NCBI GenBank assembly: GCA_016212515.1
Contig: JACRFZ010000117.1
Coordinates: 1 to 64,000 of the forward strand
Direction of reading: 5' to 3'
Length of the DNA stretch: 64,000 bases
From: Candidatus Melainabacteria bacterium
GTDB lineage: Bacteria; Cyanobacteriota; Vampirovibrionia; Obscuribacterales; Obscuribacteraceae
The notes beneath the pieces are model-generated. The model worked only from the letters and a program-made list of their open reading frames with translations, had not been told where the DNA came from and searched no databases. Positions 1-64,000 of this stretch are shown in pieces. Each line of letters starts with the position of its first letter. Positions within the stretch are counted from its first letter, which is position 1. A program made the translations under genes and the position numbers.

Positions 1-1092
1 TTCTTCGGAATGTCTGCCCCGGGCCTGCCGCAAATACTTAAGAGCCCCGCCTTCACCGAATTGATTGGTGAGGTCGGCCACCAGTGCCACACCCATAGTA
101 GATTTTATGCCGAGCCCGCGAGCGATTTCCGCGGCCCGCTGCACATGTTCTCTCACCAGGGTGACTTGGGCCCTTTGAAATTCCGGTTCATTGACGGCTC
201 TCACCATGGCCCGTCCCAGATCATTTCGGGGTGAGAAATGAGCATTGCGCACAAAGTTTTCGTTCAGCATGCGGGAAGCATTGGCCCCAAAGATTTGATT
301 GAATTTCTGGGGATTGGCCTCGTGCATACGTTGCAGAAGCTCGGGCAGGTTGCCGCCCCGCTGATTGCTTTGCTGAATGCCGACGGAAATGCCTGCGCCA
401 TTGTCGTTCCAGTTGATGGAATTGGCCTTGCCTTCATTCTGGCCAATCAGTGCCACCACTTTATCAACATCACTGCCACTGCCGGGCAGACGAATATAGC
501 GACCCTGGCGCCTGCCGCCAGGCAAATCGCGAGCGGTCAAACTGATCTCCACGGAACCGCCGGCAGCAATTTTTTCCAGATCGGCCTGGGAGAAGAAGGA
601 ACCGTTGATGTTCTTCAACGGTACTTTGTCCAGGGGACTGGCAGTCTGGCTATCATCAAGGAGTCCGGCTCTGTTGTCGCCAATCATGGGCAGAAGAGCC
701 CTAGCTTCCGCATCTCTAAAAATATCGCGAGCGTTGCCGCTCTTGCCGGAAGACTTACCAAGCTCGGAAACGTCCGAGCGAAAGCGACTGTGCTCGGGGC
801 TAATCTCGGTGGAACCATCCAGGGAGGAAGCCTGTCCGAAAAGCCGGTCAAGGGCCCGAAAGGCAGTTTGCTTGAGCTTTTCGGGTGATACCTCACCTTT
901 CAAGCGCAGTTCCTGCACTTCCTGACTGAAGAGGCGGTCCGTTTGCGCGGAAGCTTCCACCTGGCGGTAATCTACCTTATCGTGCTTATCGCCGCGGTCA
1001 AAAAAGCGCACGGCTTGGTTTTCCGGCTGGGAGGCAGGCAAATCGGAGAGTTTTAAGCTGGGTCGGTCCAGCGAGCCGAATTCCTTAGTCAT
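1..1092 (-). CDS. Lysozyme/chitosanase-like protein, truncated by window edge
   Basis: The frame opens with ATG at 1092 and is still open at base 1, so 364 residues are visible and the C-terminus is missing. The first 160 or so residues are hydrophilic and charged, and there is no signal peptide. From about residue 213 comes a block with NEGKANSINWNDNGAGISV (Glu220, Asp230) followed by GIQQSNQRGG and later a helical stretch with LVADLTNQFGEGGALKYL. I read this as the lysozyme-superfamily/GH46-like glycosidase fold seen in putative peptidoglycan or chitosan hydrolases. Glu220 is then the likely acid, but the family assignment is from memory of the motif only. The antisense frame at 238-888 is longer-looking but has no recognisable content. 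A divergent intergenic region separates it from the next gene. Confidence 0.6.
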   Translation of the reverse strand, partial: MTKEFGSLDRPSLKLSDLPASQPENQAVRFFDRGDKHDKVDYRQVEASAQTDRLFSQEVQELRLKGEVSPEKLKQTAFRALDRLFGQASSLDGSTEISPEHSRFRSDVSELGKSSGKSGNARDIFRDAEARALLPMIGDNRAGLLDDSQTASPLDKVPLKNINGSFFSQADLEKIAAGGSVEISLTARDLPGGRRQGRYIRLPGSGSDVDKVVALIGQNEGKANSINWNDNGAGISVGIQQSNQRGGNLPELLQRMHEANPQKFNQIFGANASRMLNENFVRNAHFSPRNDLGRAMVRAVNEPEFQRAQVTLVREHVQRAAEIARGLGIKSTMGVALVADLTNQFGEGGALKYLRQARGRHSEE

Positions 1093-1238
1093 AAGAAAAA
1101 TTCAAATTACCGCTTCTGGGAGTAATCAATAGCTTAAGCAAGGCAAAGACGGGTCGCAAGGTGGAAAACACGTACAGTGGGACATTACAGAATACTTGTC
1201 TAAAGCTTGGGAAATGACGCCGAATTCCTGAGAAGGGC

Positions 1239-1244
1239 TATAAT
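1239..1244 (+). promoter_or_regulatory. Candidate -10 box upstream of TPR gene
   Basis: Perfect TATAAT in the context GGGCTATAATAGCC, 38 nt before the ATG at 1283. No good -35 is seen at 16-18 nt; ATGACG at 1214-1219 is 19 nt away. Similar C/G-TATAAT boxes occur 29-110 nt upstream of several other genes in this window. Confidence 0.4.
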
Positions 1245-1282
1245 AGCCAAGTTATAAGCATTTCTTTGAGTGACGATTAGAT

Positions 1283-2323
1283 ATGGCTCCGGCGCAGAAC
1301 ATTAAAACCTTGAACCAGTACAAAAGAAAAAATGCACTGAGCCTCACGGCGCTCAATGTTCTCCGGCTTCTCACCGCATGTCTGGTTCTAGCCCAGGTCA
1401 TGCCGGCGCGGGCTGAGGGCGGTGACGAAAAACCGGCCAAGAAAGGCTATAACCGGGAAGCCGTGGCCCGCTATAACCAGGGTAGGGAATTCTACAAAAC
1501 CGGCTACTTCAATAAAGCCGTAGAAGCCTATAAACAGGCTATCGCCCTCGACGACCGCATGGAACAGGCCTACTGCAACCTCGGTCTCACCTATATTCAA
1601 CAGAAAAATTACGCCAAAGCCCAGGAAGCGCTGCTCAAGGCTGTAGCCCTCAAGCCGGACCGGGCCTCCTCCCTCAATGGTCTGGCCTCAGTGCTCTTCT
1701 TCCGGGGCAAGAAGGAAGAAGCCATCGAGAAGTGGCAGGAAGCCGTCAAGGTAGACCCCAAGTTCGCCTCTGCCTATCTCAACATGGGCAAAGCCATGGA
1801 AAGCCTGGATCAACTGGATGACGCCCAGAAAGCCTTTTCCACAGCGCTCAAACTACAGCCCGACCTGGCTCAAGCTTACTATTCCCTGGGCTTGTTAATG
1901 CTCAAGCGCAACCACGAAGGACAGGCCCACTACCTGCTTTCCCGGGCCGTAGAGCTGGAGCCGGAATCCGAATACGCCAGAGACGCTCGTAAGCAGGTAG
2001 CCTCCCTCACAGACAAGTTTGCCAAAGAGGCAAAAGCCTCAGGTGAAGCCGAAGAAGAGCCCATGAAAGTGGTGGGAGCAAATATCGACCACGAACTGAA
2101 GAACCATACCAAGGCCCATGCCCTCTCCGAGCCCAATGTGAAAACCCACGATGCACAAAAGGCTGAAAAACCAGCCAAGCGCGGCTTCAACTTACTGAAG
2201 CGTAAGGAAGGTAAGGAAGGCAAGGAAAAAGCCGAAGCGGTAAAAATGAAGCTCTATCACCCCACAGGCGATAAGAGCCAAGACTTGAAAGCCAGACCCC
2301 CGGTCGAGCCCGGTCTCGAATAG
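1283..2323 (+). CDS. Exported TPR-repeat protein
   Basis: 346 residues. The N-terminus has basic residues then a hydrophobic run ending in MPARAEGG, a plausible Sec signal peptide cleaved near residue 45, although the n-region is long. About five tetratricopeptide repeats follow (roughly residues 57-225) with the usual NLGLTY..A..A..KP spacing. The last 120 residues are Lys/Glu-rich and disordered. TPR domains scaffold protein-protein contacts, so no enzyme function can be given. It is followed after 6 nt by an unknown gene on the same strand, and the two are likely co-transcribed from the -10 box at 1239. The ribosome binding site before ATG 1283 is weak. Confidence 0.8.
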   Translation: MAPAQNIKTLNQYKRKNALSLTALNVLRLLTACLVLAQVMPARAEGGDEKPAKKGYNREAVARYNQGREFYKTGYFNKAVEAYKQAIALDDRMEQAYCNLGLTYIQQKNYAKAQEALLKAVALKPDRASSLNGLASVLFFRGKKEEAIEKWQEAVKVDPKFASAYLNMGKAMESLDQLDDAQKAFSTALKLQPDLAQAYYSLGLLMLKRNHEGQAHYLLSRAVELEPESEYARDARKQVASLTDKFAKEAKASGEAEEEPMKVVGANIDHELKNHTKAHALSEPNVKTHDAQKAEKPAKRGFNLLKRKEGKEGKEKAEAVKMKLYHPTGDKSQDLKARPPVEPGLE

Positions 2324-2329
2324 AAAACA

Positions 2330-2887
2330 GTGACAAGTGTAGAAGACAAAAAAAAGAACTTCGCCACCATCGTAGACGGGAAAGTGGTGGACGATTCCGA
2401 GCGCGTCGCCGTCTGCATCAAAGGTTCCGTGCTTGGCTTTCCTGCAACAATAGAAGCGATTAAACCCGATTTTCCCTTCGGCACCAGCTTCTATCTGGAA
2501 ACAGATGTGCTGCACGAGCATCAAGGCACAAAACCCAGCTTCACCATTGTGGTAACACCCAAGGTAGCAAAAGGCTTATCCGGCTTTCTCGGGCGGCTTT
2601 TGCTCATCGATGCGCATGAAAGACCCACCGGCATAAAAGTCTTTGACAGCGAACTACTGGCCCATTCGGAAGACCTGGACATTTGCCACCGCTTCATCGG
2701 CTATCCGGGCATGGCCGAGAAACTAAGAGACTTGCAGCGTTTTAATGGTTTTCGCGAATTCCACATTCAGGGCGGCAAGGGACTCTGTCTCATTTGCCCG
2801 ACCAACTTCAAAGGTCTCAGTTACGACGTGGCGAGAGAGACACTACAGGTGATGGCAACTATAGCCCAGGTCTTGTTTGAGTTTTGA
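2330..2887 (+). CDS. Conserved-looking protein of unknown function
   Basis: 185 residues, read from GTG at 2330, six bases after the preceding stop. No signal peptide or membrane segment. It is a mixed alpha/beta protein with three Cys (in AVCIKGS, DICHRF and LCLICPT) and I do not recognise a family. The end overlaps the earliest possible start of the Nudix gene, so the two are translationally close or coupled. Codon use and tight packing support it as real. It could be a partner or regulator of the Nudix hydrolase, but this is only context. Confidence 0.65.
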   Translation: MTSVEDKKKNFATIVDGKVVDDSERVAVCIKGSVLGFPATIEAIKPDFPFGTSFYLETDVLHEHQGTKPSFTIVVTPKVAKGLSGFLGRLLLIDAHERPTGIKVFDSELLAHSEDLDICHRFIGYPGMAEKLRDLQRFNGFREFHIQGGKGLCLICPTNFKGLSYDVARETLQVMATIAQVLFEF

Positions 2888-2892
2888 AAACC

Positions 2893-3495
2893 ATGATGAC
2901 GGGAAACTACCTTGAATCAATTGCCAGGCTCTTGCAAGACTACCTGAAGCACTGGTCGGAAGACCAACCGCGTCTGGAGGTGCTCCTCAAGCAGGTGGAA
3001 GAAAAAGATCGCGAACTGACCAATCGCAAAAACATGGTCGGTCATCTCACCGGCAGCGCCCTGGTGGTGGATGATCAAAATCGCGTCCTCCTGATCAAAC
3101 ATAATATGTTGAAGCGCTGGCTGCAACCCGGTGGCCATCTTGATTTCGAGGAATGGCCGGCGGACGGCTCCCTGAGAGAACTGGTGGAAGAAACCGGCAT
3201 CAGCGAGGACGGTCACGGACTGAAGTTGCACCGCCTGCACGGTAGATTCGGTGAGGAGCTACCCATCGACGTTGATTCCCACAAAATTCCTGAGAACCCG
3301 AGCAAGGGCGAAGGACCGCACCTTCACCACGACTTTCAGTACGTTTACGAACTTTCGGAAGGCGCCCACAAACTCAACCTGCAAGAAGAGGAAGTGAGCC
3401 AATTTCGCTGGCTGCCTCTAGAGGAGTTGCTGGGCGGAGCCTATGGAGTCAGACTGCAACGAGTAGCGGGCAAGATCTTAACGCTCAGCCGCTAA
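2893..3495 (+). CDS. Nudix hydrolase
   Basis: Carries a complete Nudix box (G-x5-E-x7-R-E-U-x-E-E-x-G-U) running from GHLDFEE to RELVEETGI, which binds Mg2+ and hydrolyses nucleoside diphosphates linked to another moiety. An N-terminal helical segment of about 45 residues with KDRELTNRKNMVGH precedes the fold and the total is 200 residues. Substrate cannot be told from sequence; the layout (VVDDQNRVLLIKHNMLKRWLQPGGHL split over about 30 residues) resembles general Nudix proteins of the ADP-ribose/NTP type. I prefer ATG 2893 to the upstream TTG at 2884, which overlaps the previous stop codon. The next gene is convergent. Confidence 0.85.
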   Translation: MMTGNYLESIARLLQDYLKHWSEDQPRLEVLLKQVEEKDRELTNRKNMVGHLTGSALVVDDQNRVLLIKHNMLKRWLQPGGHLDFEEWPADGSLRELVEETGISEDGHGLKLHRLHGRFGEELPIDVDSHKIPENPSKGEGPHLHHDFQYVYELSEGAHKLNLQEEEVSQFRWLPLEELLGGAYGVRLQRVAGKILTLSR

Positions 3496-3509
3496 TTGTC
3501 TTATTTGTT

Positions 3510-3989
3510 CTATTCGTCGTGTTTTTCTTCCGGAGGCTCAAGGGCTTCAGCCAGGGCACGCAAGCGAGTATTGGTCAGCCTTGCTTCCGTCATACGAGAG
3601 CCAATGCGTGCCTGAGCCCGGGCTTGCACATTGGCCCTGGCTCTTACCGGTCCTTCGGCAGCCAGTCCCACCACCTCTTTACCGAACCAGGCGTCTTTGC
3701 CGTCCACTTCCACTTCATGGCGGGCAGCAGCCCGTAGCTTGCCTAACTGTCCGGAACGATCGCCTTCCATGGCATGCAAGCGATTTTGAGAAATGCGACT
3801 GATGCTCTGAGACATTGCCCGGCCGGTTTCCTTGAGACCTTCGTGCAAAACTGGGCTTAACTCACGGCTCTCTGCAGGGCATTGAGACTCCCCGGCTTTT
3901 CTGGAGAACTTTTCTAGAAACTGTTTCCACGCGGATATGAGATCCGTGATAAAGCAGTTCTTATTTCCATCTGATTCCATCTGATTCAT
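3510..3989 (-). CDS. Hypothetical protein
   Basis: 159 residues from ATG 3989 (an in-frame TTG lies six codons upstream). No signal peptide or membrane segment. The middle and C-terminal parts are Ala/Arg/Glu-rich and predicted helical (ARANVQARAQARIGSRM, then TRLRALAEALEPPEE). No family recognised. The first codons contain a direct repeat of the ATCAGATGGA type and no clear ribosome binding site. Shorter open frames exist on the opposite strand, and I keep this one because it is the longest and has a plausible composition. Confidence 0.45.
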   Translation of the reverse strand: MNQMESDGNKNCFITDLISAWKQFLEKFSRKAGESQCPAESRELSPVLHEGLKETGRAMSQSISRISQNRLHAMEGDRSGQLGKLRAAARHEVEVDGKDAWFGKEVVGLAAEGPVRARANVQARAQARIGSRMTEARLTNTRLRALAEALEPPEEKHDE

Positions 3990-4239
3990 CAAAAGAAAAC
4001 TCGGCAACTACACGCGCCCCCCTTACCGTTATAACCCCTGACATCCCCCCGGCAGGGTGATGGCGCCCGGTAAATTGGCTTTTTGTTACACTCTCCGGCG
4101 GCCACGACACGGCTAAACTCAGCCTTTCAATAGTTGCAAAGACGAAACAATTGTTAGGGAAGGGAATTGCCGGGGCCCTTGTGCTAGATTATTGACAGTA
4201 AGTCGGCAGTCTAATGGATCCGTCCCGGAGGGGGAAAGC

Positions 4240-4590
4240 ATGTCAGAAACTACAACTCAAGAGCAAACCCAGGTAATTACCTTGACCGAAGCCGCCGCTG
4301 GTGAAATCAAACGCCTCCTCACGGAAGAACCGGACAAAACCGGTCTGAGAATGGAAATTCGTGGTGGCGGTTGTTCAGGCATGTCCTACGGCATGAGATT
4401 TGATAACGCCCAGGAAAAAGACCATGTGGTGGAAGCCTTCGGAGTGAAAATCTTCATCGACCCCAAAAGCGCCATCTACCTCAAAGGTACCAACCTCGAC
4501 TTTCAGGGTGGGCTCAATGGTCAGGGCTTCGTCATCAAGAATCCTCAGGCCAAAGGTAGCTGCGGTTGCGGCAGTTCCTTCTCCGTCTAA
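4240..4590 (+). CDS. A-type iron-sulfur carrier (IscA/SufA/ErpA/HesB family)
   Basis: 116 residues from ATG 4240, preceded by a strong GGAGGGGG ribosome binding site; an upstream in-frame GTG at 4192 is unlikely. The three family cysteines are present: Cys45 in GGGCSGMSY and Cys108/Cys110 in CGCGSSF, which bind Fe or an Fe-S cluster for transfer to apo-proteins. The core also shows DPKSAIYLKGTNLDF and GFVIKNP typical of the family. Whether it corresponds to IscA, SufA or ErpA cannot be decided here because no isc or suf genes are in the window. It ends at a terminator-like hairpin and is followed by a YgfZ-type gene, which also acts in Fe-S protein maintenance. Confidence 0.92.
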   Translation: MSETTTQEQTQVITLTEAAAGEIKRLLTEEPDKTGLRMEIRGGGCSGMSYGMRFDNAQEKDHVVEAFGVKIFIDPKSAIYLKGTNLDFQGGLNGQGFVIKNPQAKGSCGCGSSFSV

Positions 4591-4610
4591 GACTTGAAAC
4601 ATCTATCCTG

Positions 4611-4641
4611 GGAAACGAGCTGCCCGTGCAGCTCGTTTTCC
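4611..4641 (+). terminator. Rho-independent terminator after Fe-S carrier gene
   Basis: Nine-bp perfect stem ACGAGCTGC (4615-4623) with GCAGCTCGT (4628-4636), a four-base loop CCGT and a short T-run (4636-4639). It lies 24 nt after the stop codon. The T-run is short, so partial read-through into the YgfZ gene is possible. Confidence 0.65.
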
Positions 4642-4673
4642 GTTTCTGCCCAAAGAAAAAGAGTGCTCCTTAA

Positions 4674-6317
4674 ATGATTGAAGAAACTTTCCCCACCGGC
4701 AAACTGGCACTAAATTACCTTCTTATAGAGGTAAAAGGTGAAGACGCAGAGCGCTTCTTACAGTCGCAGACTACTTCCGACGTGAAAGCCTTGCAAATAG
4801 GGGACGGTCAGGAGTCCAGCCTCCTTGATCGCAAAGCCAAAGTCATTGCCTATTTCAACCTCTATAAAACGAGCCCGACCGCCTTTCTCATTCTCGCCCC
4901 GGAAGTGCAAAAACAAGCCATAATCGAGCACCTGGAGCGCTTTATATTCGCCGACAAAGTAGAAGTCGTGCCCCTGGTATTTCCTTTTTGTGAACTTGTA
5001 AGCGGCAGCCAGGCGCCCCTCAAGATTCCCCCGTCGGCAGGCTCCAGAGCCGCCCTCATGCCCCTCAGCAAAGGCTTCATCGCCAGGATCCATATTTCGC
5101 CCTGTCCTACTTTCATCATTTTCAGCGAAGAGGAGACACTGACTCTGCCTCAACTTTCCAGGGAAGAACTACTTATTCGTCGCGTCGAAGCCGGGCAAGC
5201 AGAGTTTCTCACCGACTACAGCGATAGTTTGATTGTGGAACTATCCTTGAGTTCACCGGCCGTCTCTTACACCAAAGGTTGTTTTCAGGGTCAGGAAGTT
5301 CTGGCCAGAGTGAAAGCCCAGGGCTCGCCTTCCAGACAACTGGTGGGTCTCGTGCTGAATAGCAGCGAAGCAATTAACTTTCCCGTCGGCTCGCAGTTCC
5401 ATCTAAATGCTGAAGAAACTGCCGGCACCCTTGTTTCCCATGGCTTCAGCCCGAGACTGTCTAAACATATTGCCCTCGCTTTTCTCAAGCGCGATCTGCG
5501 TGTACCAGGCCGCGAAATTGAAGGCTATGTGGAAGTTGAAGGCAAGCGCCTGCCGCTTAAAGCACAGGTGCAGGTCTTGCCCTTCATCGAGCCGGAAAGG
5601 GACGAAGACCTGGCAAAGAGGCTCTACGAAGAGGCACTGCAAGACTTTACCGCCGGCAACGGCGCCGCCGCCATCCAAACCCTCAAACAAGTCGTCCTCC
5701 TGGCTCCCACTTTTGAAGACGGCTACGAAGCTCTCGGGGTAATGCTCTCCAAGGTGGACGAGGGCAAGCACATTGACGAGGCCATCGCCTGTATGAAAGA
5801 ACTTGCCGCCCTCAATCCCGATTCAATCATGGCCCACGCCAACCTCTCAGTCTTTTATTTGGAAAAGGGCGACAAGGAAATGGCGGAAGAAGAAAAGGCT
5901 ATTTCCATGAGTATCCGCATGCGCCAGGCCGCCAGGGAAGCCATGCAGGAGAAAAATGCCAGAGACGAGCAGGAAAAGGAACGCAAAGAAGCAGCCGAGC
6001 GCATCAAGCTCTTCCAGGAAGTACTGCAAATCGATGCCGATGATCTCTTTGCCAATCAAGGTCTGGGCAATTGCTACAACATCTTAGGTGAGCATGAGCG
6101 GGCTATTGGTTATCTGGAAAAGGCCATCGCCATAAAGGAAAATCATACCCAGTGCTATGAGGAAATGGGGAAAGCTTATGAAGCCCTGGGCAACTTAACC
6201 AGAGCGGCGGAATATTACGGCAAGGGCGTGGAGATTGCCGCCAAGAAAGGCGATATGCAACCACTGAAAGCGATGAAGGCTAAAATGGAAGCTCTTTTAC
6301 TGCAGAGCGGCAAGTAG
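4674..6317 (+). CDS. ygfZ: YgfZ/GcvT-like folate-binding protein fused to TPR domain
   Basis: 547 residues. The first 310 or so are a YgfZ (GcvT-like) domain with the signature KGCFQGQE at 201-208 (Cys203). YgfZ proteins bind tetrahydrofolate and support the assembly or repair of certain Fe-S enzymes. From about residue 315 to the end there are tetratricopeptide repeats (for example YEALGVMLSKV and NQGLGNCYNILGEHERAIGY), separated by a charged helix rich in Glu/Lys. Ordinary YgfZ is about 325 residues, so the TPR tail is an added module, perhaps a docking platform for client enzymes (inference). It sits directly after the Fe-S carrier gene, and potC-like follows after 13 nt. Confidence 0.85.
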   Translation: MIEETFPTGKLALNYLLIEVKGEDAERFLQSQTTSDVKALQIGDGQESSLLDRKAKVIAYFNLYKTSPTAFLILAPEVQKQAIIEHLERFIFADKVEVVPLVFPFCELVSGSQAPLKIPPSAGSRAALMPLSKGFIARIHISPCPTFIIFSEEETLTLPQLSREELLIRRVEAGQAEFLTDYSDSLIVELSLSSPAVSYTKGCFQGQEVLARVKAQGSPSRQLVGLVLNSSEAINFPVGSQFHLNAEETAGTLVSHGFSPRLSKHIALAFLKRDLRVPGREIEGYVEVEGKRLPLKAQVQVLPFIEPERDEDLAKRLYEEALQDFTAGNGAAAIQTLKQVVLLAPTFEDGYEALGVMLSKVDEGKHIDEAIACMKELAALNPDSIMAHANLSVFYLEKGDKEMAEEEKAISMSIRMRQAAREAMQEKNARDEQEKERKEAAERIKLFQEVLQIDADDLFANQGLGNCYNILGEHERAIGYLEKAIAIKENHTQCYEEMGKAYEALGNLTRAAEYYGKGVEIAAKKGDMQPLKAMKAKMEALLLQSGK

Positions 6318-6330
6318 ACAGAGGCATCAC

Positions 6331-7116
6331 ATGTACAAAAGCAAGCTTTTGACCTTCTTCAGCTTACTTGTGTATCTCTTTCTTTATGCACCTATTCTGG
6401 TTCTAATCATCTTCAGCTTTGACGAAAGCCGCCTGGGCGTCAAGTGGACGGGTTTCACCTGGAAATGGTACCAGTCTCTCTTCATGGATGAAAACGTACT
6501 CTCCGCCCTTTCCAATAGTTTGATCGTGGCCGCCGCAGCCGTGACAATTTCAACGGTGATGGGTGTGCTTGCCGCCGTGGGACTGGCCGGTATCAGGAAT
6601 AAGAAGCTGGAAGCAGCCGCACGGGGGCTTCTAATCTTACCGGTTTTGGTACCGGAAATAGCCATGGCCGTTTCCGCCCTGCTTCTCTTCATCAGCCTGG
6701 GCTTCTCGCTTGGCCTCACTTCCGTCATTCTGGCCCATGTAGTTTTCTGCCTTTCCTATGTAACCATGACCGTTTCCGCCCGCCTGGAAGGCATGAATCC
6801 TCACCTGAGAGAAGCCGCTCTTGACCTGGGTGTCAGTCCGGTGAAGGCTTTTTTCAAAGTGACGCTACCGCTTCTTACTCCCGGTATCATCTCCGGTGCC
6901 ATGCTGGCCTTCGTGCTTTCCTTAGACGACTTTGTAATCACGCAGTTTACAGCCGGAGTAGGAGCCACCACCCTACCCTTGCGCATTTACAGTATGGTCA
7001 AGTTCGGCGTCTCTCCAGAGATAAACGCCCTCTCCACTTTAATGCTCCTGGTCACCTTGCTGATTGCAGGCAGCGCTGAGTTTATTCGCTTCCGCTCGGA
7101 GAAACCAGCCCATTAG
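6331..7116 (+). CDS. potC: PotC-like ABC transporter permease
   Basis: 261 residues with about six hydrophobic segments and the cytoplasmic EAA loop EAALDLGVSPVKAFFKVTLP, the site that docks the ATPase. Length and the C-terminal DDFVITQFTAGVGATTLP block fit the spermidine/putrescine permease PotC, an inner-membrane subunit that pairs with PotB, PotA and PotD. None of those partners is in the window, so substrate is uncertain (polyamine, or another cation or iron substrate handled by this permease class). AGAGG ribosome binding site precedes ATG 6331. It probably shares the transcript of the YgfZ-TPR gene, and the next gene is convergent. Confidence 0.85.
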   Translation: MYKSKLLTFFSLLVYLFLYAPILVLIIFSFDESRLGVKWTGFTWKWYQSLFMDENVLSALSNSLIVAAAAVTISTVMGVLAAVGLAGIRNKKLEAAARGLLILPVLVPEIAMAVSALLLFISLGFSLGLTSVILAHVVFCLSYVTMTVSARLEGMNPHLREAALDLGVSPVKAFFKVTLPLLTPGIISGAMLAFVLSLDDFVITQFTAGVGATTLPLRIYSMVKFGVSPEINALSTLMLLVTLLIAGSAEFIRFRSEKPAH

Positions 7117-7139
7117 GCTGACTTGAGAGCCTTCCAGCT

Positions 7140-9977
7140 TTAGAGCCGGCTCACCACATCGGCGCAGAAGCCACAGAGGTCCGCGTACTGGCTGTCTTTA
7201 CCGACATCGCCGGTATACTTCCAGCAGCGTGCGCACTTCTCGCCCTGAGCCCGGTAAGCAGCTACGGTCAGACCTTCTTCTGAAACAGTGGAAAGCGGCT
7301 CGGAAAGCCCTTCCTTGCCGGTACCATTGGAAGAGATATGAGCCCCGGAAGTGATAAAGACCGAAGCCAGATCTCCCTCAATCTTTCTGACCTTGTCGGC
7401 CTTTTCTTTATCGCCGAAAGACATGACCACGGTGGCTTCCAACGAGCTACCGATGCTGCGGGCAGCCCTTGCCTGCTCCAGCGCTTTGTTTACGGTCAGT
7501 CGCACATCGATAAGTTCAGACCAGTAGGCTCCGGCTTCTTTATCTTCGAAGTCGGGATTGACCTGAGGATAATCGGTCAAAAGCACCGAGGTTTGACCGC
7601 CGAAATAGGCTCTCAAAGGCTCGCTCATATGCTGCCAGATGTCTTCGGCCAGGTGCGGCGTCACCGGCGCCAGGAGACGCACCAGGGTATGCAGGGTGTG
7701 GGTGAGCACGGTCTGCACGGCCCTGCGTGACTCGTCTTTAGGATGGCAGGTATAGAGCCTGTCTTTGACGATATCGAAGTAGAAGGCGGAAAGATCGACG
7801 CCGCAGAAGTTCTGGAGCAGTTGATAATACTTGAAGAACTCAAAGCGATCGAAGTCTCTGGTTACCTCGGCCACCACTTCATTGAGGCGGTGCAAGACAA
7901 AACGATCCAGAGAAGAAAGGCTCTCTTTCTTGACCATGTCCCGGGCCGGATCAAAGTCGTGCAAGTTGCCGAGCAAGAAGCGGGCAGTGTTGCGCAGGCG
8001 GCGGTAAACATCGGCTAGCTGGGCCAGCATATTTTTACCGATGGGAATATCGTCGGTGTAGTTGACGGAAGCGACCCAGAGCCTCAACACATCGGCACCG
8101 TACTGCTTAATTACCTCGTCTGGTTCCACCACATTGCCCACCGACTTGGACATTTTCCGGCCGCTTTCGTCTACCACGAAACCGTGAGTAAGCACGGTCT
8201 TGTAGGGGGCGCGGTCGGAAACAGCCACGCTGGTCAAAAGGGAGGACTGGAACCAGCCGCGGTGCTGATCGGAACCTTCCAGGTAAAGCTCGCAAGGCGT
8301 ACCGCGCAACTCAGGTCTTTCGTCCAGCACAGCCGCATGGGTGACACCGGAGTCGAACCAGACATCCATGATGTCGGTCTCTCTGTCGAACTCTTTGCCG
8401 CCGCAATGGCCGCAACCTATATCTTTCAAGAAATAGCCAGGCTCTCTCTCCCACCAGGAATCAGAGCCCTCGGCGTCGAAAACCTTGGCCACGGCTTCGA
8501 TACTTTCTTCGCTCATAAGCGGCTTATGGCAGCCCTTACAATAGAAGACAGGGATGGGAACACCCCAGGCCCGCTGGCGGCTGATACACCAGTCGGAACG
8601 GTTCTCCACCATGTTGAAGATGCGGTTGCGTCCTGATGCAGGCAACCATTCAACGGCGTCGATGCACTCCAGGGCTCTCTTTCTAAAGCCCTCTACGGAT
8701 GCAAACCACTGTTCGGTGGCTCTGAAGATGAGGGGCTTCTTGCACCGCCAACAGTGCGGATAAGAATGGGAGAAGGTGGAATGCTGCAAGAGCACGCCTT
8801 TCTCTTTCAGGTGCTCGACCACGAGCGGATTGGCTTTGTCGAAGCGTTGACCTGCGAAAATACCGGCTTCCTCGGTAAAGATACCGCGGGAATCAACGGG
8901 AGAGAGAACACCAAGTTGGTAGACCTTACCAATCTCAAAGTCTTCAGGACCATGGCCGGGCGCCGTGTGCACACAGCCCGTACCGGCTTCGGCAGTAACG
9001 TGATCACCATTTATTACCCTTGAGAGACGGTCCATGAAAGGATGGCGACATTCAAGCAACTCCAGTTCTTTTCCAAGAGCCGTAGCCAGAACTTTCACAG
9101 CTTTCTCGGCCTTGCCGGCGGCATTCAGGAAAGCATTCTTGAGGCTCTCCGCCACCACCAGTACGTGGGGTTCGTCTTCCACCTGGAGGAATTCATAGAC
9201 GAAGTCAGGGTGCAATGCCACACCGAGGTTGGCGGGTAGGGTCCAGGGAGTTGTGGTCCAGATCACGAAGGCCACATCCTTATCTTGCACGGAAGCCGGC
9301 AACTTAGACTTGGAAGCGGCGTCCACCGCAAACTTGACGTAAATGGAGTTGGAAGTATGGTCAGCGTACTCCACTTCGGCTTCAGCCAAAGCGGTTTCAC
9401 AATTAGGGCACCAGGAGACGGACTTCAAACCTTTATAGAGGTAACCCTTGCCGGCCATTTTGCCGAAGACCCGCACCTGCTTAGCCTCGAAGTGCTGATC
9501 AAGGGTAATGTAAGGGCTCTGCCAGTGGCCCCAGACGCCCAGACGGCGGAAGTTGGCTTCCTGTCCTTTCAAATTGCTGAGGGCAAAGGCCCGGCAGCGC
9601 TGGCGCAGTTCCACCGGGGTCAAAGCGGCGCGACCGCCTTTAACGTCCTTCAAAACAGCGTTTTCAATGGGCAGTCCATGGCTGTCATAGCCCGGCACAT
9701 AAGGAGAGTAGAAGCCCTTCAAGCCCTTGTACTTGGTGACGATGTCCTTGAGCACTTTGTTCAAGGCCGTGCCGATGTGAATCTTGCTCGAAGACAGGTA
9801 AGGCGGTCCGTCATGGAGTACATACTTGGGCGCCGCTTCCCGGCGCTTCAAGCTGGCTTCGTATACACCGGTGTCGTCCCAGACCTTCTGAATCTCCAGT
9901 TCCCGAACGGCACTATTGGCTTTCATGGGAAATGCCGTTTGGGGCAGGTTCACACTATAGGTCGACTTCTCTTTCAT
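7140..9977 (-). CDS. ileS: Isoleucyl-tRNA synthetase
   Basis: 945 residues, full length. Class I signatures are HIGT at 67-70 (within SKIHIGTALNKVLKD) and KMSKS in DESGRKMSKSVGN near residue 610. The large CP1 editing domain lies between them (WTTTPWTLPANLGVA), followed by the anticodon-binding helices. The C-terminus has a zinc-binding pair, CARCWKYTG and CGFC. It charges tRNA-Ile and edits valine. The usual PYANG before HIGH is PYLSSS here. The start ATG at 9977 has GGAG upstream, immediately after a terminator hairpin, and the leader encodes an Ile-rich peptide (see separate entries), so expression is probably attenuated by charged tRNA-Ile. It is transcribed toward potC. Confidence 0.97.
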   Translation of the reverse strand: MKEKSTYSVNLPQTAFPMKANSAVRELEIQKVWDDTGVYEASLKRREAAPKYVLHDGPPYLSSSKIHIGTALNKVLKDIVTKYKGLKGFYSPYVPGYDSHGLPIENAVLKDVKGGRAALTPVELRQRCRAFALSNLKGQEANFRRLGVWGHWQSPYITLDQHFEAKQVRVFGKMAGKGYLYKGLKSVSWCPNCETALAEAEVEYADHTSNSIYVKFAVDAASKSKLPASVQDKDVAFVIWTTTPWTLPANLGVALHPDFVYEFLQVEDEPHVLVVAESLKNAFLNAAGKAEKAVKVLATALGKELELLECRHPFMDRLSRVINGDHVTAEAGTGCVHTAPGHGPEDFEIGKVYQLGVLSPVDSRGIFTEEAGIFAGQRFDKANPLVVEHLKEKGVLLQHSTFSHSYPHCWRCKKPLIFRATEQWFASVEGFRKRALECIDAVEWLPASGRNRIFNMVENRSDWCISRQRAWGVPIPVFYCKGCHKPLMSEESIEAVAKVFDAEGSDSWWEREPGYFLKDIGCGHCGGKEFDRETDIMDVWFDSGVTHAAVLDERPELRGTPCELYLEGSDQHRGWFQSSLLTSVAVSDRAPYKTVLTHGFVVDESGRKMSKSVGNVVEPDEVIKQYGADVLRLWVASVNYTDDIPIGKNMLAQLADVYRRLRNTARFLLGNLHDFDPARDMVKKESLSSLDRFVLHRLNEVVAEVTRDFDRFEFFKYYQLLQNFCGVDLSAFYFDIVKDRLYTCHPKDESRRAVQTVLTHTLHTLVRLLAPVTPHLAEDIWQHMSEPLRAYFGGQTSVLLTDYPQVNPDFEDKEAGAYWSELIDVRLTVNKALEQARAARSIGSSLEATVVMSFGDKEKADKVRKIEGDLASVFITSGAHISSNGTGKEGLSEPLSTVSEEGLTVAAYRAQGEKCARCWKYTGDVGKDSQYADLCGFCADVVSRL

Positions 9978-9994
9978 GCTCTACTCCAAATAAC

Positions 9995-10020
9995 AAAAAC
10001 GCCAGCGCTTGGCGCCGGCG
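9995..10020 (-). terminator. Attenuator terminator in the ileS leader
   Basis: Read on the minus strand: CGCCGGCGC (10020-10012), loop CAA, GCGCTGGCG (10008-10000), then TTTTT (9999-9995). The nine-pair stem has one G-T wobble. Only 17 nt separate the T-run from the ileS ATG and that stretch holds the ribosome binding site, so there is no room for another promoter. There is no minus-strand gene upstream for it to end. It must therefore act inside the ileS leader. Confidence 0.8.
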
Positions 10021-10044
10021 GTGTCTTTCTACGACTACGCCAGC
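10014..10044 (-). promoter_or_regulatory. Alternative (antiterminator) pairing in the ileS leader
   Basis: GCTGGCG at 10044-10038 (minus strand) can pair with CGCCGGC at 10020-10014, the left arm of the terminator, giving seven pairs with one wobble and a 17-nt loop. GCTGGCG is identical to the end of the terminator's right arm, so the two structures exclude each other. The first arm begins four bases after the leader-peptide stop codon. A ribosome at the stop would mask it; one stalled earlier at the Ile codons would leave it free. Confidence 0.65.
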
Positions 10045-10048
10045 TTGA

Positions 10049-10087
10049 TTAGCATTCAATAATAATAGTCCGAATAATATTCCGCAC
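10049..10087 (-). CDS. Ile-rich leader peptide of ileS (putative)
   Basis: GTG at 10087 opens a 12-residue frame, MRNIIRTIIIEC, ending TAA at 10051-10049. Five of twelve codons are Ile, all ATT, in runs of two and three. A GAGGAG ribosome binding site (10102-10097) lies nine bases before the start; an earlier in-frame GTG at 10093 would add two residues but is only three bases from it. The peptide precedes the alternative hairpins of the ileS leader, as in his, trp or ilv attenuators. I infer that the ribosome stalls at Ile codons when charged tRNA-Ile is scarce, allowing read-through into ileS. It has no expected function as a protein. Confidence 0.7.
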   Translation of the reverse strand: MRNIIRTIIIEC

Positions 10088-10112
10088 TGACACAATCTCC
10101 TCGCCGCAGTTA

Positions 10113-10142
10113 AGGATAGAGCCGGGGAACCCCGGTCGTCAA
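10113..10142 (-). promoter_or_regulatory. Candidate ileS promoter with palindromic spacer
   Basis: Minus strand: TTGACG (10142-10137), 18-nt spacer, TATCCT (10118-10113). The spacer contains a perfect 14-bp palindrome CCGGGGTTCCCCGG (10135-10122), which could be an operator. Predicted transcription start is near 10106, a few bases before the leader-peptide ribosome binding site, giving a terminated leader RNA of about 110 nt. The rest of the 363-nt gap between ileS and the phosphatase gene (10143-10340) shows only a TAAAAT at 10286-10291 that may serve the plus-strand gene. Confidence 0.45.
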
Positions 10143-10340
10143 TAAATCTGCAAGAAGCGTAAACATATACTTGGAACGTAAATACGAACCACTTTTCATC
10201 CTGCGAGAGTGCACGGCAGCCGGTTCTGGTATCACCAGCGGTAGCAGGTTGGTTTCTCACCACAGGAAAGCCCTGCCTTCTGCTGTAAAATAACCTGGCG
10301 GAATTCTATTGAGCCACACTCTGCAGGAAACGATCACAAC

Positions 10341-11135
10341 ATGGACAAACTGGAAAAGGTAGCCCGGGAAGCAGCACTGCGAGCCGGTGAACTGCAAAAA
10401 TCAAGGCTGGGTAAAATAAAGTCGCTTGATTACAAGAGCGCCTTTAACATCGTCACCGATGTTGACAAGGCAAGCGAAGCTTTGATCATCGAGACCCTCA
10501 CCCAGGAATATCCCGACGCCTGTTTTCTGGCCGAGGAAAGCGGCGAGTCGGGCAGTAAGTCCGGGCGCCGCTGGATCATCGATCCCCTCGACGGCACCAC
10601 CAATTTCGCCCACTCATATCCGTTTTTCTGCGTGTCCATAGCCTGCGAAGAAGACGGTCAGGTGGTGCTGGGCGTGGTTTATAACGCCGTCGCCTCGGAG
10701 ATGTTCGTGGCCGCAAAGGGACAGGGTGCCACTTTGAACGGAGAAAAAATAAGTGTCTCAATGCGCACAAGCCTGGAAACCAGTTTGCTTGCCACCGGCT
10801 TCCCGCCTGATACCTTGAAGAGCGTGCACCACAACATGGACAGCTTCCGAGCCATCACCAATATGTGCCACGGCGTCAGACGGGACGGCTCAGCCGCTCT
10901 TGATCTTTGCTTTGTAGCCAGCGGCCGCCTCGATGGTTTCTGGGAAAGAAAACTTTCCGCCTGGGACGTGGCAGCCGGTGCTTTAATCGTGGAAGAGGCG
11001 GGCGGCAAAGTAAGCAACTTGGAAGACGGCCCGCTGGATATGATGAGCGGTCATATTCTTGCCACCAACGGCAAAATTCACGAAGAAGTAGTGAAAGCCC
11101 TGGCGGCCTCAAGAACTGAGACCGTAGCAAGCTGA
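10341..11135 (+). CDS. suhB: Inositol-monophosphatase family protein (SuhB-like)
   Basis: 264 residues with the full metal-binding set of the Li+-sensitive, Mg2+-dependent phosphatase superfamily: Glu65 in LAEESGE, the DPLDGTTNF block at 81-89 (Asp81, Asp84) and WDVAAGALIVEEAGG (Asp209). Members hydrolyse inositol-1-phosphate or related sugar phosphates; SuhB in proteobacteria also binds the transcription machinery. The exact substrate cannot be read from the sequence. Divergent from ileS across a 363-nt region. Ends six bases before the convergent glycosyltransferase gene. Confidence 0.9.
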   Translation: MDKLEKVAREAALRAGELQKSRLGKIKSLDYKSAFNIVTDVDKASEALIIETLTQEYPDACFLAEESGESGSKSGRRWIIDPLDGTTNFAHSYPFFCVSIACEEDGQVVLGVVYNAVASEMFVAAKGQGATLNGEKISVSMRTSLETSLLATGFPPDTLKSVHHNMDSFRAITNMCHGVRRDGSAALDLCFVASGRLDGFWERKLSAWDVAAGALIVEEAGGKVSNLEDGPLDMMSGHILATNGKIHEEVVKALAASRTETVAS

Positions 11136-11141
11136 GTCAAT

Positions 11142-11933
11142 TCAGACAGTCTTGCCCGAATCGGCAATTTTGCGCTTATAAGTGCCGAACCAGGCACCAA
11201 TGGTAATACCAAGCACTTCCATGAGCATGCGGGGAGAGTCAGTGAGCACATTCACCTTGGAACCTTCCATGTTGTTCCAGTTAATGGCTACCTCATGCAG
11301 CTTGTATCCTCGTAGCCTGGCTATATAGAGCAACTCCACGTCGAAGGCATAGCCATTCAGGCGCGCCACCGAGAAAATATCATGGGCGGCATTGCGTTCG
11401 AACAGTTTAAAGCCGCACTGTGTATCTCTAACACCAGGAAGAAGCAGCGATTGCACAATCAAATTGAAAGTATTGCCGATGTATTTGCGGTAGAAAAGGG
11501 CATTCACTTTGGCAGTGGGGTCTTCTTTGGCACGGGAGCCGATCACTACTTTGTAATCAGGCTTCATGCCTTCAAGCAGGCGCTCAACTTCTTCAATGGG
11601 TGAACTGCCGTCAGCATCATTCATTAACAGGTAGTCTCCCCGGGCCTTGAGCATGCCGGTGCGCACGGCAAAGCCCTTGCCTTGATTGGGTGCATAAGAC
11701 ACCAGGCGAATCTTTTCTTGTTCACCGTCGCTTTCAGACTGCACATGATGCCGGGCGAATTCCTCCACAACTTCGCAAGTGGCGTCATGACTACCGTCGT
11801 CTACGACAAGAATCTCATAAGTGCGGCCGGTCTCCTGAAGAGTTTGCTCAAGATAACCGTAGACCGATGCAAGAGTAGCCGGCAGACGGCGCTCTTCATT
11901 GTAGGCGGGAATGATGACCGATAAATCTGGCAT
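11142..11933 (-). CDS. GT2 glycosyltransferase, polyprenyl-phosphate (Alg5/DPM-like) type
   Basis: 263 residues with a GT-A fold. The N-terminus SVIIPAYNEERRLPATL and VVDDGSHDAT bind the nucleotide sugar, NDADGSSP carries the metal-binding Asp motif and GSRAKED follows. A later stretch DTQCGFKLFERNAA and GYAFDVELLYIARLRG matches the dolichyl/polyprenyl-phosphate glucosyl- or mannosyltransferase subgroup, which loads a sugar onto undecaprenyl-phosphate at the inner face of the membrane. No transmembrane helices are seen, so it should be a peripheral enzyme. No ribosome binding site is obvious before ATG 11933. It may belong with the giant-protein gene upstream on the same strand, 42 nt away. 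Confidence 0.85.
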   Translation of the reverse strand: MPDLSVIIPAYNEERRLPATLASVYGYLEQTLQETGRTYEILVVDDGSHDATCEVVEEFARHHVQSESDGEQEKIRLVSYAPNQGKGFAVRTGMLKARGDYLLMNDADGSSPIEEVERLLEGMKPDYKVVIGSRAKEDPTAKVNALFYRKYIGNTFNLIVQSLLLPGVRDTQCGFKLFERNAAHDIFSVARLNGYAFDVELLYIARLRGYKLHEVAINWNNMEGSKVNVLTDSPRMLMEVLGITIGAWFGTYKRKIADSGKTV

Positions 11934-11975
11934 CTAAGAAGGAGGAACCTAAAAGGAACACTCTATCTAAATACC

Positions 11976-14750
11976 CTATTTCCCTTCTACTTGTTCAACA
12001 GGTAAAGCGAGACTTGACAAAGGATCGAAGCGAGACTGCAAACTACCGCGCATTCTGTCGTAATCCATGAGACTGTAGGGAATTCTGCGGTTTTCAACTC
12101 GCAGACGGCTCTGGTAGGTCTTGAGCGTTTCTGCGGAACCATTAGCAGGGCTGAAGGGACTGATGCGGTTCTTGGGATCATAGGCGGAACCGGCATTCCA
12201 GGAACTGGTAGTCTCTATAGCGCCGATGAAACCGGTAGCCAGGGCAGTACTCTGCATGGTATTGCCCAGGGCCATTTTGTAGGTCTCAAGAGGTCCGGGC
12301 AAAGTTACGCGGTTCAAACCTCTCACCGGCGTGATGCGAGCTCCAAACTGACCAAAGGCAGCGTTGAAAGCGGTATTGGTACCGATATTTTTAAAGCTCT
12401 CGTTCCAGGTTATAGGCTGTTCACTGGTCCATCTATCGCCCATCTCCTGGGTGACGGCACCGCTAAAGGCAAGAGGAGAAATCTTGACAGTATTTACACC
12501 GAAGTTAATGGCAGCATTGCCGCTTCTGGCAAGAAGACTCATGGTGGCGGCCTCCGTGGCCTTCACTGTACCGGTGGCGGCAATGCCGTGTCCGAGAGCG
12601 ATGGCGAAGGTAGGCACGGCGGCACCGATGGCAGCAGTCTTACTGCCGATGCGCCAGCCGGCGGCGAAGTCTTTGGAAAAGTCGGCTTTGTCGTAATCTT
12701 TGGTGACTCCCATCCAGTCGGCAGCATGGTGTGCTCCGGAGTAGAAGAGACCGGCGGAGGCGCCGCCGGCTGCGATACCACCAACGGTGCCCACAACGAG
12801 CAAGCCGCCGGTAGCAACACCGGTGGAAACTCCAAGGAGGGCAGCCGTGCCGGCTACGGCAGCAGTGGAAGTGGCGGCACTGGCTACGCCGAAGCCGACC
12901 ACAGCACCAACCACGGCGGCGCCGGCGATGGCATAGGTACGCCAGTCTTTGTACCAGGGTACATATTCACAAGCTTGCTCGATTTTCTTACGCTGCTCAT
13001 CATCAAAGCGCTTGGCCCAGTAATCGGGATGGTCTCTCTTGAGCGCCTCAAGAGCTTCCGAGGCTTCCGATTTTTCGTTCAGCATGCTGTGGCGGTTGAT
13101 AACCAACATCTGCCTCTCGGCATCTTCGAAATCATTAACGGCTTTGGCACCATCTTCCATCTGCTTACGGGCAGCTTCCAGCACGCGCATTCTATTTTCG
13201 AGAGAGGCTTGCTCCATTTCACGCTTGCCGTCAACATCAAACTCTTTGGAGCCGAGACCTTTCAATTCCTTTTCCAGATTGGCTTTTTCCTGGGTAAGGG
13301 AAGCAAGGGTGGCTTTGCGGTCTTCCTCACGCTTTCTGGTCAGTTGCTGCATGGCAACCAGCACCTGGTCGGCGCCGATATTCTTGTCGTCCAGGCCGTT
13401 CAGCACCTGATCATAACTGGCTCTCTTGCCAAGATCGCTGGAGGTCAACTGACCTTGTTCCATTTTCTTGTTGTATATGTCGGCAAGCCGTTTGAAATCA
13501 GCGGCATTGGTAGAAGTTCCCAGCGCCATTTGATTATCTAAGTCTCGCCATTCGTCGTTTTTATAGACGAACACTTCCTTGTCGCCTTGCTTTTCAATAT
13601 GACCTACAGCAGTGTAGTCATCAGCTTTGATACGGGTCATGAGCTTCTCAGCATCGGCAGTACGACCTTGCTTGGTATAGAGGCGCATCAACTCCAGGCG
13701 CGCATCATTGGCACTATTGACGGTGGCATTGAGCCTATCTTGCACTTCCTTGGGCTGCCTGGCCATAAAGTCTTCATCGTTGCGCAACCGGGCCAGCTTA
13801 TCCAGTCCGATGGTATTGGACTGTTCCACGGCTTGTTTGAGCAGTTCTTCCTTGCGTTTGGGATCTTTCTCAACGGCAGCTTCCGCTACCTTTTTAGTCA
13901 TGCTCTCACCATGGTCTTTCTCACCAAGGTGCTCCCCTAATCTGGCCAGGGTCTGCTTATAGGTGGGATTCTCACGGAAATCGGGATTCTTACCGGCGGC
14001 AATCACATAGGAAGCAGCTAGTTGCACGTCGGTCATATCAACCTTCATGCGTCCGTTATCGCCTTTTTCCAGACCATACTTTTCGTTTGTATAACCAAGG
14101 GCCATGTACTGGGCGTAGAGCATCTTGGTAGCATCACCGAGATCACCGGTTTTGCGATACTGCTCAGATTCATCGTGCAACTGACTGAGGCGCTGCAACT
14201 CTTTATTGGATGGATCAAGTCTGAGCTTGCCGTCTATCTGCAGCTTAATTTGATCGGGGGAGCCGATAGTCATGTCGATGCCGTTCTTCTGGCTCAGGGC
14301 CAGGCGTTCAGCGAAGTTATTGCTGACTAGTTCCACCAGTGGTGCCGAAGGAATGGTCTGGGAAGTCTTGATGGCATCGGAGAACTGCTTATCGATATCC
14401 TTTTTGAGCTGCTTGACCCGCTCATCCACAGTCATCTCCACCGCTTTGCCGCTGGCATCGGTGACGGTTATTTTGGCACTGGGATCTTTGTGCTCTTTAT
14501 CTAGCTTATTGATTTCGTCAGCCTTCGCCTTGGCCTCAGCCAGATGACCCATTACGGCTGTTGCAGGCTTGAAAATGGCATCCTTGAGGCGAGTATTGTC
14601 GACTATAGAAAGGTCTTCGGCTACTTGAACCCGGTCGGCGGGTTTGGCCACAGGCACCTGCGTCTCCAGAAGAAACTTCTGTTCCGCCGCGGGAGCCTTC
14701 TTTTCAGGCTCCTGCTTTACTTCCGCTACCTTTCCCGGTGTGTCGACCAT
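11976..14750 (-). CDS. Giant signal-less protein with Gly/Ala-rich hydrophobic segment
   Basis: 924 residues from ATG 14750 (AGGGG ribosome binding site). No family recognised. The first 90 residues are Lys/Glu/Pro/Ala-rich; residues about 90-590 are strongly helical and charged, with TPR-like stretches. Residues about 605-675 form one long Gly/Ala/Val-rich hydrophobic stretch (AIAGAAVVGAVVGFGVASAA and similar) ending in HHAADWMG. A second, weaker hydrophobic region follows near 700-770. There is no Sec signal. The hydrophobic block resembles glycine-zipper or pore-forming hairpins, but this is only a resemblance. It lies downstream of, and parallel to, a 1701-residue protein of similar style, with a terminator and a palindrome between them. 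Confidence 0.8.
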   Translation of the reverse strand: MVDTPGKVAEVKQEPEKKAPAAEQKFLLETQVPVAKPADRVQVAEDLSIVDNTRLKDAIFKPATAVMGHLAEAKAKADEINKLDKEHKDPSAKITVTDASGKAVEMTVDERVKQLKKDIDKQFSDAIKTSQTIPSAPLVELVSNNFAERLALSQKNGIDMTIGSPDQIKLQIDGKLRLDPSNKELQRLSQLHDESEQYRKTGDLGDATKMLYAQYMALGYTNEKYGLEKGDNGRMKVDMTDVQLAASYVIAAGKNPDFRENPTYKQTLARLGEHLGEKDHGESMTKKVAEAAVEKDPKRKEELLKQAVEQSNTIGLDKLARLRNDEDFMARQPKEVQDRLNATVNSANDARLELMRLYTKQGRTADAEKLMTRIKADDYTAVGHIEKQGDKEVFVYKNDEWRDLDNQMALGTSTNAADFKRLADIYNKKMEQGQLTSSDLGKRASYDQVLNGLDDKNIGADQVLVAMQQLTRKREEDRKATLASLTQEKANLEKELKGLGSKEFDVDGKREMEQASLENRMRVLEAARKQMEDGAKAVNDFEDAERQMLVINRHSMLNEKSEASEALEALKRDHPDYWAKRFDDEQRKKIEQACEYVPWYKDWRTYAIAGAAVVGAVVGFGVASAATSTAAVAGTAALLGVSTGVATGGLLVVGTVGGIAAGGASAGLFYSGAHHAADWMGVTKDYDKADFSKDFAAGWRIGSKTAAIGAAVPTFAIALGHGIAATGTVKATEAATMSLLARSGNAAINFGVNTVKISPLAFSGAVTQEMGDRWTSEQPITWNESFKNIGTNTAFNAAFGQFGARITPVRGLNRVTLPGPLETYKMALGNTMQSTALATGFIGAIETTSSWNAGSAYDPKNRISPFSPANGSAETLKTYQSRLRVENRRIPYSLMDYDRMRGSLQSRFDPLSSLALPVEQVEGK

Positions 14751-14820
14751 AACTCATACCCCTAGAAAACAAATCGTGACGCGTTGTTCGATGTGTTTTG
14801 TTCTATACAGAATATGCCCC

Positions 14821-14845
14821 AAATTTGACACATTAAGTCAAAATT
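14821..14845. promoter_or_regulatory. Operator-like inverted repeat
   Basis: AAATTTGAC (14821-14829), seven bases, GTCAAAATT (14837-14845). Eight of nine arm positions are complementary. It lies about 70-95 nt upstream of the ATG of the 924-residue gene and just beside the terminator of the gene before it. It could be a repressor or activator site; no known regulator consensus is recognised. Confidence 0.3.
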
Positions 14846-14851
14846 CCCAGT

Positions 14852-14878
14852 AAAAAGGGAGCTTTTGGCTCCCTTTTT
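14852..14878 (-). terminator. Rho-independent terminator after the 1701-residue gene
   Basis: Eleven-bp perfect inverted repeat AAAAAGGGAGC (14852-14862) and GCTCCCTTTTT (14868-14878) around a five-base loop. On the minus strand the stem is followed by its own T-rich arm, directly after the stop codon of the gene at 14885-19990. It is symmetrical and could work in both directions. Confidence 0.85.
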
Positions 14879-14884
14879 CGCATT

Positions 14885-17800
14885 CTATTGTCCGAATCCC
14901 TCTCCTGGAGCGAGGGTGGATGGATCAAGGTTGGGCTGCTTGGGCGCCTGCGCCGCTCTCTTCTTCGCTTCCTCAGCCTCTCGGTCGGCTTTGGCCTTGG
15001 CTTCTGCAGCTTTGCGGTCCGCTTCCGCCTTAGCCGGATCTACCTTAGGTTGTTCAACCTTAGGCTGCTCCGGGGTTTTACCGGCATTGGCATCGGCCGG
15101 TGGCACCGCCTGACGCTGTTGTTCCTGCTGCATTTTTTCAAAGACAGTACCCGTGCTCTGGTCTTCATTCTGCAAGGGACGTTCCATCATATCGGCAGTC
15201 TGCTTGAGTCTGGCCGACTCACCCATCTGGTCATTGTCCCTGGTGAGCAAGGTGGGACTGACGAAGGCCCAGCGCCAGGCTTCTTTAGCAGTCTGAGCAG
15301 CGGGGTTGGCGATGGGCTTGAGGATCATACTGCCAAGCAAGACATCGGCTACGGCACTGGTCTGAATACGGTTGGTCAGATCGCCGCTTCCCACCATAGA
15401 GCGCGTGAAAGCCTCTACAGGGGTGAGTTGTCTCACTTCATCGCCCACTTTCACCTTACGTGTATTGCCGTTGATGTCTGTGTCATAGGACATGTCGTAG
15501 ACACTGGTGATGCCGTTGTAGGCAATGGAAGCAGAAAGAGCGCCGGCCATGGTAGCCCTGGAGCGCATGGAAGAAGCCGCTCTCTGCATGGCCTCAAGGC
15601 TGGAGGTCTCGGTGTTGATACGACCCCAGTTGCGTGCGTCACGGCCCTGCACGGCTCTGTTGATGTCGCCCACGTTCCAGAAACGATCTCTATAAGCGGC
15701 ATCGAAAACCCAGTTCTTAGCACCGCTTATGGTGGAGCTAATCATACCCGGCGGCTTCTCAGGCACTTTGCCCAGAATTGCATCCACTCTCTGCTGGGTA
15801 GCGGAGCCATTCTCACCGAATGCTCGGGCATCTCTGCGCATAAGTTCGGAGATTCTGGTGGTGCCGGTAATCTCGGAAATCTCAGGATAGCGTTGACGCA
15901 GGCTCAAAGCCGAATTCAACTCGCTACCGACGGCATGAGCCACCTGGAACTGCTGCATATTGGTGACACCCATACGCTCCAGCACCGGCAGTTTAGCCTC
16001 CATACTGGCGATGATGGTCGGATCGCCGCCCTTGGTCTTAAGTTCAGTGAGAACCTGACGCACGGATTGACTGTCGCTCAAGGTGACCATGTCTCTGCCG
16101 CGGGTCAAGAGCGACTTCGGCGCAATCAAGCCCTTGTCGGCCGCTTCCTTCATGAAGCGAGACATGTCAGGCAGATTGGCTTCCAGATAATAGCCGCGCA
16201 TATCGCCCAGGTTGTGAACACCGGAGGATTTGAGGAAATTGATTTCCGCTTGCTTGGCGGCATCATCGGGATACTTGACCCGATTGTTCCTGGCCATTTC
16301 TTCCACCACATCTTCAATTTTGGTGTTGGGATTGGTGAAAGTAACCTTGTCTTTAATGGCGCCAAAGCGTCCACGGTCTCGGGCTATTGCCGTCTTATCG
16401 AGGTCGGCCATGAAGTCGGACATACGCTGTTGATGAGCGGCAGCCCTGGCTTCAAGGGAAGCCACATCAGTGATACCGGCAGCTTCCAGTTGAGCGGCCC
16501 TGGCAATGTCTTTAACGTTAAGACCCTTGACGGTAGCCATAAGTTCGGTCAGTTCTACTTTACCCATGGGCTTCATGCCCAGGGCATCGTACATCTTACG
16601 TACTTCCTCCGGTGTCATATCTTTGACGGGCTTGGTGAAGAGCGTTTCCATCTCTGTCTTGGGCCGTCCGGCAACTCCGGGTTTGGATAGATCATCGAGA
16701 AGCTGCATGCCCTTGGGATCAAGTTTACCGGCCGATCTCAGTTCCTGGGCAAACTTCATACCGTTAGCTTCGGCTCCGGCAATGCCTCTGGCCACAGATA
16801 CTTCGTTGACATCCTTAAGACGCATTCCAAGACCATCGATGACGCCATCGGGCTTCATCATCCAGCGTGAGGTGTGCTTGAAGCCGGTCACAGCGAGTCC
16901 GGCGGCTGTTCCATGGGCCAGGGTATCGCTGAAGTCTTCCCATTGTCCGGTGCCGATGCGCATCACAGCAGCCCTGGTGAAGATGGCCGAGCCGATACCG
17001 GCGATGTCGCCGCCATAGGTGTTGGCAGCACCGCGTATCTTGTAGCGGGCAAGTAGCGCTCGACCGCCAATGTCGCCCACATATGCCATGGCCATGGCGG
17101 CCATGTCGGCTTTGGGACTGGTGAAATTTTCAGCGGCCAGAGCAGCTTGCTTCCTGAATATTTCAGGATTTTTCTGCTCGCCGAAAGCTACCAGTTGAGC
17201 CAGTCCGGCGTTTGGTCTGTCGGGATAATTCTTCTTCCATATTTCCAGGGCTTCACCGGCTAAGGCGGCAGCTTCTTGCGGTTTGTAGAGAGGGTTTGGT
17301 CCCCGTTGAGTGGCTTCCGACCTGGTTTTATTCAAGTCGATGGCGTTGGTCAAATCATGGAAGGTATAGATACTGCCGATTTCCGTGCGCATGTCCACGG
17401 AAAGATCTTTCATGCCAAGTTGGGGAATTTTCTGTCCGCCCTCAAGAACCAGTTCGCCACCGGAGATAAAGACCTTGGCTTTGGAAAGAGCAGCTTCATC
17501 GGAGACTCTGCCGATGTTCTTGCTCTGCAATCTTTCTTCGGCGAGGATAAGCTCTCTGGGCATGGCATCGGCAGCCTTGATAGCTTCTCTGGACCATTTC
17601 TGCATATCGGCCAATTGATTGACGCCGCCTTCCACAAACTCGGCGCTGGCATTTTGGGCGGAACCGGGCTTATAAGGCTGGGCATTCTCCGCTTCGTGCA
17701 GCATTTTCTGACGACGGTGGAAGTCACCCAGATATTTTGAATATTCAAGACGAGTCACCGCACCATAAGACATGTCTTGCAGGGCTCTGGTGTTTTCCAG

Positions 17801-19990
17801 GTGCAAGCGGGTGCGATCCTCGTTTGTGAGAGCAGTACCGTCAGGTTTCTTGTCTGCTTCCAACTGCTTCTGATTGCCCACTACCAGCTCGCGCTTCTGC
17901 TTGAGAATTTCAGGATCGCTGTACTGACGAATCAGTTCTTCATAAGCAGCCCGCACCTCTTTCACCGTAGCCGGACCTTTCTTCTGTTCCTCGATGATGA
18001 AAGCTTCCAGCTTGTCGGGCGCTACGCCTTTCATTTGATCGGCAAGTGGCTTGGAACGATCAAGTTGAATGAGAGTCTCAGCGCTCTGGGAACCGGCCGA
18101 AGCATCGGTGGGATTTGCACCGCCGAGGGTGTCTTGAATCAATTTATCGAGCTTGGGCCGGGGCGGCAAACCGGCAGCTTGATCACCCTTGATGAGCTGA
18201 TTTACCTGCGCTTCGTTAAGACCGGTGAAAAGCTCTTTCAACTGCGCTTTAGCACCGTCTTTATCGCCGTTCTTGACCAGTGCTGCACCATAATTGGTGC
18301 GCAAGTCAACCATGTCGTTATAAGATCTGGTCGATTCTACAAAGAAGATCTCGCGATCATCCATGAGAGGTTTGGCGGCAAAAGCCTTTTCAGGAGAGCC
18401 GGCAGCTTTGACAAATTCGTCTTTTGCTTTGACAAAGTCAGGAAACTTCTCAGCCATTTCCTTGCGAGCGGCCTCACGATCGGCTTCTTTAGCCGGGTCA
18501 GGGTTCTGCAAGCGCTCCACAATGGGCTTGGCGGCAGGCAGAAGCTGACCGTCCGGTCCCTGTAGTTTGATGGCTTCGGTACGGAAATTGCGGTAGGCAG
18601 CTTCGAAGCCGGGCATCTTATCGGCGCCGACCACTTCCTCTGCCTTCTTGGTGAGAGCCATGAACTGCTGCAAATGAGCATCGCTTCTAGCCTGGGCAGC
18701 CTTGATAGCCTCTTCGGCAACTTTCTTGCCGGCGTCATCAAGTTTTCTGCCGTCGGTGGCTTTCTCTAATTCATTGAAATATTTGATACCGGCGTCTACG
18801 GCTGCTACTGCCTTGGTTTCATCATAGGCAGCGGCCGGCTGAGTTTTATCTCCAGTAGCGGGAATGGTGGTATCTTTACCGGCCTGCACTTTATCCGTGG
18901 CACCAGGCTGGCTGACAACGGTTTCGGAGCCTGGATTGGGAGTGCTGTAATTCTGCCGATCTCGTCCACCGTTGTTAACAACGGGCGGCACCTGACCGTC
19001 CGTACCACTAGCAGGTTTTCCAGCCTGTTGAAGGGCTTCTGTTTTCTGCTTCTGCTCAAGCTCAGCATTGGCCTTGCGCACCATGTCGTGCAACCCGAAG
19101 TAAGCTTCCGGCACGCCGACCTTCTTCTCATCGCGCAGACGAACCATCTGACGCTGGAAATAAATATCGTCAAAGAGGGTGACATTAACCAGGTCGGGCA
19201 CCTTACTGTCGAGGGCCTTCAAATCATCGGGAGCCATCTTGGCGTGTTTCTTGGCGCTCTCTTCGTCAACACCGGCGCCTTGAAGCAGCTTGGTATTGCC
19301 TTCTTCCACTTTACCCTGGCGGTAGTACCAGAGAGCCATGTTGCCGTATGCCGCATCCTTAACGCGGGAAACACTGAAAAGCTCCCGTTCTCTTTCCTTT
19401 AACTTGGTCTTCTCTTCCAGATTAGTTTCGGTCTCAAGCTTCTTGCGCACATCCACAAGATCTTTCTTGGCCTTCTCAATATCCTCTTTGGAGACTTTCT
19501 CAGCCTCTTTGATAGCTTTCTCGTAGGCCAGCTTAGCCTCATCCAGCTTTCCGGCTTTGTTGAGGGCCGGCACTTCCTTATCAAGGATGTCGTTGACCTT
19601 CTTGAGCTGAGCAATGGGATCGACTTTCTCGGCAGCGGCTTTGTCGGCAGCAGCCTTGTCGGCAGCAGCTTTATCGGCAGCGGCTTTATCGGCAGCGGCT
19701 TTGTCGGCAGCAGCCTTGTCGGCAGCAGCCTTATCGGCAGCGGCTTTGTCGGCAGCAGCTTTGTCCGGTGCGGGAGCGGTCTTGTCGGCCTCACCCGGCG
19801 GCTTGGCCGGTGCCGTCACCCCATCACCTTGTTTTGCTACCGGTGCCGACTCTTGTTTCTTGTTAGCATCAAGGGGCTGCTGCGGACCGGTTGGTCCATT
19901 CAGCTTCTCACCGCCATTGAGTACAGCCTCGAAGGGAGAAGGTTCCACCTTGCGCGGCTTGCTTTTATCGTCCGTTTCAAAACCTGGCAT
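14885..19990 (-). CDS. Giant signal-less helical protein with DKAAA repeats
   Basis: 1701 residues from ATG 19990. No signal peptide. The first 75 residues are disordered, followed by nine perfect DKAAA pentapeptide units. Residues about 120-1000 are almost wholly charged helix with scattered TPR-like pieces and a disordered Gly/Gln/Pro stretch near 315-400. A region near residues 985-1050 and another near 1470-1590 are less polar and Gly/Ala-rich, with short hydrophobic helices. The C-terminus is again Lys/Ala/Glu/Pro repeats. I recognise no catalytic domain. Architecture resembles the 924-residue protein downstream on the same strand. Localisation is unknown: with no signal it is cytoplasmic or leaves by a non-Sec route. 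Confidence 0.8.
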   Translation of the reverse strand: MPGFETDDKSKPRKVEPSPFEAVLNGGEKLNGPTGPQQPLDANKKQESAPVAKQGDGVTAPAKPPGEADKTAPAPDKAAADKAAADKAAADKAAADKAAADKAAADKAAADKAAADKAAAEKVDPIAQLKKVNDILDKEVPALNKAGKLDEAKLAYEKAIKEAEKVSKEDIEKAKKDLVDVRKKLETETNLEEKTKLKERERELFSVSRVKDAAYGNMALWYYRQGKVEEGNTKLLQGAGVDEESAKKHAKMAPDDLKALDSKVPDLVNVTLFDDIYFQRQMVRLRDEKKVGVPEAYFGLHDMVRKANAELEQKQKTEALQQAGKPASGTDGQVPPVVNNGGRDRQNYSTPNPGSETVVSQPGATDKVQAGKDTTIPATGDKTQPAAAYDETKAVAAVDAGIKYFNELEKATDGRKLDDAGKKVAEEAIKAAQARSDAHLQQFMALTKKAEEVVGADKMPGFEAAYRNFRTEAIKLQGPDGQLLPAAKPIVERLQNPDPAKEADREAARKEMAEKFPDFVKAKDEFVKAAGSPEKAFAAKPLMDDREIFFVESTRSYNDMVDLRTNYGAALVKNGDKDGAKAQLKELFTGLNEAQVNQLIKGDQAAGLPPRPKLDKLIQDTLGGANPTDASAGSQSAETLIQLDRSKPLADQMKGVAPDKLEAFIIEEQKKGPATVKEVRAAYEELIRQYSDPEILKQKRELVVGNQKQLEADKKPDGTALTNEDRTRLHLENTRALQDMSYGAVTRLEYSKYLGDFHRRQKMLHEAENAQPYKPGSAQNASAEFVEGGVNQLADMQKWSREAIKAADAMPRELILAEERLQSKNIGRVSDEAALSKAKVFISGGELVLEGGQKIPQLGMKDLSVDMRTEIGSIYTFHDLTNAIDLNKTRSEATQRGPNPLYKPQEAAALAGEALEIWKKNYPDRPNAGLAQLVAFGEQKNPEIFRKQAALAAENFTSPKADMAAMAMAYVGDIGGRALLARYKIRGAANTYGGDIAGIGSAIFTRAAVMRIGTGQWEDFSDTLAHGTAAGLAVTGFKHTSRWMMKPDGVIDGLGMRLKDVNEVSVARGIAGAEANGMKFAQELRSAGKLDPKGMQLLDDLSKPGVAGRPKTEMETLFTKPVKDMTPEEVRKMYDALGMKPMGKVELTELMATVKGLNVKDIARAAQLEAAGITDVASLEARAAAHQQRMSDFMADLDKTAIARDRGRFGAIKDKVTFTNPNTKIEDVVEEMARNNRVKYPDDAAKQAEINFLKSSGVHNLGDMRGYYLEANLPDMSRFMKEAADKGLIAPKSLLTRGRDMVTLSDSQSVRQVLTELKTKGGDPTIIASMEAKLPVLERMGVTNMQQFQVAHAVGSELNSALSLRQRYPEISEITGTTRISELMRRDARAFGENGSATQQRVDAILGKVPEKPPGMISSTISGAKNWVFDAAYRDRFWNVGDINRAVQGRDARNWGRINTETSSLEAMQRAASSMRSRATMAGALSASIAYNGITSVYDMSYDTDINGNTRKVKVGDEVRQLTPVEAFTRSMVGSGDLTNRIQTSAVADVLLGSMILKPIANPAAQTAKEAWRWAFVSPTLLTRDNDQMGESARLKQTADMMERPLQNEDQSTGTVFEKMQQEQQRQAVPPADANAGKTPEQPKVEQPKVDPAKAEADRKAAEAKAKADREAEEAKKRAAQAPKQPNLDPSTLAPGEGFGQ
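19631..19765 (-). repeat. 15-bp tandem repeat encoding (DKAAA)9
   Basis: Nine consecutive 15-bp units inside the 1701-residue gene, each encoding Asp-Lys-Ala-Ala-Ala. Third-codon positions vary between units (GGC/AGC, TTG/TTA), so the peptide is conserved better than the DNA. It would form a regular charged alanine helix. Such arrays expand and contract by slippage. Confidence 0.9.
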
Positions 19991-20183
19991 GCCTGAAAGA
20001 CCTCAAGAAACTAGTTACACCAACGCATTGATTAATTTATTCCAGTAAAGCCAGTCTTTGAAACTGGGGAAACTACGTACCGGTGATGTCAAGCGGACTT
20101 TTTTTAACAACATCCCGGTCGCCTTAAATTTCAAAATGCGCATTCGGTTATATACGGAGCCGCCGTTTTCTGGACAGCAAAAA

Positions 20184-22598
20184 TCAGTCGGTGATCTCCA
20201 CCACTGTAACGCCGTCTCCCCCCTCATATTGTTCGCCGGGCCGAAACTTGATGGCGTAACGGGCGGCTTTCAAGAAGTCCCTCACTGCCGATTTGACCGC
20301 CCCGGTGCCATGACCGTGGATAATCATAAAAGGGCTGATGCGACCAAGCACGCAGCCATCCACGAAACTATCCAAAAGCCCGAGCGCCTCATCGACTCGC
20401 TTGCCGCGCAGATCGAGAGTGTTGGCCATGGTGCGCACAAAGACCGACACGCCGGAAGGCTCCGCCGCCTGAAAGGCAGGCTTAAGCTTCTGGCCGCGAG
20501 CCTGACCGGCATTGGACGGTCGCCCGGCGCTTATGGTTTTATCGAGAAGCTCAATTTCGCCAAGCCTGGCCTTCACTTTCATGTTGCCCAGTTGCAAAAG
20601 ACAGGTTTCACCCACTAGCTCAAGAACCACACCGGTGCGATTTAAGACAGGATGCCGCACCCTTGTACCGGGAGCGATCTGAGCGGCAGCCTCGGGCGAA
20701 GGTTCTTGCTCCTGCCACTTGAGGGCTTTTTTAATACCTTCCAGCTCTCGCCTGGCCTGTTCAGCCTTCTTAAGATCGGGCTGTCTCTGCAACTGCGCTA
20801 CGGTCTGCCGCACCAGTTCCCGCGCCGCTTCAAAATCGGCTAGAAGCCTGGCTCTTTCTTCCGCTTGCACAGCCCGCCGCGACTTATCCAGCTCCTTTTC
20901 CCGGGCTGAAAGTCCGGCCAGCTTCTGCTCCAGTTCCGCTCTCAGGTCCTGTATGTCCAGCTCCTGCTGCTTGACCGAGGATAACTTGAGGCTCAGTTCC
21001 TCCACCACCGCATCCAGACCGTCCTTCTCGCCCCTCAATAGTTCCTGCGCCCTGGCCATCACGGGAGCAGATAGACCAAGTCGACCGGCCACCTCCGTGG
21101 CCTTGGACTGACCGGGCACACCGAGTTTAAGCCGGTAAGTTGGCTTGAGGTTCTCTTCATCGAACTCGAAACTACCGTTTATGAAGGAATTGTCGCGAAA
21201 GGCAAGGGTCTTGAGGCTACCAAGATGGGTGGAAGCAATGATTGTGGCGGAGGCGGCCTGCAACTCTTCCAGAATTGCCTGGGATAGCGCTGCGCCTTCA
21301 CGGGGATCGGTACCGGCCCCGATTTCATCCAGAAGCACCAGGATGCGCTTGCCGGAGTGGGCGGCAGCAAGAATCTCCACCATGTTCTTCATATGGGAAG
21401 AAAAGGTAGATAGGCTTTCCTGGATGGACTGGTCATCACCAATATCCGAAAGCACCTGGTCGAACAGACCCAGGCGGGAGCCCCGCCCCAGAGGCGGTAG
21501 AAGTCCAAACCCCACCATCAAAGCGGAGAGTCCAACCAGCTTGATAAGCACGGTCTTGCCGCCCGTATTGGGGCCGGTAATGATAAGTGCCCGACGGTCC
21601 CCGCCCAGACTGACATCGTTTGCCACCACCTGGCCATCGCCGCCCTGCAAAACCAGGAGCGGGTGGCGCGCCTGCTTCAATTCCAGTATGGGCTCCGTGG
21701 TCAATTCCACCCATTCGCCCTGCATTTTCACGGCCAGGCGCCCGCGGGCGAAGATGCAATCAAGTTCTATGAGGCTGCTCAGACTTTCCCTGAGATTACC
21801 GGCAAAGGGTCGCAGTGAGTCGCAGAGAGAAGCCAGGATACGCTCTATTTCCGCCTCGATCTCGCTCTGTTTGAGCCTGATTTGATTGGATAGTTCCATC
21901 ACCGAAAGAGGTTCCACATAGACGGTCAAACCGCTGCCCGAGGCATCATGCACGATGCCTTCCACCTGGTAGCGCATGGAGGCATTGACCGGCAGTACAT
22001 AGCGGCCGTGGCGCATGGTGTAGAGTTCATCGGTGAGGGCGCGGCTACCGGCCAGCCGATGAATCAAGGAACGCAGTTCTTCCTTGACCCTCTCTTCCAG
22101 TCCTCGCACGTCCTGGCGCAGCCGCTGCAGGAGATGACTGGCCGAATCCTTAACAGTGCCGTCCGGTTCAAGGGCCAGAGTGATGTCGCGCTCCAGCACG
22201 GGGCGAGCGAAAAGCACCTCGGCAATGGGCTTCAAGCAAGGGAAACTTTCCTGCGCCAGAAGATTGAAACTAGATCTGGTCAGACGCGAGATGCGCAGAA
22301 GCTTTTCCAGGTTGATAAGCTCCGGGGCGGACAGTCTCGCCCCCACAGCCAGGCTGTCCAGGCTTTCAAAAGAGGTGTTCAGTCCTCCCAGAGCCGGTTC
22401 GCCCCGACCAGTGATGATAGCTTTTGCTTCCGTGGTTTCGGCAAGCAAGACCCGGGCCACTGCCAGAGGCACGCTCTCCTGCCGGGGAGCCAGAGCCAAC
22501 AGCCGCAAGCGAGCGGCATCGGTCTCAGCCAGAAGCGAAAGCTCTTGTATTAGCCTGTCCCATTCCAGAGACCTGAGGCTGCGCTCCTGGATATTCAA
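20184..22598 (-). CDS. mutS2: MutS2 family endonuclease/ATPase
   Basis: 804 residues. The MutS ATPase core shows Walker A TGPNTGGKTVLIKL, then LDEIGAGTDPREGAAL (Walker B) and STHLGSLK. A coiled-coil clamp region lies before and after it. The C-terminal Smr nuclease domain has LDLRGKRVDEAL and the IIHGHGTGAVK motif. It lacks the mismatch-recognition domain of MutS1. MutS2 limits recombination, and in some bacteria it rescues collided ribosomes. Reading starts at a TTG (22598), supported by the family's usual N-terminus (ERSLRSLEWDRLI). The stop of the small upstream gene is only two bases away, so they form one operon. Confidence 0.95.
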   Translation of the reverse strand: MNIQERSLRSLEWDRLIQELSLLAETDAARLRLLALAPRQESVPLAVARVLLAETTEAKAIITGRGEPALGGLNTSFESLDSLAVGARLSAPELINLEKLLRISRLTRSSFNLLAQESFPCLKPIAEVLFARPVLERDITLALEPDGTVKDSASHLLQRLRQDVRGLEERVKEELRSLIHRLAGSRALTDELYTMRHGRYVLPVNASMRYQVEGIVHDASGSGLTVYVEPLSVMELSNQIRLKQSEIEAEIERILASLCDSLRPFAGNLRESLSSLIELDCIFARGRLAVKMQGEWVELTTEPILELKQARHPLLVLQGGDGQVVANDVSLGGDRRALIITGPNTGGKTVLIKLVGLSALMVGFGLLPPLGRGSRLGLFDQVLSDIGDDQSIQESLSTFSSHMKNMVEILAAAHSGKRILVLLDEIGAGTDPREGAALSQAILEELQAASATIIASTHLGSLKTLAFRDNSFINGSFEFDEENLKPTYRLKLGVPGQSKATEVAGRLGLSAPVMARAQELLRGEKDGLDAVVEELSLKLSSVKQQELDIQDLRAELEQKLAGLSAREKELDKSRRAVQAEERARLLADFEAARELVRQTVAQLQRQPDLKKAEQARRELEGIKKALKWQEQEPSPEAAAQIAPGTRVRHPVLNRTGVVLELVGETCLLQLGNMKVKARLGEIELLDKTISAGRPSNAGQARGQKLKPAFQAAEPSGVSVFVRTMANTLDLRGKRVDEALGLLDSFVDGCVLGRISPFMIIHGHGTGAVKSAVRDFLKAARYAIKFRPGEQYEGGDGVTVVEITD

Positions 22599-22600
22599 AA

Positions 22601-22912
22601 CTAGTTGAGCTCGGTTAGATGAGCCTCGTTATGCCCTGTGGTCTGAGTCGGCAGAACCGCTGCAGCCGGGTAATCGGAGGCCAGGCTCTCTATGCCGAGA
22701 TTCCCGAGCAGTTTCTTCAGGCGAATTTTTTGCAGTTCGTAGCTGCGATTGTTGCGCTTATGAACAACACCAATGCGCTCCAGTTGCTTAATGGCTTCCA
22801 GGTGGTCTTCCGGAACAGCTGAGACATCGACGATACCCTTCTCGTTGAGCCAGGTGATGGTGGGAGACAGGGTTCCCAGTAATTTGCGCATCGGCTGTTC
22901 GAAAACCGGCAT
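22601..22912 (-). CDS. Small protein of unknown function upstream of mutS2
   Basis: 103 residues from ATG 22912 with a clear GAGGAG ribosome binding site eight bases upstream; the longer open frame to 23242 lacks such a site and overlaps the divergent gene. The sequence has a helical first part (AVPEDHLEAIKQLERIGVV) and a basic second part (HKRNNRSYELQKIRLKKLL), possibly winged-helix-like. I recognise no family. The stop codon lies two bases before the mutS2 TTG, so the two are co-translated and this product may act with MutS2. Confidence 0.65.
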   Translation of the reverse strand: MPVFEQPMRKLLGTLSPTITWLNEKGIVDVSAVPEDHLEAIKQLERIGVVHKRNNRSYELQKIRLKKLLGNLGIESLASDYPAAAVLPTQTTGHNEAHLTELN

Positions 22913-22991
22913 AGTAAAACTCCTCGTAAAGCAACCAGGCGAAAGCCCGGGCCCATAACACTTTGAAGGCTGCCTGACTAATCTTATCAGC

Positions 22992-23020
22992 TTGACATGC
23001 CCCAAGAGGAAGGATATTTC
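22992..23020 (+). promoter_or_regulatory. Candidate promoter of the carbonic-anhydrase-like gene
   Basis: Perfect TTGACA (22992-22997), 17-nt spacer and a weak -10, TATTTC (23015-23020). Predicted transcription start near 23027 gives a leader of about 50 nt before the TTG start codon at 23076. Confidence 0.4.
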
Positions 23021-23075
23021 ATGCGGCTGGGCTGGGAAGAGAGATATCTTTACTATCGCCAGGGAGGAACAGGCT

Positions 23076-23600
23076 TTGCTGTATGAATTAAATGGAGATA
23101 AACCAAGTCTGGGCAAAGGTGTTTTCATCGCCCCAAACGCAGTACTGGTTGGTCGCGTGAGGGTGGAAGCGGAAGCCAGCATCTGGTTTTCCTGTGTGGC
23201 CAGAGGCGACATCAATGACATCGTCATAGGCAGACAGAGCAATATTCAAGACGGCTGCCTGATGCACGTCACCAATCACCATGCTCTCACCGTGGGGGAG
23301 CGAGTAACAGTAGGTCATGGAGCCATTTTGCACGGTTGCGAAATTGAATCAGACTGCCTCATTGCCATGGGGGCAATCGTACTGGATGGAGCCCGGGTTG
23401 GTGCTCACAGCGTCGTGGCCGCCGGCTGCCTGGTCTCACCGGGCACACAGATTCCACCAGGTTCCCTGGTCATGGGTGTGCCGGGAAAGGTGCTGCGCCA
23501 GGTGAACGAACGGGACCGCGAAATGATTGAAAAAGGCTGGCAAAACTACGTGGGCTACCGCCAGACCTTCCTGGAAGGCATGCGAGAGCTTACTTACTGA
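23076..23600 (+). CDS. Gamma-class carbonic anhydrase-like hexapeptide-repeat protein
   Basis: 174 residues forming a left-handed beta-helix. The three zinc histidines of the gamma carbonic anhydrase/YrdA family are His64 (CLMHVT), His81 and His86 (VGHGAILHG), with RGDINDIVIGRQSNIQDG before them and MGAIVLDGA after. Members hydrate CO2 or are inactive homologues of unclear role. I place the start at TTG 23076, which has AGGGAGG eight bases upstream; the frame extends back to TTG 22992 but those codons overlap the promoter-like sequence and add no family sequence. The 3' end overlaps the convergent hydrolase gene by 11 bp. Confidence 0.88.
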   Translation: MLYELNGDKPSLGKGVFIAPNAVLVGRVRVEAEASIWFSCVARGDINDIVIGRQSNIQDGCLMHVTNHHALTVGERVTVGHGAILHGCEIESDCLIAMGAIVLDGARVGAHSVVAAGCLVSPGTQIPPGSLVMGVPGKVLRQVNERDREMIEKGWQNYVGYRQTFLEGMRELTY

Positions 23601-24714
23601 GCTCACCGGCGGTAAAGAGTCTGGTACCGGCAGGCATACTGGAAATGAGGGAAGCACTCTTGGCGGGCAGATGCTGACTGAGCCAGCCGCGAATTGTTTC
23701 CATGGTGTTGGGTTCAATATGGGAAGTTTCAATCAAGACATGCCCCTTACCAGGCAACCAACACATGGTCGTGTCGCGACTCTTGAGGCGAGACAGCAGG
23801 GCTGAAACCGCTTCATGCCTGAGCATGCGGTCTTTGTCTCCCTGGATGACGAGAACCGGTACCGTGGCCGGAACACCCCGGGCATGGGAAATGTTTCCCC
23901 TGATGAAAGTAGCCGTATTGAGCAGGTCGAGACAGCTCAAATGCTTACGAACATAGGGATCATGTATAGCTTCTTCGCTTACCGTTGGATTTTCGGAGGC
24001 AAACTTCCTTATATAAGGAACCAGGTCTACTTCGCGCAGGGGATTACGCACCAGACCAGCCAGGTCTTTGACCATCTCCGGCTCCATGTAGAAGCGGCGC
24101 TTGATGGCCGGGCTGGAGAGCACCAGGCCGTTCACTTGCCCGGGCAGGGCCTCCGCCACCCTGAGGGAAAGCCCGGCCCCCATGCTCTCACCCACCATAA
24201 AAATGGGCAGCTCGGGACTGTTAGCCCTCAACGCTGAAACCACTTCTTTCAAATCGTTCAAGCTGGAGACATATTCAATCTTTTCCGATTTCTTGCCTGT
24301 TTTCCGGTTGGACTCTTCATCGGATAGCGCCTGCCAGCGTCCATATCCCCTCAGGTCGGGAGCTACAACAGTGAGCCCGTCCTTGGCCAGTTCCCTGGCC
24401 ATGGTGTCGTAAACGCGCCCATGCATGACAAGACCGTGTACAGCCACGACGATGCCCCGTTGTTCCACATCAGGGTCTTGCCAGACGGACATTGGTACAT
24501 CGGGAAGGAAGCCCATGGCATGCTCTCGGGGGTTGTCATCCCGTTCAGGGCGAGCCTGGGCCGGCAACATAAGGGTAGCAAGAACCGCCGCCAACGCCAG
24601 ACTGCCCGTAAGAATGCGACCGGAACGGGCAGTTGAAGCTGTCCCGGAAATTGCCGGAGCAATTCCAAACTTTTTGAAGCACTTTTGGACAAACGAAGAC
24701 GAACTTAACGACAT
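23590..24714 (-). CDS. Exported alpha/beta hydrolase (monoacylglycerol lipase-like)
   Basis: 374 residues. An N-terminal hydrophobic segment (about 34-53, ending LPAQA) is a signal peptide or anchor with a long basic n-region. The serine-hydrolase triad is visible: Ser177 in GESMGAG, Asp near 295 in QGDKDRML and His325 in PGKGHVLIE. The oxyanion region is HGLVMHGR. The arrangement with a lid around 200-260 matches the lysophospholipase/monoglyceride lipase group. The natural substrate is unknown. ATG 24714 has an AGGGGGA ribosome binding site. It is convergent with, and overlaps by 11 bp, the carbonic anhydrase-like gene. Confidence 0.85.
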   Translation of the reverse strand: MSLSSSSFVQKCFKKFGIAPAISGTASTARSGRILTGSLALAAVLATLMLPAQARPERDDNPREHAMGFLPDVPMSVWQDPDVEQRGIVVAVHGLVMHGRVYDTMARELAKDGLTVVAPDLRGYGRWQALSDEESNRKTGKKSEKIEYVSSLNDLKEVVSALRANSPELPIFMVGESMGAGLSLRVAEALPGQVNGLVLSSPAIKRRFYMEPEMVKDLAGLVRNPLREVDLVPYIRKFASENPTVSEEAIHDPYVRKHLSCLDLLNTATFIRGNISHARGVPATVPVLVIQGDKDRMLRHEAVSALLSRLKSRDTTMCWLPGKGHVLIETSHIEPNTMETIRGWLSQHLPAKSASLISSMPAGTRLFTAGELSK

Positions 24715-24897
24715 CTATCCCCCTTGGTCGTTAGGCTATTAGCTCAGAAGGAGCAAAGTATGTTTTGATTTGCTGTTAGGCAAGTAGAGCGCTGATAAAT
24801 CGTATGTACCAACTTGTAAGTATCTTTGAAACCCTATTTGAAAGAAATTCTGGTTAAAATCAAAATTTTTCGCTTACCAATCTGATTGGAGAAACCT

Positions 24898-27800
24898 GTG
24901 CCGAAAAGAACCGACATTGAAAAGATCCTCGTCCTGGGTGCCGGACCAATCACCATTGGTCAGGCCTGCGAGTTTGACTATTCCGGCTCCCAGGCCTGCA
25001 AAGCCCTCAAGGATGAAGGCTACGAGGTAGTGCTCGTCAACTCCAACCCAGCCACCATCATGACCGACCCGGAAGTGGCGGACCGCACCTACGTAGAGCC
25101 CGTCACAGCCTCGGTAGTAAAGGAAGTAATCGCCCTGGAAAGACCCCAGGCCCTATTGCCTACCATGGGCGGTCAGACCAGCTTGAACGTGGCCGTGGAA
25201 CTGGCGGAAAGTGGCGTTCTGGCTGAATTCGATGTGGAGCTGATTGGAGCCAAACTGGAAGCCATCAAGCTGGCCGAAGACCGCGATCTGTTCAAGAGTA
25301 AAATGCTGGAGATCGGTCTCTACGTGCCCAACTCAGGCATCGCCAGAAATGCTTCCGAAGCCAGGGAAATTGGACAGCAGATCGGTTTTCCCATCATCAT
25401 CCGCCCGGCCTTCACCCTCGGTGGCGCCGGCGGTGGCATAGCCTATAACCAGGAAGAACTGGATGACATTGCCGCCCAGGGCCTGGCTGCTTCACCCGTG
25501 CAAGAGATCTTGCTGGAAGAGAGCGTGCTCGGCTGGAAGGAACTGGAGCTGGAAGTGATGAGGGATCGCCTCGACAATGTGGTGATCATTTGCTCCATCG
25601 AGAACCTGGATCCCATGGGCGTGCATACCGGCGACTCGATCACGGTGGCACCGCTGCAAACCATCTCCGACAAGGAATATCAGGCCCTGAGAGACGCCGC
25701 CATCAAGGTTATCCGAGCAATCGGAGTGGATACGGGCGGCTCCAACATCCAGTTTGGTATAAACCCCAGAGACGGCCGCATTGTCGTCATCGAAATGAAC
25801 CCCCGCGTCTCTCGTTCCTCGGCCCTGGCCAGCAAAGCCACCGGCTATCCGATTGCTAAAATTGCCGCCAAACTGGCTATCGGACTCACTCTTGATGAGA
25901 TCGCCAACGACATAACCAGAGAAACGAAGGCAGCCTTCGAACCGGTCCTCGATTACGTAGTCACTAAAATTCCCCGCTTCAACTTTGAAAAATTCCGCGG
26001 CGCCGACACCACCCTCACCACACAGATGAAGTCGGTGGGCGAAGTGATGGCCATCGGAAGAACCTTTCAAGAATCCATGCAAAAGGCCCTTCGTGGTCTG
26101 GAAGTAGGCCTGACCGGCTTCGCCGAAGTCTCAGGTCGCAACAAAGCTGATTTCTGGGAATGGCGTCGCCGCCTGGCACTGCCTTCCCACCACCGCATCA
26201 CCGATATCTACGGGGCTTTGAGCGCCGGTATCTCGGCTTCTGAAATCATCGAATTAACCCAGATTGATCCCTGGTTCGTTGAGAATCTGGCCCAACTGCA
26301 TCAGATCTCCGAGGAATTGAAAGCAGAATCCATCACCCTCGCTGATTTGGATTACGACTTATTGCGCCGCCTCAAGCGTCACGGCTTCGGTGACGCGCAG
26401 CTAGCCAGGCTGTGCGGTGTCACCGAAGAGGCCATGTACGAAAAACGCAAGGCACTGAATGTGATGCCGAGCTATAAGATGATTGACACCTGTTCGGCGG
26501 AATTCAGAGCCTACACGCCTTACATGTACTCCACCTATGAGAGCGAGTCGGAGATGTACCCGGCTGAAAAACCACGAGTCTTGATCCTGGGCGGCGGCCC
26601 TAATCGCATCGGTCAGGGCATCGAATTCGATTATTGCTGCGTGCATGCCAGCCTGGCCCTGAGAGAACTTGGTTATGAAGCCGTCATGATCAATTCCAAC
26701 CCGGAAACGGTCTCCACCGACTACGATGTCTCAGACCGTCTCTATTTCGAACCGCTTACCCTGGAAGACGTCACCAACATCGCTGAAATCGAAAAGCCGG
26801 AAGGCATAATCGTACAGCTAGGCGGACAGACCCCTCTCAAGCTGGCTCGAGGACTGGAAGCAAGAGGCTTTAAAATCCTCGGCACCAGCCCCGAGTCTAT
26901 CGACATGGCGGAGGACAGAGAAAGGTTCGGGGCGCTGATCAACACCCTTGGTTTGAAGCAACCGGAAGGAGCTATTGCACGCAGTGCCGAAGAAGCAGTG
27001 GAACTGGCTGCCAGAATCGGTTATCCGGTCATGGTCAGACCAAGCTACGTGCTGGGCGGAAGGGCAATGTCCATCGTCTATTCCCAGGACGATCTGGAGC
27101 GCTGGCTGAAAGAAGGCTTTGCCGCCAAGGACATGCACGTGCTCATCGATCAATTCCTGGAAAACGCCATCGAGATTGACGTAGACGCCATCTCAGATGG
27201 TCGCGCCACCGTCATCGCAGGCATCATGGAGCATATCGAACAGGCCGGTATCCACTCCGGGGACAGCACATGCGTCTTGCCCAGCCAGACCATTCCCTTC
27301 AAGATAGTGGAAGAAATCAGACGGGCCGTCAATGAGCTGGCGGACAGGCTGAAGGTGGTGGGCTTGATGAATATTCAGTTTGCCCTCAAGGGTGAAGAAC
27401 TCTTTATTCTGGAAGTGAATCCCCGGGCCTCACGCACCATTCCTTTCGTCTCCAAGGCCACCGGCGTACCCTGGGCGCGCATCGCCGCTTCCGTCATGGT
27501 GGGCAAGACCCTTTCGGAACTGGGCATTACTCCCAGACTCTTGCCGCCCCATGTGGCCGTCAAATCCGTGGTGATTCCCTTCAAACGCTTCGCCGGCTCA
27601 CAAATTGCTCTCGGTCCGGAAATGCGCTCCACCGGTGAGGTGATGGGCATAGCCAGCCAGTTCGGTCTGGCCTTTGCCAAAGCCCAACTGGCCTCGGGTC
27701 ATGGCTTGCCCGATCGCGGGCGAGTCTTTGTCAGCGTCTCCGATAGTCATAAGCAAGATCTCATTCCCATCGCCCAGAATCTTTACCAACTGGGCTTCGA

Positions 27801-28167
27801 GCTGATTGCCACAAGAGGCACGGCCGCCGTCATTAAGGCAGCAGGCATCCCCACTCTCACCACCAACAAGGTATCGGAAGGCAGACCCAACCTGGTGGAC
27901 CGCATCAAGAACGGCGAAATTCAACTGGTCGTCAATATTCCCTCCGGTCGAACCGCCAGAGACGATGATCAATTGATAAGAAGGGCGGCTATAAATTACA
28001 ACGTCCCGGTCGTGACTACGGTTTCTGGCGCCAGAGCGGTGGTTCAGGGCATAGCCGCCCTGGAAAGCGGTAATGCAGGCAGCACCGGCAGCTTCGCCGT
28101 CAAGAGCTTGCAGGACTACCACCAGAGCATTGCCTACTGGGAAACCACAAGTAATAAGCGCGTGTAA
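24898..28167 (+). CDS. carB: Carbamoyl-phosphate synthase large subunit
   Basis: 1089 residues, two homologous ATP-grasp halves ([20 protein letters not shown] near the start and [18 protein letters not shown] near the middle), an oligomerisation domain between them and a C-terminal MGS-like allosteric domain. It makes carbamoyl phosphate from bicarbonate, ammonia (from CarA) and 2 ATP for pyrimidine and arginine synthesis. I choose GTG 24898, which gives the family's usual MPKRTDI start and has GGAG six bases upstream. carA and other pyr genes are not adjacent. The 183-nt gap before it holds a TAAAAT at 24855 and a minimal ATG-TTT-TGA frame with its own ribosome binding site at 24760, of unknown meaning. 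Confidence 0.98.
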
Positions 28168-28190
28168 GGTAAGTGCCGGGGCTTAAAGGC

Positions 28191-28196
28191 TATAAT
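28191..28196 (+). promoter_or_regulatory. Candidate -10 box upstream of deoC
   Basis: Perfect TATAAT in AAAGGCTATAATCC, 33 nt before the GTG start at 28230 and 23 nt after the carB stop. No convincing -35. It suggests that deoC has its own promoter even though it is only 62 nt from carB. Confidence 0.4.
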
Positions 28197-28229
28197 CCTG
28201 CAAAACTCTTGTTTTACAGGATTGAAATC

Positions 28230-28940
28230 GTGTCTAAAACAGCTGAAATAGCCAAATACATCGACCACACACTGCTTCTCCCTCAGGCTACCAAGGCCGA
28301 GGTGAGCAAGCTTTGTCAAGAAGCAATTCAGCATAACTTCTATGCTGTTTGCGTTAATCCCTGCTTCGTTCGCCAGGCCGTCAAGGAACTTTCTTCCTCG
28401 AAAGTAGCTGTAGCTACCGTAATTGGCTTTCCCCTGGGAGCCAATCTCACCGATACAAAAATTGCCGAAACCAATAAAGCAGTGTCGGAAGGTGCCGAAG
28501 AAATAGACATGGTGATCAACGTGGGCGCCCTCAAAGGCGGCGAACTCGACTACGTCACCGAAGAAATCAAGTCTGTGGTGAGAGCGGCTAAGAATGTGCC
28601 GGTAAAAGTAATCATCGAATGCGATCTGCTTTCCGATGATGAGAAAGTACAGGCCACCGAATGCTGCGTAAAAGCAGGAGCAGCCATGGTCAAGACTTCC
28701 ACCGGTTTTGTCAAAGACGGCAAGGGTGCCACCGTGGCCGATATCGAGCTAATCAAAAAAGCCCTGGCTGGAGCCAACCTTGGCATTAAAGCCTCGGCCG
28801 GCATTCGCGATTACGCCAAAGCCAAATCCTTAATTGAGGCCGGAGCCACCCGACTGGGAACATCTGCCTCCGTAGAAATAGTCAAAGGTGAAAGCGGTTC
28901 TTCACCAAAAGAAGACGAAAAGACAGCCGCCGCCTACTAG
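28230..28940 (+). CDS. deoC: Deoxyribose-phosphate aldolase
   Basis: 236 residues from GTG 28230, with AGGA about eight bases upstream. Class I aldolase TIM barrel: YIDHTLLLP at the start, Asp93 in EIDMVINVGALKGG, the Schiff-base lysine Lys155 in MVKTSTGF and the second lysine Lys187 in GIKASAGIRD. It cleaves 2-deoxyribose-5-phosphate to glyceraldehyde-3-phosphate and acetaldehyde in deoxynucleoside breakdown. Slightly longer than typical, with a charged tail of about 20 residues. The TPR gene starts 13 nt downstream. Confidence 0.95.
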   Translation: MSKTAEIAKYIDHTLLLPQATKAEVSKLCQEAIQHNFYAVCVNPCFVRQAVKELSSSKVAVATVIGFPLGANLTDTKIAETNKAVSEGAEEIDMVINVGALKGGELDYVTEEIKSVVRAAKNVPVKVIIECDLLSDDEKVQATECCVKAGAAMVKTSTGFVKDGKGATVADIELIKKALAGANLGIKASAGIRDYAKAKSLIEAGATRLGTSASVEIVKGESGSSPKEDEKTAAAY

Positions 28941-28953
28941 CAAGGAGATCGAA

Positions 28954-30012
28954 ATGAATTTTAGACAGGAACTGAAAGGTGCCGCGGCCAAAGTATTGGT
29001 CACCACCATCTGTGCCATGACCACACTGGCCCTGCCGGCTCTCGCGCAGGAAAGCGAAGCCATGAAAAAGGGCGAAGCTGCCTATCAGAAAATGAATCTG
29101 AAAGAAGCCGCCAATCAATTTCGGGAAGTAATCCGGCAGGAACCCGGCAACGCCAAAGCGCACCAGAGACTGGGAGCCGTTCTTGCCGCCATGGAAGATT
29201 ACGAGACGGCCATCCTCGAATGCAAACAGTCCATCAAACTTGATGGCAAAAACTTCCTTCCCCACGTGGTGCTCGGTCAGGTCCTGGCCAACCAGGGCAA
29301 GATGCAGGAAGCCCTGGGCGAATTCCAGGAAGCTTGCAAACTCAAACCTACAAGTTTCCGCTCCCATATGGACCTGGGCTTTGCTTGCACTCACATGGGT
29401 AAAATCGACGAAGCCATTGCCGCCTACCGCAAGGCAACTGAAATCAACAACAAAGATGCCTCGCCTCTCATTAACCTGGGCGTGCTTCTGGCTCAACAGG
29501 GCAAATACCCCCAGGCCATCGAAGCCGAGCAGCAAGCCATCACCCTCGATAAACGCGTACCGGAAGCCCACATCAACCTGGGAAATATCTACGCTGAATC
29601 AGGCGACACACAGTCTGCCGTTCAATCTTTCAAAGACGCTCTCAAGCTTGCCCCCGGGCATCCCAACGCGTTGAGCGGCCTGGGTTGGATGCTGGAGAAG
29701 CAGGGCGACTACAAAGGCGCTGTGGAGAACCAGAAGAAAGCCCTCAAGACCGTACCCAATTTTTCACCGGCCAAAAGAAGATTAGCCACGGCCCTTGCCG
29801 CCCTCGGTGATAACAAAGCAGCCGAAACCGAATTCAAAGGCGCCATCAAACTGGCTCCCAGAGACGTAACGGCCCATGTTGAGTATGCTCAGTTCCTGGA
29901 AAAGCAGGGACAGCGCGAATCAGCTTTGTCTGAGTACAAGAAGGCTCTGGAAATCAAACCGGATTCCAAAATAGCCCTTGAAGCCATGAACAAACTGGTA
30001 AAGACCAAATAA
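28954..30012 (+). CDS. Exported TPR-repeat protein
   Basis: 352 residues from ATG 28954, with AAGGAGAT upstream; the frame runs back into deoC but those codons are not used. A classical signal peptide ends at LPALAQ (about residue 28). Eight or nine TPR units fill the rest (for example AHQRLGAVLAAMEDYETAIL and SPLINLGVLLAQQGKYPQAI), with the consensus strongly kept. It is likely a periplasmic or surface scaffold. The stop codon is nine bases from the convergent kinase gene. Co-transcription with deoC is probable, but no functional link is evident. Confidence 0.85.
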   Translation: MNFRQELKGAAAKVLVTTICAMTTLALPALAQESEAMKKGEAAYQKMNLKEAANQFREVIRQEPGNAKAHQRLGAVLAAMEDYETAILECKQSIKLDGKNFLPHVVLGQVLANQGKMQEALGEFQEACKLKPTSFRSHMDLGFACTHMGKIDEAIAAYRKATEINNKDASPLINLGVLLAQQGKYPQAIEAEQQAITLDKRVPEAHINLGNIYAESGDTQSAVQSFKDALKLAPGHPNALSGLGWMLEKQGDYKGAVENQKKALKTVPNFSPAKRRLATALAALGDNKAAETEFKGAIKLAPRDVTAHVEYAQFLEKQGQRESALSEYKKALEIKPDSKIALEAMNKLVKTK

Positions 30013-30021
30013 GGTAAGCAA

Positions 30022-32019
30022 CTACTTCGGCTTGGTCTGACCATCTAGTTCTAGTTTGCCAAACTGCGCGGAGACGGCACCCATCCAATTGGAGTGCCAC
30101 ATGGTCTCCACGTACTGCTTGCGCACGGCACCCACCAGACCTAGATCCGGATTGGGAAGCCGCTTGATCAAAGCCAGATCTTCTTTCAGGGCTTCTTCGG
30201 CCTCTTTGTGTTTATTCTCACTGTTGAGCACCAGAGCATAGCCATAGAGTGCCCTGGCCGCCCAGATATTGTCGGGCATGCCGTGCGAGCGCCACCACTC
30301 CAGACCCAGCTTGTAGAAGCGCTCCGCTTCTCCAAAGTCACCCAGGCGCCGGTAGACATCGGCAAACTTAGCGGTAGCCTCCCAGTAAATAGTGGGATGC
30401 TGTTCTTTATCTTGGTCGGCAATGGCAAAGAGGCGATTATAAACCTCGGCCGCTTTGCGCAATTTATTTTGCCTGGAAAAGACATCGCCTAAAATACGCA
30501 AGCACTGAATGGTGGAGCCGTTCAAGGTCTCTTTGCCGTAAGCAAGTTCCACCGAGCGATTGGCAGCATTGACAGCCTCACTGTAATCACCGGCCCGGAA
30601 GGCCGCGTAAGCCACCATGCGAAAACACTCCGAAAGCGGTCCCGGGCCCTCCTGTCCGTCTTTCTCCAACTTCTCGGTGACGCTCACCAGTTTCTTGGAG
30701 TATTGTTCGGCATCATTCCAGTGCTGACAGTCGTAGTAAAGCTGCACCAGTACCAGAAGAGCATCGGCATACTCGCGGCAATTGGTGCCCATGTCTCTTT
30801 CGATGTTCTGTAAGGTGAGTTTGTTGGATTCCTCTTTATTGCCGAAGTCATCCACCGGCGTGGGTTTGTTTTGACCTGCCACCAGCCAGAGTTGATCGTT
30901 ATCAAAACTGGGATATTTCTTGGAGCCCTCCGGCTTCAAAATAAACCAGGACCAGAAACCGACTATACCCACCAGGATGACGATGGCCGAAGTCCAGATC
31001 AAGGCCTCCACGGAAATGCGCTTACCGCCGCGGCCTTCTCTCTTACGGGGTGTGACTTCTTGATAGACATAGGCCGTGTTTTCCCATTCGGCATCGGAAG
31101 CGGTCATGATCAAGTCGAGATCACTGGCTAATTCCTGGGCGGATTGATAGCGATTGTCGGGGTCTTTGGCCAGACATTTGCTCACCACATCTTCGAAGCG
31201 AGAAGAAACCGGCTCCATGGAGACATCGAGACCCATGGGGCGCGGATTATCATTCATGTGCTTGTAAGCGGTTTCCAGCACGTTCTTACCCACGAAGGGC
31301 GGCTTGCCGGTCAAAGATTCATAAATGACGCAACCCAGTGAATATATATCCGAGCGTAAGTCAACTTTTTTACCGGCACACTGCTCCGGGCTCAGATAGA
31401 GAGGACTGCCGAAGGTTTCCCGCGTGCGCGTCATGAATTGTTCAGACTTGCCGCCTTCGGTTTCGTCGGCAATGATTTTGGCTATGCCGAAATCGAGAAC
31501 CATAATGTCGTCGGAAAATTTCTGGTTATCGAGAATAATAATATTGCTCGGCTTCAAATCCCGGTGCACGATATCGGCTTTATTAGCCGCTTCCATGGCC
31601 TGGCACACCTGAATAAAAATGCCCACGGCCCGCTCCGGGCCTATGTGTCCGGTCTTCGAAAGCAGATCTTCGAGACTCTCGAAGATGAAGGGCTTCATCA
31701 CCAAAACCACCCGCCCATCAGCAAAAACCACGTCTTTGTAGGTGGCAATATGGGGATCGTTCAGGTTAATAAGAGCCCTTATCTTCTGTTCCAGCTTCTT
31801 ATAATTTTTGATGGAAGAAATCAGATGCTTGTGGATAATCTTCAGTACAACCGTCTGCCGATTGTTTGTATCGGTGGCTCTGTAAACTGTACTGAGTCCG
31901 CCTTCAGCTATCTTTTCCTCTACCTCATAATGGTCTAAGACTTTACCGACAAAGCTATCTTTGCCAATAAAACCCTGGTCGTCTTTTTGCAGGTTGAACT
32001 TGTCTTTTCCTGAAGTCAT
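30022..32019 (-). CDS. Membrane Ser/Thr protein kinase with extracytoplasmic TPR domain
   Basis: 665 residues. Hanks-type kinase domain at about 30-305: glycine loop IAEGGLSTVYRA, ATP lysine Lys60, catalytic HRD at 152-154 (HRDLKPSNI), DFG at 176-178 and an SPEQCAGKKVDLRSD activation-segment end. All catalytic residues are present. A single transmembrane helix lies at about 338-361. The outer portion (about 400-655) is TPR-like helix. Such kinases sense extracellular or periplasmic signals and phosphorylate cytoplasmic proteins; the targets are unknown. It is 16 nt downstream of a second kinase of the same plan, so both are probably on one transcript. Confidence 0.93.
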   Translation of the reverse strand: MTSGKDKFNLQKDDQGFIGKDSFVGKVLDHYEVEEKIAEGGLSTVYRATDTNNRQTVVLKIIHKHLISSIKNYKKLEQKIRALINLNDPHIATYKDVVFADGRVVLVMKPFIFESLEDLLSKTGHIGPERAVGIFIQVCQAMEAANKADIVHRDLKPSNIIILDNQKFSDDIMVLDFGIAKIIADETEGGKSEQFMTRTRETFGSPLYLSPEQCAGKKVDLRSDIYSLGCVIYESLTGKPPFVGKNVLETAYKHMNDNPRPMGLDVSMEPVSSRFEDVVSKCLAKDPDNRYQSAQELASDLDLIMTASDAEWENTAYVYQEVTPRKREGRGGKRISVEALIWTSAIVILVGIVGFWSWFILKPEGSKKYPSFDNDQLWLVAGQNKPTPVDDFGNKEESNKLTLQNIERDMGTNCREYADALLVLVQLYYDCQHWNDAEQYSKKLVSVTEKLEKDGQEGPGPLSECFRMVAYAAFRAGDYSEAVNAANRSVELAYGKETLNGSTIQCLRILGDVFSRQNKLRKAAEVYNRLFAIADQDKEQHPTIYWEATAKFADVYRRLGDFGEAERFYKLGLEWWRSHGMPDNIWAARALYGYALVLNSENKHKEAEEALKEDLALIKRLPNPDLGLVGAVRKQYVETMWHSNWMGAVSAQFGKLELDGQTKPK

Positions 32020-32035
32020 GCTTTAACTCATTCAC

Positions 32036-34096
32036 CTAAATTGCATTTTTGAATCTGAACAAAAGCGAGCCAAACCAATCATAATGCTTTATAGACTCAT
32101 ATGCATAACCGGCACAGGCGGATCGCTCCAATCCGCTCAAAGCAGGCAGTGCCCGGGAAAACTCCTGAAAGGCCAACTTATAGGCACCGGCATGTTCCAG
32201 CTCCAGCAAATAAAGTCCGTGGCGAAAGCGCAGTTGCGCCATCACTTTTGCTTCCTGGGGCGACTTGCCGTAGCCGGCTTTCTCCAACTCCGGCAAAGCC
32301 TTCTCATAAGGGTCCTTTTCCCTGTCAAATTTCTCAGTGATGCGGCAAAGCTCTGCCAGGTTTGCCTTTTTCAAGGCTGAGCCGTAAGCAGTATAGGCAT
32401 CCCCGTCCACAACCTCGCCGTCAAGTTTGAGATTCTTGCTCACCACTTCCATGGCTTTGACCAGATCTTGCTGCTCTTCCAGTACTAAGGCAAAGACCGT
32501 ATAGGCCCTGTTCAACCACTGGGGATCACCTTTTTCGACGATCTTCCCATCATCCAGAAGATCTTCCAGGGCGTGCTCGCTTTCCACCAGGTCCCGGCCG
32601 GGGCTTGAGGAGACAGACAAACCGGCGTCAAGGGCACGCTGCTTTTTGACCCGCTCCAGTTGATAGTAAGCCCAGACTGCACCGGTGGCGCTGATTAGCT
32701 TGTCGCGCCGATTGCCGCTACCCTCACTATCATCATAGGTGCAACTATCAAATTCCTTCAAACGCTCATAGGCATCGTTATAGCGAGAGCCGGCCGTAGC
32801 ATAGTTCTTCTCCTCCAGAAAAAGCGCGGCGGAGGCTAGCAGCGTCTGCACCTGACTTTTCAAAGTCTGGCCGGTGGGAGTCTTGGTATCCTTGGAAACC
32901 AGAGAGATAGAGCTGTCGTTTCTAAGAATCCGGGCCTTCCTTTCCGTGAAACCCGGTGGAACCAAGGGTTTGTAACTGAGTGGCGGCAAGGGTTGCTTCA
33001 GTTGCAGCAAATGCTCCTGTACCCTGGCCACCGGCCAGAGGGAATAAACGGCCAGTGACATGACAAAGACGGTGGCTACTGCCGCCGTCAAAAGAGAGAA
33101 GATGAGGAGCCGCGCATCTTTTTCGTTTTTATCCGGCTTACGTTTCTCTGTATCCAGCCGCGGACCAAGGGGAATGGCATGGAGAGCATCTTCCAACTCT
33201 TCCATATCGGCAAAGCGGTTATTGGGATCCTTTTCCAGGCAGCGCTCCACAATAGTCTTCATCATGGCATAGCCTTCCGAATCAGCCGCCATCCTCTCCA
33301 GAAGGGTGAGATCCGGTTTTTCCTCCACGTGCTTGATCATGGTTTCGGTGGCATTGCGCCCATTGATCAATTTGCGACCCGTGAGCGCTTCAAACATAAG
33401 ACAGCCGAGGGAATAAATATCGGCGCGCCCGTCCACAGCTCGTCCCATACACTGTTCGGGACTCATATAAACCGGAGATCCGAAAACCTCTCCGGTCTTG
33501 GTAAGAGAGTGGGCATCCCGACCGGCACTCTGGACAAACTTGGCAATACCGAAATCCACCAGCTTCACCTGGGCGTCCTTGAGATCGCCGCCGGCCAGGA
33601 TCAACATAATATTGCTGGGCTTCATGTCCCGGTGCACTATCCCTTTGGCATGAGCATGGCCAAGACCATGACAGACCTTTAGAAAAATAGGCACCGCCTC
33701 TTCCAGGCTGAGTCGCCCCCGACCGTCCTCGGAATTTTCCCGACGACTATCGAGAAGATCCGCCAGAGACGACCCCTCAAGAAATTCAAGGATCAAATAA
33801 AAACCATGTTCGGAAGCACCGCAGTCATAAACTTGCACCACATTGGCGTGGGCCAGACTACCGGAGGTCATGGCCTCCTGCTGAAAACGCTTAACGGCGT
33901 TCTCGTCCTGGGATAGGTCGGCCTTGAGAAACTTAACTGCCCCTATCTTATTCATGATCACATGGCGAGCACGATAGACCTCGCTCATGCCCCCTTCACC
34001 GATGGCATCGAGAATCTCCCAGCGATCGAGAATACGGCCGGTCATGCTGTTCGGGGCCGCATTAAGGTTCTGATTGTGTCCGAAATTTTCGCTCAT
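32036..34096 (-). CDS. Membrane Ser/Thr protein kinase with extracytoplasmic helical domain
   Basis: 686 residues. Kinase domain at about 25-305: glycine loop IGEGGMSEVYRA, Lys55, HRD at 155-157 (HRDMKPSNIML) and DFG at 181-183, all intact. The transmembrane helix spans about 330-354. The outer 330 residues are helical with TPR-like arrangement (YATAGSRYNDAYERLKEF and similar). It is first in a two-kinase operon and divergent from a secreted protein gene across 64 nt. Kinase halves of the two genes are clearly related while the outer halves have diverged, as expected for duplicated receptors with different inputs. Confidence 0.93.
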   Translation of the reverse strand: MSENFGHNQNLNAAPNSMTGRILDRWEILDAIGEGGMSEVYRARHVIMNKIGAVKFLKADLSQDENAVKRFQQEAMTSGSLAHANVVQVYDCGASEHGFYLILEFLEGSSLADLLDSRRENSEDGRGRLSLEEAVPIFLKVCHGLGHAHAKGIVHRDMKPSNIMLILAGGDLKDAQVKLVDFGIAKFVQSAGRDAHSLTKTGEVFGSPVYMSPEQCMGRAVDGRADIYSLGCLMFEALTGRKLINGRNATETMIKHVEEKPDLTLLERMAADSEGYAMMKTIVERCLEKDPNNRFADMEELEDALHAIPLGPRLDTEKRKPDKNEKDARLLIFSLLTAAVATVFVMSLAVYSLWPVARVQEHLLQLKQPLPPLSYKPLVPPGFTERKARILRNDSSISLVSKDTKTPTGQTLKSQVQTLLASAALFLEEKNYATAGSRYNDAYERLKEFDSCTYDDSEGSGNRRDKLISATGAVWAYYQLERVKKQRALDAGLSVSSSPGRDLVESEHALEDLLDDGKIVEKGDPQWLNRAYTVFALVLEEQQDLVKAMEVVSKNLKLDGEVVDGDAYTAYGSALKKANLAELCRITEKFDREKDPYEKALPELEKAGYGKSPQEAKVMAQLRFRHGLYLLELEHAGAYKLAFQEFSRALPALSGLERSACAGYAYESIKHYDWFGSLLFRFKNAI

Positions 34097-34125
34097 CGCC
34101 TTTAGTCTAACACTCTACGATCACC

Positions 34126-34131
34126 TATAAT
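34126..34131 (+). promoter_or_regulatory. Candidate -10 box upstream of the secreted protein gene
   Basis: TATAAT in CACCTATAATTCAG, 29 nt before ATG 34161, within the 64-nt divergent region shared with the kinase operon. No clear -35. Confidence 0.4.
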
Positions 34132-34160
34132 TCAGATGCCAAGCCTGGAGACGGGGAGCA

Positions 34161-34871
34161 ATGCAGTTTAATTCATCACCGTTTCGCGGGCTTCTTCTCC
34201 TGCCTCTGGCCCTCGCCCTGAGCGTACCTCCCGGGCTGACCCTGACCGAAAGCGGTTGGGTCTTCAAACAAGATAGTGCCCGTTATGGTCGCCTTACTTG
34301 CTATGTCACAAAATCAAGATTTCGCATGGATGCCATGGACTTGCGGCTGCATATCAGGGCGCCCTTCAAAATGATTTCCATGTACAACACCGACACCAGG
34401 CTCAAGTACGGCATCTCCGTGGAGAGCATAGCGGAAAGGCTGGGACTGAGAAAACTGTCCGATAAAGACAAGAAAGCCGGCACCATAGAAGTGCTCAGGC
34501 AGACCGAGAAGCGTACCATCGCCGGCTTCGCCTGCCAGGGTTATGCCTCCGAACATGTCAAAGCAAACAAACAGGTAATTCCCAGGCTCAAAATCTACGC
34601 CACTAAAACCCTCGACCTTCCCAAGAGTATGGAATACGCCTGCGCCCGCCTCACCGACTGTCCGCCGGGAATAGGGTTTCCCCTGCGCCTGCAATATTAC
34701 GAATCCTGCACCGATGAAGCAACGCACAAAAGGGGTTACAAGCTCACCCAGTTGCTCAATACCTTAAAGGCCGAACAAACAAACCTGGACGACTCCATCT
34801 TCAAGGAGCCCACGGGCTTCAAGAACGCCCGGGACGAAACAGAGATTATTATGGGCGGCACCGCTTTCTAG
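34161..34871 (+). CDS. Secreted protein of unknown function
   Basis: 236 residues with a signal peptide (LLLLPLALALSVPPGLTLT) and GGGGAG ribosome binding site. The mature part is beta-rich (RYGRLTCYVTKSRFRMDAMD, RTIAGFACQGYAS), resembling DUF4412-type periplasmic proteins that look like lipoprotein carriers. I make this comparison cautiously from strand pattern and the TxAGxxCxxY-type motif. Four cysteines remain after cleavage and could form disulfides. It is transcribed divergently from the two-kinase operon and could be an element of the same pathway. Confidence 0.7.
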   Translation: MQFNSSPFRGLLLLPLALALSVPPGLTLTESGWVFKQDSARYGRLTCYVTKSRFRMDAMDLRLHIRAPFKMISMYNTDTRLKYGISVESIAERLGLRKLSDKDKKAGTIEVLRQTEKRTIAGFACQGYASEHVKANKQVIPRLKIYATKTLDLPKSMEYACARLTDCPPGIGFPLRLQYYESCTDEATHKRGYKLTQLLNTLKAEQTNLDDSIFKEPTGFKNARDETEIIMGGTAF

Positions 34872-35229
34872 ATTTCAAGAACGAGATGTCATTGACGCCC
34901 CTCTCAAGACAGAAGACATGAACTGTCATTGATTAAGCATAGCTAATTAAGATTCGTTCTCATCCTCCGGGATGATTTCCGCCCTCCTGCCATCCAGGCG
35001 GCATCGCCAAACGCAAGCAGGCAGGCACTTTCAATTTGCTCAGAAAGAATCGCAGAGAACTCTTAGAGGGGCTTAATTGACTGACAGATTACCAAATGAT
35101 AGCCTTTCATCTGTTCGCTAATGAGAATTAATCGCAATACAAAAATTGCAATAATGCAAAAATTGGCAAGGTAGGGAAACCTCCAGATATCTATTAAATG
35201 AATTTTGGGCTTAGAAAAGGAGTTCATCA
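34872..35229. other. Intergenic region upstream of the Tad operon
   Basis: 358 nt without a gene. The first part is mixed; the last 130 nt are AT-rich (for example AATCGCAATACAAAAATTGC), consistent with the Tad operon promoter. A strong AAAAGGAG ribosome binding site ends it at about 35215. I saw no riboswitch, tRNA or terminator that I could defend. GTCATTGA occurs twice, at about 34888 and 34926. Confidence 0.5.
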
Positions 35230-35451
35230 ATGAATCGCAGAAAACGTGGACAGAGCATGGTTGAGTACGCTCTCGGTATCGGCTGTGTAGCTGCTCTTTG
35301 TGTAGTGGCTCTCGGTTCCCTCGGGCACATTGCCGGCGATATGGTTTGGAAAGTAGAACAGGCCACCAACTACGGCGGTACCAAATCCACCGAACCGGGT
35401 CGCACCATTCAGGTTGCCGGCGACGCCGCCAAGCCCTGGATCATCGACTAG
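35230..35451 (+). CDS. flp: Flp-type pilin
   Basis: 73 residues. The prepilin motif is MNRRKRG|QSMVEYAL: cleavage after Gly7, with Glu at +5 and Tyr at +6, the signature of Flp/Tad pilins. A hydrophobic helix follows (GIGCVAALCVVALGSLG), then a 30-residue polar tail. It would be the major subunit of the Tad pilus encoded downstream, matured by a TadV/CpaA peptidase that is not in this window. Strong ribosome binding site AAAAGGAG. The mature length of about 66 residues is typical. Confidence 0.88.
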   Translation: MNRRKRGQSMVEYALGIGCVAALCVVALGSLGHIAGDMVWKVEQATNYGGTKSTEPGRTIQVAGDAAKPWIID

Positions 35452-35555
35452 TCTTTTCGCCTGAAAAGCAGTCAGCACTCGCAAGAGCGGGGATTTTCCA
35501 GCAAAGTCCCCGCTCTCGACCAGAGAAGGTCGAAATCAAAGATGGATACTCCGTC

Positions 35556-36131
35556 ATGAAACACGTAAAGAGCAAGGGAAAGAGAAACCACCGTGGTCAA
35601 GCCATGGTGGAGTTTGCGTTCAGTCTGCCTTTCTTTCTACTAATCATGATCACGATCCTCTATTTCGGGCGCTACTTCTATTTAAAGCAAGTCATATTCA
35701 GTGCCTGCCAGGAGGCAGCCAGAAGCCTCAGTACCAGTGCCAAGCTCAATGACGCAGCCGCCAGACGAATGGTGACCGGCTTTGACGAGAACGGCGCTCT
35801 GGTGGAAGCCACCGCACCGGTGGCAGTGCTACTGGGCAATGCCAATTTGCTCTCCCAGGGCAATACGGGCGATCTGCCGGCCGGAGCCTCCATCCGCGTC
35901 CTGCCTTATGAAGCCACCGGCACTGATCCCACCCTGCCGGACGGCACCATTGCCGTCAAAATCGATTATCCCTTCGTATTTATAGGCAGCCCTTTCGATG
36001 CCTCCGCCAAAGGGGAATTCACCGGCACGGTCTCCGTCTACTCCGGTGAAGGCGGCGCTCCAGTTATCTTTCCGGACAATTTGATCAGCGAAATTGCCGT
36101 CAGCGGACAGCAAATCGCCGGCGACATATAG
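35556..36131 (+). CDS. tadE: TadE-like pseudopilin
   Basis: 191 residues from ATG 35556. It has a prepilin-like site HRG|QAMVEFAFSLPFFLL with Glu at +5, then one hydrophobic helix and a periplasmic domain of about 150 residues. TadE/TadF pseudopilins are processed by the same peptidase as Flp and are needed for pilus assembly. The reading frame continues upstream to about 35298 but overlaps flp there, and ATG 35556 gives the family N-terminus. No strong ribosome binding site; it lies 104 nt after flp. cpaB follows after 13 nt. Confidence 0.85.
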   Translation: MKHVKSKGKRNHRGQAMVEFAFSLPFFLLIMITILYFGRYFYLKQVIFSACQEAARSLSTSAKLNDAAARRMVTGFDENGALVEATAPVAVLLGNANLLSQGNTGDLPAGASIRVLPYEATGTDPTLPDGTIAVKIDYPFVFIGSPFDASAKGEFTGTVSVYSGEGGAPVIFPDNLISEIAVSGQQIAGDI

Positions 36132-36144
36132 AAAGAGGTAAACC

Positions 36145-37155
36145 TTGGCTCAGACCGTACAAGACCTGACAAAAAACCCGCTCCTGCAAAGAGAGCGGCT
36201 ATCACTGCAGAAGTCGGCAGCAAGACCACCAAAAATGAGCCCGGTCACCATGGTGATAGTGGGGCTCATCCTGGTTTTACTGCTGGCTTCTCTGGGCAAG
36301 ACCTTTTTCGCCAAAAAAGTCGCCCCCGTTGAGACCGTGCAAATAGTCGGCGCCGGTCAGGACATCATGCCCGGGTCGAGGATCAACTACAGTTCTCTGC
36401 ATTACATCACCGTACCCAGGTCTTATTTTCAGGACGATATGTTCGTCAAGAACAACCTGGTAGTCGGTCGCATCGCCAGAGCTTATGTAGCCAAAGGCGA
36501 ACCGCTCCTGGCCGCCAGTTTGATGCCCAAAGGTCAAACGCTCTCCCAACAGGTGGAAACCCACGAAAGAGCTGTCTCTCTCAAACTGGACGACGAGGCC
36601 CTGGTTGACCACGGTATTATCTGTGGTGACAAAGTAGATGTCCTCTTCACCACCAGCAAAGACGGCAAAAAGTACACCAGAACCATTTGCCAGAATCTGC
36701 CGGTTATCTATAGCCTGCCCAAGGAAGCCCTCAAGAGCAAGAGCCTACAGGGCAATGACGCCGCCCGTATCACCCTGGCCGTCACGCCGGAACAAGCGGA
36801 AATACTGGCCCAGGCCGAGGAAACCGGCCGCATAAAACTGGCTCTGCGCAATCGTCTCAGCGTTACAGCCCCACACAGTTACGGTGTTTCGGAGGAAGAC
36901 CTGCTTCCGGCCAAAGCTCTTACCGTAAGCGCCGCCGCTCCGGCACCGGTCCAGACGCCGACTGAAACACCTGCCACTGCTAATTTCGAACCCATAGCAC
37001 CACCGCCGCCACCTTTCATAATGCCTCCCTCTTTCAATGAAGTGGCGAGCCGCCCGGAAGTAAAAAAAGCAGCCCAATGGGTAGTTGAAGTATTCACAGG
37101 AAACCGAAGAGAAACCCATGAGTTCCCCCGCCAAGAGCCCACTGAAAGCAAGTAA
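36145..37155 (+). CDS. cpaB: Flp pilus assembly protein CpaB/RcpC
   Basis: 336 residues from TTG 36145 with AGAGG upstream. One membrane helix (TMVIVGLILVLLLASLG, about 35-55) is followed by a SAF domain (AGQDIMPGSRINYSSLHYITVP) and the RcpC region with VDHGIICGDKVDVLFT. In Tad systems CpaB sits in the periplasm and is thought to modulate the secretin channel or pilus. The C-terminal 90 residues are Pro/Ala-rich. It overlaps the next gene by 38 bp, so the two are translationally coupled. Confidence 0.9.
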   Translation: MAQTVQDLTKNPLLQRERLSLQKSAARPPKMSPVTMVIVGLILVLLLASLGKTFFAKKVAPVETVQIVGAGQDIMPGSRINYSSLHYITVPRSYFQDDMFVKNNLVVGRIARAYVAKGEPLLAASLMPKGQTLSQQVETHERAVSLKLDDEALVDHGIICGDKVDVLFTTSKDGKKYTRTICQNLPVIYSLPKEALKSKSLQGNDAARITLAVTPEQAEILAQAEETGRIKLALRNRLSVTAPHSYGVSEEDLLPAKALTVSAAAPAPVQTPTETPATANFEPIAPPPPPFIMPPSFNEVASRPEVKKAAQWVVEVFTGNRRETHEFPRQEPTESK

Positions 37156-38449
37156 TTGCCCATCAAAAACCCGGTGGCGGCGCCATTCCAAGGGCGCCAT
37201 TTTGCCGCTTGCAGTTTTTCTGATGGTTGTGAGTATAGCCTTTGTGGCCCTCACCGTAGACGTAATGCGCTCAGCCTATACGGTGCAAACTCTGCAACAC
37301 GGAACTCGCGCTTGTGCAATGGCTGCTTTTGCCGGGCAGGTCGTGAGCCCTGCCCTACCGTACTCCCAGGACCAGGCTAAAGCCAATATCCTGGCCAGGT
37401 TGGCCGAAATCAACAACAATTCCTGGAATAGCGCCCTCAAAGGTCCGGATGCCTCAATGGAACCGAAGAGTGCCATCAGAGTGGAAGAGGCAGACAGTGA
37501 ATTCCTGGTGAACGATCAGGACCCGAACGAGTTCTTCTTCCATGTAAGAGGAAAGCGGGAAGGCAGCGATGCTCTCAAGAATATGTTCATGCCCCTGATT
37601 TTCGCCTTTAATTCCCTCACCGGCGAGAACTTCGTCGAAACCGCCCCGCAGATTGACGTGACGGTGATGGGTCAACCGGCAAACCGCGTCGGCAAAGGAG
37701 TGAGTCAATTAAGCAGCGGCAGCCAATCCAGGCTGGCCGGTTTTGCCGCCCTGCCTCTGGCCATCAGCAACCTGCAATTTGCCGCTCTGGCCAATCCCTC
37801 CACAGCGCCCTTAAGCACCTATACCATCGATGTCTTGCGCAATAGCTCGGATGTTCTCACCCCCGGTCATATCAAAGGCGGACTGGTCAATTTGACGGCC
37901 GGCACCAGCGGCTACTATGGCGATATAACCGGCGAGAAGGCCGTCACCGACAATCTGGCCAACTTTAAATACTTCTTGCCCTCCGCACCAGGGGCAATAC
38001 CACCTCTGGCTCTGGAAAGAGGAGCCCTTCTAGGAGTAATTCGCCCGCAGGGACCAAGTTGGGACAGCCAATTGAGCAACTGGCAGGCCCTTGCAGTCAG
38101 CTTAAAAGCCAGACCCTACACTTATATTTTTCCTGTTTTGAAAAACGATCCCCTGCCCGGTACAACCGGCAACGAAGTAGCAGGATTTGCCCTCTTTCAA
38201 TTGCAGGATGTGCTCGTAAACGGTTCCGGCACCAGTGGTGCGGCTCTTTCCATAGTGGTCAAGCCGGTTCAATCGCAGGTACTGCCCAATGCCTGCCTGG
38301 CAAGCAAACGCTCCCTGCAAAGCCAGAGCGCTATGCCGGCCCCGGTTTATCCCTTCCAGGCAAGAGTGAGAACCGCTCCTGCTTCCGCCAGCCCCAGCCC
38401 GCGCTGCCTGCTTCTAGCACCGGCTGTAAGCCAGGCACAGGGAGGCTAA
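37118..38449 (+). CDS. tadG: TadG-like protein
   Basis: 443 residues from ATG 37118. The N-terminus has RRHSKGAILPLAVFLMVVS, the TadE/TadG-type helix, followed by a region typical of putative Tad proteins (TLQHGTRACAMAAFAGQV). The long periplasmic portion contains several Ala/Ser/Pro-rich stretches and ends in a low-complexity tail (APASASPSPRC). In Caulobacter and Aggregatibacter, TadG anchors to the membrane and is needed for adhesion. Overlaps cpaB by 38 bp. Assignment rests on position and N-terminal signature, so the exact subtype is uncertain. Confidence 0.7.
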   Translation: MSSPAKSPLKASNCPSKTRWRRHSKGAILPLAVFLMVVSIAFVALTVDVMRSAYTVQTLQHGTRACAMAAFAGQVVSPALPYSQDQAKANILARLAEINNNSWNSALKGPDASMEPKSAIRVEEADSEFLVNDQDPNEFFFHVRGKREGSDALKNMFMPLIFAFNSLTGENFVETAPQIDVTVMGQPANRVGKGVSQLSSGSQSRLAGFAALPLAISNLQFAALANPSTAPLSTYTIDVLRNSSDVLTPGHIKGGLVNLTAGTSGYYGDITGEKAVTDNLANFKYFLPSAPGAIPPLALERGALLGVIRPQGPSWDSQLSNWQALAVSLKARPYTYIFPVLKNDPLPGTTGNEVAGFALFQLQDVLVNGSGTSGAALSIVVKPVQSQVLPNACLASKRSLQSQSAMPAPVYPFQARVRTAPASASPSPRCLLLAPAVSQAQGG

Positions 38450-38453
38450 CACC

Positions 38454-39293
38454 ATGGTGACCAAACTGGAAAATGAAAAACGCCCGCAAGCTGCATCCGA
38501 AAACAGCTCAGGCACACTCACCATAGGTGTGCTCGGCGTCAAGGGCGGCGTCGGGGCCAGCACCTTTGCCCTCAACCTGGCCGCCCAACTGGCGGCCGGC
38601 AACGAACTGCCGGTAAGAGCCGGCTGCCTCCTCTTGGATGCCAATTTGCAGCAGCCGGATCTGGCGCTTCTGCTCAACCTCAAACCGCGCTTTAGCGTGA
38701 GCGATTTGATACCGCGGTTGGATTCGCTCTCAGTGGAGCTGCTCTCCAGTTGCCTGACCGAAAGTTCCAGCGTTTCCCTGCTCACGGCCAGCGCCAATAT
38801 TTCCGAAGCCCTGACCGTCAGCCCCGACGCACTCTCTCAACTGCTCGGCGCAATCAAGACTCTCAAAGGTCTGCCCGTCTGCCTGGTGGACCTGCCCAAA
38901 ACCTTAGACAAAAACTTGCTGACCATGCTCGACGACCTGGACCATTTGATACTGGTCATGGAAGCCACCGTACCGGCATTGGCCGCCACCGGCAAGTGGC
39001 TGTCAATCTTGAGCGATCTTGGCATCGATAAAGATCGCCTCACTCTGGTGTTGAACCGGGCCGGAGGCAAAATGAAAGACGTGGAGAAACAGCTACTCAA
39101 CTTGACGGCAAAGAGGCAAAACCACAATCTTTTCAAAGTAGCCAATGCTTATGAAGAAGCGGAGAATGCAGCCATTGAAGGACTACCTATGGTCTTGCGG
39201 AACAGCCGTAGCGCCTATGCCAAATCCATAGCCGCAGTCTGCCGTCATCTTGCCGAAAACCCGGTCTTGAAGGAGGGCGCATGTCGGATCTGA
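38454..39293 (+). CDS. cpaE: TadZ/CpaE-type MinD-like ATPase
   Basis: 279 residues with a deviant Walker A KGGVGAST at 30-37 and LLLDANLQQPDLALLL, the MinD/ParA fold. Tad systems use TadZ/CpaE to place the pilus machine at a cell pole. The N-terminal receiver-like domain of longer CpaE proteins is missing: only about 24 residues precede the ATPase core. GGAGG ribosome binding site upstream of ATG 38454. It overlaps cpaF by 13 bp. Confidence 0.87.
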   Translation: MVTKLENEKRPQAASENSSGTLTIGVLGVKGGVGASTFALNLAAQLAAGNELPVRAGCLLLDANLQQPDLALLLNLKPRFSVSDLIPRLDSLSVELLSSCLTESSSVSLLTASANISEALTVSPDALSQLLGAIKTLKGLPVCLVDLPKTLDKNLLTMLDDLDHLILVMEATVPALAATGKWLSILSDLGIDKDRLTLVLNRAGGKMKDVEKQLLNLTAKRQNHNLFKVANAYEEAENAAIEGLPMVLRNSRSAYAKSIAAVCRHLAENPVLKEGACRI

Positions 39294-40774
39294 GAGCCTT
39301 AATAAGCAATCTGGGAAAGGACAGCACTCCGGGAAAGGGCAGCCCTTTGGTCCCGCCCGCCGCTCCGTCGAGCACAGCCAGGACGGCGGATAAAGCCGAT
39401 GCAGGCGGCCAGGCAAGTTCGTCCGGTCTTTCTCTCAATTCCAACTTTACTGCTACTCGTCCGGTGGCTCTCAATGATGCCCGCCACGATCTAAAAATGC
39501 GCATCCACGAAAGACTGGTTGATAGCATCGACATTAGTGTGCTTCTGAAAATAGCCGGCGATTCCGAACTGGAAAACGCCGTAGCCGATACCATCAAGAT
39601 CCTTATAGACGAGGAGAGATTACCCCTTTCGGCCGCGGAAAGAGACGAATTATCCAAAGAAGTTCTCTACGAGACCCTGGGTCTTGGCCCACTGGAGCCG
39701 CTCTTATCCGACGGCACCATCAACGATATTCTCGTGAACGGCAGTCAGAGCGTCTGGGTGGATAGAGACGGCAAACTAATTGAAACCGGCATCCGCTTTA
39801 AAGACGATAAGCATCTCTTGCATGTCATCAACCGCATCGTGGCCCGTATCGGTCGCCGCATCGATGAATCCTCTCCCATAGTGGATGCCCGCCTACCTGA
39901 TGGCTCAAGAGTCAATGCCATCATCGCCCCTCTCGCTCTGGACGGCCCCGTTCTTTCCATCCGCCGCTTCCGTCCTGTGCCCTTTGTCTTTTCCGATCTG
40001 GAAGCGCGGGGGGCACTCACCGCGGACATGGCTGAATTTCTCAAGAAAGCGGTACAGGCCAGGCTGAACATACTTATTTCCGGCGGCACATCGGCCGGTA
40101 AAACCACCCTCCTGAATGTGCTCTCCTCCAATATCTCGCAAGAGGAGCGCATCGTCACCATTGAAGATACCGCTGAACTAAGACTGCAACAAAGGCATGT
40201 GATTCGCCTGGAATCAAGACCGGCCAATCTGGAAGGCGAAGGCGCCGTCAAGCAGCGAGAACTGGTAAAAAACGCTCTCCGTATGCGCCCGGATCGCATC
40301 ATCGTGGGGGAAGTCAGGGGCGCCGAAGCCCTGGATATGCTCCAGGCCATGAACACCGGTCACGAAGGCTCACTAACAACCGTGCACGCCAACTCCGCCC
40401 GCGATGCCCTGGCTCGAATAGAAACCCTGGTTCTTCTCTCTGGTGTCGAACTTTCACAGCGCAGTATCAGGGAGCAGATTGGTTCCGCTTTCGATCTGGT
40501 GGTGCAGGTAAAACGGCTTTCCGACGGCAAACGCAGGGTGGTAAGCATCTCTGAAATAACCGGAGTGCAGGAAGGTGTAATCTCCATGCAAGACCTCTTT
40601 GAGTTCAAAGCCACTATGAACGAGAAGGGAGAACTGACAGGACATCACCGTGCTTGCGGCATCAGACCGGCCAAATCCCAACGCTTTGTGGAATACGGCA
40701 TCGACCTGCCGGTAGCACTTTTCACAAGCAGCCTGGAAACAAAAGACAGTGACGGAGGGCGGGAGCAAGAATGA
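39281..40774 (+). CDS. cpaF: CpaF/TadA secretion ATPase
   Basis: 497 residues. Type II/IV secretion ATPase with Walker A GGTSAGKTTLLN near residue 268, then the Asp box TIEDTAELRL, Walker B-region RIIVGEVRGAEALDML and the His box TVHANS. It powers Flp pilus assembly and retraction. The N-terminal 70 residues are a Pro/Ser-rich linker, then a helical N-domain (GLGPLEPLLSDGTINDILV). It overlaps tadZ at the start and tadB by 4 bp (ATGA), so the operon is translationally coupled. Confidence 0.95.
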   Translation: MSDLRALISNLGKDSTPGKGSPLVPPAAPSSTARTADKADAGGQASSSGLSLNSNFTATRPVALNDARHDLKMRIHERLVDSIDISVLLKIAGDSELENAVADTIKILIDEERLPLSAAERDELSKEVLYETLGLGPLEPLLSDGTINDILVNGSQSVWVDRDGKLIETGIRFKDDKHLLHVINRIVARIGRRIDESSPIVDARLPDGSRVNAIIAPLALDGPVLSIRRFRPVPFVFSDLEARGALTADMAEFLKKAVQARLNILISGGTSAGKTTLLNVLSSNISQEERIVTIEDTAELRLQQRHVIRLESRPANLEGEGAVKQRELVKNALRMRPDRIIVGEVRGAEALDMLQAMNTGHEGSLTTVHANSARDALARIETLVLLSGVELSQRSIREQIGSAFDLVVQVKRLSDGKRRVVSISEITGVQEGVISMQDLFEFKATMNEKGELTGHHRACGIRPAKSQRFVEYGIDLPVALFTSSLETKDSDGGREQE

Positions 40775-41736
40775 AGCTCGAGCTTTTGCAACAGTCGCAA
40801 ACTTCCCTGGTACTACTGATGGTGCTCTCGCTGGTAACCGGCGTGGTCGCTACTCGCATCATTAAGCAAATCAAATGGCGCCTACTGGTGCGCAAAAGAG
40901 TCAACGAGGTATTCCAGGGCAGCACCCCGGCGAAGGAAACCGTGCTCCTCAAGGAAAGAGCAGACTCTCCACTTCTGACAGGCTTCTGGGCCCCTACCTT
41001 GATCACTCGTCTGGCGGAAGAAGCCGACCTGAAAGCCATTTCGGCCTCAGATCTCACCCTCATGTGCGCGGGCGGCGCTCTCATTGCCGCCCTTGGTACG
41101 AACCTCCTGGACGGTCCCCTCTGGCTCAGCCTGGTGCTCTTTACTTTGTTCTTGACGGTACCTTTTCTGATCCTGAAATTAAAAGCCATGGCCTTGCGAA
41201 AGAAATTTCAAGAACAATTACCCGACGGCATCGACCTCATGGTCTCGGTCTTGCGCTCCGGTCACAGCCTGCCCCAGTCGGTGCGAGCGATTGCCTCCGA
41301 CTGCCCGAGCCCTTTGAAAGACGAATTTGCCCATATAGATCAGCGCATGAACCTGGGGCTGCCCCTCGGAGATGCTCTTGCTTTTTCCCAGGACAAGTAC
41401 AGATTGACCGAACTTGACCTGATTAGAAGAGCCGTCACCATTCAAACCGAAGTAGGCGGCTCCCTGGCCGAGCTACTGGAGAAGACCAATTCCACCTTAA
41501 GACAGAGGCTGAAGCTGAAGCGCCAGGTACGGGTGCTGACTACCCAGAGCCGCCTCACCGGCTTGATCGTAGCACTCCTGCCTCTGATTCTGGCCTTTGC
41601 CCTGGAAACCCTCAGTCCGGGCTATCTGCGCCCTCTCTTTGAGAAGGATACCGGCAAACTGCTGCTCATGCTGGCCGCCTTCCTACAGGTGCTGGGCATG
41701 TTTCTCATGAAGAAGTTGACGGAGGTAAAAGCCTGA
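40771..41736 (+). CDS. tadB: TadB inner-membrane platform protein
   Basis: 321 residues. Type II secretion system F domain (QLPDGIDLMVSVLRSGHSLPQ, GGSLAELLEKTN), with hydrophobic segments at the N-terminus, about 105-130 and about 265-315. It works with TadC as the membrane platform of the Flp machine, coupled to CpaF. Overlaps cpaF by 4 bp and ends on the base at which tadC starts. Confidence 0.9.
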   Translation: MKLELLQQSQTSLVLLMVLSLVTGVVATRIIKQIKWRLLVRKRVNEVFQGSTPAKETVLLKERADSPLLTGFWAPTLITRLAEEADLKAISASDLTLMCAGGALIAALGTNLLDGPLWLSLVLFTLFLTVPFLILKLKAMALRKKFQEQLPDGIDLMVSVLRSGHSLPQSVRAIASDCPSPLKDEFAHIDQRMNLGLPLGDALAFSQDKYRLTELDLIRRAVTIQTEVGGSLAELLEKTNSTLRQRLKLKRQVRVLTTQSRLTGLIVALLPLILAFALETLSPGYLRPLFEKDTGKLLLMLAAFLQVLGMFLMKKLTEVKA

Positions 41737-42599
41737 TGCCGCAAGTGCTTTTCCGTTCTTTTCTGGAGAGCTATCCGGAACTTCTGGCCGCTCTTGCCCT
41801 GGCACTGTTTCTGGCTGTCAAGTCGGCTTTCGGAAAGAACCGCGACAGCTCTGCTCCCATCTACATACCAATTTACCTGGTCAGTCCGGCGGCGGAGCTT
41901 CTCAAGTTTTTTCCAAATTATCTACAGGGCTTGCAACTCAAATTAAACTATTGCGGTCTGCGCGGCAATACCCAGCTCGGTGTATTGGCGGCAGCCAAAG
42001 TCTATCCGGCCCTCTTGGCTCCACTGGCCGGCATATTTATCAACCATCCTCTTATTCTCACGGCTCTGGCCGCCTTTCTCTTTTTTGCACCGGACCTGGT
42101 GCTGACCATGTTGGCCAGGCGCCGACAGGCTTCCATCAGAGAAGCTCTACCGGAACTGCTCGATTTGATGGTCCTTTGTGTAGATGCCGGTCTCGGTCTG
42201 GATGCCACCTTGAGTCGGGTCGCTCAAGATCCCGCTAACAACAATTCCGCCTTACTTGACGAATTATTGACGCTAAACCGCGATATCTTGCTTGGCATGA
42301 GCCGAGAACGTGCCTTTCAGGAACTCTACAAACGCACCGGCGTGGAAGAGCTGGGTGCCTTCGCCGGCTCCCTCAATCAAACCAGCCAACTGGGACTGAG
42401 TATTTCCAAAACTCTGCGCAACCAGGCCGAATTCCTTCGCTCCAAACTAAGCCAGAAAGCGGAAGAGAAAGCAGCGCGCCTACCTATCTATATGGCCTTC
42501 CCACTCTGGTTTTGCATTATGCCGGCCCTGATGGTGCTGGTCTTAGCCCCCTCTCTACTTATTTTCTTCGAACAAGTAAAACCGGGTTTCGGGCTTTAA
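41736..42599 (+). CDS. tadC: TadC inner-membrane platform protein
   Basis: 287 residues, the second T2SS F-domain protein (ALPELLDLMVLCVDAGLGLD, SQLGLSISKTLRNQAEFLRS) with hydrophobic segments near 90-125 and 250-280. It is the last gene of the Tad block. After it come 262 nt without a gene, holding only a short hairpin ATGGGA/TCCCAT (42621-42636) with no T-run. No cpaA/tadV peptidase or rcpA/cpaC secretin follows in the window. Confidence 0.9.
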   Translation: MPQVLFRSFLESYPELLAALALALFLAVKSAFGKNRDSSAPIYIPIYLVSPAAELLKFFPNYLQGLQLKLNYCGLRGNTQLGVLAAAKVYPALLAPLAGIFINHPLILTALAAFLFFAPDLVLTMLARRRQASIREALPELLDLMVLCVDAGLGLDATLSRVAQDPANNNSALLDELLTLNRDILLGMSRERAFQELYKRTGVEELGAFAGSLNQTSQLGLSISKTLRNQAEFLRSKLSQKAEEKAARLPIYMAFPLWFCIMPALMVLVLAPSLLIFFEQVKPGFGL

Positions 42600-42861
42600 T
42601 TAACCGAAACAGCTCTGACTATGGGAATCCTCCCATGGCAATTGTATTCAGTTGTCACAGAAGAAAAACTATCTTGGCAATGTGAGCAACGCAATAAGCT
42701 CACAAACACCCCTAAATTCCCAAGTTCCAATGCCTGGCGCACGAGCGTCTTCCTCTTGTGAGGGAGCCTATTTTGCCCTGGTTAAAAACCCCAAAAACCA
42801 ATTAACACATACAGAAACAAGCGAACCATTCGCTAGCCTTTTCTAGGCAGGAGGAAAAGTC

Positions 42862-44517
42862 ATGGGTAAAGAAGTAGAAGAAGTGAAGCCCAAAAGCAAG
42901 GCACAGGAAGCCGCCGACAAGACGGTAGACGAAACCAAGAAACAGCTTGAGACCAGACCGGGCGGAGACACCCATGGAGCTTACAACAAGCTGGCCGAGT
43001 CGGTACGGCAAACACACCAGGAGTTGGATAAGGGTGACAAAACCGGCAAAACCTCCAAAGAATATGAAGAAGCAGTGGTGAAAAAGCTGCAAGATGAAAA
43101 GCTCTTGCCGGTTCTTGCCCTGGAGTATGGACAGAGAGCTTTTGAAAAAATCGACCACAAGAGCGCCGACACCGGCATGGGCAACGGCCACCTCACCAAA
43201 GAGGAGCTGAAAGCCTTCAAAGATGCAGGCAGACCGGGGGTCTTCGGTAAAGCCATGGTTGACTCCCTCATCGACCAATCCAGCTCCCTGGAGGGAAAAC
43301 CGGTAGGCGGCAGGGGAGTCAAGCCAGAAGGAATTTCGCAAGTAAATCTGGCCGACGGCGTGATCAAACATGAGAATGCCAGGGAAGCAAAGATAAGCAA
43401 TGAGAAGAAAGCAGAAGAAGTGAAGGTAGTACAGGGAGAAGCCAAGCAACTCCAAAGCTATCTGTTTGAAGGGAAAGACGGAAAACCCTCTCTCTTTGCC
43501 CAGGCTGACTTTGCCGGCTCCAGTGACATAAAGAACAGGAGCGACGGCAAAGTAGGCAAGCATGACTTCGAAGCACTGGCTAGCGATCCCAGACTCTCAG
43601 AGCAAGAGAAAAAAGATCTGAAAGAGAAAGTCCTGGACAAATGGGATGATCCAAAATTCCAGAGTCGCTATCTGGAAAATGGCTATATGAGCGCCGATAC
43701 CTTCAAGAAAGCGACCGGAGAGGAGCAAGCGGCGAAAGAGCAGGAAGCTCAAAAACAAGCCGAGGCGAAGAACAAAGAATTGGAGAACAGGAAGAAAACC
43801 GAAGAAGAGCAGGCAGCAAAGACCAAAACTGAAGCCACTGGTTTGCAAGATCTGCTGAACAAGAATGTAGGCAATGCCAGTGTGCATGAAGCAGCCGACT
43901 ACGCCGGCTCTGACAACAAAGATGCGCGCAGCGACAAACTGGTCAACAAAAATGACCTGAAGGCGCTTCTGGCATCACCCGATTTGGACCCGGCCCTGGC
44001 TAAACAGATCCAGGAAAACATCGTGGACAAAATGGACAGCGCCGACTTCAAGAAAAAATACATGAACGGCGACTACCTTGATCTGGAGAAAATCAAGAAA
44101 GAAACCGGTATTCAAGACGCTGTAGAAGCTGAAGACCAGAAGTGGGAAGAAATAGCCGAGATTGGCAAGGAGACCAAACAAAAAGAGGAAAGTGATGCCA
44201 GAGCCAGGCAAATTGCCCTGGAAAGAGAACAAGCCGTGCAGTTGGCCACGGAGTTGGTCAGAAACGATGGCAGCGGTTCTCTCCACGCCAGAGCTGATTT
44301 CGTCGGATCGTCAGATGCAACGAATCGCACCGACAAATTAGTTGGCAAGAACGACCTGGAAGCTCTGGTTGCCGATCCCAGCTTAAGCGAAGAAAAGCGC
44401 AAATTCATTCAGGACAATTTCCTGGGAGACAAGTGGAATTCGCCGGCAGTGAAGAGGATGAGACAGGGCAACTACATCTCGCCTGAGTCGCTGAAAGCAC
44501 TGCTACCGAACAGCTAA
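42862..44517 (+). CDS. Repeat protein with degenerate EF-hand-like modules
   Basis: 551 residues, AGGAGG ribosome binding site, no signal peptide. Three modules of about 90 residues (195-285, 328-415, 459-550) each contain A-x-x-D-F/Y-x-G-S then a loop such as RSDGKVGKHDFEAL, RSDKLVNKNDLKAL or RTDKLVGKNDLEAL, followed by a helix pair ending KW or KM. The loop resembles a calcium EF-hand (D-x-x-x-D-G-x-V-x-x-x-D) but position 6 is Gly only in the first. An earlier loop at 98-114 (DHKSADTGMGNGHLTKEEL split) looks related. Modules are joined by Lys/Glu/Gln coiled coil. Function unknown; calcium binding is an inference. It may belong to the Tad locus by position. Confidence 0.75.
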   Translation: MGKEVEEVKPKSKAQEAADKTVDETKKQLETRPGGDTHGAYNKLAESVRQTHQELDKGDKTGKTSKEYEEAVVKKLQDEKLLPVLALEYGQRAFEKIDHKSADTGMGNGHLTKEELKAFKDAGRPGVFGKAMVDSLIDQSSSLEGKPVGGRGVKPEGISQVNLADGVIKHENAREAKISNEKKAEEVKVVQGEAKQLQSYLFEGKDGKPSLFAQADFAGSSDIKNRSDGKVGKHDFEALASDPRLSEQEKKDLKEKVLDKWDDPKFQSRYLENGYMSADTFKKATGEEQAAKEQEAQKQAEAKNKELENRKKTEEEQAAKTKTEATGLQDLLNKNVGNASVHEAADYAGSDNKDARSDKLVNKNDLKALLASPDLDPALAKQIQENIVDKMDSADFKKKYMNGDYLDLEKIKKETGIQDAVEAEDQKWEEIAEIGKETKQKEESDARARQIALEREQAVQLATELVRNDGSGSLHARADFVGSSDATNRTDKLVGKNDLEALVADPSLSEEKRKFIQDNFLGDKWNSPAVKRMRQGNYISPESLKALLPNS

Positions 44518-44542
44518 GCATAGGGTCACACCCTAAAATCCA

Positions 44543-44580
44543 GGTACCCCGCCACAAGATTTTCCTCCTGGCGGGGTACC
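44543..44580. terminator. Bidirectional terminator between convergent genes
   Basis: Twelve-bp perfect inverted repeat GGTACCCCGCCA (44543-44554) and TGGCGGGGTACC (44569-44580), 14-base loop. It lies between the stops of the EF-hand-like gene and the TPR gene. The plus side has TCTTTA after it and the minus side only a short A/T-rich run, so efficiency is moderate. A smaller hairpin TAGGG/CCCTA (44521-44535) sits next to it. Confidence 0.7.
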
Positions 44581-44593
44581 TCTTTATCTGGAC

Positions 44594-45493
44594 TCATTGC
44601 GGCTTCATGCTGTCAAAAGGGCTGAAATCCTTTTCGATATTCTCAATTTGCTTACGTTCCTGGGCCGCGCCCTTATCATCCCTGAGCATGGTTAAAGCCT
44701 TGAGGCGGTTCCTTCGGGCATCCAGATTAAGTGGTGAAGCTTTGATAGCGGCATCAAAACGGGAAAGCGCCGCCTTTAGCTTACCCTGAGCCAAAAGACA
44801 TTCTCCAATCAGGTTTTGCCTTCTACTCTCATTTTTCTTTTCCGTGGCAAGCAAAAATTCTAAGTCCACAATGGCCTTGTCGTAGAGACCGGACTTGATA
44901 TATTCACCGGCTCGCCGGTCTCTCAAGATGAACATGGTGGCCGGCGGCAGGTGCTGGGCTTCCATAATGCTGAGGGCCTTACTACAGTCATTGGCGGCCT
45001 TCAGGTGCTCACCCCGGTCTTTATAGATGGCGGAACGATCGTTGTATAAGTCAATACAATCCGGGCACAATGCCAGGGCCCGGTTGATTTCGGCAAGGGC
45101 CTGACGATCTTTGCCCTGGGCTCTGTACAAATGGGCCAACTGCCAGTGAAGCTCCATGCTTTCTATACCCTGGCGACTGGCCTTCATGAGCGACTTCTCC
45201 GAAAGTTCCAGTTCCCCCACCATCCACCAGATATTGCCTTCCAGAATGAGCAAGCGGTTTGAATTGGGATGGACCTTGAGACCCGCTGAAACAAGGTCGA
45301 GGGCCTGCCGATACCGCTGTTGCGTCTTCAAGCGGCACGCTTCATCATAGTAAGAGCTCTCGCTGCGAAGCGACTGCCCCAGGGCGGCCCCAGTGACGGA
45401 GCTAAAAAGAGGAACGCCTGGAGCCAGAAGGAAAGCCAGGGAGAGGGAGAGAAAGAGGCACTTGCTCTCAGGAGTAAAAACTTCCTTCTTCAT
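44594..45493 (-). CDS. Exported TPR-repeat protein
   Basis: 299 residues. Signal peptide in MKKEVFTPESKCLFLSLSL to GAALGQ. Five or so TPR units from about 55 to 260 (for example LHWQLAHLYRAQGKDRQALA). The ATG overlaps the murT stop codon (ATGA), so it is translated with murT and is the last gene of a nadK-murT operon. A link with cell-wall synthesis is suggested by position only. It is the fifth exported TPR protein or TPR-bearing product in this window. Confidence 0.82.
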   Translation of the reverse strand: MKKEVFTPESKCLFLSLSLAFLLAPGVPLFSSVTGAALGQSLRSESSYYDEACRLKTQQRYRQALDLVSAGLKVHPNSNRLLILEGNIWWMVGELELSEKSLMKASRQGIESMELHWQLAHLYRAQGKDRQALAEINRALALCPDCIDLYNDRSAIYKDRGEHLKAANDCSKALSIMEAQHLPPATMFILRDRRAGEYIKSGLYDKAIVDLEFLLATEKKNESRRQNLIGECLLAQGKLKAALSRFDAAIKASPLNLDARRNRLKALTMLRDDKGAAQERKQIENIEKDFSPFDSMKPQ

Positions 45494-46884
45494 GTGCAGG
45501 ACATAGCTACGCCCATACTCTTGAGCATCTTTTGCAGTTCCAGTAAACAGGTATAGGTGGGCATAAGCCAGAGGGTCTCACCTTCTTCCATTTCGCTGAG
45601 ACACTGATTGAGGGCTTGCTCCAGCTTGGGCTGACAGACAATCTTATCCTGAGGATAGCCTGCATACTTCATGCGCACCGCCATGTCCTCGGCCCTCTGG
45701 CCACTCACAGTCAGCTTCACCCGCGGTGACACGGCCAACTGCTCAAAATCGGCATCCCAGAGCCAGGAGACATCTCTTCCATCGGCCAGGTTATCGTTGA
45801 TGGCGATCAAGAGGCGACCTCGATTGTCCTTGACGCAAGAACTGACAGCCTGGGTGGCGCCGGCCGGATTTTTGATGAGTTGTACGATGACGGATTTGCC
45901 GTCTATGGTCAGCTTCTCGGAGCGGCCAAACAAGGTGCTGTATTCTTTCAAGCCGTAGCGTATGGCTTGATTGCTCACACCCAGATAATGAGCGCAGGCA
46001 GCCGCAGCCAGGGCGTTATAGACATTGAAGAGACCGGGCAGAGGCAAGACACAACTCTCCTCGGTGGCTCCTATCTGTAGTTTGAATCGGGAAGAAGTAG
46101 GAAACACTTCTACGTCCCGAGCCACTATCTGTGGAGCCGGACGAACATTTCCGCAGGAGGGACAATACCAGTGACCGAGCTGCCCGTAAAAGACTTTGCG
46201 AAAAGCCACTTCCGCCCCGCACTTGCCGCAATAAGCCAGCTCCTGGTTCTTAGCGTGGGCGGCGTCGGTGGCATCGGCAGCGTCGTCGATGCAGTAGAAA
46301 AAGCGTGTCTCATCGCTGACCAACTGCCTGACATTGGGATCGTCGCAGTTTAATATGGCTACGCTGTGGTTGACTGAAATACCGGCGGATATAAGCTTTG
46401 CCGTGGTATCAAGTTCACCGAAACGATCCAACTGATCACGGAAAAGATTGGTGACCAGCACGGTCCCTATTTTAACTTCCCTGGCCACGACAGGAAGTGC
46501 CGCCTCGTCAATTTCAAACAAGCACATGTCGGCACTGATACCGCTTTGCCAGGTAGCAGACTCCACCAGACTGGCCGTGATACCAGTGACAAGATTGGCT
46601 CCCTGGCGATTATGGGCAAAGGTAAAACCGGCCGTACGCAGGATCTCGGACAAGATACCACTGGTGGTGCTCTTACCGTTGGTACCGGTGACGGCCACCA
46701 CCCCTTTAGCGCTCTGGGAAGAAAGATGGCTCAAAACTGAAGGGGAGAGCTTACGGGCGATACGACCCGGCAAATTGGAACCCAGCCCCAGACCCAGCTT
46801 GCGAATGGTCTTAGCGGCCAGTTGGGCCACCAGCACCGCCGCTTTATCGGAAGCAGTCAAGCCGCCCTTAGGGACCTCGGTCAT
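45490..46884 (-). CDS. murT: MurT-type Mur ligase family protein
   Basis: 464 residues. Mur-ligase ATP site VTGTNGKSTTSG (GTNGKST at 67-73), central domain with a four-cysteine zinc ribbon (YCGKCGAEVAF and WYCPSCGNV), and a C-terminal DUF1727 domain with LLIAINDNLADGRDVSWLW. This is the layout of MurT, which with the glutaminase GatD amidates the D-Glu of lipid II. gatD usually lies beside murT, but no glutamine-amidotransferase gene is seen here: the neighbours are nadK (3 nt upstream) and a TPR gene. Either gatD is elsewhere, or this MurT works with another partner. Confidence 0.88.
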   Translation of the reverse strand: MTEVPKGGLTASDKAAVLVAQLAAKTIRKLGLGLGSNLPGRIARKLSPSVLSHLSSQSAKGVVAVTGTNGKSTTSGILSEILRTAGFTFAHNRQGANLVTGITASLVESATWQSGISADMCLFEIDEAALPVVAREVKIGTVLVTNLFRDQLDRFGELDTTAKLISAGISVNHSVAILNCDDPNVRQLVSDETRFFYCIDDAADATDAAHAKNQELAYCGKCGAEVAFRKVFYGQLGHWYCPSCGNVRPAPQIVARDVEVFPTSSRFKLQIGATEESCVLPLPGLFNVYNALAAAACAHYLGVSNQAIRYGLKEYSTLFGRSEKLTIDGKSVIVQLIKNPAGATQAVSSCVKDNRGRLLIAINDNLADGRDVSWLWDADFEQLAVSPRVKLTVSGQRAEDMAVRMKYAGYPQDKIVCQPKLEQALNQCLSEMEEGETLWLMPTYTCLLELQKMLKSMGVAMSCT

Positions 46885-46887
46885 ACT

Positions 46888-47826
46888 CTACATTTCCCCC
46901 GAGCACGTTTTAGTAGTTTGAGCCAGAGGCCCGTCGAAGATATCATTGACATCTTCCCTGATAAAGGCTTTCAGATTGAACTTGCTGGCTTTGATAACAA
47001 GCTCTTCACCCAGGCTCAAGGGATAAATAATATGGGGTCCGTCTATATAAACTTCGCCGGTGCGCATCTGGGAAATCACTCTAATCTCGGCGCCGTCGGC
47101 CACCAAACCATTCTTGAGGTGGAAAAATTCACCGGGTCTTGTGTAGGGCTCCCGCACTAAATATTCGAAATTGCGACTGGCTATCGGGCTTACCGAACCA
47201 CCGGCGGAACGCATGGAACCGGTGGAACCAGCGGGAGTACTGACCCAGATACCGGAAGAGCGATGCTCCTCGGTGAGGGCCCCCACATTGAGAAAATAGC
47301 GACTGGTAGCAGCCGGCGAACTGTGCGCCACCAGCACTTCGTTCAAAGCCAATTCCTGAATGACAATGCCGTCGATGGAAAGCTCCAGTCGCAGGATGTC
47401 TATGGGTTTGACCCGTTCGTCGATAATGGCTTCCAGAGAGTCCTGAAAGTTGTCTTTGTTAGCCTGGCAAAAATGGCCGAAACTGGAAGAGCAGGAGGAA
47501 TTGACACCAAGGATGGGGACATTTCTCAAGGCATGAGAAGCATCCAGGAAGGTGCCGTCGCCACCAACGGAAATCATCAGGTCTACGTCTTCAACGATGC
47601 CCGGCACCTGCGAACGCCAGAGCGATTGGTACTCGATACCGAGGCGCTTCAGTTCGCCTTCCACCAACTCCAGGGTCTCCACATGTTCTTCATGAGCCAG
47701 GCGCACACGCCTGACCACGTCGGAGCCGGCCTCGATGAGCTTCAGGAATCGAGCTTCCTTATGTTCCTGGGCCTGAATTTGATAAGTGGACTTCTTGTGG
47801 ACGACAAGAACTTTCTCAAGCTTCAA
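46888..47826 (-). CDS. nadK: NAD kinase
   Basis: 312 residues from a TTG start (47826). The GGDGT motif is in LMISVGGDGTFLDASHAL, the second motif is the variant LGVNSSCSSSFGHF, and the third is WVSTPAGSTGSMRSAGG. The C-terminal beta domain (GEVYIDGPHIIYPLSLGEEL) completes the fold. The enzyme makes NADP+ from NAD+ and ATP. The second motif lacks the usual GxLGFL, so it is closer to the divergent NADK2/NADK3-like group than to the standard bacterial form (inference from motif only). It leads the operon with murT. Confidence 0.87.
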   Translation of the reverse strand: MKLEKVLVVHKKSTYQIQAQEHKEARFLKLIEAGSDVVRRVRLAHEEHVETLELVEGELKRLGIEYQSLWRSQVPGIVEDVDLMISVGGDGTFLDASHALRNVPILGVNSSCSSSFGHFCQANKDNFQDSLEAIIDERVKPIDILRLELSIDGIVIQELALNEVLVAHSSPAATSRYFLNVGALTEEHRSSGIWVSTPAGSTGSMRSAGGSVSPIASRNFEYLVREPYTRPGEFFHLKNGLVADGAEIRVISQMRTGEVYIDGPHIIYPLSLGEELVIKASKFNLKAFIREDVNDIFDGPLAQTTKTCSGEM

Positions 47827-47936
47827 ATCGCATTACACCAAACTAAGCTGCAGCTTACAAAGAACTCAGATTAGCAGATGGACGACCTGCATTACAAGCT
47901 TATTCATCAAGTCAAATCGAGGTTCTGAAAATAAGC

Positions 47937-47942
47937 TATAAT
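47937..47942 (+). promoter_or_regulatory. Candidate -10 box upstream of alaS
   Basis: TATAAT in AAGCTATAATCAGC, 110 nt before the alaS ATG. No convincing -35. This gives a leader of about 100 nt holding short tandem repeats and no hairpin with a T-run. The same 226-nt divergent region must also contain the nadK promoter. Confidence 0.4.
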
Positions 47943-47981
47943 CAGCCCTCAGTCTAAATGACCGCGAAGAGCCCGATGGAT

Positions 47982-48017
47982 GACCGTCCAAGACTACCGT
48001 CAAGGACTACCGTCTTC
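47982..48017 (+). repeat. Short tandem repeats in the alaS leader
   Basis: Three imperfect copies of a 10-13 bp unit, GACCGTCCAA, GACTACCGTCAAG and GACTACCGTCTTC, in the 5' leader of alaS. An open frame from ATG 47958 crosses them but is not Ala-rich. They could be a binding site, as AlaRS autoregulates in E. coli, but nothing here proves it. Confidence 0.5.
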
Positions 48018-48052
48018 AGGGCAACGTACATGCTTTGGCCAAGGAGGAGCAT

Positions 48053-50755
48053 ATGGCGCTCACAGGTAACGAGATCCGCGCAAAATTTGTGTCGTACTTT
48101 GAAGAGAAGCGCGGACACCTTCATTTACCAAGCTCCAGCTTGATTCCTGACAATCCCACTTTACTACTAACTTCAGCCGGCATGGTCCAGTTCGTGCCGA
48201 TTTTCCTCGGTCAGGCCAAACCCACCGAACCGCCCCGCGCCGTCACCGTGCAAAAATGCGCCAGAGCCGGCGGCAAAGACTCAGACATCGAAAACATTGG
48301 TCGCACCTCACGCCACCACAGTTTCTTCGAAATGCTGGGCAATTTCAGCTTCGGTGACTACTTCAAGAAGGAAGTTATTCCATGGGCCTGGGAATTCGTC
48401 ACCAAGGACCTGGGTCTCAAGCCTGAGAACCTCTATGTGACTGTTTTCAAGGGAGACGAACAAAACCCGCCTGACGACGAAGCCTACGAGATCTGGAACA
48501 AGGTTGTAGGCGTGCCGGCCGAGCGAATATACAAGATGTCCCGCAAAGATAATTTCTGGGGACCACCCGGTCCCACCGGACCCTGCGGACCCTGTTCGGA
48601 AATCTATTACGACCGCGGCCCTGCTTATGGGCCTGAGAGCTTCGACGACTACTGTTACAAAGGTGTGGAAGGCGACCGCTACATGGAGTTCTGGAACCTG
48701 GTGTTCATGGAACTCTACAAGGACGAGAACGGCAACTTCAGCCCACTTGAAAAGAAAAACGTAGACACCGGCTCCGGTCTTGAGCGCGTGGCGCTCATCC
48801 TGCAAGAAAAAAACAACACCTTTGAAACCGACCTCTTCTATCCGATCCTGGAGAAAGTGGCGCAACTTGCCGGTATTCCCTACCGGGGCGGCATCAATAA
48901 TGGTCCCTGGAACGCCACGAGCGAAACCAAGCAAGACAGTTACCTGAAGATTATTGCCGACCATGCCCGTTGCGTCACCTTCCTGGTAGCAGACGGTGTA
49001 CGCACCAGCAATGTCGGGCGCGGCTATGTGCTGCGCTTCATCATCAGAAGAGCGGCACGCTTCGGTCGCCTGCTCGGTATCACTGAACCATTCATTCACA
49101 CCCTGGTGGAAGAAGTAGCGAAAATCTACGGACACTTCTACAAAGAACTGATCAGTCAGAAAGAAAGCACCGTGACTGTGATCAGGGAAGAAGAAGAGCG
49201 CTTCGCCAAGACCATCGAGCGGGGCACCAGCCTCTTGAACGATTTGCTGGCCGCCGAAGGCAAAACTCTTGCCGGTGAAGATGTCTTCAATCTCTATGCC
49301 ACCTACGGTTTCCCCGTGGAATTGACGGCGGAAATCGCCCTCGAGCACGGCAAAAACATCGATATGGAAGGCTTCGCCCGGGCCAGAACCAAACACGAAG
49401 AAGTTTCATCGGTGGGCAAATTCAACGTCATCATCACCGGCGAAGAGGCCCTCGGTCGTGTGCTGAAAGAGCACGGTGCCACAGGCTTCACAGGCTACGG
49501 TCGTCTTCAGGATGAAGGCACCATCCTGGCCATCATCAGCAAAGACGGCCAGTTGAAATCTGAGTTGACCGAAGGCGAGGAAGCCGACATCATCCTCAGT
49601 ACAACCCCCTTCTACGGCGAGTCAGGCGGACAGCTTGGAGACACGGGCTGGCTCAAGAACGAGGCCGGCAGCTTGCAGGTGCTCAACACCAAGAAGCACG
49701 AAGGGCTGCATATTCACAGAGTGCGTGCCGTATCGGGTACCCTCAGCGAAGGCGACAAAGTGAAGGCGGAAGTAGACGGCGAAAGACGCAAAGATACGGT
49801 CCTGCATCACTCCTCAGCCCACGTCTTCCATGCCGCCGTGCGCCAGATCTTCGGCAAAGAAGTGGTGCAGGCCGGCTCCCAGGTGGGCCCTGCCGCCATG
49901 CGCTTCGACTTTACTTTGAGCAAGCAACCCACGAGACAGGAACTGGCTAAGGTAGAAGCCCTCATGAATGAATGGGTGCGCACGGCAAGTCCGGTCAAGA
50001 CCACTGAAATGTCCATCGATGAAGCCAAACAAACCGGTGCCATTGCCATGTTCGGTGAAAAATATGGGGAGCGCGTGCGGGTGGTGGAGATGGGCGACTT
50101 CTCCCTGGAGTTCTGCGGCGGCACCCATGTTAACAACACGGCCGAAATCGGTCAGATCAAGATTATCTCCGAAGGTAGTATCTCCCAGGGCGTCAGACGC
50201 GTTGAAGCCCTCTCGGGTGAAAAAGCCTGGAACTATATCTCAGACCAGCTCAGACACCTCACCGAAGCCACGGACAAACTCAAAATCAAGCCCGCGGAGT
50301 TGGGTGCCCAGATAGACCGGCTGCAAGACAATCTGAAAGCCAGAGAGAAGCAATTGCAAACTCTGGAAGAAAAACTAGCCATAGCCCGCATTCCCGAACT
50401 GATCTCCCAGGCCAGCCAGATGGGCGATACCACTGTGGTGGCACAGGCGGTGCAAGACATTTCCCCGGCTTCCCTCAAATGCGTGGCGGAAAATCTCAAG
50501 AACCGCCAGGGAAATTTGGCCGTAATGCTCCTAGCCACTCAGCCCGATGGTGGAGTTTCCCTGGTAACGGCCTTCAGTCAGGAATTGGTAAAGCGCGGCT
50601 TCAACGCCGGCAAGATTGCCAGCGAAGTAGCACAAATTCTTGGTGGAAAAGGCGGCGGCAGACCAGACCTGGCCCAGGCCGGAGGCAAAGAAGCAGCGCG
50701 CCTTGATGAGGCTCTCAGCCGCTTCAACCAACTTGTTTCCAAACAGCTTTCCTAG
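48053..50755 (+). CDS. alaS: Alanyl-tRNA synthetase
   Basis: 900 residues from ATG 48053 (AAGGAGG ribosome binding site); the frame has an upstream ATG at 48035 that lacks one. The class II catalytic core begins FVSYFEEKRGHLHLPSSSL and includes KCARAGGKDSD and GRTSRHHSFFEMLGNFSFG. The editing domain carries the zinc ligands HHSSAHVFH and CGGTHVNNT. The C-terminal C-Ala domain includes a coiled coil. It charges tRNA-Ala and removes mischarged Ser/Gly. The leader contains short direct repeats. It is followed after 26 nt by the RNase H gene. Confidence 0.97.
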   Translation: MALTGNEIRAKFVSYFEEKRGHLHLPSSSLIPDNPTLLLTSAGMVQFVPIFLGQAKPTEPPRAVTVQKCARAGGKDSDIENIGRTSRHHSFFEMLGNFSFGDYFKKEVIPWAWEFVTKDLGLKPENLYVTVFKGDEQNPPDDEAYEIWNKVVGVPAERIYKMSRKDNFWGPPGPTGPCGPCSEIYYDRGPAYGPESFDDYCYKGVEGDRYMEFWNLVFMELYKDENGNFSPLEKKNVDTGSGLERVALILQEKNNTFETDLFYPILEKVAQLAGIPYRGGINNGPWNATSETKQDSYLKIIADHARCVTFLVADGVRTSNVGRGYVLRFIIRRAARFGRLLGITEPFIHTLVEEVAKIYGHFYKELISQKESTVTVIREEEERFAKTIERGTSLLNDLLAAEGKTLAGEDVFNLYATYGFPVELTAEIALEHGKNIDMEGFARARTKHEEVSSVGKFNVIITGEEALGRVLKEHGATGFTGYGRLQDEGTILAIISKDGQLKSELTEGEEADIILSTTPFYGESGGQLGDTGWLKNEAGSLQVLNTKKHEGLHIHRVRAVSGTLSEGDKVKAEVDGERRKDTVLHHSSAHVFHAAVRQIFGKEVVQAGSQVGPAAMRFDFTLSKQPTRQELAKVEALMNEWVRTASPVKTTEMSIDEAKQTGAIAMFGEKYGERVRVVEMGDFSLEFCGGTHVNNTAEIGQIKIISEGSISQGVRRVEALSGEKAWNYISDQLRHLTEATDKLKIKPAELGAQIDRLQDNLKAREKQLQTLEEKLAIARIPELISQASQMGDTTVVAQAVQDISPASLKCVAENLKNRQGNLAVMLLATQPDGGVSLVTAFSQELVKRGFNAGKIASEVAQILGGKGGGRPDLAQAGGKEAARLDEALSRFNQLVSKQLS

Positions 50756-50781
50756 CACAAACACTAGACGGGTACTGAAGA

Positions 50782-51210
50782 ATGAACGAAAGCACAACCA
50801 AAGCCAGCACCGCCCTCGTATATGCCGACGGCGGCTCCCGTGGAAACCCCGGTCCGGCCGGCTGCGGGGTTGTAATATCCAACCGTGAAACCGGCGAGAA
50901 TATCGGCAATATTTCCAAGTTCCTCGGTCATACCACCAATAATGTAGCCGAGTACACCGGGCTGGTACTGGGTCTGGAACAGGTTCTCGCCCTGGGCATC
51001 GACGATGTGGAAGTGCGAATGGACTCGGAACTGGTGGTCAAACAAATTAAAGGGGAGTATCGAGTCAAAAACGAAAATCTCAAACCTTTATATCAACAGG
51101 CAACCAAACTGAAAGGGCAGTTCAAGAAATTTGCCATTGCCCATGTCAGACGGGAGCAAAACAAGGATGCGGATCGTCTCGCCAACCAGGCGATGGATAG
51201 AGGAGTATAG
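50782..51210 (+). CDS. Ribonuclease H family protein (RNase HI type)
   Basis: 142 residues with the catalytic acidic set Asp16 (YADGGSRGNPGP), Glu57 (NNVAEYTGL), Asp81 (VRMDSELVV) and Asp131 (NKDADRLANQAMD). It cuts the RNA strand of RNA-DNA hybrids. It belongs to the short bacterial group that lacks the basic protrusion of E. coli RNase HI, and it is typical in size. It precedes a secreted protein gene, whose ATG is two bases after its stop, so they may be co-translated. Confidence 0.92.
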   Translation: MNESTTKASTALVYADGGSRGNPGPAGCGVVISNRETGENIGNISKFLGHTTNNVAEYTGLVLGLEQVLALGIDDVEVRMDSELVVKQIKGEYRVKNENLKPLYQQATKLKGQFKKFAIAHVRREQNKDADRLANQAMDRGV

Positions 51211-51211
51211 A

Positions 51212-52024
51212 ATGCGCGAGCAGACAAACGGGTATGGGAATTTCCTTTATAAGACCAGAAAGCTTCTTTTGGCTTTAGCCCTGGTTCTTCTGAGCTTCAG
51301 CCAGGCACAGGCCGCCCCACCCGTCAGAATTGCCGTAGTCTGCGGCAACGGCAGCGGTATCGAGCAAGAAATTGTCGACCGCATTTCCGGGCAACTTTCT
51401 TCCATGTCCGACGTCGTACTCTCTACAGTCAATCCCGACTGGTACGTAGTATGCAATATCAATGAGAGCCTCGACCAGGGCTCCGGTTCCATTCGCTACA
51501 ACGGCTCCGTAATCGTTAAAACTACATCCGGTCAGGTTCTCAACACCGTGGCCGTACAAAAATACAACCAGGACTTCTCCGTATCAGGAGCGGCTCAACT
51601 GAACAAAAAGCTGGTGGACAACGCCGCCCGCGACGTTATCAATTCAGCCAGCCAGAGGGTTATTGCCCCCATTCAGCAAGCCGTCATGGTGGAAATGGAA
51701 ACCCGGGACCGCATCATTCAAGCCCAGACCTTAGGGGACCAGGATCAATATCAGGAAGCCATTGCCCTTTTGAGACCGATTACACCGGACACACCGCACT
51801 TCAAAGATGTGCGCGACCTCATCGATGAAATGGAAATGGAACTGGACGCCTTTGAACGCATGAAGAGCGCCAAGGCAAAAGCAGCCTCCGGCCGCCTGCA
51901 AGAAGCAATCAATATCGCCAAGGATGTCAACAGCAAAAGCAAGCGCTACAAAGAGTCTCGCACCCGTATTGCTGGCTGGCGCGCCGCTCTAGCCAGAAAG
52001 CCGGCGGTCAAGAAAAGCCGTTAA
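51212..52024 (+). CDS. Secreted protein of unknown function
   Basis: 270 residues from ATG 51212, with AGGAG upstream. A signal peptide (LLLALALVLLSFSQAQA) is followed by a compact alpha/beta part (VRIAVVCGNGSGIEQEIVDR, ADW-like PDWYVVCNI) that recalls the fold of CsgG/LpoB-type domains, then a C-terminal helical repeat region (LGDQDQYQEAIALLRPITPD, ASGRLQEAINIAKDVNSK). I do not recognise a family. It lies ahead of a CsgG-domain gene, 217 nt away. Confidence 0.65.
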   Translation: MREQTNGYGNFLYKTRKLLLALALVLLSFSQAQAAPPVRIAVVCGNGSGIEQEIVDRISGQLSSMSDVVLSTVNPDWYVVCNINESLDQGSGSIRYNGSVIVKTTSGQVLNTVAVQKYNQDFSVSGAAQLNKKLVDNAARDVINSASQRVIAPIQQAVMVEMETRDRIIQAQTLGDQDQYQEAIALLRPITPDTPHFKDVRDLIDEMEMELDAFERMKSAKAKAASGRLQEAINIAKDVNSKSKRYKESRTRIAGWRAALARKPAVKKSR

Positions 52025-52241
52025 GCATGACATTAGGCAAAAATAAATTGGTCCCTTATTCCTATCTTCTAGCCGCCGGAGGTTAATCCAGTAGACTCTT
52101 AGCTAGTCAGCAAAAGAAAAGTCGGCTAGCCCAAGGATGTCTAAGCGGAGCAGAAGCAACTTCTGAATCTATATACAGTCAATTCCACCAAGCATCTAAA
52201 ACAAAAACAAGCAGACCTCAAGCAGACTTAAGGAGTAGATA

Positions 52242-53402
52242 ATGAGTTTAAGGAAGACAATGGCGCTGATGTTCGCGCTTCTCTTTCTGGTTGGAGCGGT
52301 GCTACCGCCCTCGGCAATGGCTGCCACCAAAAGACGCATAGCCATCTTGCCCTTCGAGTATGGCGCTGTATCCAGCACAGTTGGAACCTACGACGTAGGT
52401 AAGGGTATTGTTGGTCTCCTGGTCACCAAGCTAGTCAACGACGGCACCTACTCCGTGGTAGACAGACAGATGCTCGACAGCATCTTGAAGGAGCAAAATC
52501 TCTCGGTGTCCGACCGAGCCGACCCGGCTACCGCCTGTAAGATCGGTAAAATATTGAGCGTGGACGCCATTGTGGTGGGTACCGTCACCCAATTCGGTTA
52601 CGAGACCAAGTCCTCCAGTGCCAGCCTGCCCACCGGCTACATTCCGTCCATTCCTTATGTAGGCGGTCTCGGCGGCTTCATCGGTACGGTGCGCTCCAGC
52701 AAGAGCAAGGTGAAAGTAGCCGTTGACGCTCGCATCATCGACGTCAACACCACCGAAATTCTCGCTGCCGTGCACGGCACAGGCGAGAGCAAGCGTTCCT
52801 CCACCGGAGCCTTCGGCTTCGACGTTGATTCTTCCGACTTTGCTTCCTCCATTGCCGGCGAAGCCACTCTCCAAGCCGTTGAAGACATGGGTGGTCAGCT
52901 CATTGCCGCCGCCAACAAAGTGCCCGACAATCAATCCATCGCCGCCCAAAACGTCGAAGGCAAGATTGCCGACGTGACCGGCTCCGCCATCACACTCAAT
53001 GTGGGCAAGATAAACGGTCTGGCCGTTGGCGACAATCTGGCTGTGGAAAGACCTTTTAAAACCATAACCGACCCCGATACCGGCAAAGTCATCAAAGAAC
53101 TGAAGAACACGGTAGCGGTCATCACACTTGATTCTGTGGACAAAGATAGTTCCACCGGCAGCGTTGTGAAAGGCTCCGGCGTCAGGGTGGGTGACAAGGT
53201 CAAGAAAGTGAGCATGGAAGTTTCCGCCATCGTTGTCTCCCCCGTGGGCGGTACCGGCGGTGAACCGACAGGCATGAGCCGCTCCATGAGCGCCACCGGC
53301 ACCATCATCAATAGTGCCGCCAAGCAGGTGATCAATGATGCCGCCAACAAAGCGGTAAACAGCGCCTCCAAGCTCCTCAACAAAAATTCCCACATCAAAT
53401 AG
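52242..53402 (+). CDS. CsgG-domain outer-membrane/periplasmic protein
   Basis: 386 residues from ATG 52242 with AAGGAG upstream. The signal peptide ends PSAMAA. The body begins RRIAILPFEYG and continues KGIVGLLVTKLVNDGTYSVV, DRQMLDSILKEQNLS, then IGKILSVDAIVVGTVTQFG, the CsgG/HfaB-like nucleotide-binding-style domain. CsgG in E. coli forms the curli secretion channel, but this protein lacks a lipobox and no curlin genes are present, so a channel role is not shown. A long C-terminal extension with Gly/Ser/Asn-rich segments follows. A TPR gene starts 16 nt downstream, likely the same operon. Confidence 0.82.
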   Translation: MSLRKTMALMFALLFLVGAVLPPSAMAATKRRIAILPFEYGAVSSTVGTYDVGKGIVGLLVTKLVNDGTYSVVDRQMLDSILKEQNLSVSDRADPATACKIGKILSVDAIVVGTVTQFGYETKSSSASLPTGYIPSIPYVGGLGGFIGTVRSSKSKVKVAVDARIIDVNTTEILAAVHGTGESKRSSTGAFGFDVDSSDFASSIAGEATLQAVEDMGGQLIAAANKVPDNQSIAAQNVEGKIADVTGSAITLNVGKINGLAVGDNLAVERPFKTITDPDTGKVIKELKNTVAVITLDSVDKDSSTGSVVKGSGVRVGDKVKKVSMEVSAIVVSPVGGTGGEPTGMSRSMSATGTIINSAAKQVINDAANKAVNSASKLLNKNSHIK

Positions 53403-53418
53403 ATAAGGACCGTCATCC

Positions 53419-53859
53419 ATGAGACCCTCGACCGGGAGTCAACTAATCGCGGCACTTCTATTGCTCAGTCTGCAGGCTCCAGCCGGAGCTAAAGAAGTAA
53501 ATTTCGACGAAGTGCTGAAGAGCGGCAACTATATGCTGCAAATCGGTGAGTCGGAAAAAGCCGTAGCTTTCTTTGCCAATAAAACAAAGAAATACCCCTC
53601 CTCCGGTGCCTGCCACACGGCTCTCGGTCGAGCGCTCAAGAGATTGGGGAAATTGGATCAAGCGAAAGAGGAATTCAGGGTCTCCATGGAAGTTGAACCG
53701 GCCTATGCCGACGGCTTCTATGAATTCGGAGTGCTATCCGAAAGCGATAAGCAATGGGCCCAGGCGGCGGAAGCTTTTGAAAAATACATTGAGCTCAAGC
53801 CGGATAATGCCCAGAGACGCACTATCGAAGACCGAATCAAGTACTGCAAAGCACAATAA
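53419..53859 (+). CDS. Small exported TPR protein
   Basis: 146 residues. Signal peptide (LIAALLLLSLQAPAGA), then about three TPR units (VAFFANKTKKYPSSGACHTA, YADGFYEFGVLSESDKQWAQ). It follows the CsgG-domain gene by 16 nt and precedes ilvE by 21 nt, so it probably belongs to one long transcript. Likely periplasmic scaffold. AAGGA lies about ten bases before ATG 53419. Confidence 0.78.
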   Translation: MRPSTGSQLIAALLLLSLQAPAGAKEVNFDEVLKSGNYMLQIGESEKAVAFFANKTKKYPSSGACHTALGRALKRLGKLDQAKEEFRVSMEVEPAYADGFYEFGVLSESDKQWAQAAEAFEKYIELKPDNAQRRTIEDRIKYCKAQ

Positions 53860-53880
53860 ACGTGAGAAGGAGCGAAGGCC

Positions 53881-54840
53881 GTGACTGAAGAAAATACCTA
53901 TGCCTATTTCCAGGGTGGAATTGTGCCTCTGGCGGACGCCAAGATAAGCATCATGAATCACTCCTTCATGTACGGCACGGCAGTTTTTGAAGGTATTCGC
54001 GGCTACTGGAACGCCAAAGAAGAAGAACTCTATCTCTTCCGGCTGCAGGAGCACTACGAGAGAATGGCCGACAGCATGAAAATCATGTACCTGTCCGTCA
54101 ATTATTCCGTCGAAGAACTCTGCAAGCTAACCGTCGAACTCGTCAAGAAAAACGCTCCCCGCACCGACACCTATGTCCGCCCCTGTGCCTACAAAACCGT
54201 ACATAGAGTAGGACCAAGCCTGGAGAACAATCCTTCGGACATCTGTATTTTCACCGTACCCTTCGGTGACTACTTCCATGGTGCCGCCGGTCTGAAAGTG
54301 CAGGTTTCAAGCTGGCGAAGAGTGGAAGACAATGCCATTCCGGCAAGGGCCAAAATCGTCGGAGCCTACGCTAATACAGCCCTGGCCAAGACTGACGCCC
54401 TCATGGCCGGCTTCGATGAATGTATTGTGCTCTCAGAGAATGGACATGTTTCAGAGGGCTCGGCCATGAACGTCTTCATGGTCAAAAACGGCAAGCTTAT
54501 AACCACTCCCTCCACCGAAAACATACTGGAAGGCGTCACTCGCCGCACTATCGTGGAAATGGCGGAGAGCGAGCTTGGTCTGAAAGTCGAGTCAAGACAA
54601 ATCGACCGTTCCGAACTCTATATTGCCGATGAACTCTTCTTCTGCGGTACCGGTGCTCAAATTGCTCCCATCATCGAAGTAGACAGGCGTCCCATCGGTT
54701 CTGGCAGCGCCGGACCAATATCGACTATGATTAAGGATAAGTACATCTCTATTTGTCGTGGAGAAGTGGCTAAATACGCAAGTTGGCTCACTCCCGTCTA
54801 CTGCAAGAAAGAGAGTTCCAAGGTCAAATCCCCAGCCTGA
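53881..54840 (+). CDS. ilvE: Branched-chain amino acid aminotransferase
   Basis: 319 residues from GTG 53881 (AAGGAG upstream). Fold-type IV PLP enzyme: SFMYGTAVFEGIRGYW, PLP lysine Lys158 (ARAKIVGAYANTAL), ENGHVSEGSAMNVFMV and FFCGTGAQIAPI. It transfers amino groups to the 2-keto acids of Leu, Ile and Val. No other ilv or leu genes are near. It sits inside a run of secreted-protein genes, which is an odd context. Confidence 0.95.
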   Translation: MTEENTYAYFQGGIVPLADAKISIMNHSFMYGTAVFEGIRGYWNAKEEELYLFRLQEHYERMADSMKIMYLSVNYSVEELCKLTVELVKKNAPRTDTYVRPCAYKTVHRVGPSLENNPSDICIFTVPFGDYFHGAAGLKVQVSSWRRVEDNAIPARAKIVGAYANTALAKTDALMAGFDECIVLSENGHVSEGSAMNVFMVKNGKLITTPSTENILEGVTRRTIVEMAESELGLKVESRQIDRSELYIADELFFCGTGAQIAPIIEVDRRPIGSGSAGPISTMIKDKYISICRGEVAKYASWLTPVYCKKESSKVKSPA

Positions 54841-54850
54841 GTTCCGCATA

Positions 54851-55282
54851 ATGCTCCCTAAAGTGCTTTCCAAACTGTTTATTTCCGCTCTGGCCCTCTT
54901 GCTTATGGTCTGGGCGCCACCTGCGGTCAATTCAGCAGAGAGTCAGCAAGCGGTCATCTTCTACCGTTACATCAGCGAACTCTATTACGCTAAGAGTTTG
55001 AAGCCGGTAGCTAAATACTGGATTTCAACAGTACGCACACAGCTCAGTAACCAGACCGGTCAAAGAGCCGTATACGAACTGGAGAGGCTGAAACACGGTT
55101 ATGTGTACAAGCCCAAGATCAACGTACAGAGCATGCAAGGTCAGCGCTGCCTGATGAAGGGCACCGGTATCGCTTCCGATCTGGGCCGCACCTTCCCTTG
55201 CACACTAGATGTAATCATGATCTTCGAAGAAGGCACCTGGCGCATCCAGTACTACAACTGGTCAGCGACAATCATGAAGTAG
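54851..55282 (+). CDS. Small secreted protein of unknown function
   Basis: 143 residues from ATG 54851. Signal peptide (LFISALALLLMVWAPPAVNS), mature part of about 115 residues with a helix (IFYRYISELYYAKSL) then strands (RTFPCTLDVIMIFEEGTWRI), an order compatible with an NTF2-like fold. Two cysteines. It starts ten bases after ilvE, so it is probably co-transcribed. No family recognised. Confidence 0.68.
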   Translation: MLPKVLSKLFISALALLLMVWAPPAVNSAESQQAVIFYRYISELYYAKSLKPVAKYWISTVRTQLSNQTGQRAVYELERLKHGYVYKPKINVQSMQGQRCLMKGTGIASDLGRTFPCTLDVIMIFEEGTWRIQYYNWSATIMK

Positions 55283-55292
55283 CCGTCGGCTA

Positions 55293-56261
55293 TTACCAGC
55301 TTGGTCTACCACTACCGGCAGTGGCAGTAGCAGCGCCGGAAACACCAAAGGGCACGGCGGTGGCGCCAGCCGACTGAGGACTGGTCCTGGTAGTTTCCTG
55401 AGTCTTCACTGAATTGCCCTCAGCCTCTTTCATGGCGCGGCTCTTTCCACCGCCGCCGCCTTCGGATTCAACGGCTTTGGGGTTAGGAGAGGCACCGGTT
55501 GCTTCCATTGTGGCAGCGGCGTTTGACTTTCCGCCCTGGCCTGCTTCGGCACCCTCATTGGAACCGGAAGATGCAGAGGAACCACTCTGCTTGCCTGCAT
55601 CTTCGGAGCCGGCTTTGGCAGAGCCATCAGCGGCTGAGTTCTTCTGATGCGGGCTATCGGAGCTTTCAGCTTTACCGGCACCATTGGCTGGGTTCTTCTG
55701 GTGTGGGCTATCGCCGCTTTCGGCTTTAGTGGAACCATTGGCTGGATTCTTCTGGTGCGGGCTATCGCCGCTTTCGGCTTTAGTGGAACCATTGGCTGGA
55801 TTCTTCTGGTGCGGGCTATCGCCGCTTTCGGCTTTAGTGGAGCCGTCGGCGGAACTATTCTTGCGCTCCTGAACTTCACCGCTGCCGGATTTACCTTCTA
55901 CCGAGTCGTTTCCGCTCCTGCCGGAAGTGGCGGCATCACCGGCACCAGTCTTCCCTGGCTGGTGAGCCTCGGAACCTGCTTGTTGAGGATTTTCAGAAGA
56001 GGAACCGCTTGCCGCCTGCATTCCGGTGGCTTCGGCATTGGAGTTACCGGCCTGGCTACCGGCACTGTTATCGAACCCTTTTAATTGATGCTTGGAAAAG
56101 TCAATCTGCCCGTTATTGTCCACAGCACTACCCTGGGCGGCTCTTTCGCTCACCATGTTATTGGCGGCAGCCTGATGCAACTCCTGATGATTGAAATTGG
56201 GCTGAGCATCAAGATTCTGGGAGACGTTTTCGCTTCCCTTAGCAATTTCATTGTCGCGCAT
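55293..56261 (-). CDS. Disordered Gly/Ser/Asn-rich repeat protein
   Basis: 322 residues from ATG 56261 (AAGGAG seven bases upstream; a GTG nine bases further up is less likely). No signal peptide, no hydrophobic helix. Composition is Ser, Gly, Ala, Lys, Glu, Asn, with about four 18-residue units around STKAESGDSPHQKNPANG in the middle. It looks intrinsically disordered. I recognise no family. It is convergent with the small secreted gene (11 nt apart) and divergent from the next gene across 283 nt. Confidence 0.6.
   Translation of the reverse strand: MRDNEIAKGSENVSQNLDAQPNFNHQELHQAAANNMVSERAAQGSAVDNNGQIDFSKHQLKGFDNSAGSQAGNSNAEATGMQAASGSSSENPQQAGSEAHQPGKTGAGDAATSGRSGNDSVEGKSGSGEVQERKNSSADGSTKAESGDSPHQKNPANGSTKAESGDSPHQKNPANGSTKAESGDSPHQKNPANGAGKAESSDSPHQKNSAADGSAKAGSEDAGKQSGSSASSGSNEGAEAGQGGKSNAAATMEATGASPNPKAVESEGGGGGKSRAMKEAEGNSVKTQETTRTSPQSAGATAVPFGVSGAATATAGSGRPSW
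55644..55862 (-). repeat. 54-bp tandem repeat, about four units
   Basis: Three nearly identical and one diverged 54-bp units, encoding 18 residues each (STKAESGDSPHQKNPANG). The copies are almost the same at DNA level, so they arose recently. The repeat is in frame and keeps the reading frame whatever its copy number. Confidence 0.85.
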
Positions 56262-56544
56262 AAACAGCACTCCTTCGCATAGAAAAGAGAGTCAATTTCA
56301 ATACAAGTCCGAGTGTGACTGATTCAGCACACACAGTGGTAATTATTTGACTTTCAAGACTCAAGTAACGGGGGGTAAAAGTGGTATCAATCGACCACGA
56401 ACACACATTAGCAAAAGCCATGTAATCAAGTTGTAAATATCAAATTCCGTTCCGACCCTATTTCTCAAGAAGACTTAAGTAAGGAAAGGTGAGATCCTTA
56501 GTATAAAGATATGGGCACACAAGCTCGAACCAGAGAGTAATCCA

Positions 56545-57318
56545 ATGAATTTGAAAGTTTTCCGCCTGCCTTTTGCGACTTTTATGACCATCCTGTGCAA
56601 CTTTCTGGGAAGTGCGGCTGAGGCCCAGCCGGCGAGTTCCGACAGCGGTCTGCCGCCCCAGATAGTAGTTAGCGATCCAAACTTCATTGGTACAGGCTCA
56701 TCCCTGAGCCGCCTCACCCTGCCCGGCGGGCGCCCCTCGTTTCTTTCAGGCCGCTCCTATTTCGGCACAATCCCATATTTAGGCACCCCCTCCCGCTTAG
56801 GTTCACTCCCTTATGTCGGTTCGGTTCCATATGTAAGTTCGATCCCCTATGCCGGCTCCATCCCCTCTGTCGGCTCAATTCCCTATGTGGGGTCAATTCC
56901 ATACGTGGGCGCCATGCCGGGGCTCGGTTCGCTGCCCTATGTGGGCGGCTACCTGCCGCACGGGGGCAGTTTCCTCGGGCTACCCTACAACTACAATCGC
57001 AACTGGTATGCCAGCCCCTTTTCTGCCTATTCAAGGCCCTATGGCTTGTCGGGCGGAATTCCATCCTCCGGTCGACTTTCCTCCGTGAGAGTAATCCAGA
57101 CAGCTCCCTCTAAAGCCTCTGGCAACTACTACGGCAGCTCAACACCGGACCCCGGCGCTTCCGGCAGCTATTACAGCTCCTCCACTGCCAGGGATGACTA
57201 TGCCTACTACAATTCGCGCCCGAGACCCAAATCTCCCAACAACACCTCGGACAGCTACTGGGGCGCATCGGGTTCACCCTTCCCCAGAGATCTCAAGTCC
57301 ACGCCCTGGGCCCCTTGA
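56545..57318 (+). CDS. Secreted Gly/Ser/Pro/Tyr-rich repeat protein
   Basis: 257 residues. Signal peptide (FATFMTILCNFLGSAAEAQP). Residues about 72-136 consist of about eleven six-residue units of the G-S-I/L-P-Y-V type (GSLPYVGSVPYVSSIPYAG), then a Gly/Tyr/Ser-rich tail with SSTPDPGASGSYYSSSTA. Repeats of this type form extended or beta-helical structures and resemble adhesive, aromatic-rich surface or biofilm proteins (inference). No ribosome binding site is clear. No family recognised. Confidence 0.65.
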   Translation: MNLKVFRLPFATFMTILCNFLGSAAEAQPASSDSGLPPQIVVSDPNFIGTGSSLSRLTLPGGRPSFLSGRSYFGTIPYLGTPSRLGSLPYVGSVPYVSSIPYAGSIPSVGSIPYVGSIPYVGAMPGLGSLPYVGGYLPHGGSFLGLPYNYNRNWYASPFSAYSRPYGLSGGIPSSGRLSSVRVIQTAPSKASGNYYGSSTPDPGASGSYYSSSTARDDYAYYNSRPRPKSPNNTSDSYWGASGSPFPRDLKSTPWAP

Positions 57319-57365
57319 AAATCTCAGGAATTGTTACCACTGCCCATGGCTCTTGCTTCTATGGG

Positions 57366-57371
57366 TATAAT
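57366..57371 (+). promoter_or_regulatory. Candidate -10 box upstream of rel
   Basis: TATAAT in ATGGGTATAATCTTCA, 26 nt before ATG 57398, implying a leader of only about 20 nt. There is no clear ribosome binding site in that leader and no good -35. Confidence 0.4.
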
Positions 57372-57397
57372 CTTCAATACCCTTATATGTAGCGTCC

Positions 57398-59719
57398 ATG
57401 AAGCAAGAGATAGGCAAGCCTCTATTTGAAATAGTTGAGAAGCAGGATCGCCCCGAAGAGGCCCTGGCGCTCATACATAAGGCTTATGACTTTGCTTATC
57501 AGTCCCATGACGGACAGATGCGCAAATCGGACGATCCCTACATTATCCATCCGGTGGAAGTAGCCTGCATCCTGGCTGAACTGAACGCCGATACCGAAAC
57601 CATTTGCTCCTGTCTTTTGCATGACGTGCTGGAAGATTGCGACGTCAAACCAAAGGAGATGGAGGAAAAGTTCGGCGCCGACATCAAGCGCATCGTAGAG
57701 GGCGTCACCAAGCTTGGTAAATTCTCCTTCAGTTCCAAGGAAGAAAGACAGGCCGAGAATTTTCGCAAGCTCATGGTAGCCATGGCCGAAGACGTGCGAG
57801 TGGTGCTGGTCAAGCTGGCCGACCGTCTGCACAACATGCGCACCATGGAACACATGCAGCCTCACAAGCAGGCTGAGAAAGCCAAAGAGACCCTGGAGAT
57901 TTACGCTCCTCTGGCGAATCGCTTCGGTCTGGGACGCATGAAGTGGGAACTGGAGGATCTTGGTCTCAAGTACCTTCACCCGGACGAATACGAAGAGATT
58001 GAACGCCTGGTGGCCGATACCCGCGCCGAGCGGGAAAATCTTCTCTCAGAAGTGGTGGACAAGCTCAAGGCGGAACTGGACCACCGCGGCATCAAAGCCG
58101 ACATCTTCGGGCGCCCCAAGCATCTCTTCGGCATCTGGAAGAAGATGAAGAAGCAGCAAAAGGCTTTCCAGGAACTCTACGATGTACTGGCCGTGCGGGT
58201 AATCATCGACAGTAATCCGGACAAGAACTTCTGCGAACTGGAAGCCGACCCGGACACACAAAAGTGCTACGAAGTGATGGGCACCGTGCATGCCATTTTC
58301 AGACCCATACCCGGGCGCTTCAAAGACTACATAGCCATGCCCAAGTTCAACAGCTATCAGTCTCTGCACACGGCTGTAATCGGTCCCAAGGGCAAACCGG
58401 TAGAAATTCAAATACGCACCAGGCGTATGCATCATATCGCCGAATACGGTATCGCCGCCCACTGGGCCTACAAAGAGGCAGGCGAGGCGGTGAAAGCCGA
58501 CTCCAGCGCCGACAAGAAGCTAGCCTGGCTGCGGCAGCTTGTGGAATGGCAGCAAGATCTCAAAGATGCTTCCGAATACCTGGAAGAAGTGAAGATGGAC
58601 CTCTTCGCTGATGAAGTCTTCGTCTTCAGTCCCAGAGGCGACGTCATCGATCTGCCTTCCGGCTCCACCCCCATCGACTTCGCCTATCGCATTCACACCG
58701 ACATCGGTCACCGCTGTATCGGTGCTCGTATTAACGATCGCATAGTGCCATTGAACTCGGTCATGAAAAACGGCGATATCGTCGAGATCATCACCAGTAA
58801 AAATGCCCAGCCCAAGATGGACTGGCTCAATTTCGCCAATACCCACGGCGCCAAGAACCGCATCCGGCAGTGGTTCAAGAAACACCACCGGGAAGAGCAT
58901 ATTCAGCAAGGCCGGCAAATGCTGGAAGCGGAACTGGGTAGAGGCACCCTGGAAGAATTTCTCAAGTCGGATAAGCTGAAGGAAGTCGGCAAGCGGCTCA
59001 ACATAGCCGATGCCAATGACATACTGGCCGCTGTGGGCTACGGCGATCTTTCCATCAATCAGGTGGTAAATCGCATCCGAGAAGTGGATCAAGCCGAGAA
59101 AATTCAGAAAAAAGGCTACGCTGTTCCAACACCCCAGAACGAAAAACCAAGCAATATATCCAGTCTGGGCGGACTCTTACACCATCTGGCCAAATGCTGC
59201 CAGCCCGTTCCGGGCGAACCGATTGTCGGCGTCGTCACCAGGGGTAGTGGCATTGCCGTGCACCGCATCGACTGCAACAATCTACTTAAAATCGAAGAGA
59301 ATCGACGCATGGCCGTCGACTGGTCGAAAGAACGAAACACCAATTATCCAGCCGGGCTGCAAGTTGAATGCCTCGATAGAGTGGGCATCGCCGGCGATAT
59401 TCTCAAGAAAGTTTCCGATCACAAAGTAAACCTCAGGGACCTCCGGGTAGAAACTCACCGCGACAAGAAAACGGCAACTATCTTCCTCCTCCTCGACGTA
59501 AACGACATCGAGCAATTGGCAAGAGTATCGCAAGCGATTTCTCAGATCTCAGACGTTATCCGCGTCTACCGCAAAGACCACAGAAAGCGCAGCATCGCCG
59601 GGCCAAGCGCCGATAGCAAGGCCAAGTCCGGGGGCAAGGGACAAGTAACGCCAAGACCGGCACCACGACAAGGCGACGAACAAAAAACACGGCGCAGCAG
59701 TAAGAAAAAAGAAGAATAA
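57398..59719 (+). CDS. rel: Bifunctional (p)ppGpp synthetase/hydrolase Rel/SpoT
   Basis: 773 residues. HD hydrolase domain with His51 (IIHPVEVA) and the His-Asp pair 75-76 (LLHDVLEDC). Synthetase domain with GRFKDYIAMPKFNSYQSLHT: the RFKD variant marks bifunctional enzymes. Then TGS (DVIDLPSGSTPIDFAYRIH), a zinc-finger-like region (LAKCCQPVPGEPIVG) and ACT (LDRVGIAGDILKKV). It sets the alarmone level in amino-acid starvation. It ends in an extra Lys/Arg/Ser/Gly tail of about 45 residues after the ACT domain. rdgB follows after 7 nt. Confidence 0.96.
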   Translation: MKQEIGKPLFEIVEKQDRPEEALALIHKAYDFAYQSHDGQMRKSDDPYIIHPVEVACILAELNADTETICSCLLHDVLEDCDVKPKEMEEKFGADIKRIVEGVTKLGKFSFSSKEERQAENFRKLMVAMAEDVRVVLVKLADRLHNMRTMEHMQPHKQAEKAKETLEIYAPLANRFGLGRMKWELEDLGLKYLHPDEYEEIERLVADTRAERENLLSEVVDKLKAELDHRGIKADIFGRPKHLFGIWKKMKKQQKAFQELYDVLAVRVIIDSNPDKNFCELEADPDTQKCYEVMGTVHAIFRPIPGRFKDYIAMPKFNSYQSLHTAVIGPKGKPVEIQIRTRRMHHIAEYGIAAHWAYKEAGEAVKADSSADKKLAWLRQLVEWQQDLKDASEYLEEVKMDLFADEVFVFSPRGDVIDLPSGSTPIDFAYRIHTDIGHRCIGARINDRIVPLNSVMKNGDIVEIITSKNAQPKMDWLNFANTHGAKNRIRQWFKKHHREEHIQQGRQMLEAELGRGTLEEFLKSDKLKEVGKRLNIADANDILAAVGYGDLSINQVVNRIREVDQAEKIQKKGYAVPTPQNEKPSNISSLGGLLHHLAKCCQPVPGEPIVGVVTRGSGIAVHRIDCNNLLKIEENRRMAVDWSKERNTNYPAGLQVECLDRVGIAGDILKKVSDHKVNLRDLRVETHRDKKTATIFLLLDVNDIEQLARVSQAISQISDVIRVYRKDHRKRSIAGPSADSKAKSGGKGQVTPRPAPRQGDEQKTRRSSKKKEE

Positions 59720-59726
59720 AGCCAGA

Positions 59727-60332
59727 ATGACGGTCACGGAAAAAGAAATCGAGCTTACCCTGGGTACTACCAATGCCGGCAAGTTGAAGGAATTCCTGGC
59801 TATGGCCCGGGATTTTCACCTGAAGCTCAACTGCCACCTGGCACCGCCCGGCTTTGACCCGGAAGAGACAGGCAGCACTTTCGAGGAAAATGCACTCATC
59901 AAGGCCAAAGCCGCCGCTTCTTTGACCGGCAAACTCTCCCTGGCCGACGACTCCGGTCTCACCGTGGAGGCCTTGAACGGGCGCCCGGGTATTTACTCGG
60001 CCCGTTATGCGCCGGGCACGGACGCCGACCGGCGAACCAAACTACTGAAGGAACTGTCCGATGTGCCGGCAGGTAAGCGCCAGGCTGCCTTTGTCTGCGC
60101 CCTGGCCCTGGTATCCGCCGACGGGCAGGTGCTCTTCAGCAAACAGGTGGAATGGCCGGGAGAAATAGCCTTCCAGGAGAAAGGCGAGCACGGCTTCGGT
60201 TTCGACCCCATTTTTGTGCCCGAGGGCCATACTCTGACCGCTGCGCAGCTTTCACCGGCAGTCAAGAACCAGATCTCCCACCGGGGAGTGGCTTTTCAGC
60301 AATTACTCTCTTATCTGGCCGGTCAAAGCTAA
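59727..60332 (+). CDS. rdgB: dITP/XTP pyrophosphatase (RdgB/HAM1)
   Basis: 201 residues. Family motifs: TTNAGKLKEF, STFEENALIKAKAAA, ADDSGL, GRPGIYSARYA, GEHGFGFDPIF and SHRG. It removes non-canonical purine NTPs (ITP, dITP, XTP) from the pool. ATG 59727 lies seven bases after the rel stop, so rel and rdgB form an operon, as seen in several phyla. Length is normal. Confidence 0.95.
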   Translation: MTVTEKEIELTLGTTNAGKLKEFLAMARDFHLKLNCHLAPPGFDPEETGSTFEENALIKAKAAASLTGKLSLADDSGLTVEALNGRPGIYSARYAPGTDADRRTKLLKELSDVPAGKRQAAFVCALALVSADGQVLFSKQVEWPGEIAFQEKGEHGFGFDPIFVPEGHTLTAAQLSPAVKNQISHRGVAFQQLLSYLAGQS

Positions 60333-60531
60333 ATAATTCTTCCGCTGCCCTGCCATAGAGCCGACAATTCGTTACGAAAGCCCGCTTGCCCTCGGGCTAT
60401 AGGCGGCACAGCGGCAAGATTTAGAATACTTTCATGCAGCCATTAAAAAGGCTACAGGTAATAACGGTTCACAAGAGATAAGCTGTCAATGTAGTCCAGG
60501 CTACAGAAATGTCGGCGCTCCGAGGAGAACC

Positions 60532-60756
60532 ATGTCCGAATTCCTTACTTACGCAAACGGCAAAGGCGCTGTCTCGGAAGAGAAGTACTCCGCCCCGCGC
60601 CTGAAGCAGCCCGGTCTAGAAGCGGACCGGAAGGAACGCGCCAAGCCGGAAGAAGAGCAGCTCATGCTCAAGCGGCTGGAAGAAAGGCATAGAGAACTCC
60701 TGCTCTGGCTCATGAACCTGGAACTGCGCTTGCCCCCATACAGGGAACCGGCTTAA
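60532..60756 (+). CDS. Small protein of unknown function
   Basis: 74 residues, with a GAGGAG ribosome binding site just before ATG 60532. Charged and helical: EEEQLMLKRLEERHRELLLW then a short hydrophobic amphipathic end. No cysteine, no signal. No family recognised. Its stop is two to five bases from the start of the deaminase-like gene, so the two are co-translated, which suggests a shared role. The 199 nt before it hold a repeated GGCTACAG (60448 and 60499) and a hairpin AGCCCG/CGGGCT (60379-60398), but no recognised RNA motif. Confidence 0.6.
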   Translation: MSEFLTYANGKGAVSEEKYSAPRLKQPGLEADRKERAKPEEEQLMLKRLEERHRELLLWLMNLELRLPPYREPA

Positions 60757-60760
60757 CTTG

Positions 60761-61186
60761 ATGAAGCTGGACCAGAAGACCATCGATGCCATGGTCGGGG
60801 CCGCTAGCCAAGCCCTCAAGCATGCCTATGCTCCTTATAGCGGCAAACCCCAGGGTGCCGCCCTACTGACTGCCGACGGTGATATCATCTGCGGTGCTAC
60901 TCTCGAGTTTGCAACCTACGGCGGCTCTATATCTGCCGATACTGCCGCCCTCGTCAATGCCGCCAACCAGGGACATCGAAAGTTCCAGGCTCTCTGCCTT
61001 CAGCCCTTTGACTGGCCATCCGGCGTCACCCGGCAGTTCTATGCCGAATTCGGCGTCGACGTGAGCCTTCTAGTGCCAGAAGAAGGCGAAAACGGACTCT
61101 ACAAGCTGGTGAGCTGGCCGGAAATTTTGCCCCATCATTTCGGACCGGTCAATCTCGACCAGGCCAAAGCAAAGCAGGAACAGTAA
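60761..61186 (+). CDS. Cytidine-deaminase-like protein, zinc site lost
   Basis: 141 residues from ATG 60761. It follows the cytidine deaminase fold (YAPYSGKPQGAALLTADGD, ATYGG, GHRKFQAL, RQFYAEFGVDVSLL), but the active site is altered: the catalytic C-A-E is Ser58-Ala59-Asp60, and the P-C-x-x-C-R-Q pair is SGVTRQ (87-92) with no cysteine. The Asn-x-Glu-Asn loop reads TLEF with Glu49 kept. With neither zinc cysteine and no catalytic Glu it cannot be a normal deaminase. Possible roles are nucleoside binding or a structural or regulatory partner. It is coupled to the small gene before it. Confidence 0.8.
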   Translation: MKLDQKTIDAMVGAASQALKHAYAPYSGKPQGAALLTADGDIICGATLEFATYGGSISADTAALVNAANQGHRKFQALCLQPFDWPSGVTRQFYAEFGVDVSLLVPEEGENGLYKLVSWPEILPHHFGPVNLDQAKAKQEQ

Positions 61187-61329
61187 AGCAGGCAGAGGAC
61201 ACGGCCGCTAAGCGTCGGCTCAACTCTCTTTCCAGGCTCACCAGATCATCCTTATTGACTCCATCTCGCGGTGGATGGCCGATTCACCGGTCTTTTCAAA
61301 TAATTAGGTTACGCTCCCAGGATAGCTGA

Positions 61330-62562
61330 ATGAAAGCACACATGATCAATCTATTCCGCGGCGCTTTCTATCTAACTTTGGCGCTTATCTGCTGCCAACT
61401 GAGCCTAAGCAAGGGAATAGCCGGTGAAAGCGGGCAAAGTTCAGACACGATCAAAGCCGGTGCAGGGCAGTCAAATGCCCGACCGATTGCCGATAAGTGG
61501 GCGGTTCTAATCGGCATTGATCGCTTCAAAGACACACGCATCCCGTCTCTAGATTATGCTTCCAAAGATGCTATCGATTTTGGCAAGTTTCTCGTGGAGA
61601 AAGGACACTTTGCCAAAGACCACGTGCTTGTACTGACAAACGAAAATGCCACCAGAGACAAAATTAGAGATGCAATTGGTGGCACCTGGTTGCCCAGCCG
61701 AGCAGCCAAGGATGATCTAGTGCTGATCTTTGCCTCCACACACGGCAGCCCCAAGGAGCTTGATCTTGGAGGCGAGAACTTTCTTGTGGCCCACGACTCA
61801 GACTCCAGAAACTTGTATGTGACCGGGATAAGATTTTCAGATCTGGCACCGGAAGTAAAGGAGCGCACCGGCTGCGATCGTGTTGTGCTGCTTCTCGATG
61901 CCTGCAACAGCGGAGCAGCCAATGTGGGAGGCAAAGGTCTTATCCGCACCAGCAACTTCGACATATCCTCTCTGGCAGGAGAGGGGCAGATTGTAATCAG
62001 TTCAAGTGCGGCAAACCAGAGATCATTCGAGTCCAAACGATGCACCAATGGCGTATTCACCAGGCATCTAATCACTGCTCTGCAAAAGCAGGGACAAAAC
62101 ACTACTATCGCCGAAGCTTTCAATTACTTGAAAGAACAAGTGGAAAACGAGGTCAGATTCGATCGACAAATGACTCAGACCCCGGTAATGCGCTCGAAGT
62201 GGTCGGGAGGAGAGCTTATATTAGTCGCCATTCCCACAAAGCCGCGGCATATAGAGCCTGATACCGCTTTGGCAGATGCCGATTCAGGGGCAAAACCAGA
62301 CCGGCCTGCTATTCCAAACCTTGCCGGTCATTGGATTGCCAGCTATGGAGCACACTATCAAATCTGGCAAAATGGCAGAGAGTATGGCTGGAAGTTTCCG
62401 AATGAGGAAGGAAAGGGCCTCATCGCCGACGACGGCAAAACCGCCAGATGCCGATGGTGGGGAAAGAACAACGGTACCGATACAGCCACACTGGAGTACG
62501 ATTCAAACGGCGTGGTTGTGAGAATAGTCGGCGGTAATGGTGTGACCCTGACTCGTCAATGA
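61330..62562 (+). CDS. Secreted caspase-family (C14) peptidase
   Basis: 410 residues with a signal peptide or anchor (GAFYLTLALICCQLSLSK). The caspase p20 domain begins KWAVLIGIDRFKD and holds the catalytic His138 (FASTHGSP) and Cys192 (LLLDACNSGAA). This is a bacterial metacaspase-like/orthocaspase. The C-terminal 90 residues (about 320-410) form a separate beta-rich domain (HWIASYGAHYQIWQNGREYG, GKTARCRWWGKNNG). Export suggests it works on envelope or external proteins. AGGA lies eight bases before ATG 61330. Target unknown. Confidence 0.88.
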   Translation: MKAHMINLFRGAFYLTLALICCQLSLSKGIAGESGQSSDTIKAGAGQSNARPIADKWAVLIGIDRFKDTRIPSLDYASKDAIDFGKFLVEKGHFAKDHVLVLTNENATRDKIRDAIGGTWLPSRAAKDDLVLIFASTHGSPKELDLGGENFLVAHDSDSRNLYVTGIRFSDLAPEVKERTGCDRVVLLLDACNSGAANVGGKGLIRTSNFDISSLAGEGQIVISSSAANQRSFESKRCTNGVFTRHLITALQKQGQNTTIAEAFNYLKEQVENEVRFDRQMTQTPVMRSKWSGGELILVAIPTKPRHIEPDTALADADSGAKPDRPAIPNLAGHWIASYGAHYQIWQNGREYGWKFPNEEGKGLIADDGKTARCRWWGKNNGTDTATLEYDSNGVVVRIVGGNGVTLTRQ

Positions 62563-62651
62563 ATATTGCCGTCAAGCCAAACTGAAATCAGTTCGGGAGC
62601 CAGATCACCTGCTATGCTTTTCGTGGTCATCAGCACTGGCGGCAATAATTG

Positions 62652-63146
62652 ATGCAACAAGAAACATTCACCCAGGCTTCCTTAAAAGAGCTTACGGAAT
62701 ACGTCGTGGCCAGGCACCACGCCTTTCTCAGACGCCAGTTACCGGCTATATCCGAGCTGTTTCAGTCAGTCCAAGATAATTCTTCCACAGCACCGGCAAC
62801 AGTGGCTGATGCAGTCAGGATATTTACAACAGTGCGCACCAAAATTGAAACGCATCTTCGAGATGAAGAACAGTTCTTGTTTCCTAACGGAGTTTCTCTC
62901 GCTGAGGGCGGCGTGGCGGAAGTTTGTGAACTCGATCTGAAAGGCAGATTGGAAGAGATGGAACGGGAACATGACAATGCCGGACTGGCCCTGGAAAATT
63001 GCCGCCGCCTGCTTATTAACGAAGCAAGCACAGACCCCAAACTAAAGGAAATCGTCATAGCACTTACAAGTTTGAGCGATGATCTCAGTGAGCACGTGCG
63101 GATCGAAAACACTTACATTCATCCCCTCCTTAAGAAGTACCTTTGA
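62652..63146 (+). CDS. RIC-type hemerythrin domain protein, lacking the N-terminal domain
   Basis: 164 residues. Di-iron ligands of the repair-of-iron-centres (YtfE/ScdA) family are in place: His22/His23 (VARHHAFLRR), His68 and Glu72 (HLRDEEQFLFP), His107 (EREHDNAG), His148 and Glu152 (SEHVRIENTYIHP). The N-terminal ScdA_N domain with its cysteine pair is absent, so this is the hemerythrin half alone. Such proteins release iron from damaged Fe-S clusters or bind NO/O2. Start at ATG 62652 (the codon before is TTG). It overlaps or abuts the next gene. Confidence 0.85.
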   Translation: MQQETFTQASLKELTEYVVARHHAFLRRQLPAISELFQSVQDNSSTAPATVADAVRIFTTVRTKIETHLRDEEQFLFPNGVSLAEGGVAEVCELDLKGRLEEMEREHDNAGLALENCRRLLINEASTDPKLKEIVIALTSLSDDLSEHVRIENTYIHPLLKKYL

Positions 63147-63166
63147 CTGAGGACGGTGGCAAACTA

Positions 63167-63928
63167 ATGTCGGTAGAAGGTTTTGTCTACGTTCCTGAAG
63201 AAAGCAAAGAAGCTATGAAACAGGCAAGCCAGGGTGCCAGGGTTTCCCTTTCTGACGGCAAGCCCCCTTTTATCGTTGTGGATCACTACCTGGAATCGAT
63301 AGTGGTGGCAAAGTGGCCTGGCCGGCTCTGGCGTGTTCGCATTTTGGAACCGCTTACGAAAGAGGCCGAGCAAGCCGCAGGTGTAGCTACACTAATCGCC
63401 GGTGCAAGTTACACCCGGGCGCTCTCGGTTGAAGTCTTAGATGAGATCCCTATTGCAAGGCTATTCGGGGCACGGGGAGAGGCTGTCTGTGCAATCATTT
63501 CACAAGCCAGGCAGATGCAAATGGAGCAAGTCCATTCCCTGGCAGCGGCTCGCCACCCCGCTGCCGGTGCAACCTATGCAGGGCTCTGGAAAAAATGGTT
63601 AGCATCCATTAGTCATGTCACCAGCACGGATCCACCGGACGACGTAGCTACCGTAAGCGTCTTCGTTGGTCCGGGGCGTCCCAAGTCACCGGTTAACGAG
63701 GGCTTCTCCGTGCTCTATCAGGAAATGATCAGCCGCGCCGAATCAGTTTCCGGAGCGGCTGCCTTCATAGAGGAAGATGAAGATAGATATCTGGAACCAA
63801 TCTGGTCTGCCGCCACAAAAACATTGTTGGATGCAACCATGGCATACGGAGCGCCGCATCTCTGTTCGCAGGAGGATTGCAATGTTCTTACGCAAGCCTG
63901 GCGTTCAGTTATTGGCCCTTTTAGCTAG
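63167..63928 (+). CDS. Protein of unknown function
   Basis: 253 residues from ATG 63167; the frame also has a TTG at 63143 overlapping the stop of the hemerythrin gene, an equally possible coupled start. Mixed alpha/beta, no signal peptide or membrane segment. A strand-rich N-terminus (FIVVDHYLESIVVAKWPGRLWRV) is followed by Ala-rich helices and an acidic stretch (FIEEDEDRYLE). Two cysteines lie near the C-terminus (LCSQEDC). I recognise no family. Position suggests a partner of the RIC-type protein. The remaining 72 nt to the window end contain no gene. Confidence 0.65.
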   Translation: MSVEGFVYVPEESKEAMKQASQGARVSLSDGKPPFIVVDHYLESIVVAKWPGRLWRVRILEPLTKEAEQAAGVATLIAGASYTRALSVEVLDEIPIARLFGARGEAVCAIISQARQMQMEQVHSLAAARHPAAGATYAGLWKKWLASISHVTSTDPPDDVATVSVFVGPGRPKSPVNEGFSVLYQEMISRAESVSGAAAFIEEDEDRYLEPIWSAATKTLLDATMAYGAPHLCSQEDCNVLTQAWRSVIGPFS

Positions 63929-64000
63929 CCGACTGCCAACTGCCTCTCACTTGCAGAAAAACTCCTCGAACCTACTTTTGCTCTCTTTCTTTGAGGCTAT

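What the first reader, a model, noticed from the sequence alone, without database searches (positions are those of the whole stretch)
9995..10142. Ile-rich leader peptide and mutually exclusive hairpins: an attenuator for ileS
On the minus strand, directly upstream of ileS, the order is: promoter-like TTGACG/TATCCT, GAGGAG ribosome binding site, a GTG-started 12-codon frame MRNIIRTIIIEC with five ATT (Ile) codons and a TAA stop, GCTGGCG starting four bases after the stop, then CGCCGGCGC CAA GCGCTGGCG TTTTT. GCTGGCG can pair with the left arm of the terminator, so antiterminator and terminator exclude each other. The geometry matches classical ribosome-mediated attenuation: low Ile-tRNA stalls the ribosome, frees GCTGGCG and allows read-through into ileS. 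Such leaders are known for ilv, his and trp operons. An Ile leader peptide controlling the isoleucyl-tRNA synthetase itself is not an arrangement I know; ileS is typically controlled by T-boxes in Firmicutes, and I found no T-box here.
Basis: partly seen in the sequence, partly recalled or inferred. Interest (0 to 1): 0.85.

Follow-up and report, generated by a model that had tools for sequence, protein, structure and literature searches.

The report
Isoleucine-sensing attenuator before ileS gene
In front of the gene for the enzyme that loads isoleucine onto its tRNA, these uncultured relatives of cyanobacteria carry a tiny isoleucine-rich reading frame and two competing RNA hairpins, conserved across 15 genera, that very probably let the cell make more of the enzyme when loaded isoleucine-tRNA runs short; the principle is known, the gene and the bacterial group are new for it.

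Summary
Upstream of ileS on the minus strand lie a TTGACG-18-TATCCT promoter, a 12- or 14-codon frame with five ATT codons, a stop, an antiterminator arm 4 nt later, and a U-tailed terminator that shares its left arm with the antiterminator.

The element recurs in 33 of 47 ileS upstreams of the same bacterial family (15 of 23 genera tested). An Ile run usually sits 3-5 codons before the stop, the antiterminator arm starts 0-10 nt after it, and both hairpins are kept despite sequence change. The same detector found 0 in 2,820 shuffled upstreams. A covariance model hits one place per genome, always 17-100 nt upstream of ileS, and finds nothing convincing outside the family.

Where the family has ilvD, a separate Ile/Leu/Val leader precedes it (18 of 19).

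The mechanism is known for pheST, Streptomyces leuS/trpS2 and Bacillus hisS. An 'ileS leader CDS' has been named in Caulobacter without a mechanism. So this is a new member of a known kind: new for ileS as a described attenuator, and new for Melainabacteria. Two differences from trp: no conserved 1:2 protector hairpin, and patchy loss. There are no expression data.

The parts
10113..10142 (-). sigma-70-like promoter TTGACG-18-TATCCT; start of transcription expected near 10106
   Evidence: similar TTGAC-17/18-TAT sites at comparable places in most attenuator-bearing relatives
10049..10093 (-). leader peptide frame, 12 or 14 codons (GTG at 10087 or 10093), five ATT codons, stop TAA 10051-10049; GAGGAG ribosome binding site just upstream
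   Evidence: Ile codons conserved before the stop in 33 loci
10038..10044 (-). antiterminator 5' arm GCTGGCG, 4 nt after the stop
10023..10035 (-). inner antiterminator helix GTC (10035-10033) with GAC (10025-10023)
   Evidence: fold; the corresponding inner helix varies in sequence but is kept in many relatives
10000..10020 (-). terminator hairpin CGCCGGCGC-CAA-GCGCTGGCG; its left arm (10020-10012) is also the 3' arm of the antiterminator
   Evidence: covariation
9995..9999 (-). U tract of the terminator
7140..9977 (-). ileS, isoleucine--tRNA ligase, 945 aa
   Evidence: TIGR00392 955 bits against cut-off 621

Best explanation
A ribosome-mediated transcription attenuator that makes expression of ileS respond to charged tRNA-Ile. 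RNA polymerase starts near 10106 and transcribes a short Ile-rich frame, which a ribosome follows. With enough Ile-tRNA the ribosome reaches the stop and covers the GCTGGCG arm directly behind it; the left terminator arm stays free, the terminator forms and the RNA ends near 9995. With too little Ile-tRNA the ribosome waits on the Ile codons 3-5 before the stop, its front just short of the arm; GCTGGCG pairs with CGCCGGC, the terminator cannot form and ileS is transcribed. Shown here: the sequence parts, their conservation, the mutually exclusive pairings and their covariation, and the exclusive link to ileS. Inferred: promoter use, translation of the frame, termination, and the response to Ile. 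In detail it differs from the E. coli trp type: no conserved protector (1:2) hairpin, so without translation read-through rather than termination is expected.
For: 33 of 47 family upstreams carry the full set, 15 genera; 0 of 2,820 shuffled upstreams; with the same detector for the other 19 amino acids 0-4 loci each. Ile codons at positions -3/-4/-5 from the stop in 25, 28 and 25 of 33 loci, using ATT 83, ATC 21, ATA 6, i.e. the residue is kept across synonymous changes. The antiterminator is stronger than with shuffled spacers: combined p about 1e-15 over 15 genera. Terminator: 5 of 8 pairs with two-sided changes, covariation score 0.452 against 0.209 shuffled; antiterminator core 90% paired against 25-57% when slid. 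The arm begins 0-10 nt after the stop in all 33. Covariance model: one hit per genome in 33 of 53 genomes of the order, all 17-100 nt upstream of ileS, and a single hit in the window's own 6.1 Mb genome. The gene on the other side is divergent, so the terminator cannot serve an upstream gene. The same family has an Ile/Leu/Val leader before ilvD-ilvC, so coupling-based attenuation seems to be in use there, with codons that match each operon's need.
Against: No transcript, term-seq or ribosome-profiling data. 14 of 47 relatives lack the element, and one of these, G040/L133, has a terminator without the Ile frame. Some leaders hold only two adjacent Ile codons (L029, L030, L031, L134). The start codon is ambiguous (two GTG in the window's copy; weak ribosome binding sites in some relatives). 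The antiterminator core is nearly invariant, so covariation there is modest. Detector and alignment criteria were chosen after viewing the sequences, and the covariance model was built from loci it mostly finds again.
Confidence: 0.91

Rival explanations
1. The hairpin is an ordinary or constitutive terminator (for stray transcription, or a fixed damper of ileS), and the short Ile frame is incidental.
For: One relative (G040/L133) keeps the terminator without an Ile frame.
Against: Ile codons are kept through synonymous changes at a fixed distance from stop and arm in 15 genera; antiterminator combined p about 1e-15; no co-directional upstream gene exists to be terminated.
Confidence: 0.04
2. 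A tRNA-binding T-box or another riboswitch senses tRNA-Ile or isoleucine directly.
For: ileS is a frequent T-box target; T-box motifs were seen upstream of many Firmicutes ileS genes in the comparison set.
Against: No Rfam match at gathering level in the window; only weak unrelated matches at low stringency; the leader is about 110 nt with no recognised T-box, while an Ile frame is conserved.
Confidence: 0.02
3. The leader frame acts on ileS translation (re-initiation or coupling) and not on transcription.
For: Short frames close to a main gene can raise translation by re-initiation (PMC4833913).
Against: The frame's stop is 71 nt from ileS in the window, with a strong terminator with U tract in between; terminator-to-start distances in the 33 loci range from 17 to 91 nt, which does not fit coupling; antiterminator and terminator pairings are both kept.
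Confidence: 0.03

Closest known systems
pheST attenuator of Escherichia coli (Fayat 1983, Springer 1985, Mechulam 1987; cited in PMC4082710)
   Same: A synthetase operon controlled by attenuation that responds to its own tRNA; cognate codons in a leader peptide (the last point from own knowledge)
   Different: Phe instead of Ile, gammaproteobacteria; no shared sequence tested
Candidate attenuators upstream of leuS and trpS2 in Streptomyces (PMC1262725)
   Same: Leader peptide with cognate codons, antiterminator and terminator before a synthetase gene; LeuS belongs to the same class of synthetases as IleS
   Different: Other amino acids, Actinobacteria; in that work ileS had translational T-boxes, not leader peptides
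His leader peptide upstream of hisS/hisZ in bacilli (PMC2965389)
   Same: Leader-peptide control of a synthetase gene outside Proteobacteria, replacing a T-box
   Different: His, Firmicutes; convergent origin suggested there
'ileS leader CDS' CCNA_03934 of Caulobacter crescentus (PMC4117421)
   Same: A translated small frame in front of ileS
   Different: Named only in a figure legend and strain list as a negative control; no Ile codons, hairpins or mechanism described; sequence not examined here
ilv leader attenuators (ilvL of E. coli; the family's own ilvD-ilvC leaders)
   Same: Ile-containing leader peptide and terminator/antiterminator
   Different: ilv leaders mix Ile, Leu and Val (15/22/15%) and control biosynthesis; the ileS leaders carry Ile runs (42% Ile in the last 8 codons)
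T-box riboswitch on ileS (Firmicutes, Actinobacteria)
   Same: Same gene and same signal (charging of tRNA-Ile)
   Different: Direct tRNA binding, no leader peptide; no T-box here

Membership tests
[quoted passage not shown]
   Frame and cognate Ile cluster conserved in 33 of 47 loci; translation itself not shown
Ribosome-mediated transcription attenuator | Intrinsic terminator between leader frame and structural gene | tested here: met
Ribosome-mediated transcription attenuator | Antiterminator that shares a strand with the terminator | tested here: met
Ribosome-mediated transcription attenuator | Stop codon and control codons placed so that a ribosome at the stop, but not one at the control codons, masks the antiterminator arm | tested here: met
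   Arm 0-10 nt after the stop, Ile codons mostly 3-5 before it; ribosome footprint from general knowledge
Ribosome-mediated transcription attenuator | Promoter upstream of the leader frame | tested here: inconclusive
   Promoter-like site in the window and, by a similar pattern, in most relatives; use not shown
Ribosome-mediated transcription attenuator | Termination falls when the cognate charged tRNA is scarce | not testable with these tools
   Needs an experiment
trp-type attenuator with 1:2 protector/pause hairpin | Pairing of the antiterminator arm with the leader frame | tested here: not met
   Duplex energies no better than shuffled upstream sequence over 15 genera, combined p 0.26
T-box riboswitch | Rfam T-box match | tested here: not met

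The most novel reading that the evidence does not exclude
The first described leader-peptide attenuator dedicated to an isoleucyl-tRNA synthetase and the first in the cyanobacterial phylum (non-photosynthetic Melainabacteria lineage). It is a minimal two-hairpin form with read-through as the default when the leader is not translated. It works beside a second, mixed Ile/Leu/Val attenuator on the ilv operon in many of the same genomes, and survives in genomes that lack ilvD and so probably cannot make isoleucine.
Probability: 0.6. Interest if true: 0.55.

Novelty: new member of a known kind. Interest (0 to 1): 0.5.

Why it matters
It extends ribosome-mediated attenuation to a gene usually handled by T-boxes. 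It also extends it to a deep branch next to the cyanobacteria, a phylum for which a 2016 survey found no reliable attenuation data (PMC4833913). The paired ileS (Ile runs) and ilv (Ile/Leu/Val) leaders in one family make a natural test of how codon choice sets amino acid specificity. It supports the view that leader-peptide attenuators arise or replace other sensors repeatedly on synthetase genes. It also gives a handle on isoleucine shortage in uncultured bacteria, some of which appear unable to make isoleucine.

Tried and rejected
T-box or other Rfam family: none. A conserved 1:2 protector hairpin: the window's full-leader fold suggested pairing of the GTG region with the arm, but it is not conserved. 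Same attenuator elsewhere in the genome: none by covariance model; a loose pattern search gave 47 hits against 13 for the reversed control pattern, and the only one that looked like an attenuator (C22:16357-16404) appears to lie inside a coding gene. Leader attenuators before valS, metG or cysS in this genome: none seen; leuS was not properly located and stays untested. Link between ileS attenuator and loss of Ile synthesis (ilvD): no correlation across genera. Same element in other families of the class, or in 79 of 80 ileS loci of other GTDB species (the 80th, L038, appears to be the named record of family member G043): none. Literature search with 'ribosome-mediated attenuation' plus synthetase: no hit.

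Full report
What is there. Folding gives the terminator segment at -19.8 kcal/mol (z -3.6) and, when the right arm is not yet made, the antiterminator GCUGGCG..GUC/GAC..CGCCGGC. The isolated hairpins are nearly equal, -16.4 and -16.0 kcal/mol, so the outcome can be set by the ribosome. The neighbouring gene (inositol-phosphatase-like, 10341-11135) points away, so the terminator cannot belong to an upstream gene.

Relatives. The window lies in a 6.1 Mb genome whose family contains a record labelled Candidatus Melainabacteria (L038 appears to be the named record of G043; the name Obscuribacteraceae would be my inference). IleS was found in 48 of 50 genomes of the family, and 47 upstream regions in 23 genera were read. 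33 of them in 15 genera hold the complete arrangement. Leader frames include MSTLLVSAIII*, MFSRAAIIITS*, MYTSIIIPT*, MLVRIIIISS*, MKDAPRLLGGIIIICL* and MSTLLISSNSDTSRSVQRAAIIITRK*. What is shared is an Ile run (ATT 83, ATC 21, ATA 6 codons in the last eight), usually 3-5 codons before the stop, and an antiterminator arm 0-10 nt after the stop. The same detector found 0 of 2,820 shuffled upstreams, 0-4 loci for each of the other amino acids, and only this site in the 64-kb window on either strand.

Structure. Each of the 33 spacers pairs with its terminator's left arm. Against shuffled spacers the pairing is stronger with a combined p of about 1e-15 over 15 genera. Inner helices differ in sequence (GTC/GAC, GCAG/CTGC, GCG/CGC) yet pair. 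On a 24-sequence alignment the terminator has 5 of 8 pairs with two-sided changes, 96.9% of cells paired, covariation 0.452 against 0.209 shuffled. The antiterminator core has 90.4% of cells paired against 25-57% when slid by 1-3 columns, but is so conserved that covariation is modest. A covariance model finds one place in the own genome and one per genome in 33 of 53 genomes of the order, all 17-100 nt upstream of ileS. In 240 genomes of the class there is no further match at E of 0.01 or better. Seventy-nine other GTDB ileS upstreams and a sample of those of other families in the class lack it. 24 of the 33 sequences built the model, so the recovery is partly circular; the absence of hits elsewhere is not.

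Evolution. On an IleS tree the label needs 8 changes against 16.9 for shuffled labels. The pattern fits an early origin in the family and repeated losses, for example in genera g8, g24 and g12 and in one member of g15. G040 (g21) keeps a terminator without an Ile frame.

Mechanism. With plentiful Ile-tRNA the ribosome reaches the stop and masks the arm, so the terminator forms. With scarce Ile-tRNA it waits on the Ile codons with its leading edge near the stop, the arm is free, the antiterminator forms and ileS is transcribed. The geometry in the 33 loci fits the ribosome's known footprint (own knowledge). A conserved 1:2 protector hairpin, as in trp, is not found (combined p 0.26), so unlike trp the untranslated leader should favour read-through. 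Promoter use, translation, termination and the response to Ile are inferred.

Support from a second system. In 18 of 19 ilvD upstream regions of the family (the 19th is cut by a contig end) there is a different leader frame rich in Ile, Leu and Val (for example MFKIALIQVAFILLVLIMYQRCGLPV*); in most of them a CCCCGCACC...GGTGCGGGG-T terminator follows. The family thus seems to use ribosome-mediated attenuation with codons matched to the controlled genes: 42% Ile, 6% Leu, 4% Val for ileS, against 15/22/15% for ilv. The window's own genome and its two genus mates lack ilvD, and this genome has no acetolactate synthase above the curated cut-off, so isoleucine is probably taken up. Across genera, ilvD and the ileS attenuator are not linked.

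What is known. Leader-peptide attenuation of synthetase genes is established or proposed for pheST in E. coli (references in PMC4082710), leuS and trpS2 in Streptomyces (PMC1262725) and hisS/hisZ in bacilli (PMC2965389). ileS is known from T-boxes (PMC1262725). The one hint at an ileS leader frame I found is the label 'ileS leader CDS (CCNA_03934)' in Caulobacter (PMC4117421), without description of codons or hairpins. A 2016 survey states that there was no reliable data for attenuation in cyanobacteria (PMC4833913). The library holds open-access papers only, so prior description elsewhere cannot be excluded.

Verdict. Real, conserved and very probably functional; a new member of a known kind in a new gene and lineage.

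Noticed in passing
L248-L268 (upstream of ilvD in 10 genera, e.g. L252, L256, L265, L268): The ilvD-ilvC operon of the same family has its own leader frame with mixed Ile/Leu/Val codons; in most copies a CCCCGCACC/GGTGCGGGG-like terminator follows, so it is very probably a second attenuator.
   Followed up: partly
G000, G030, G031 (genus of the window): No ilvD and only an IlvC-like protein of the weaker paralogue type; the window's genome has no IlvB over the curated cut-off. Probable Ile/Val auxotrophy in a 5.5-6.1 Mb genome.
   Followed up: partly
L133 (G040): ileS upstream with promoter and terminator hairpin but no Ile frame and a very short leader: a possible remnant of the attenuator in a fragmented genome.
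   Followed up: no
Upstreams of ileS, e.g. L030, L032, L033, L118, L127, L128, L133: A recurring motif like AATAAGAATCNTTAACGG shortly before the -35 box, also in relatives that lost the attenuator; possibly an operator or UP-like element.
   Followed up: no
L017, L019, L027 (genus g8): ileS upstreams without the attenuator share another similar stretch, TTAATTARAACTACATAATTG...TGTAATATTATT; probably a promoter, function not examined.
   Followed up: no
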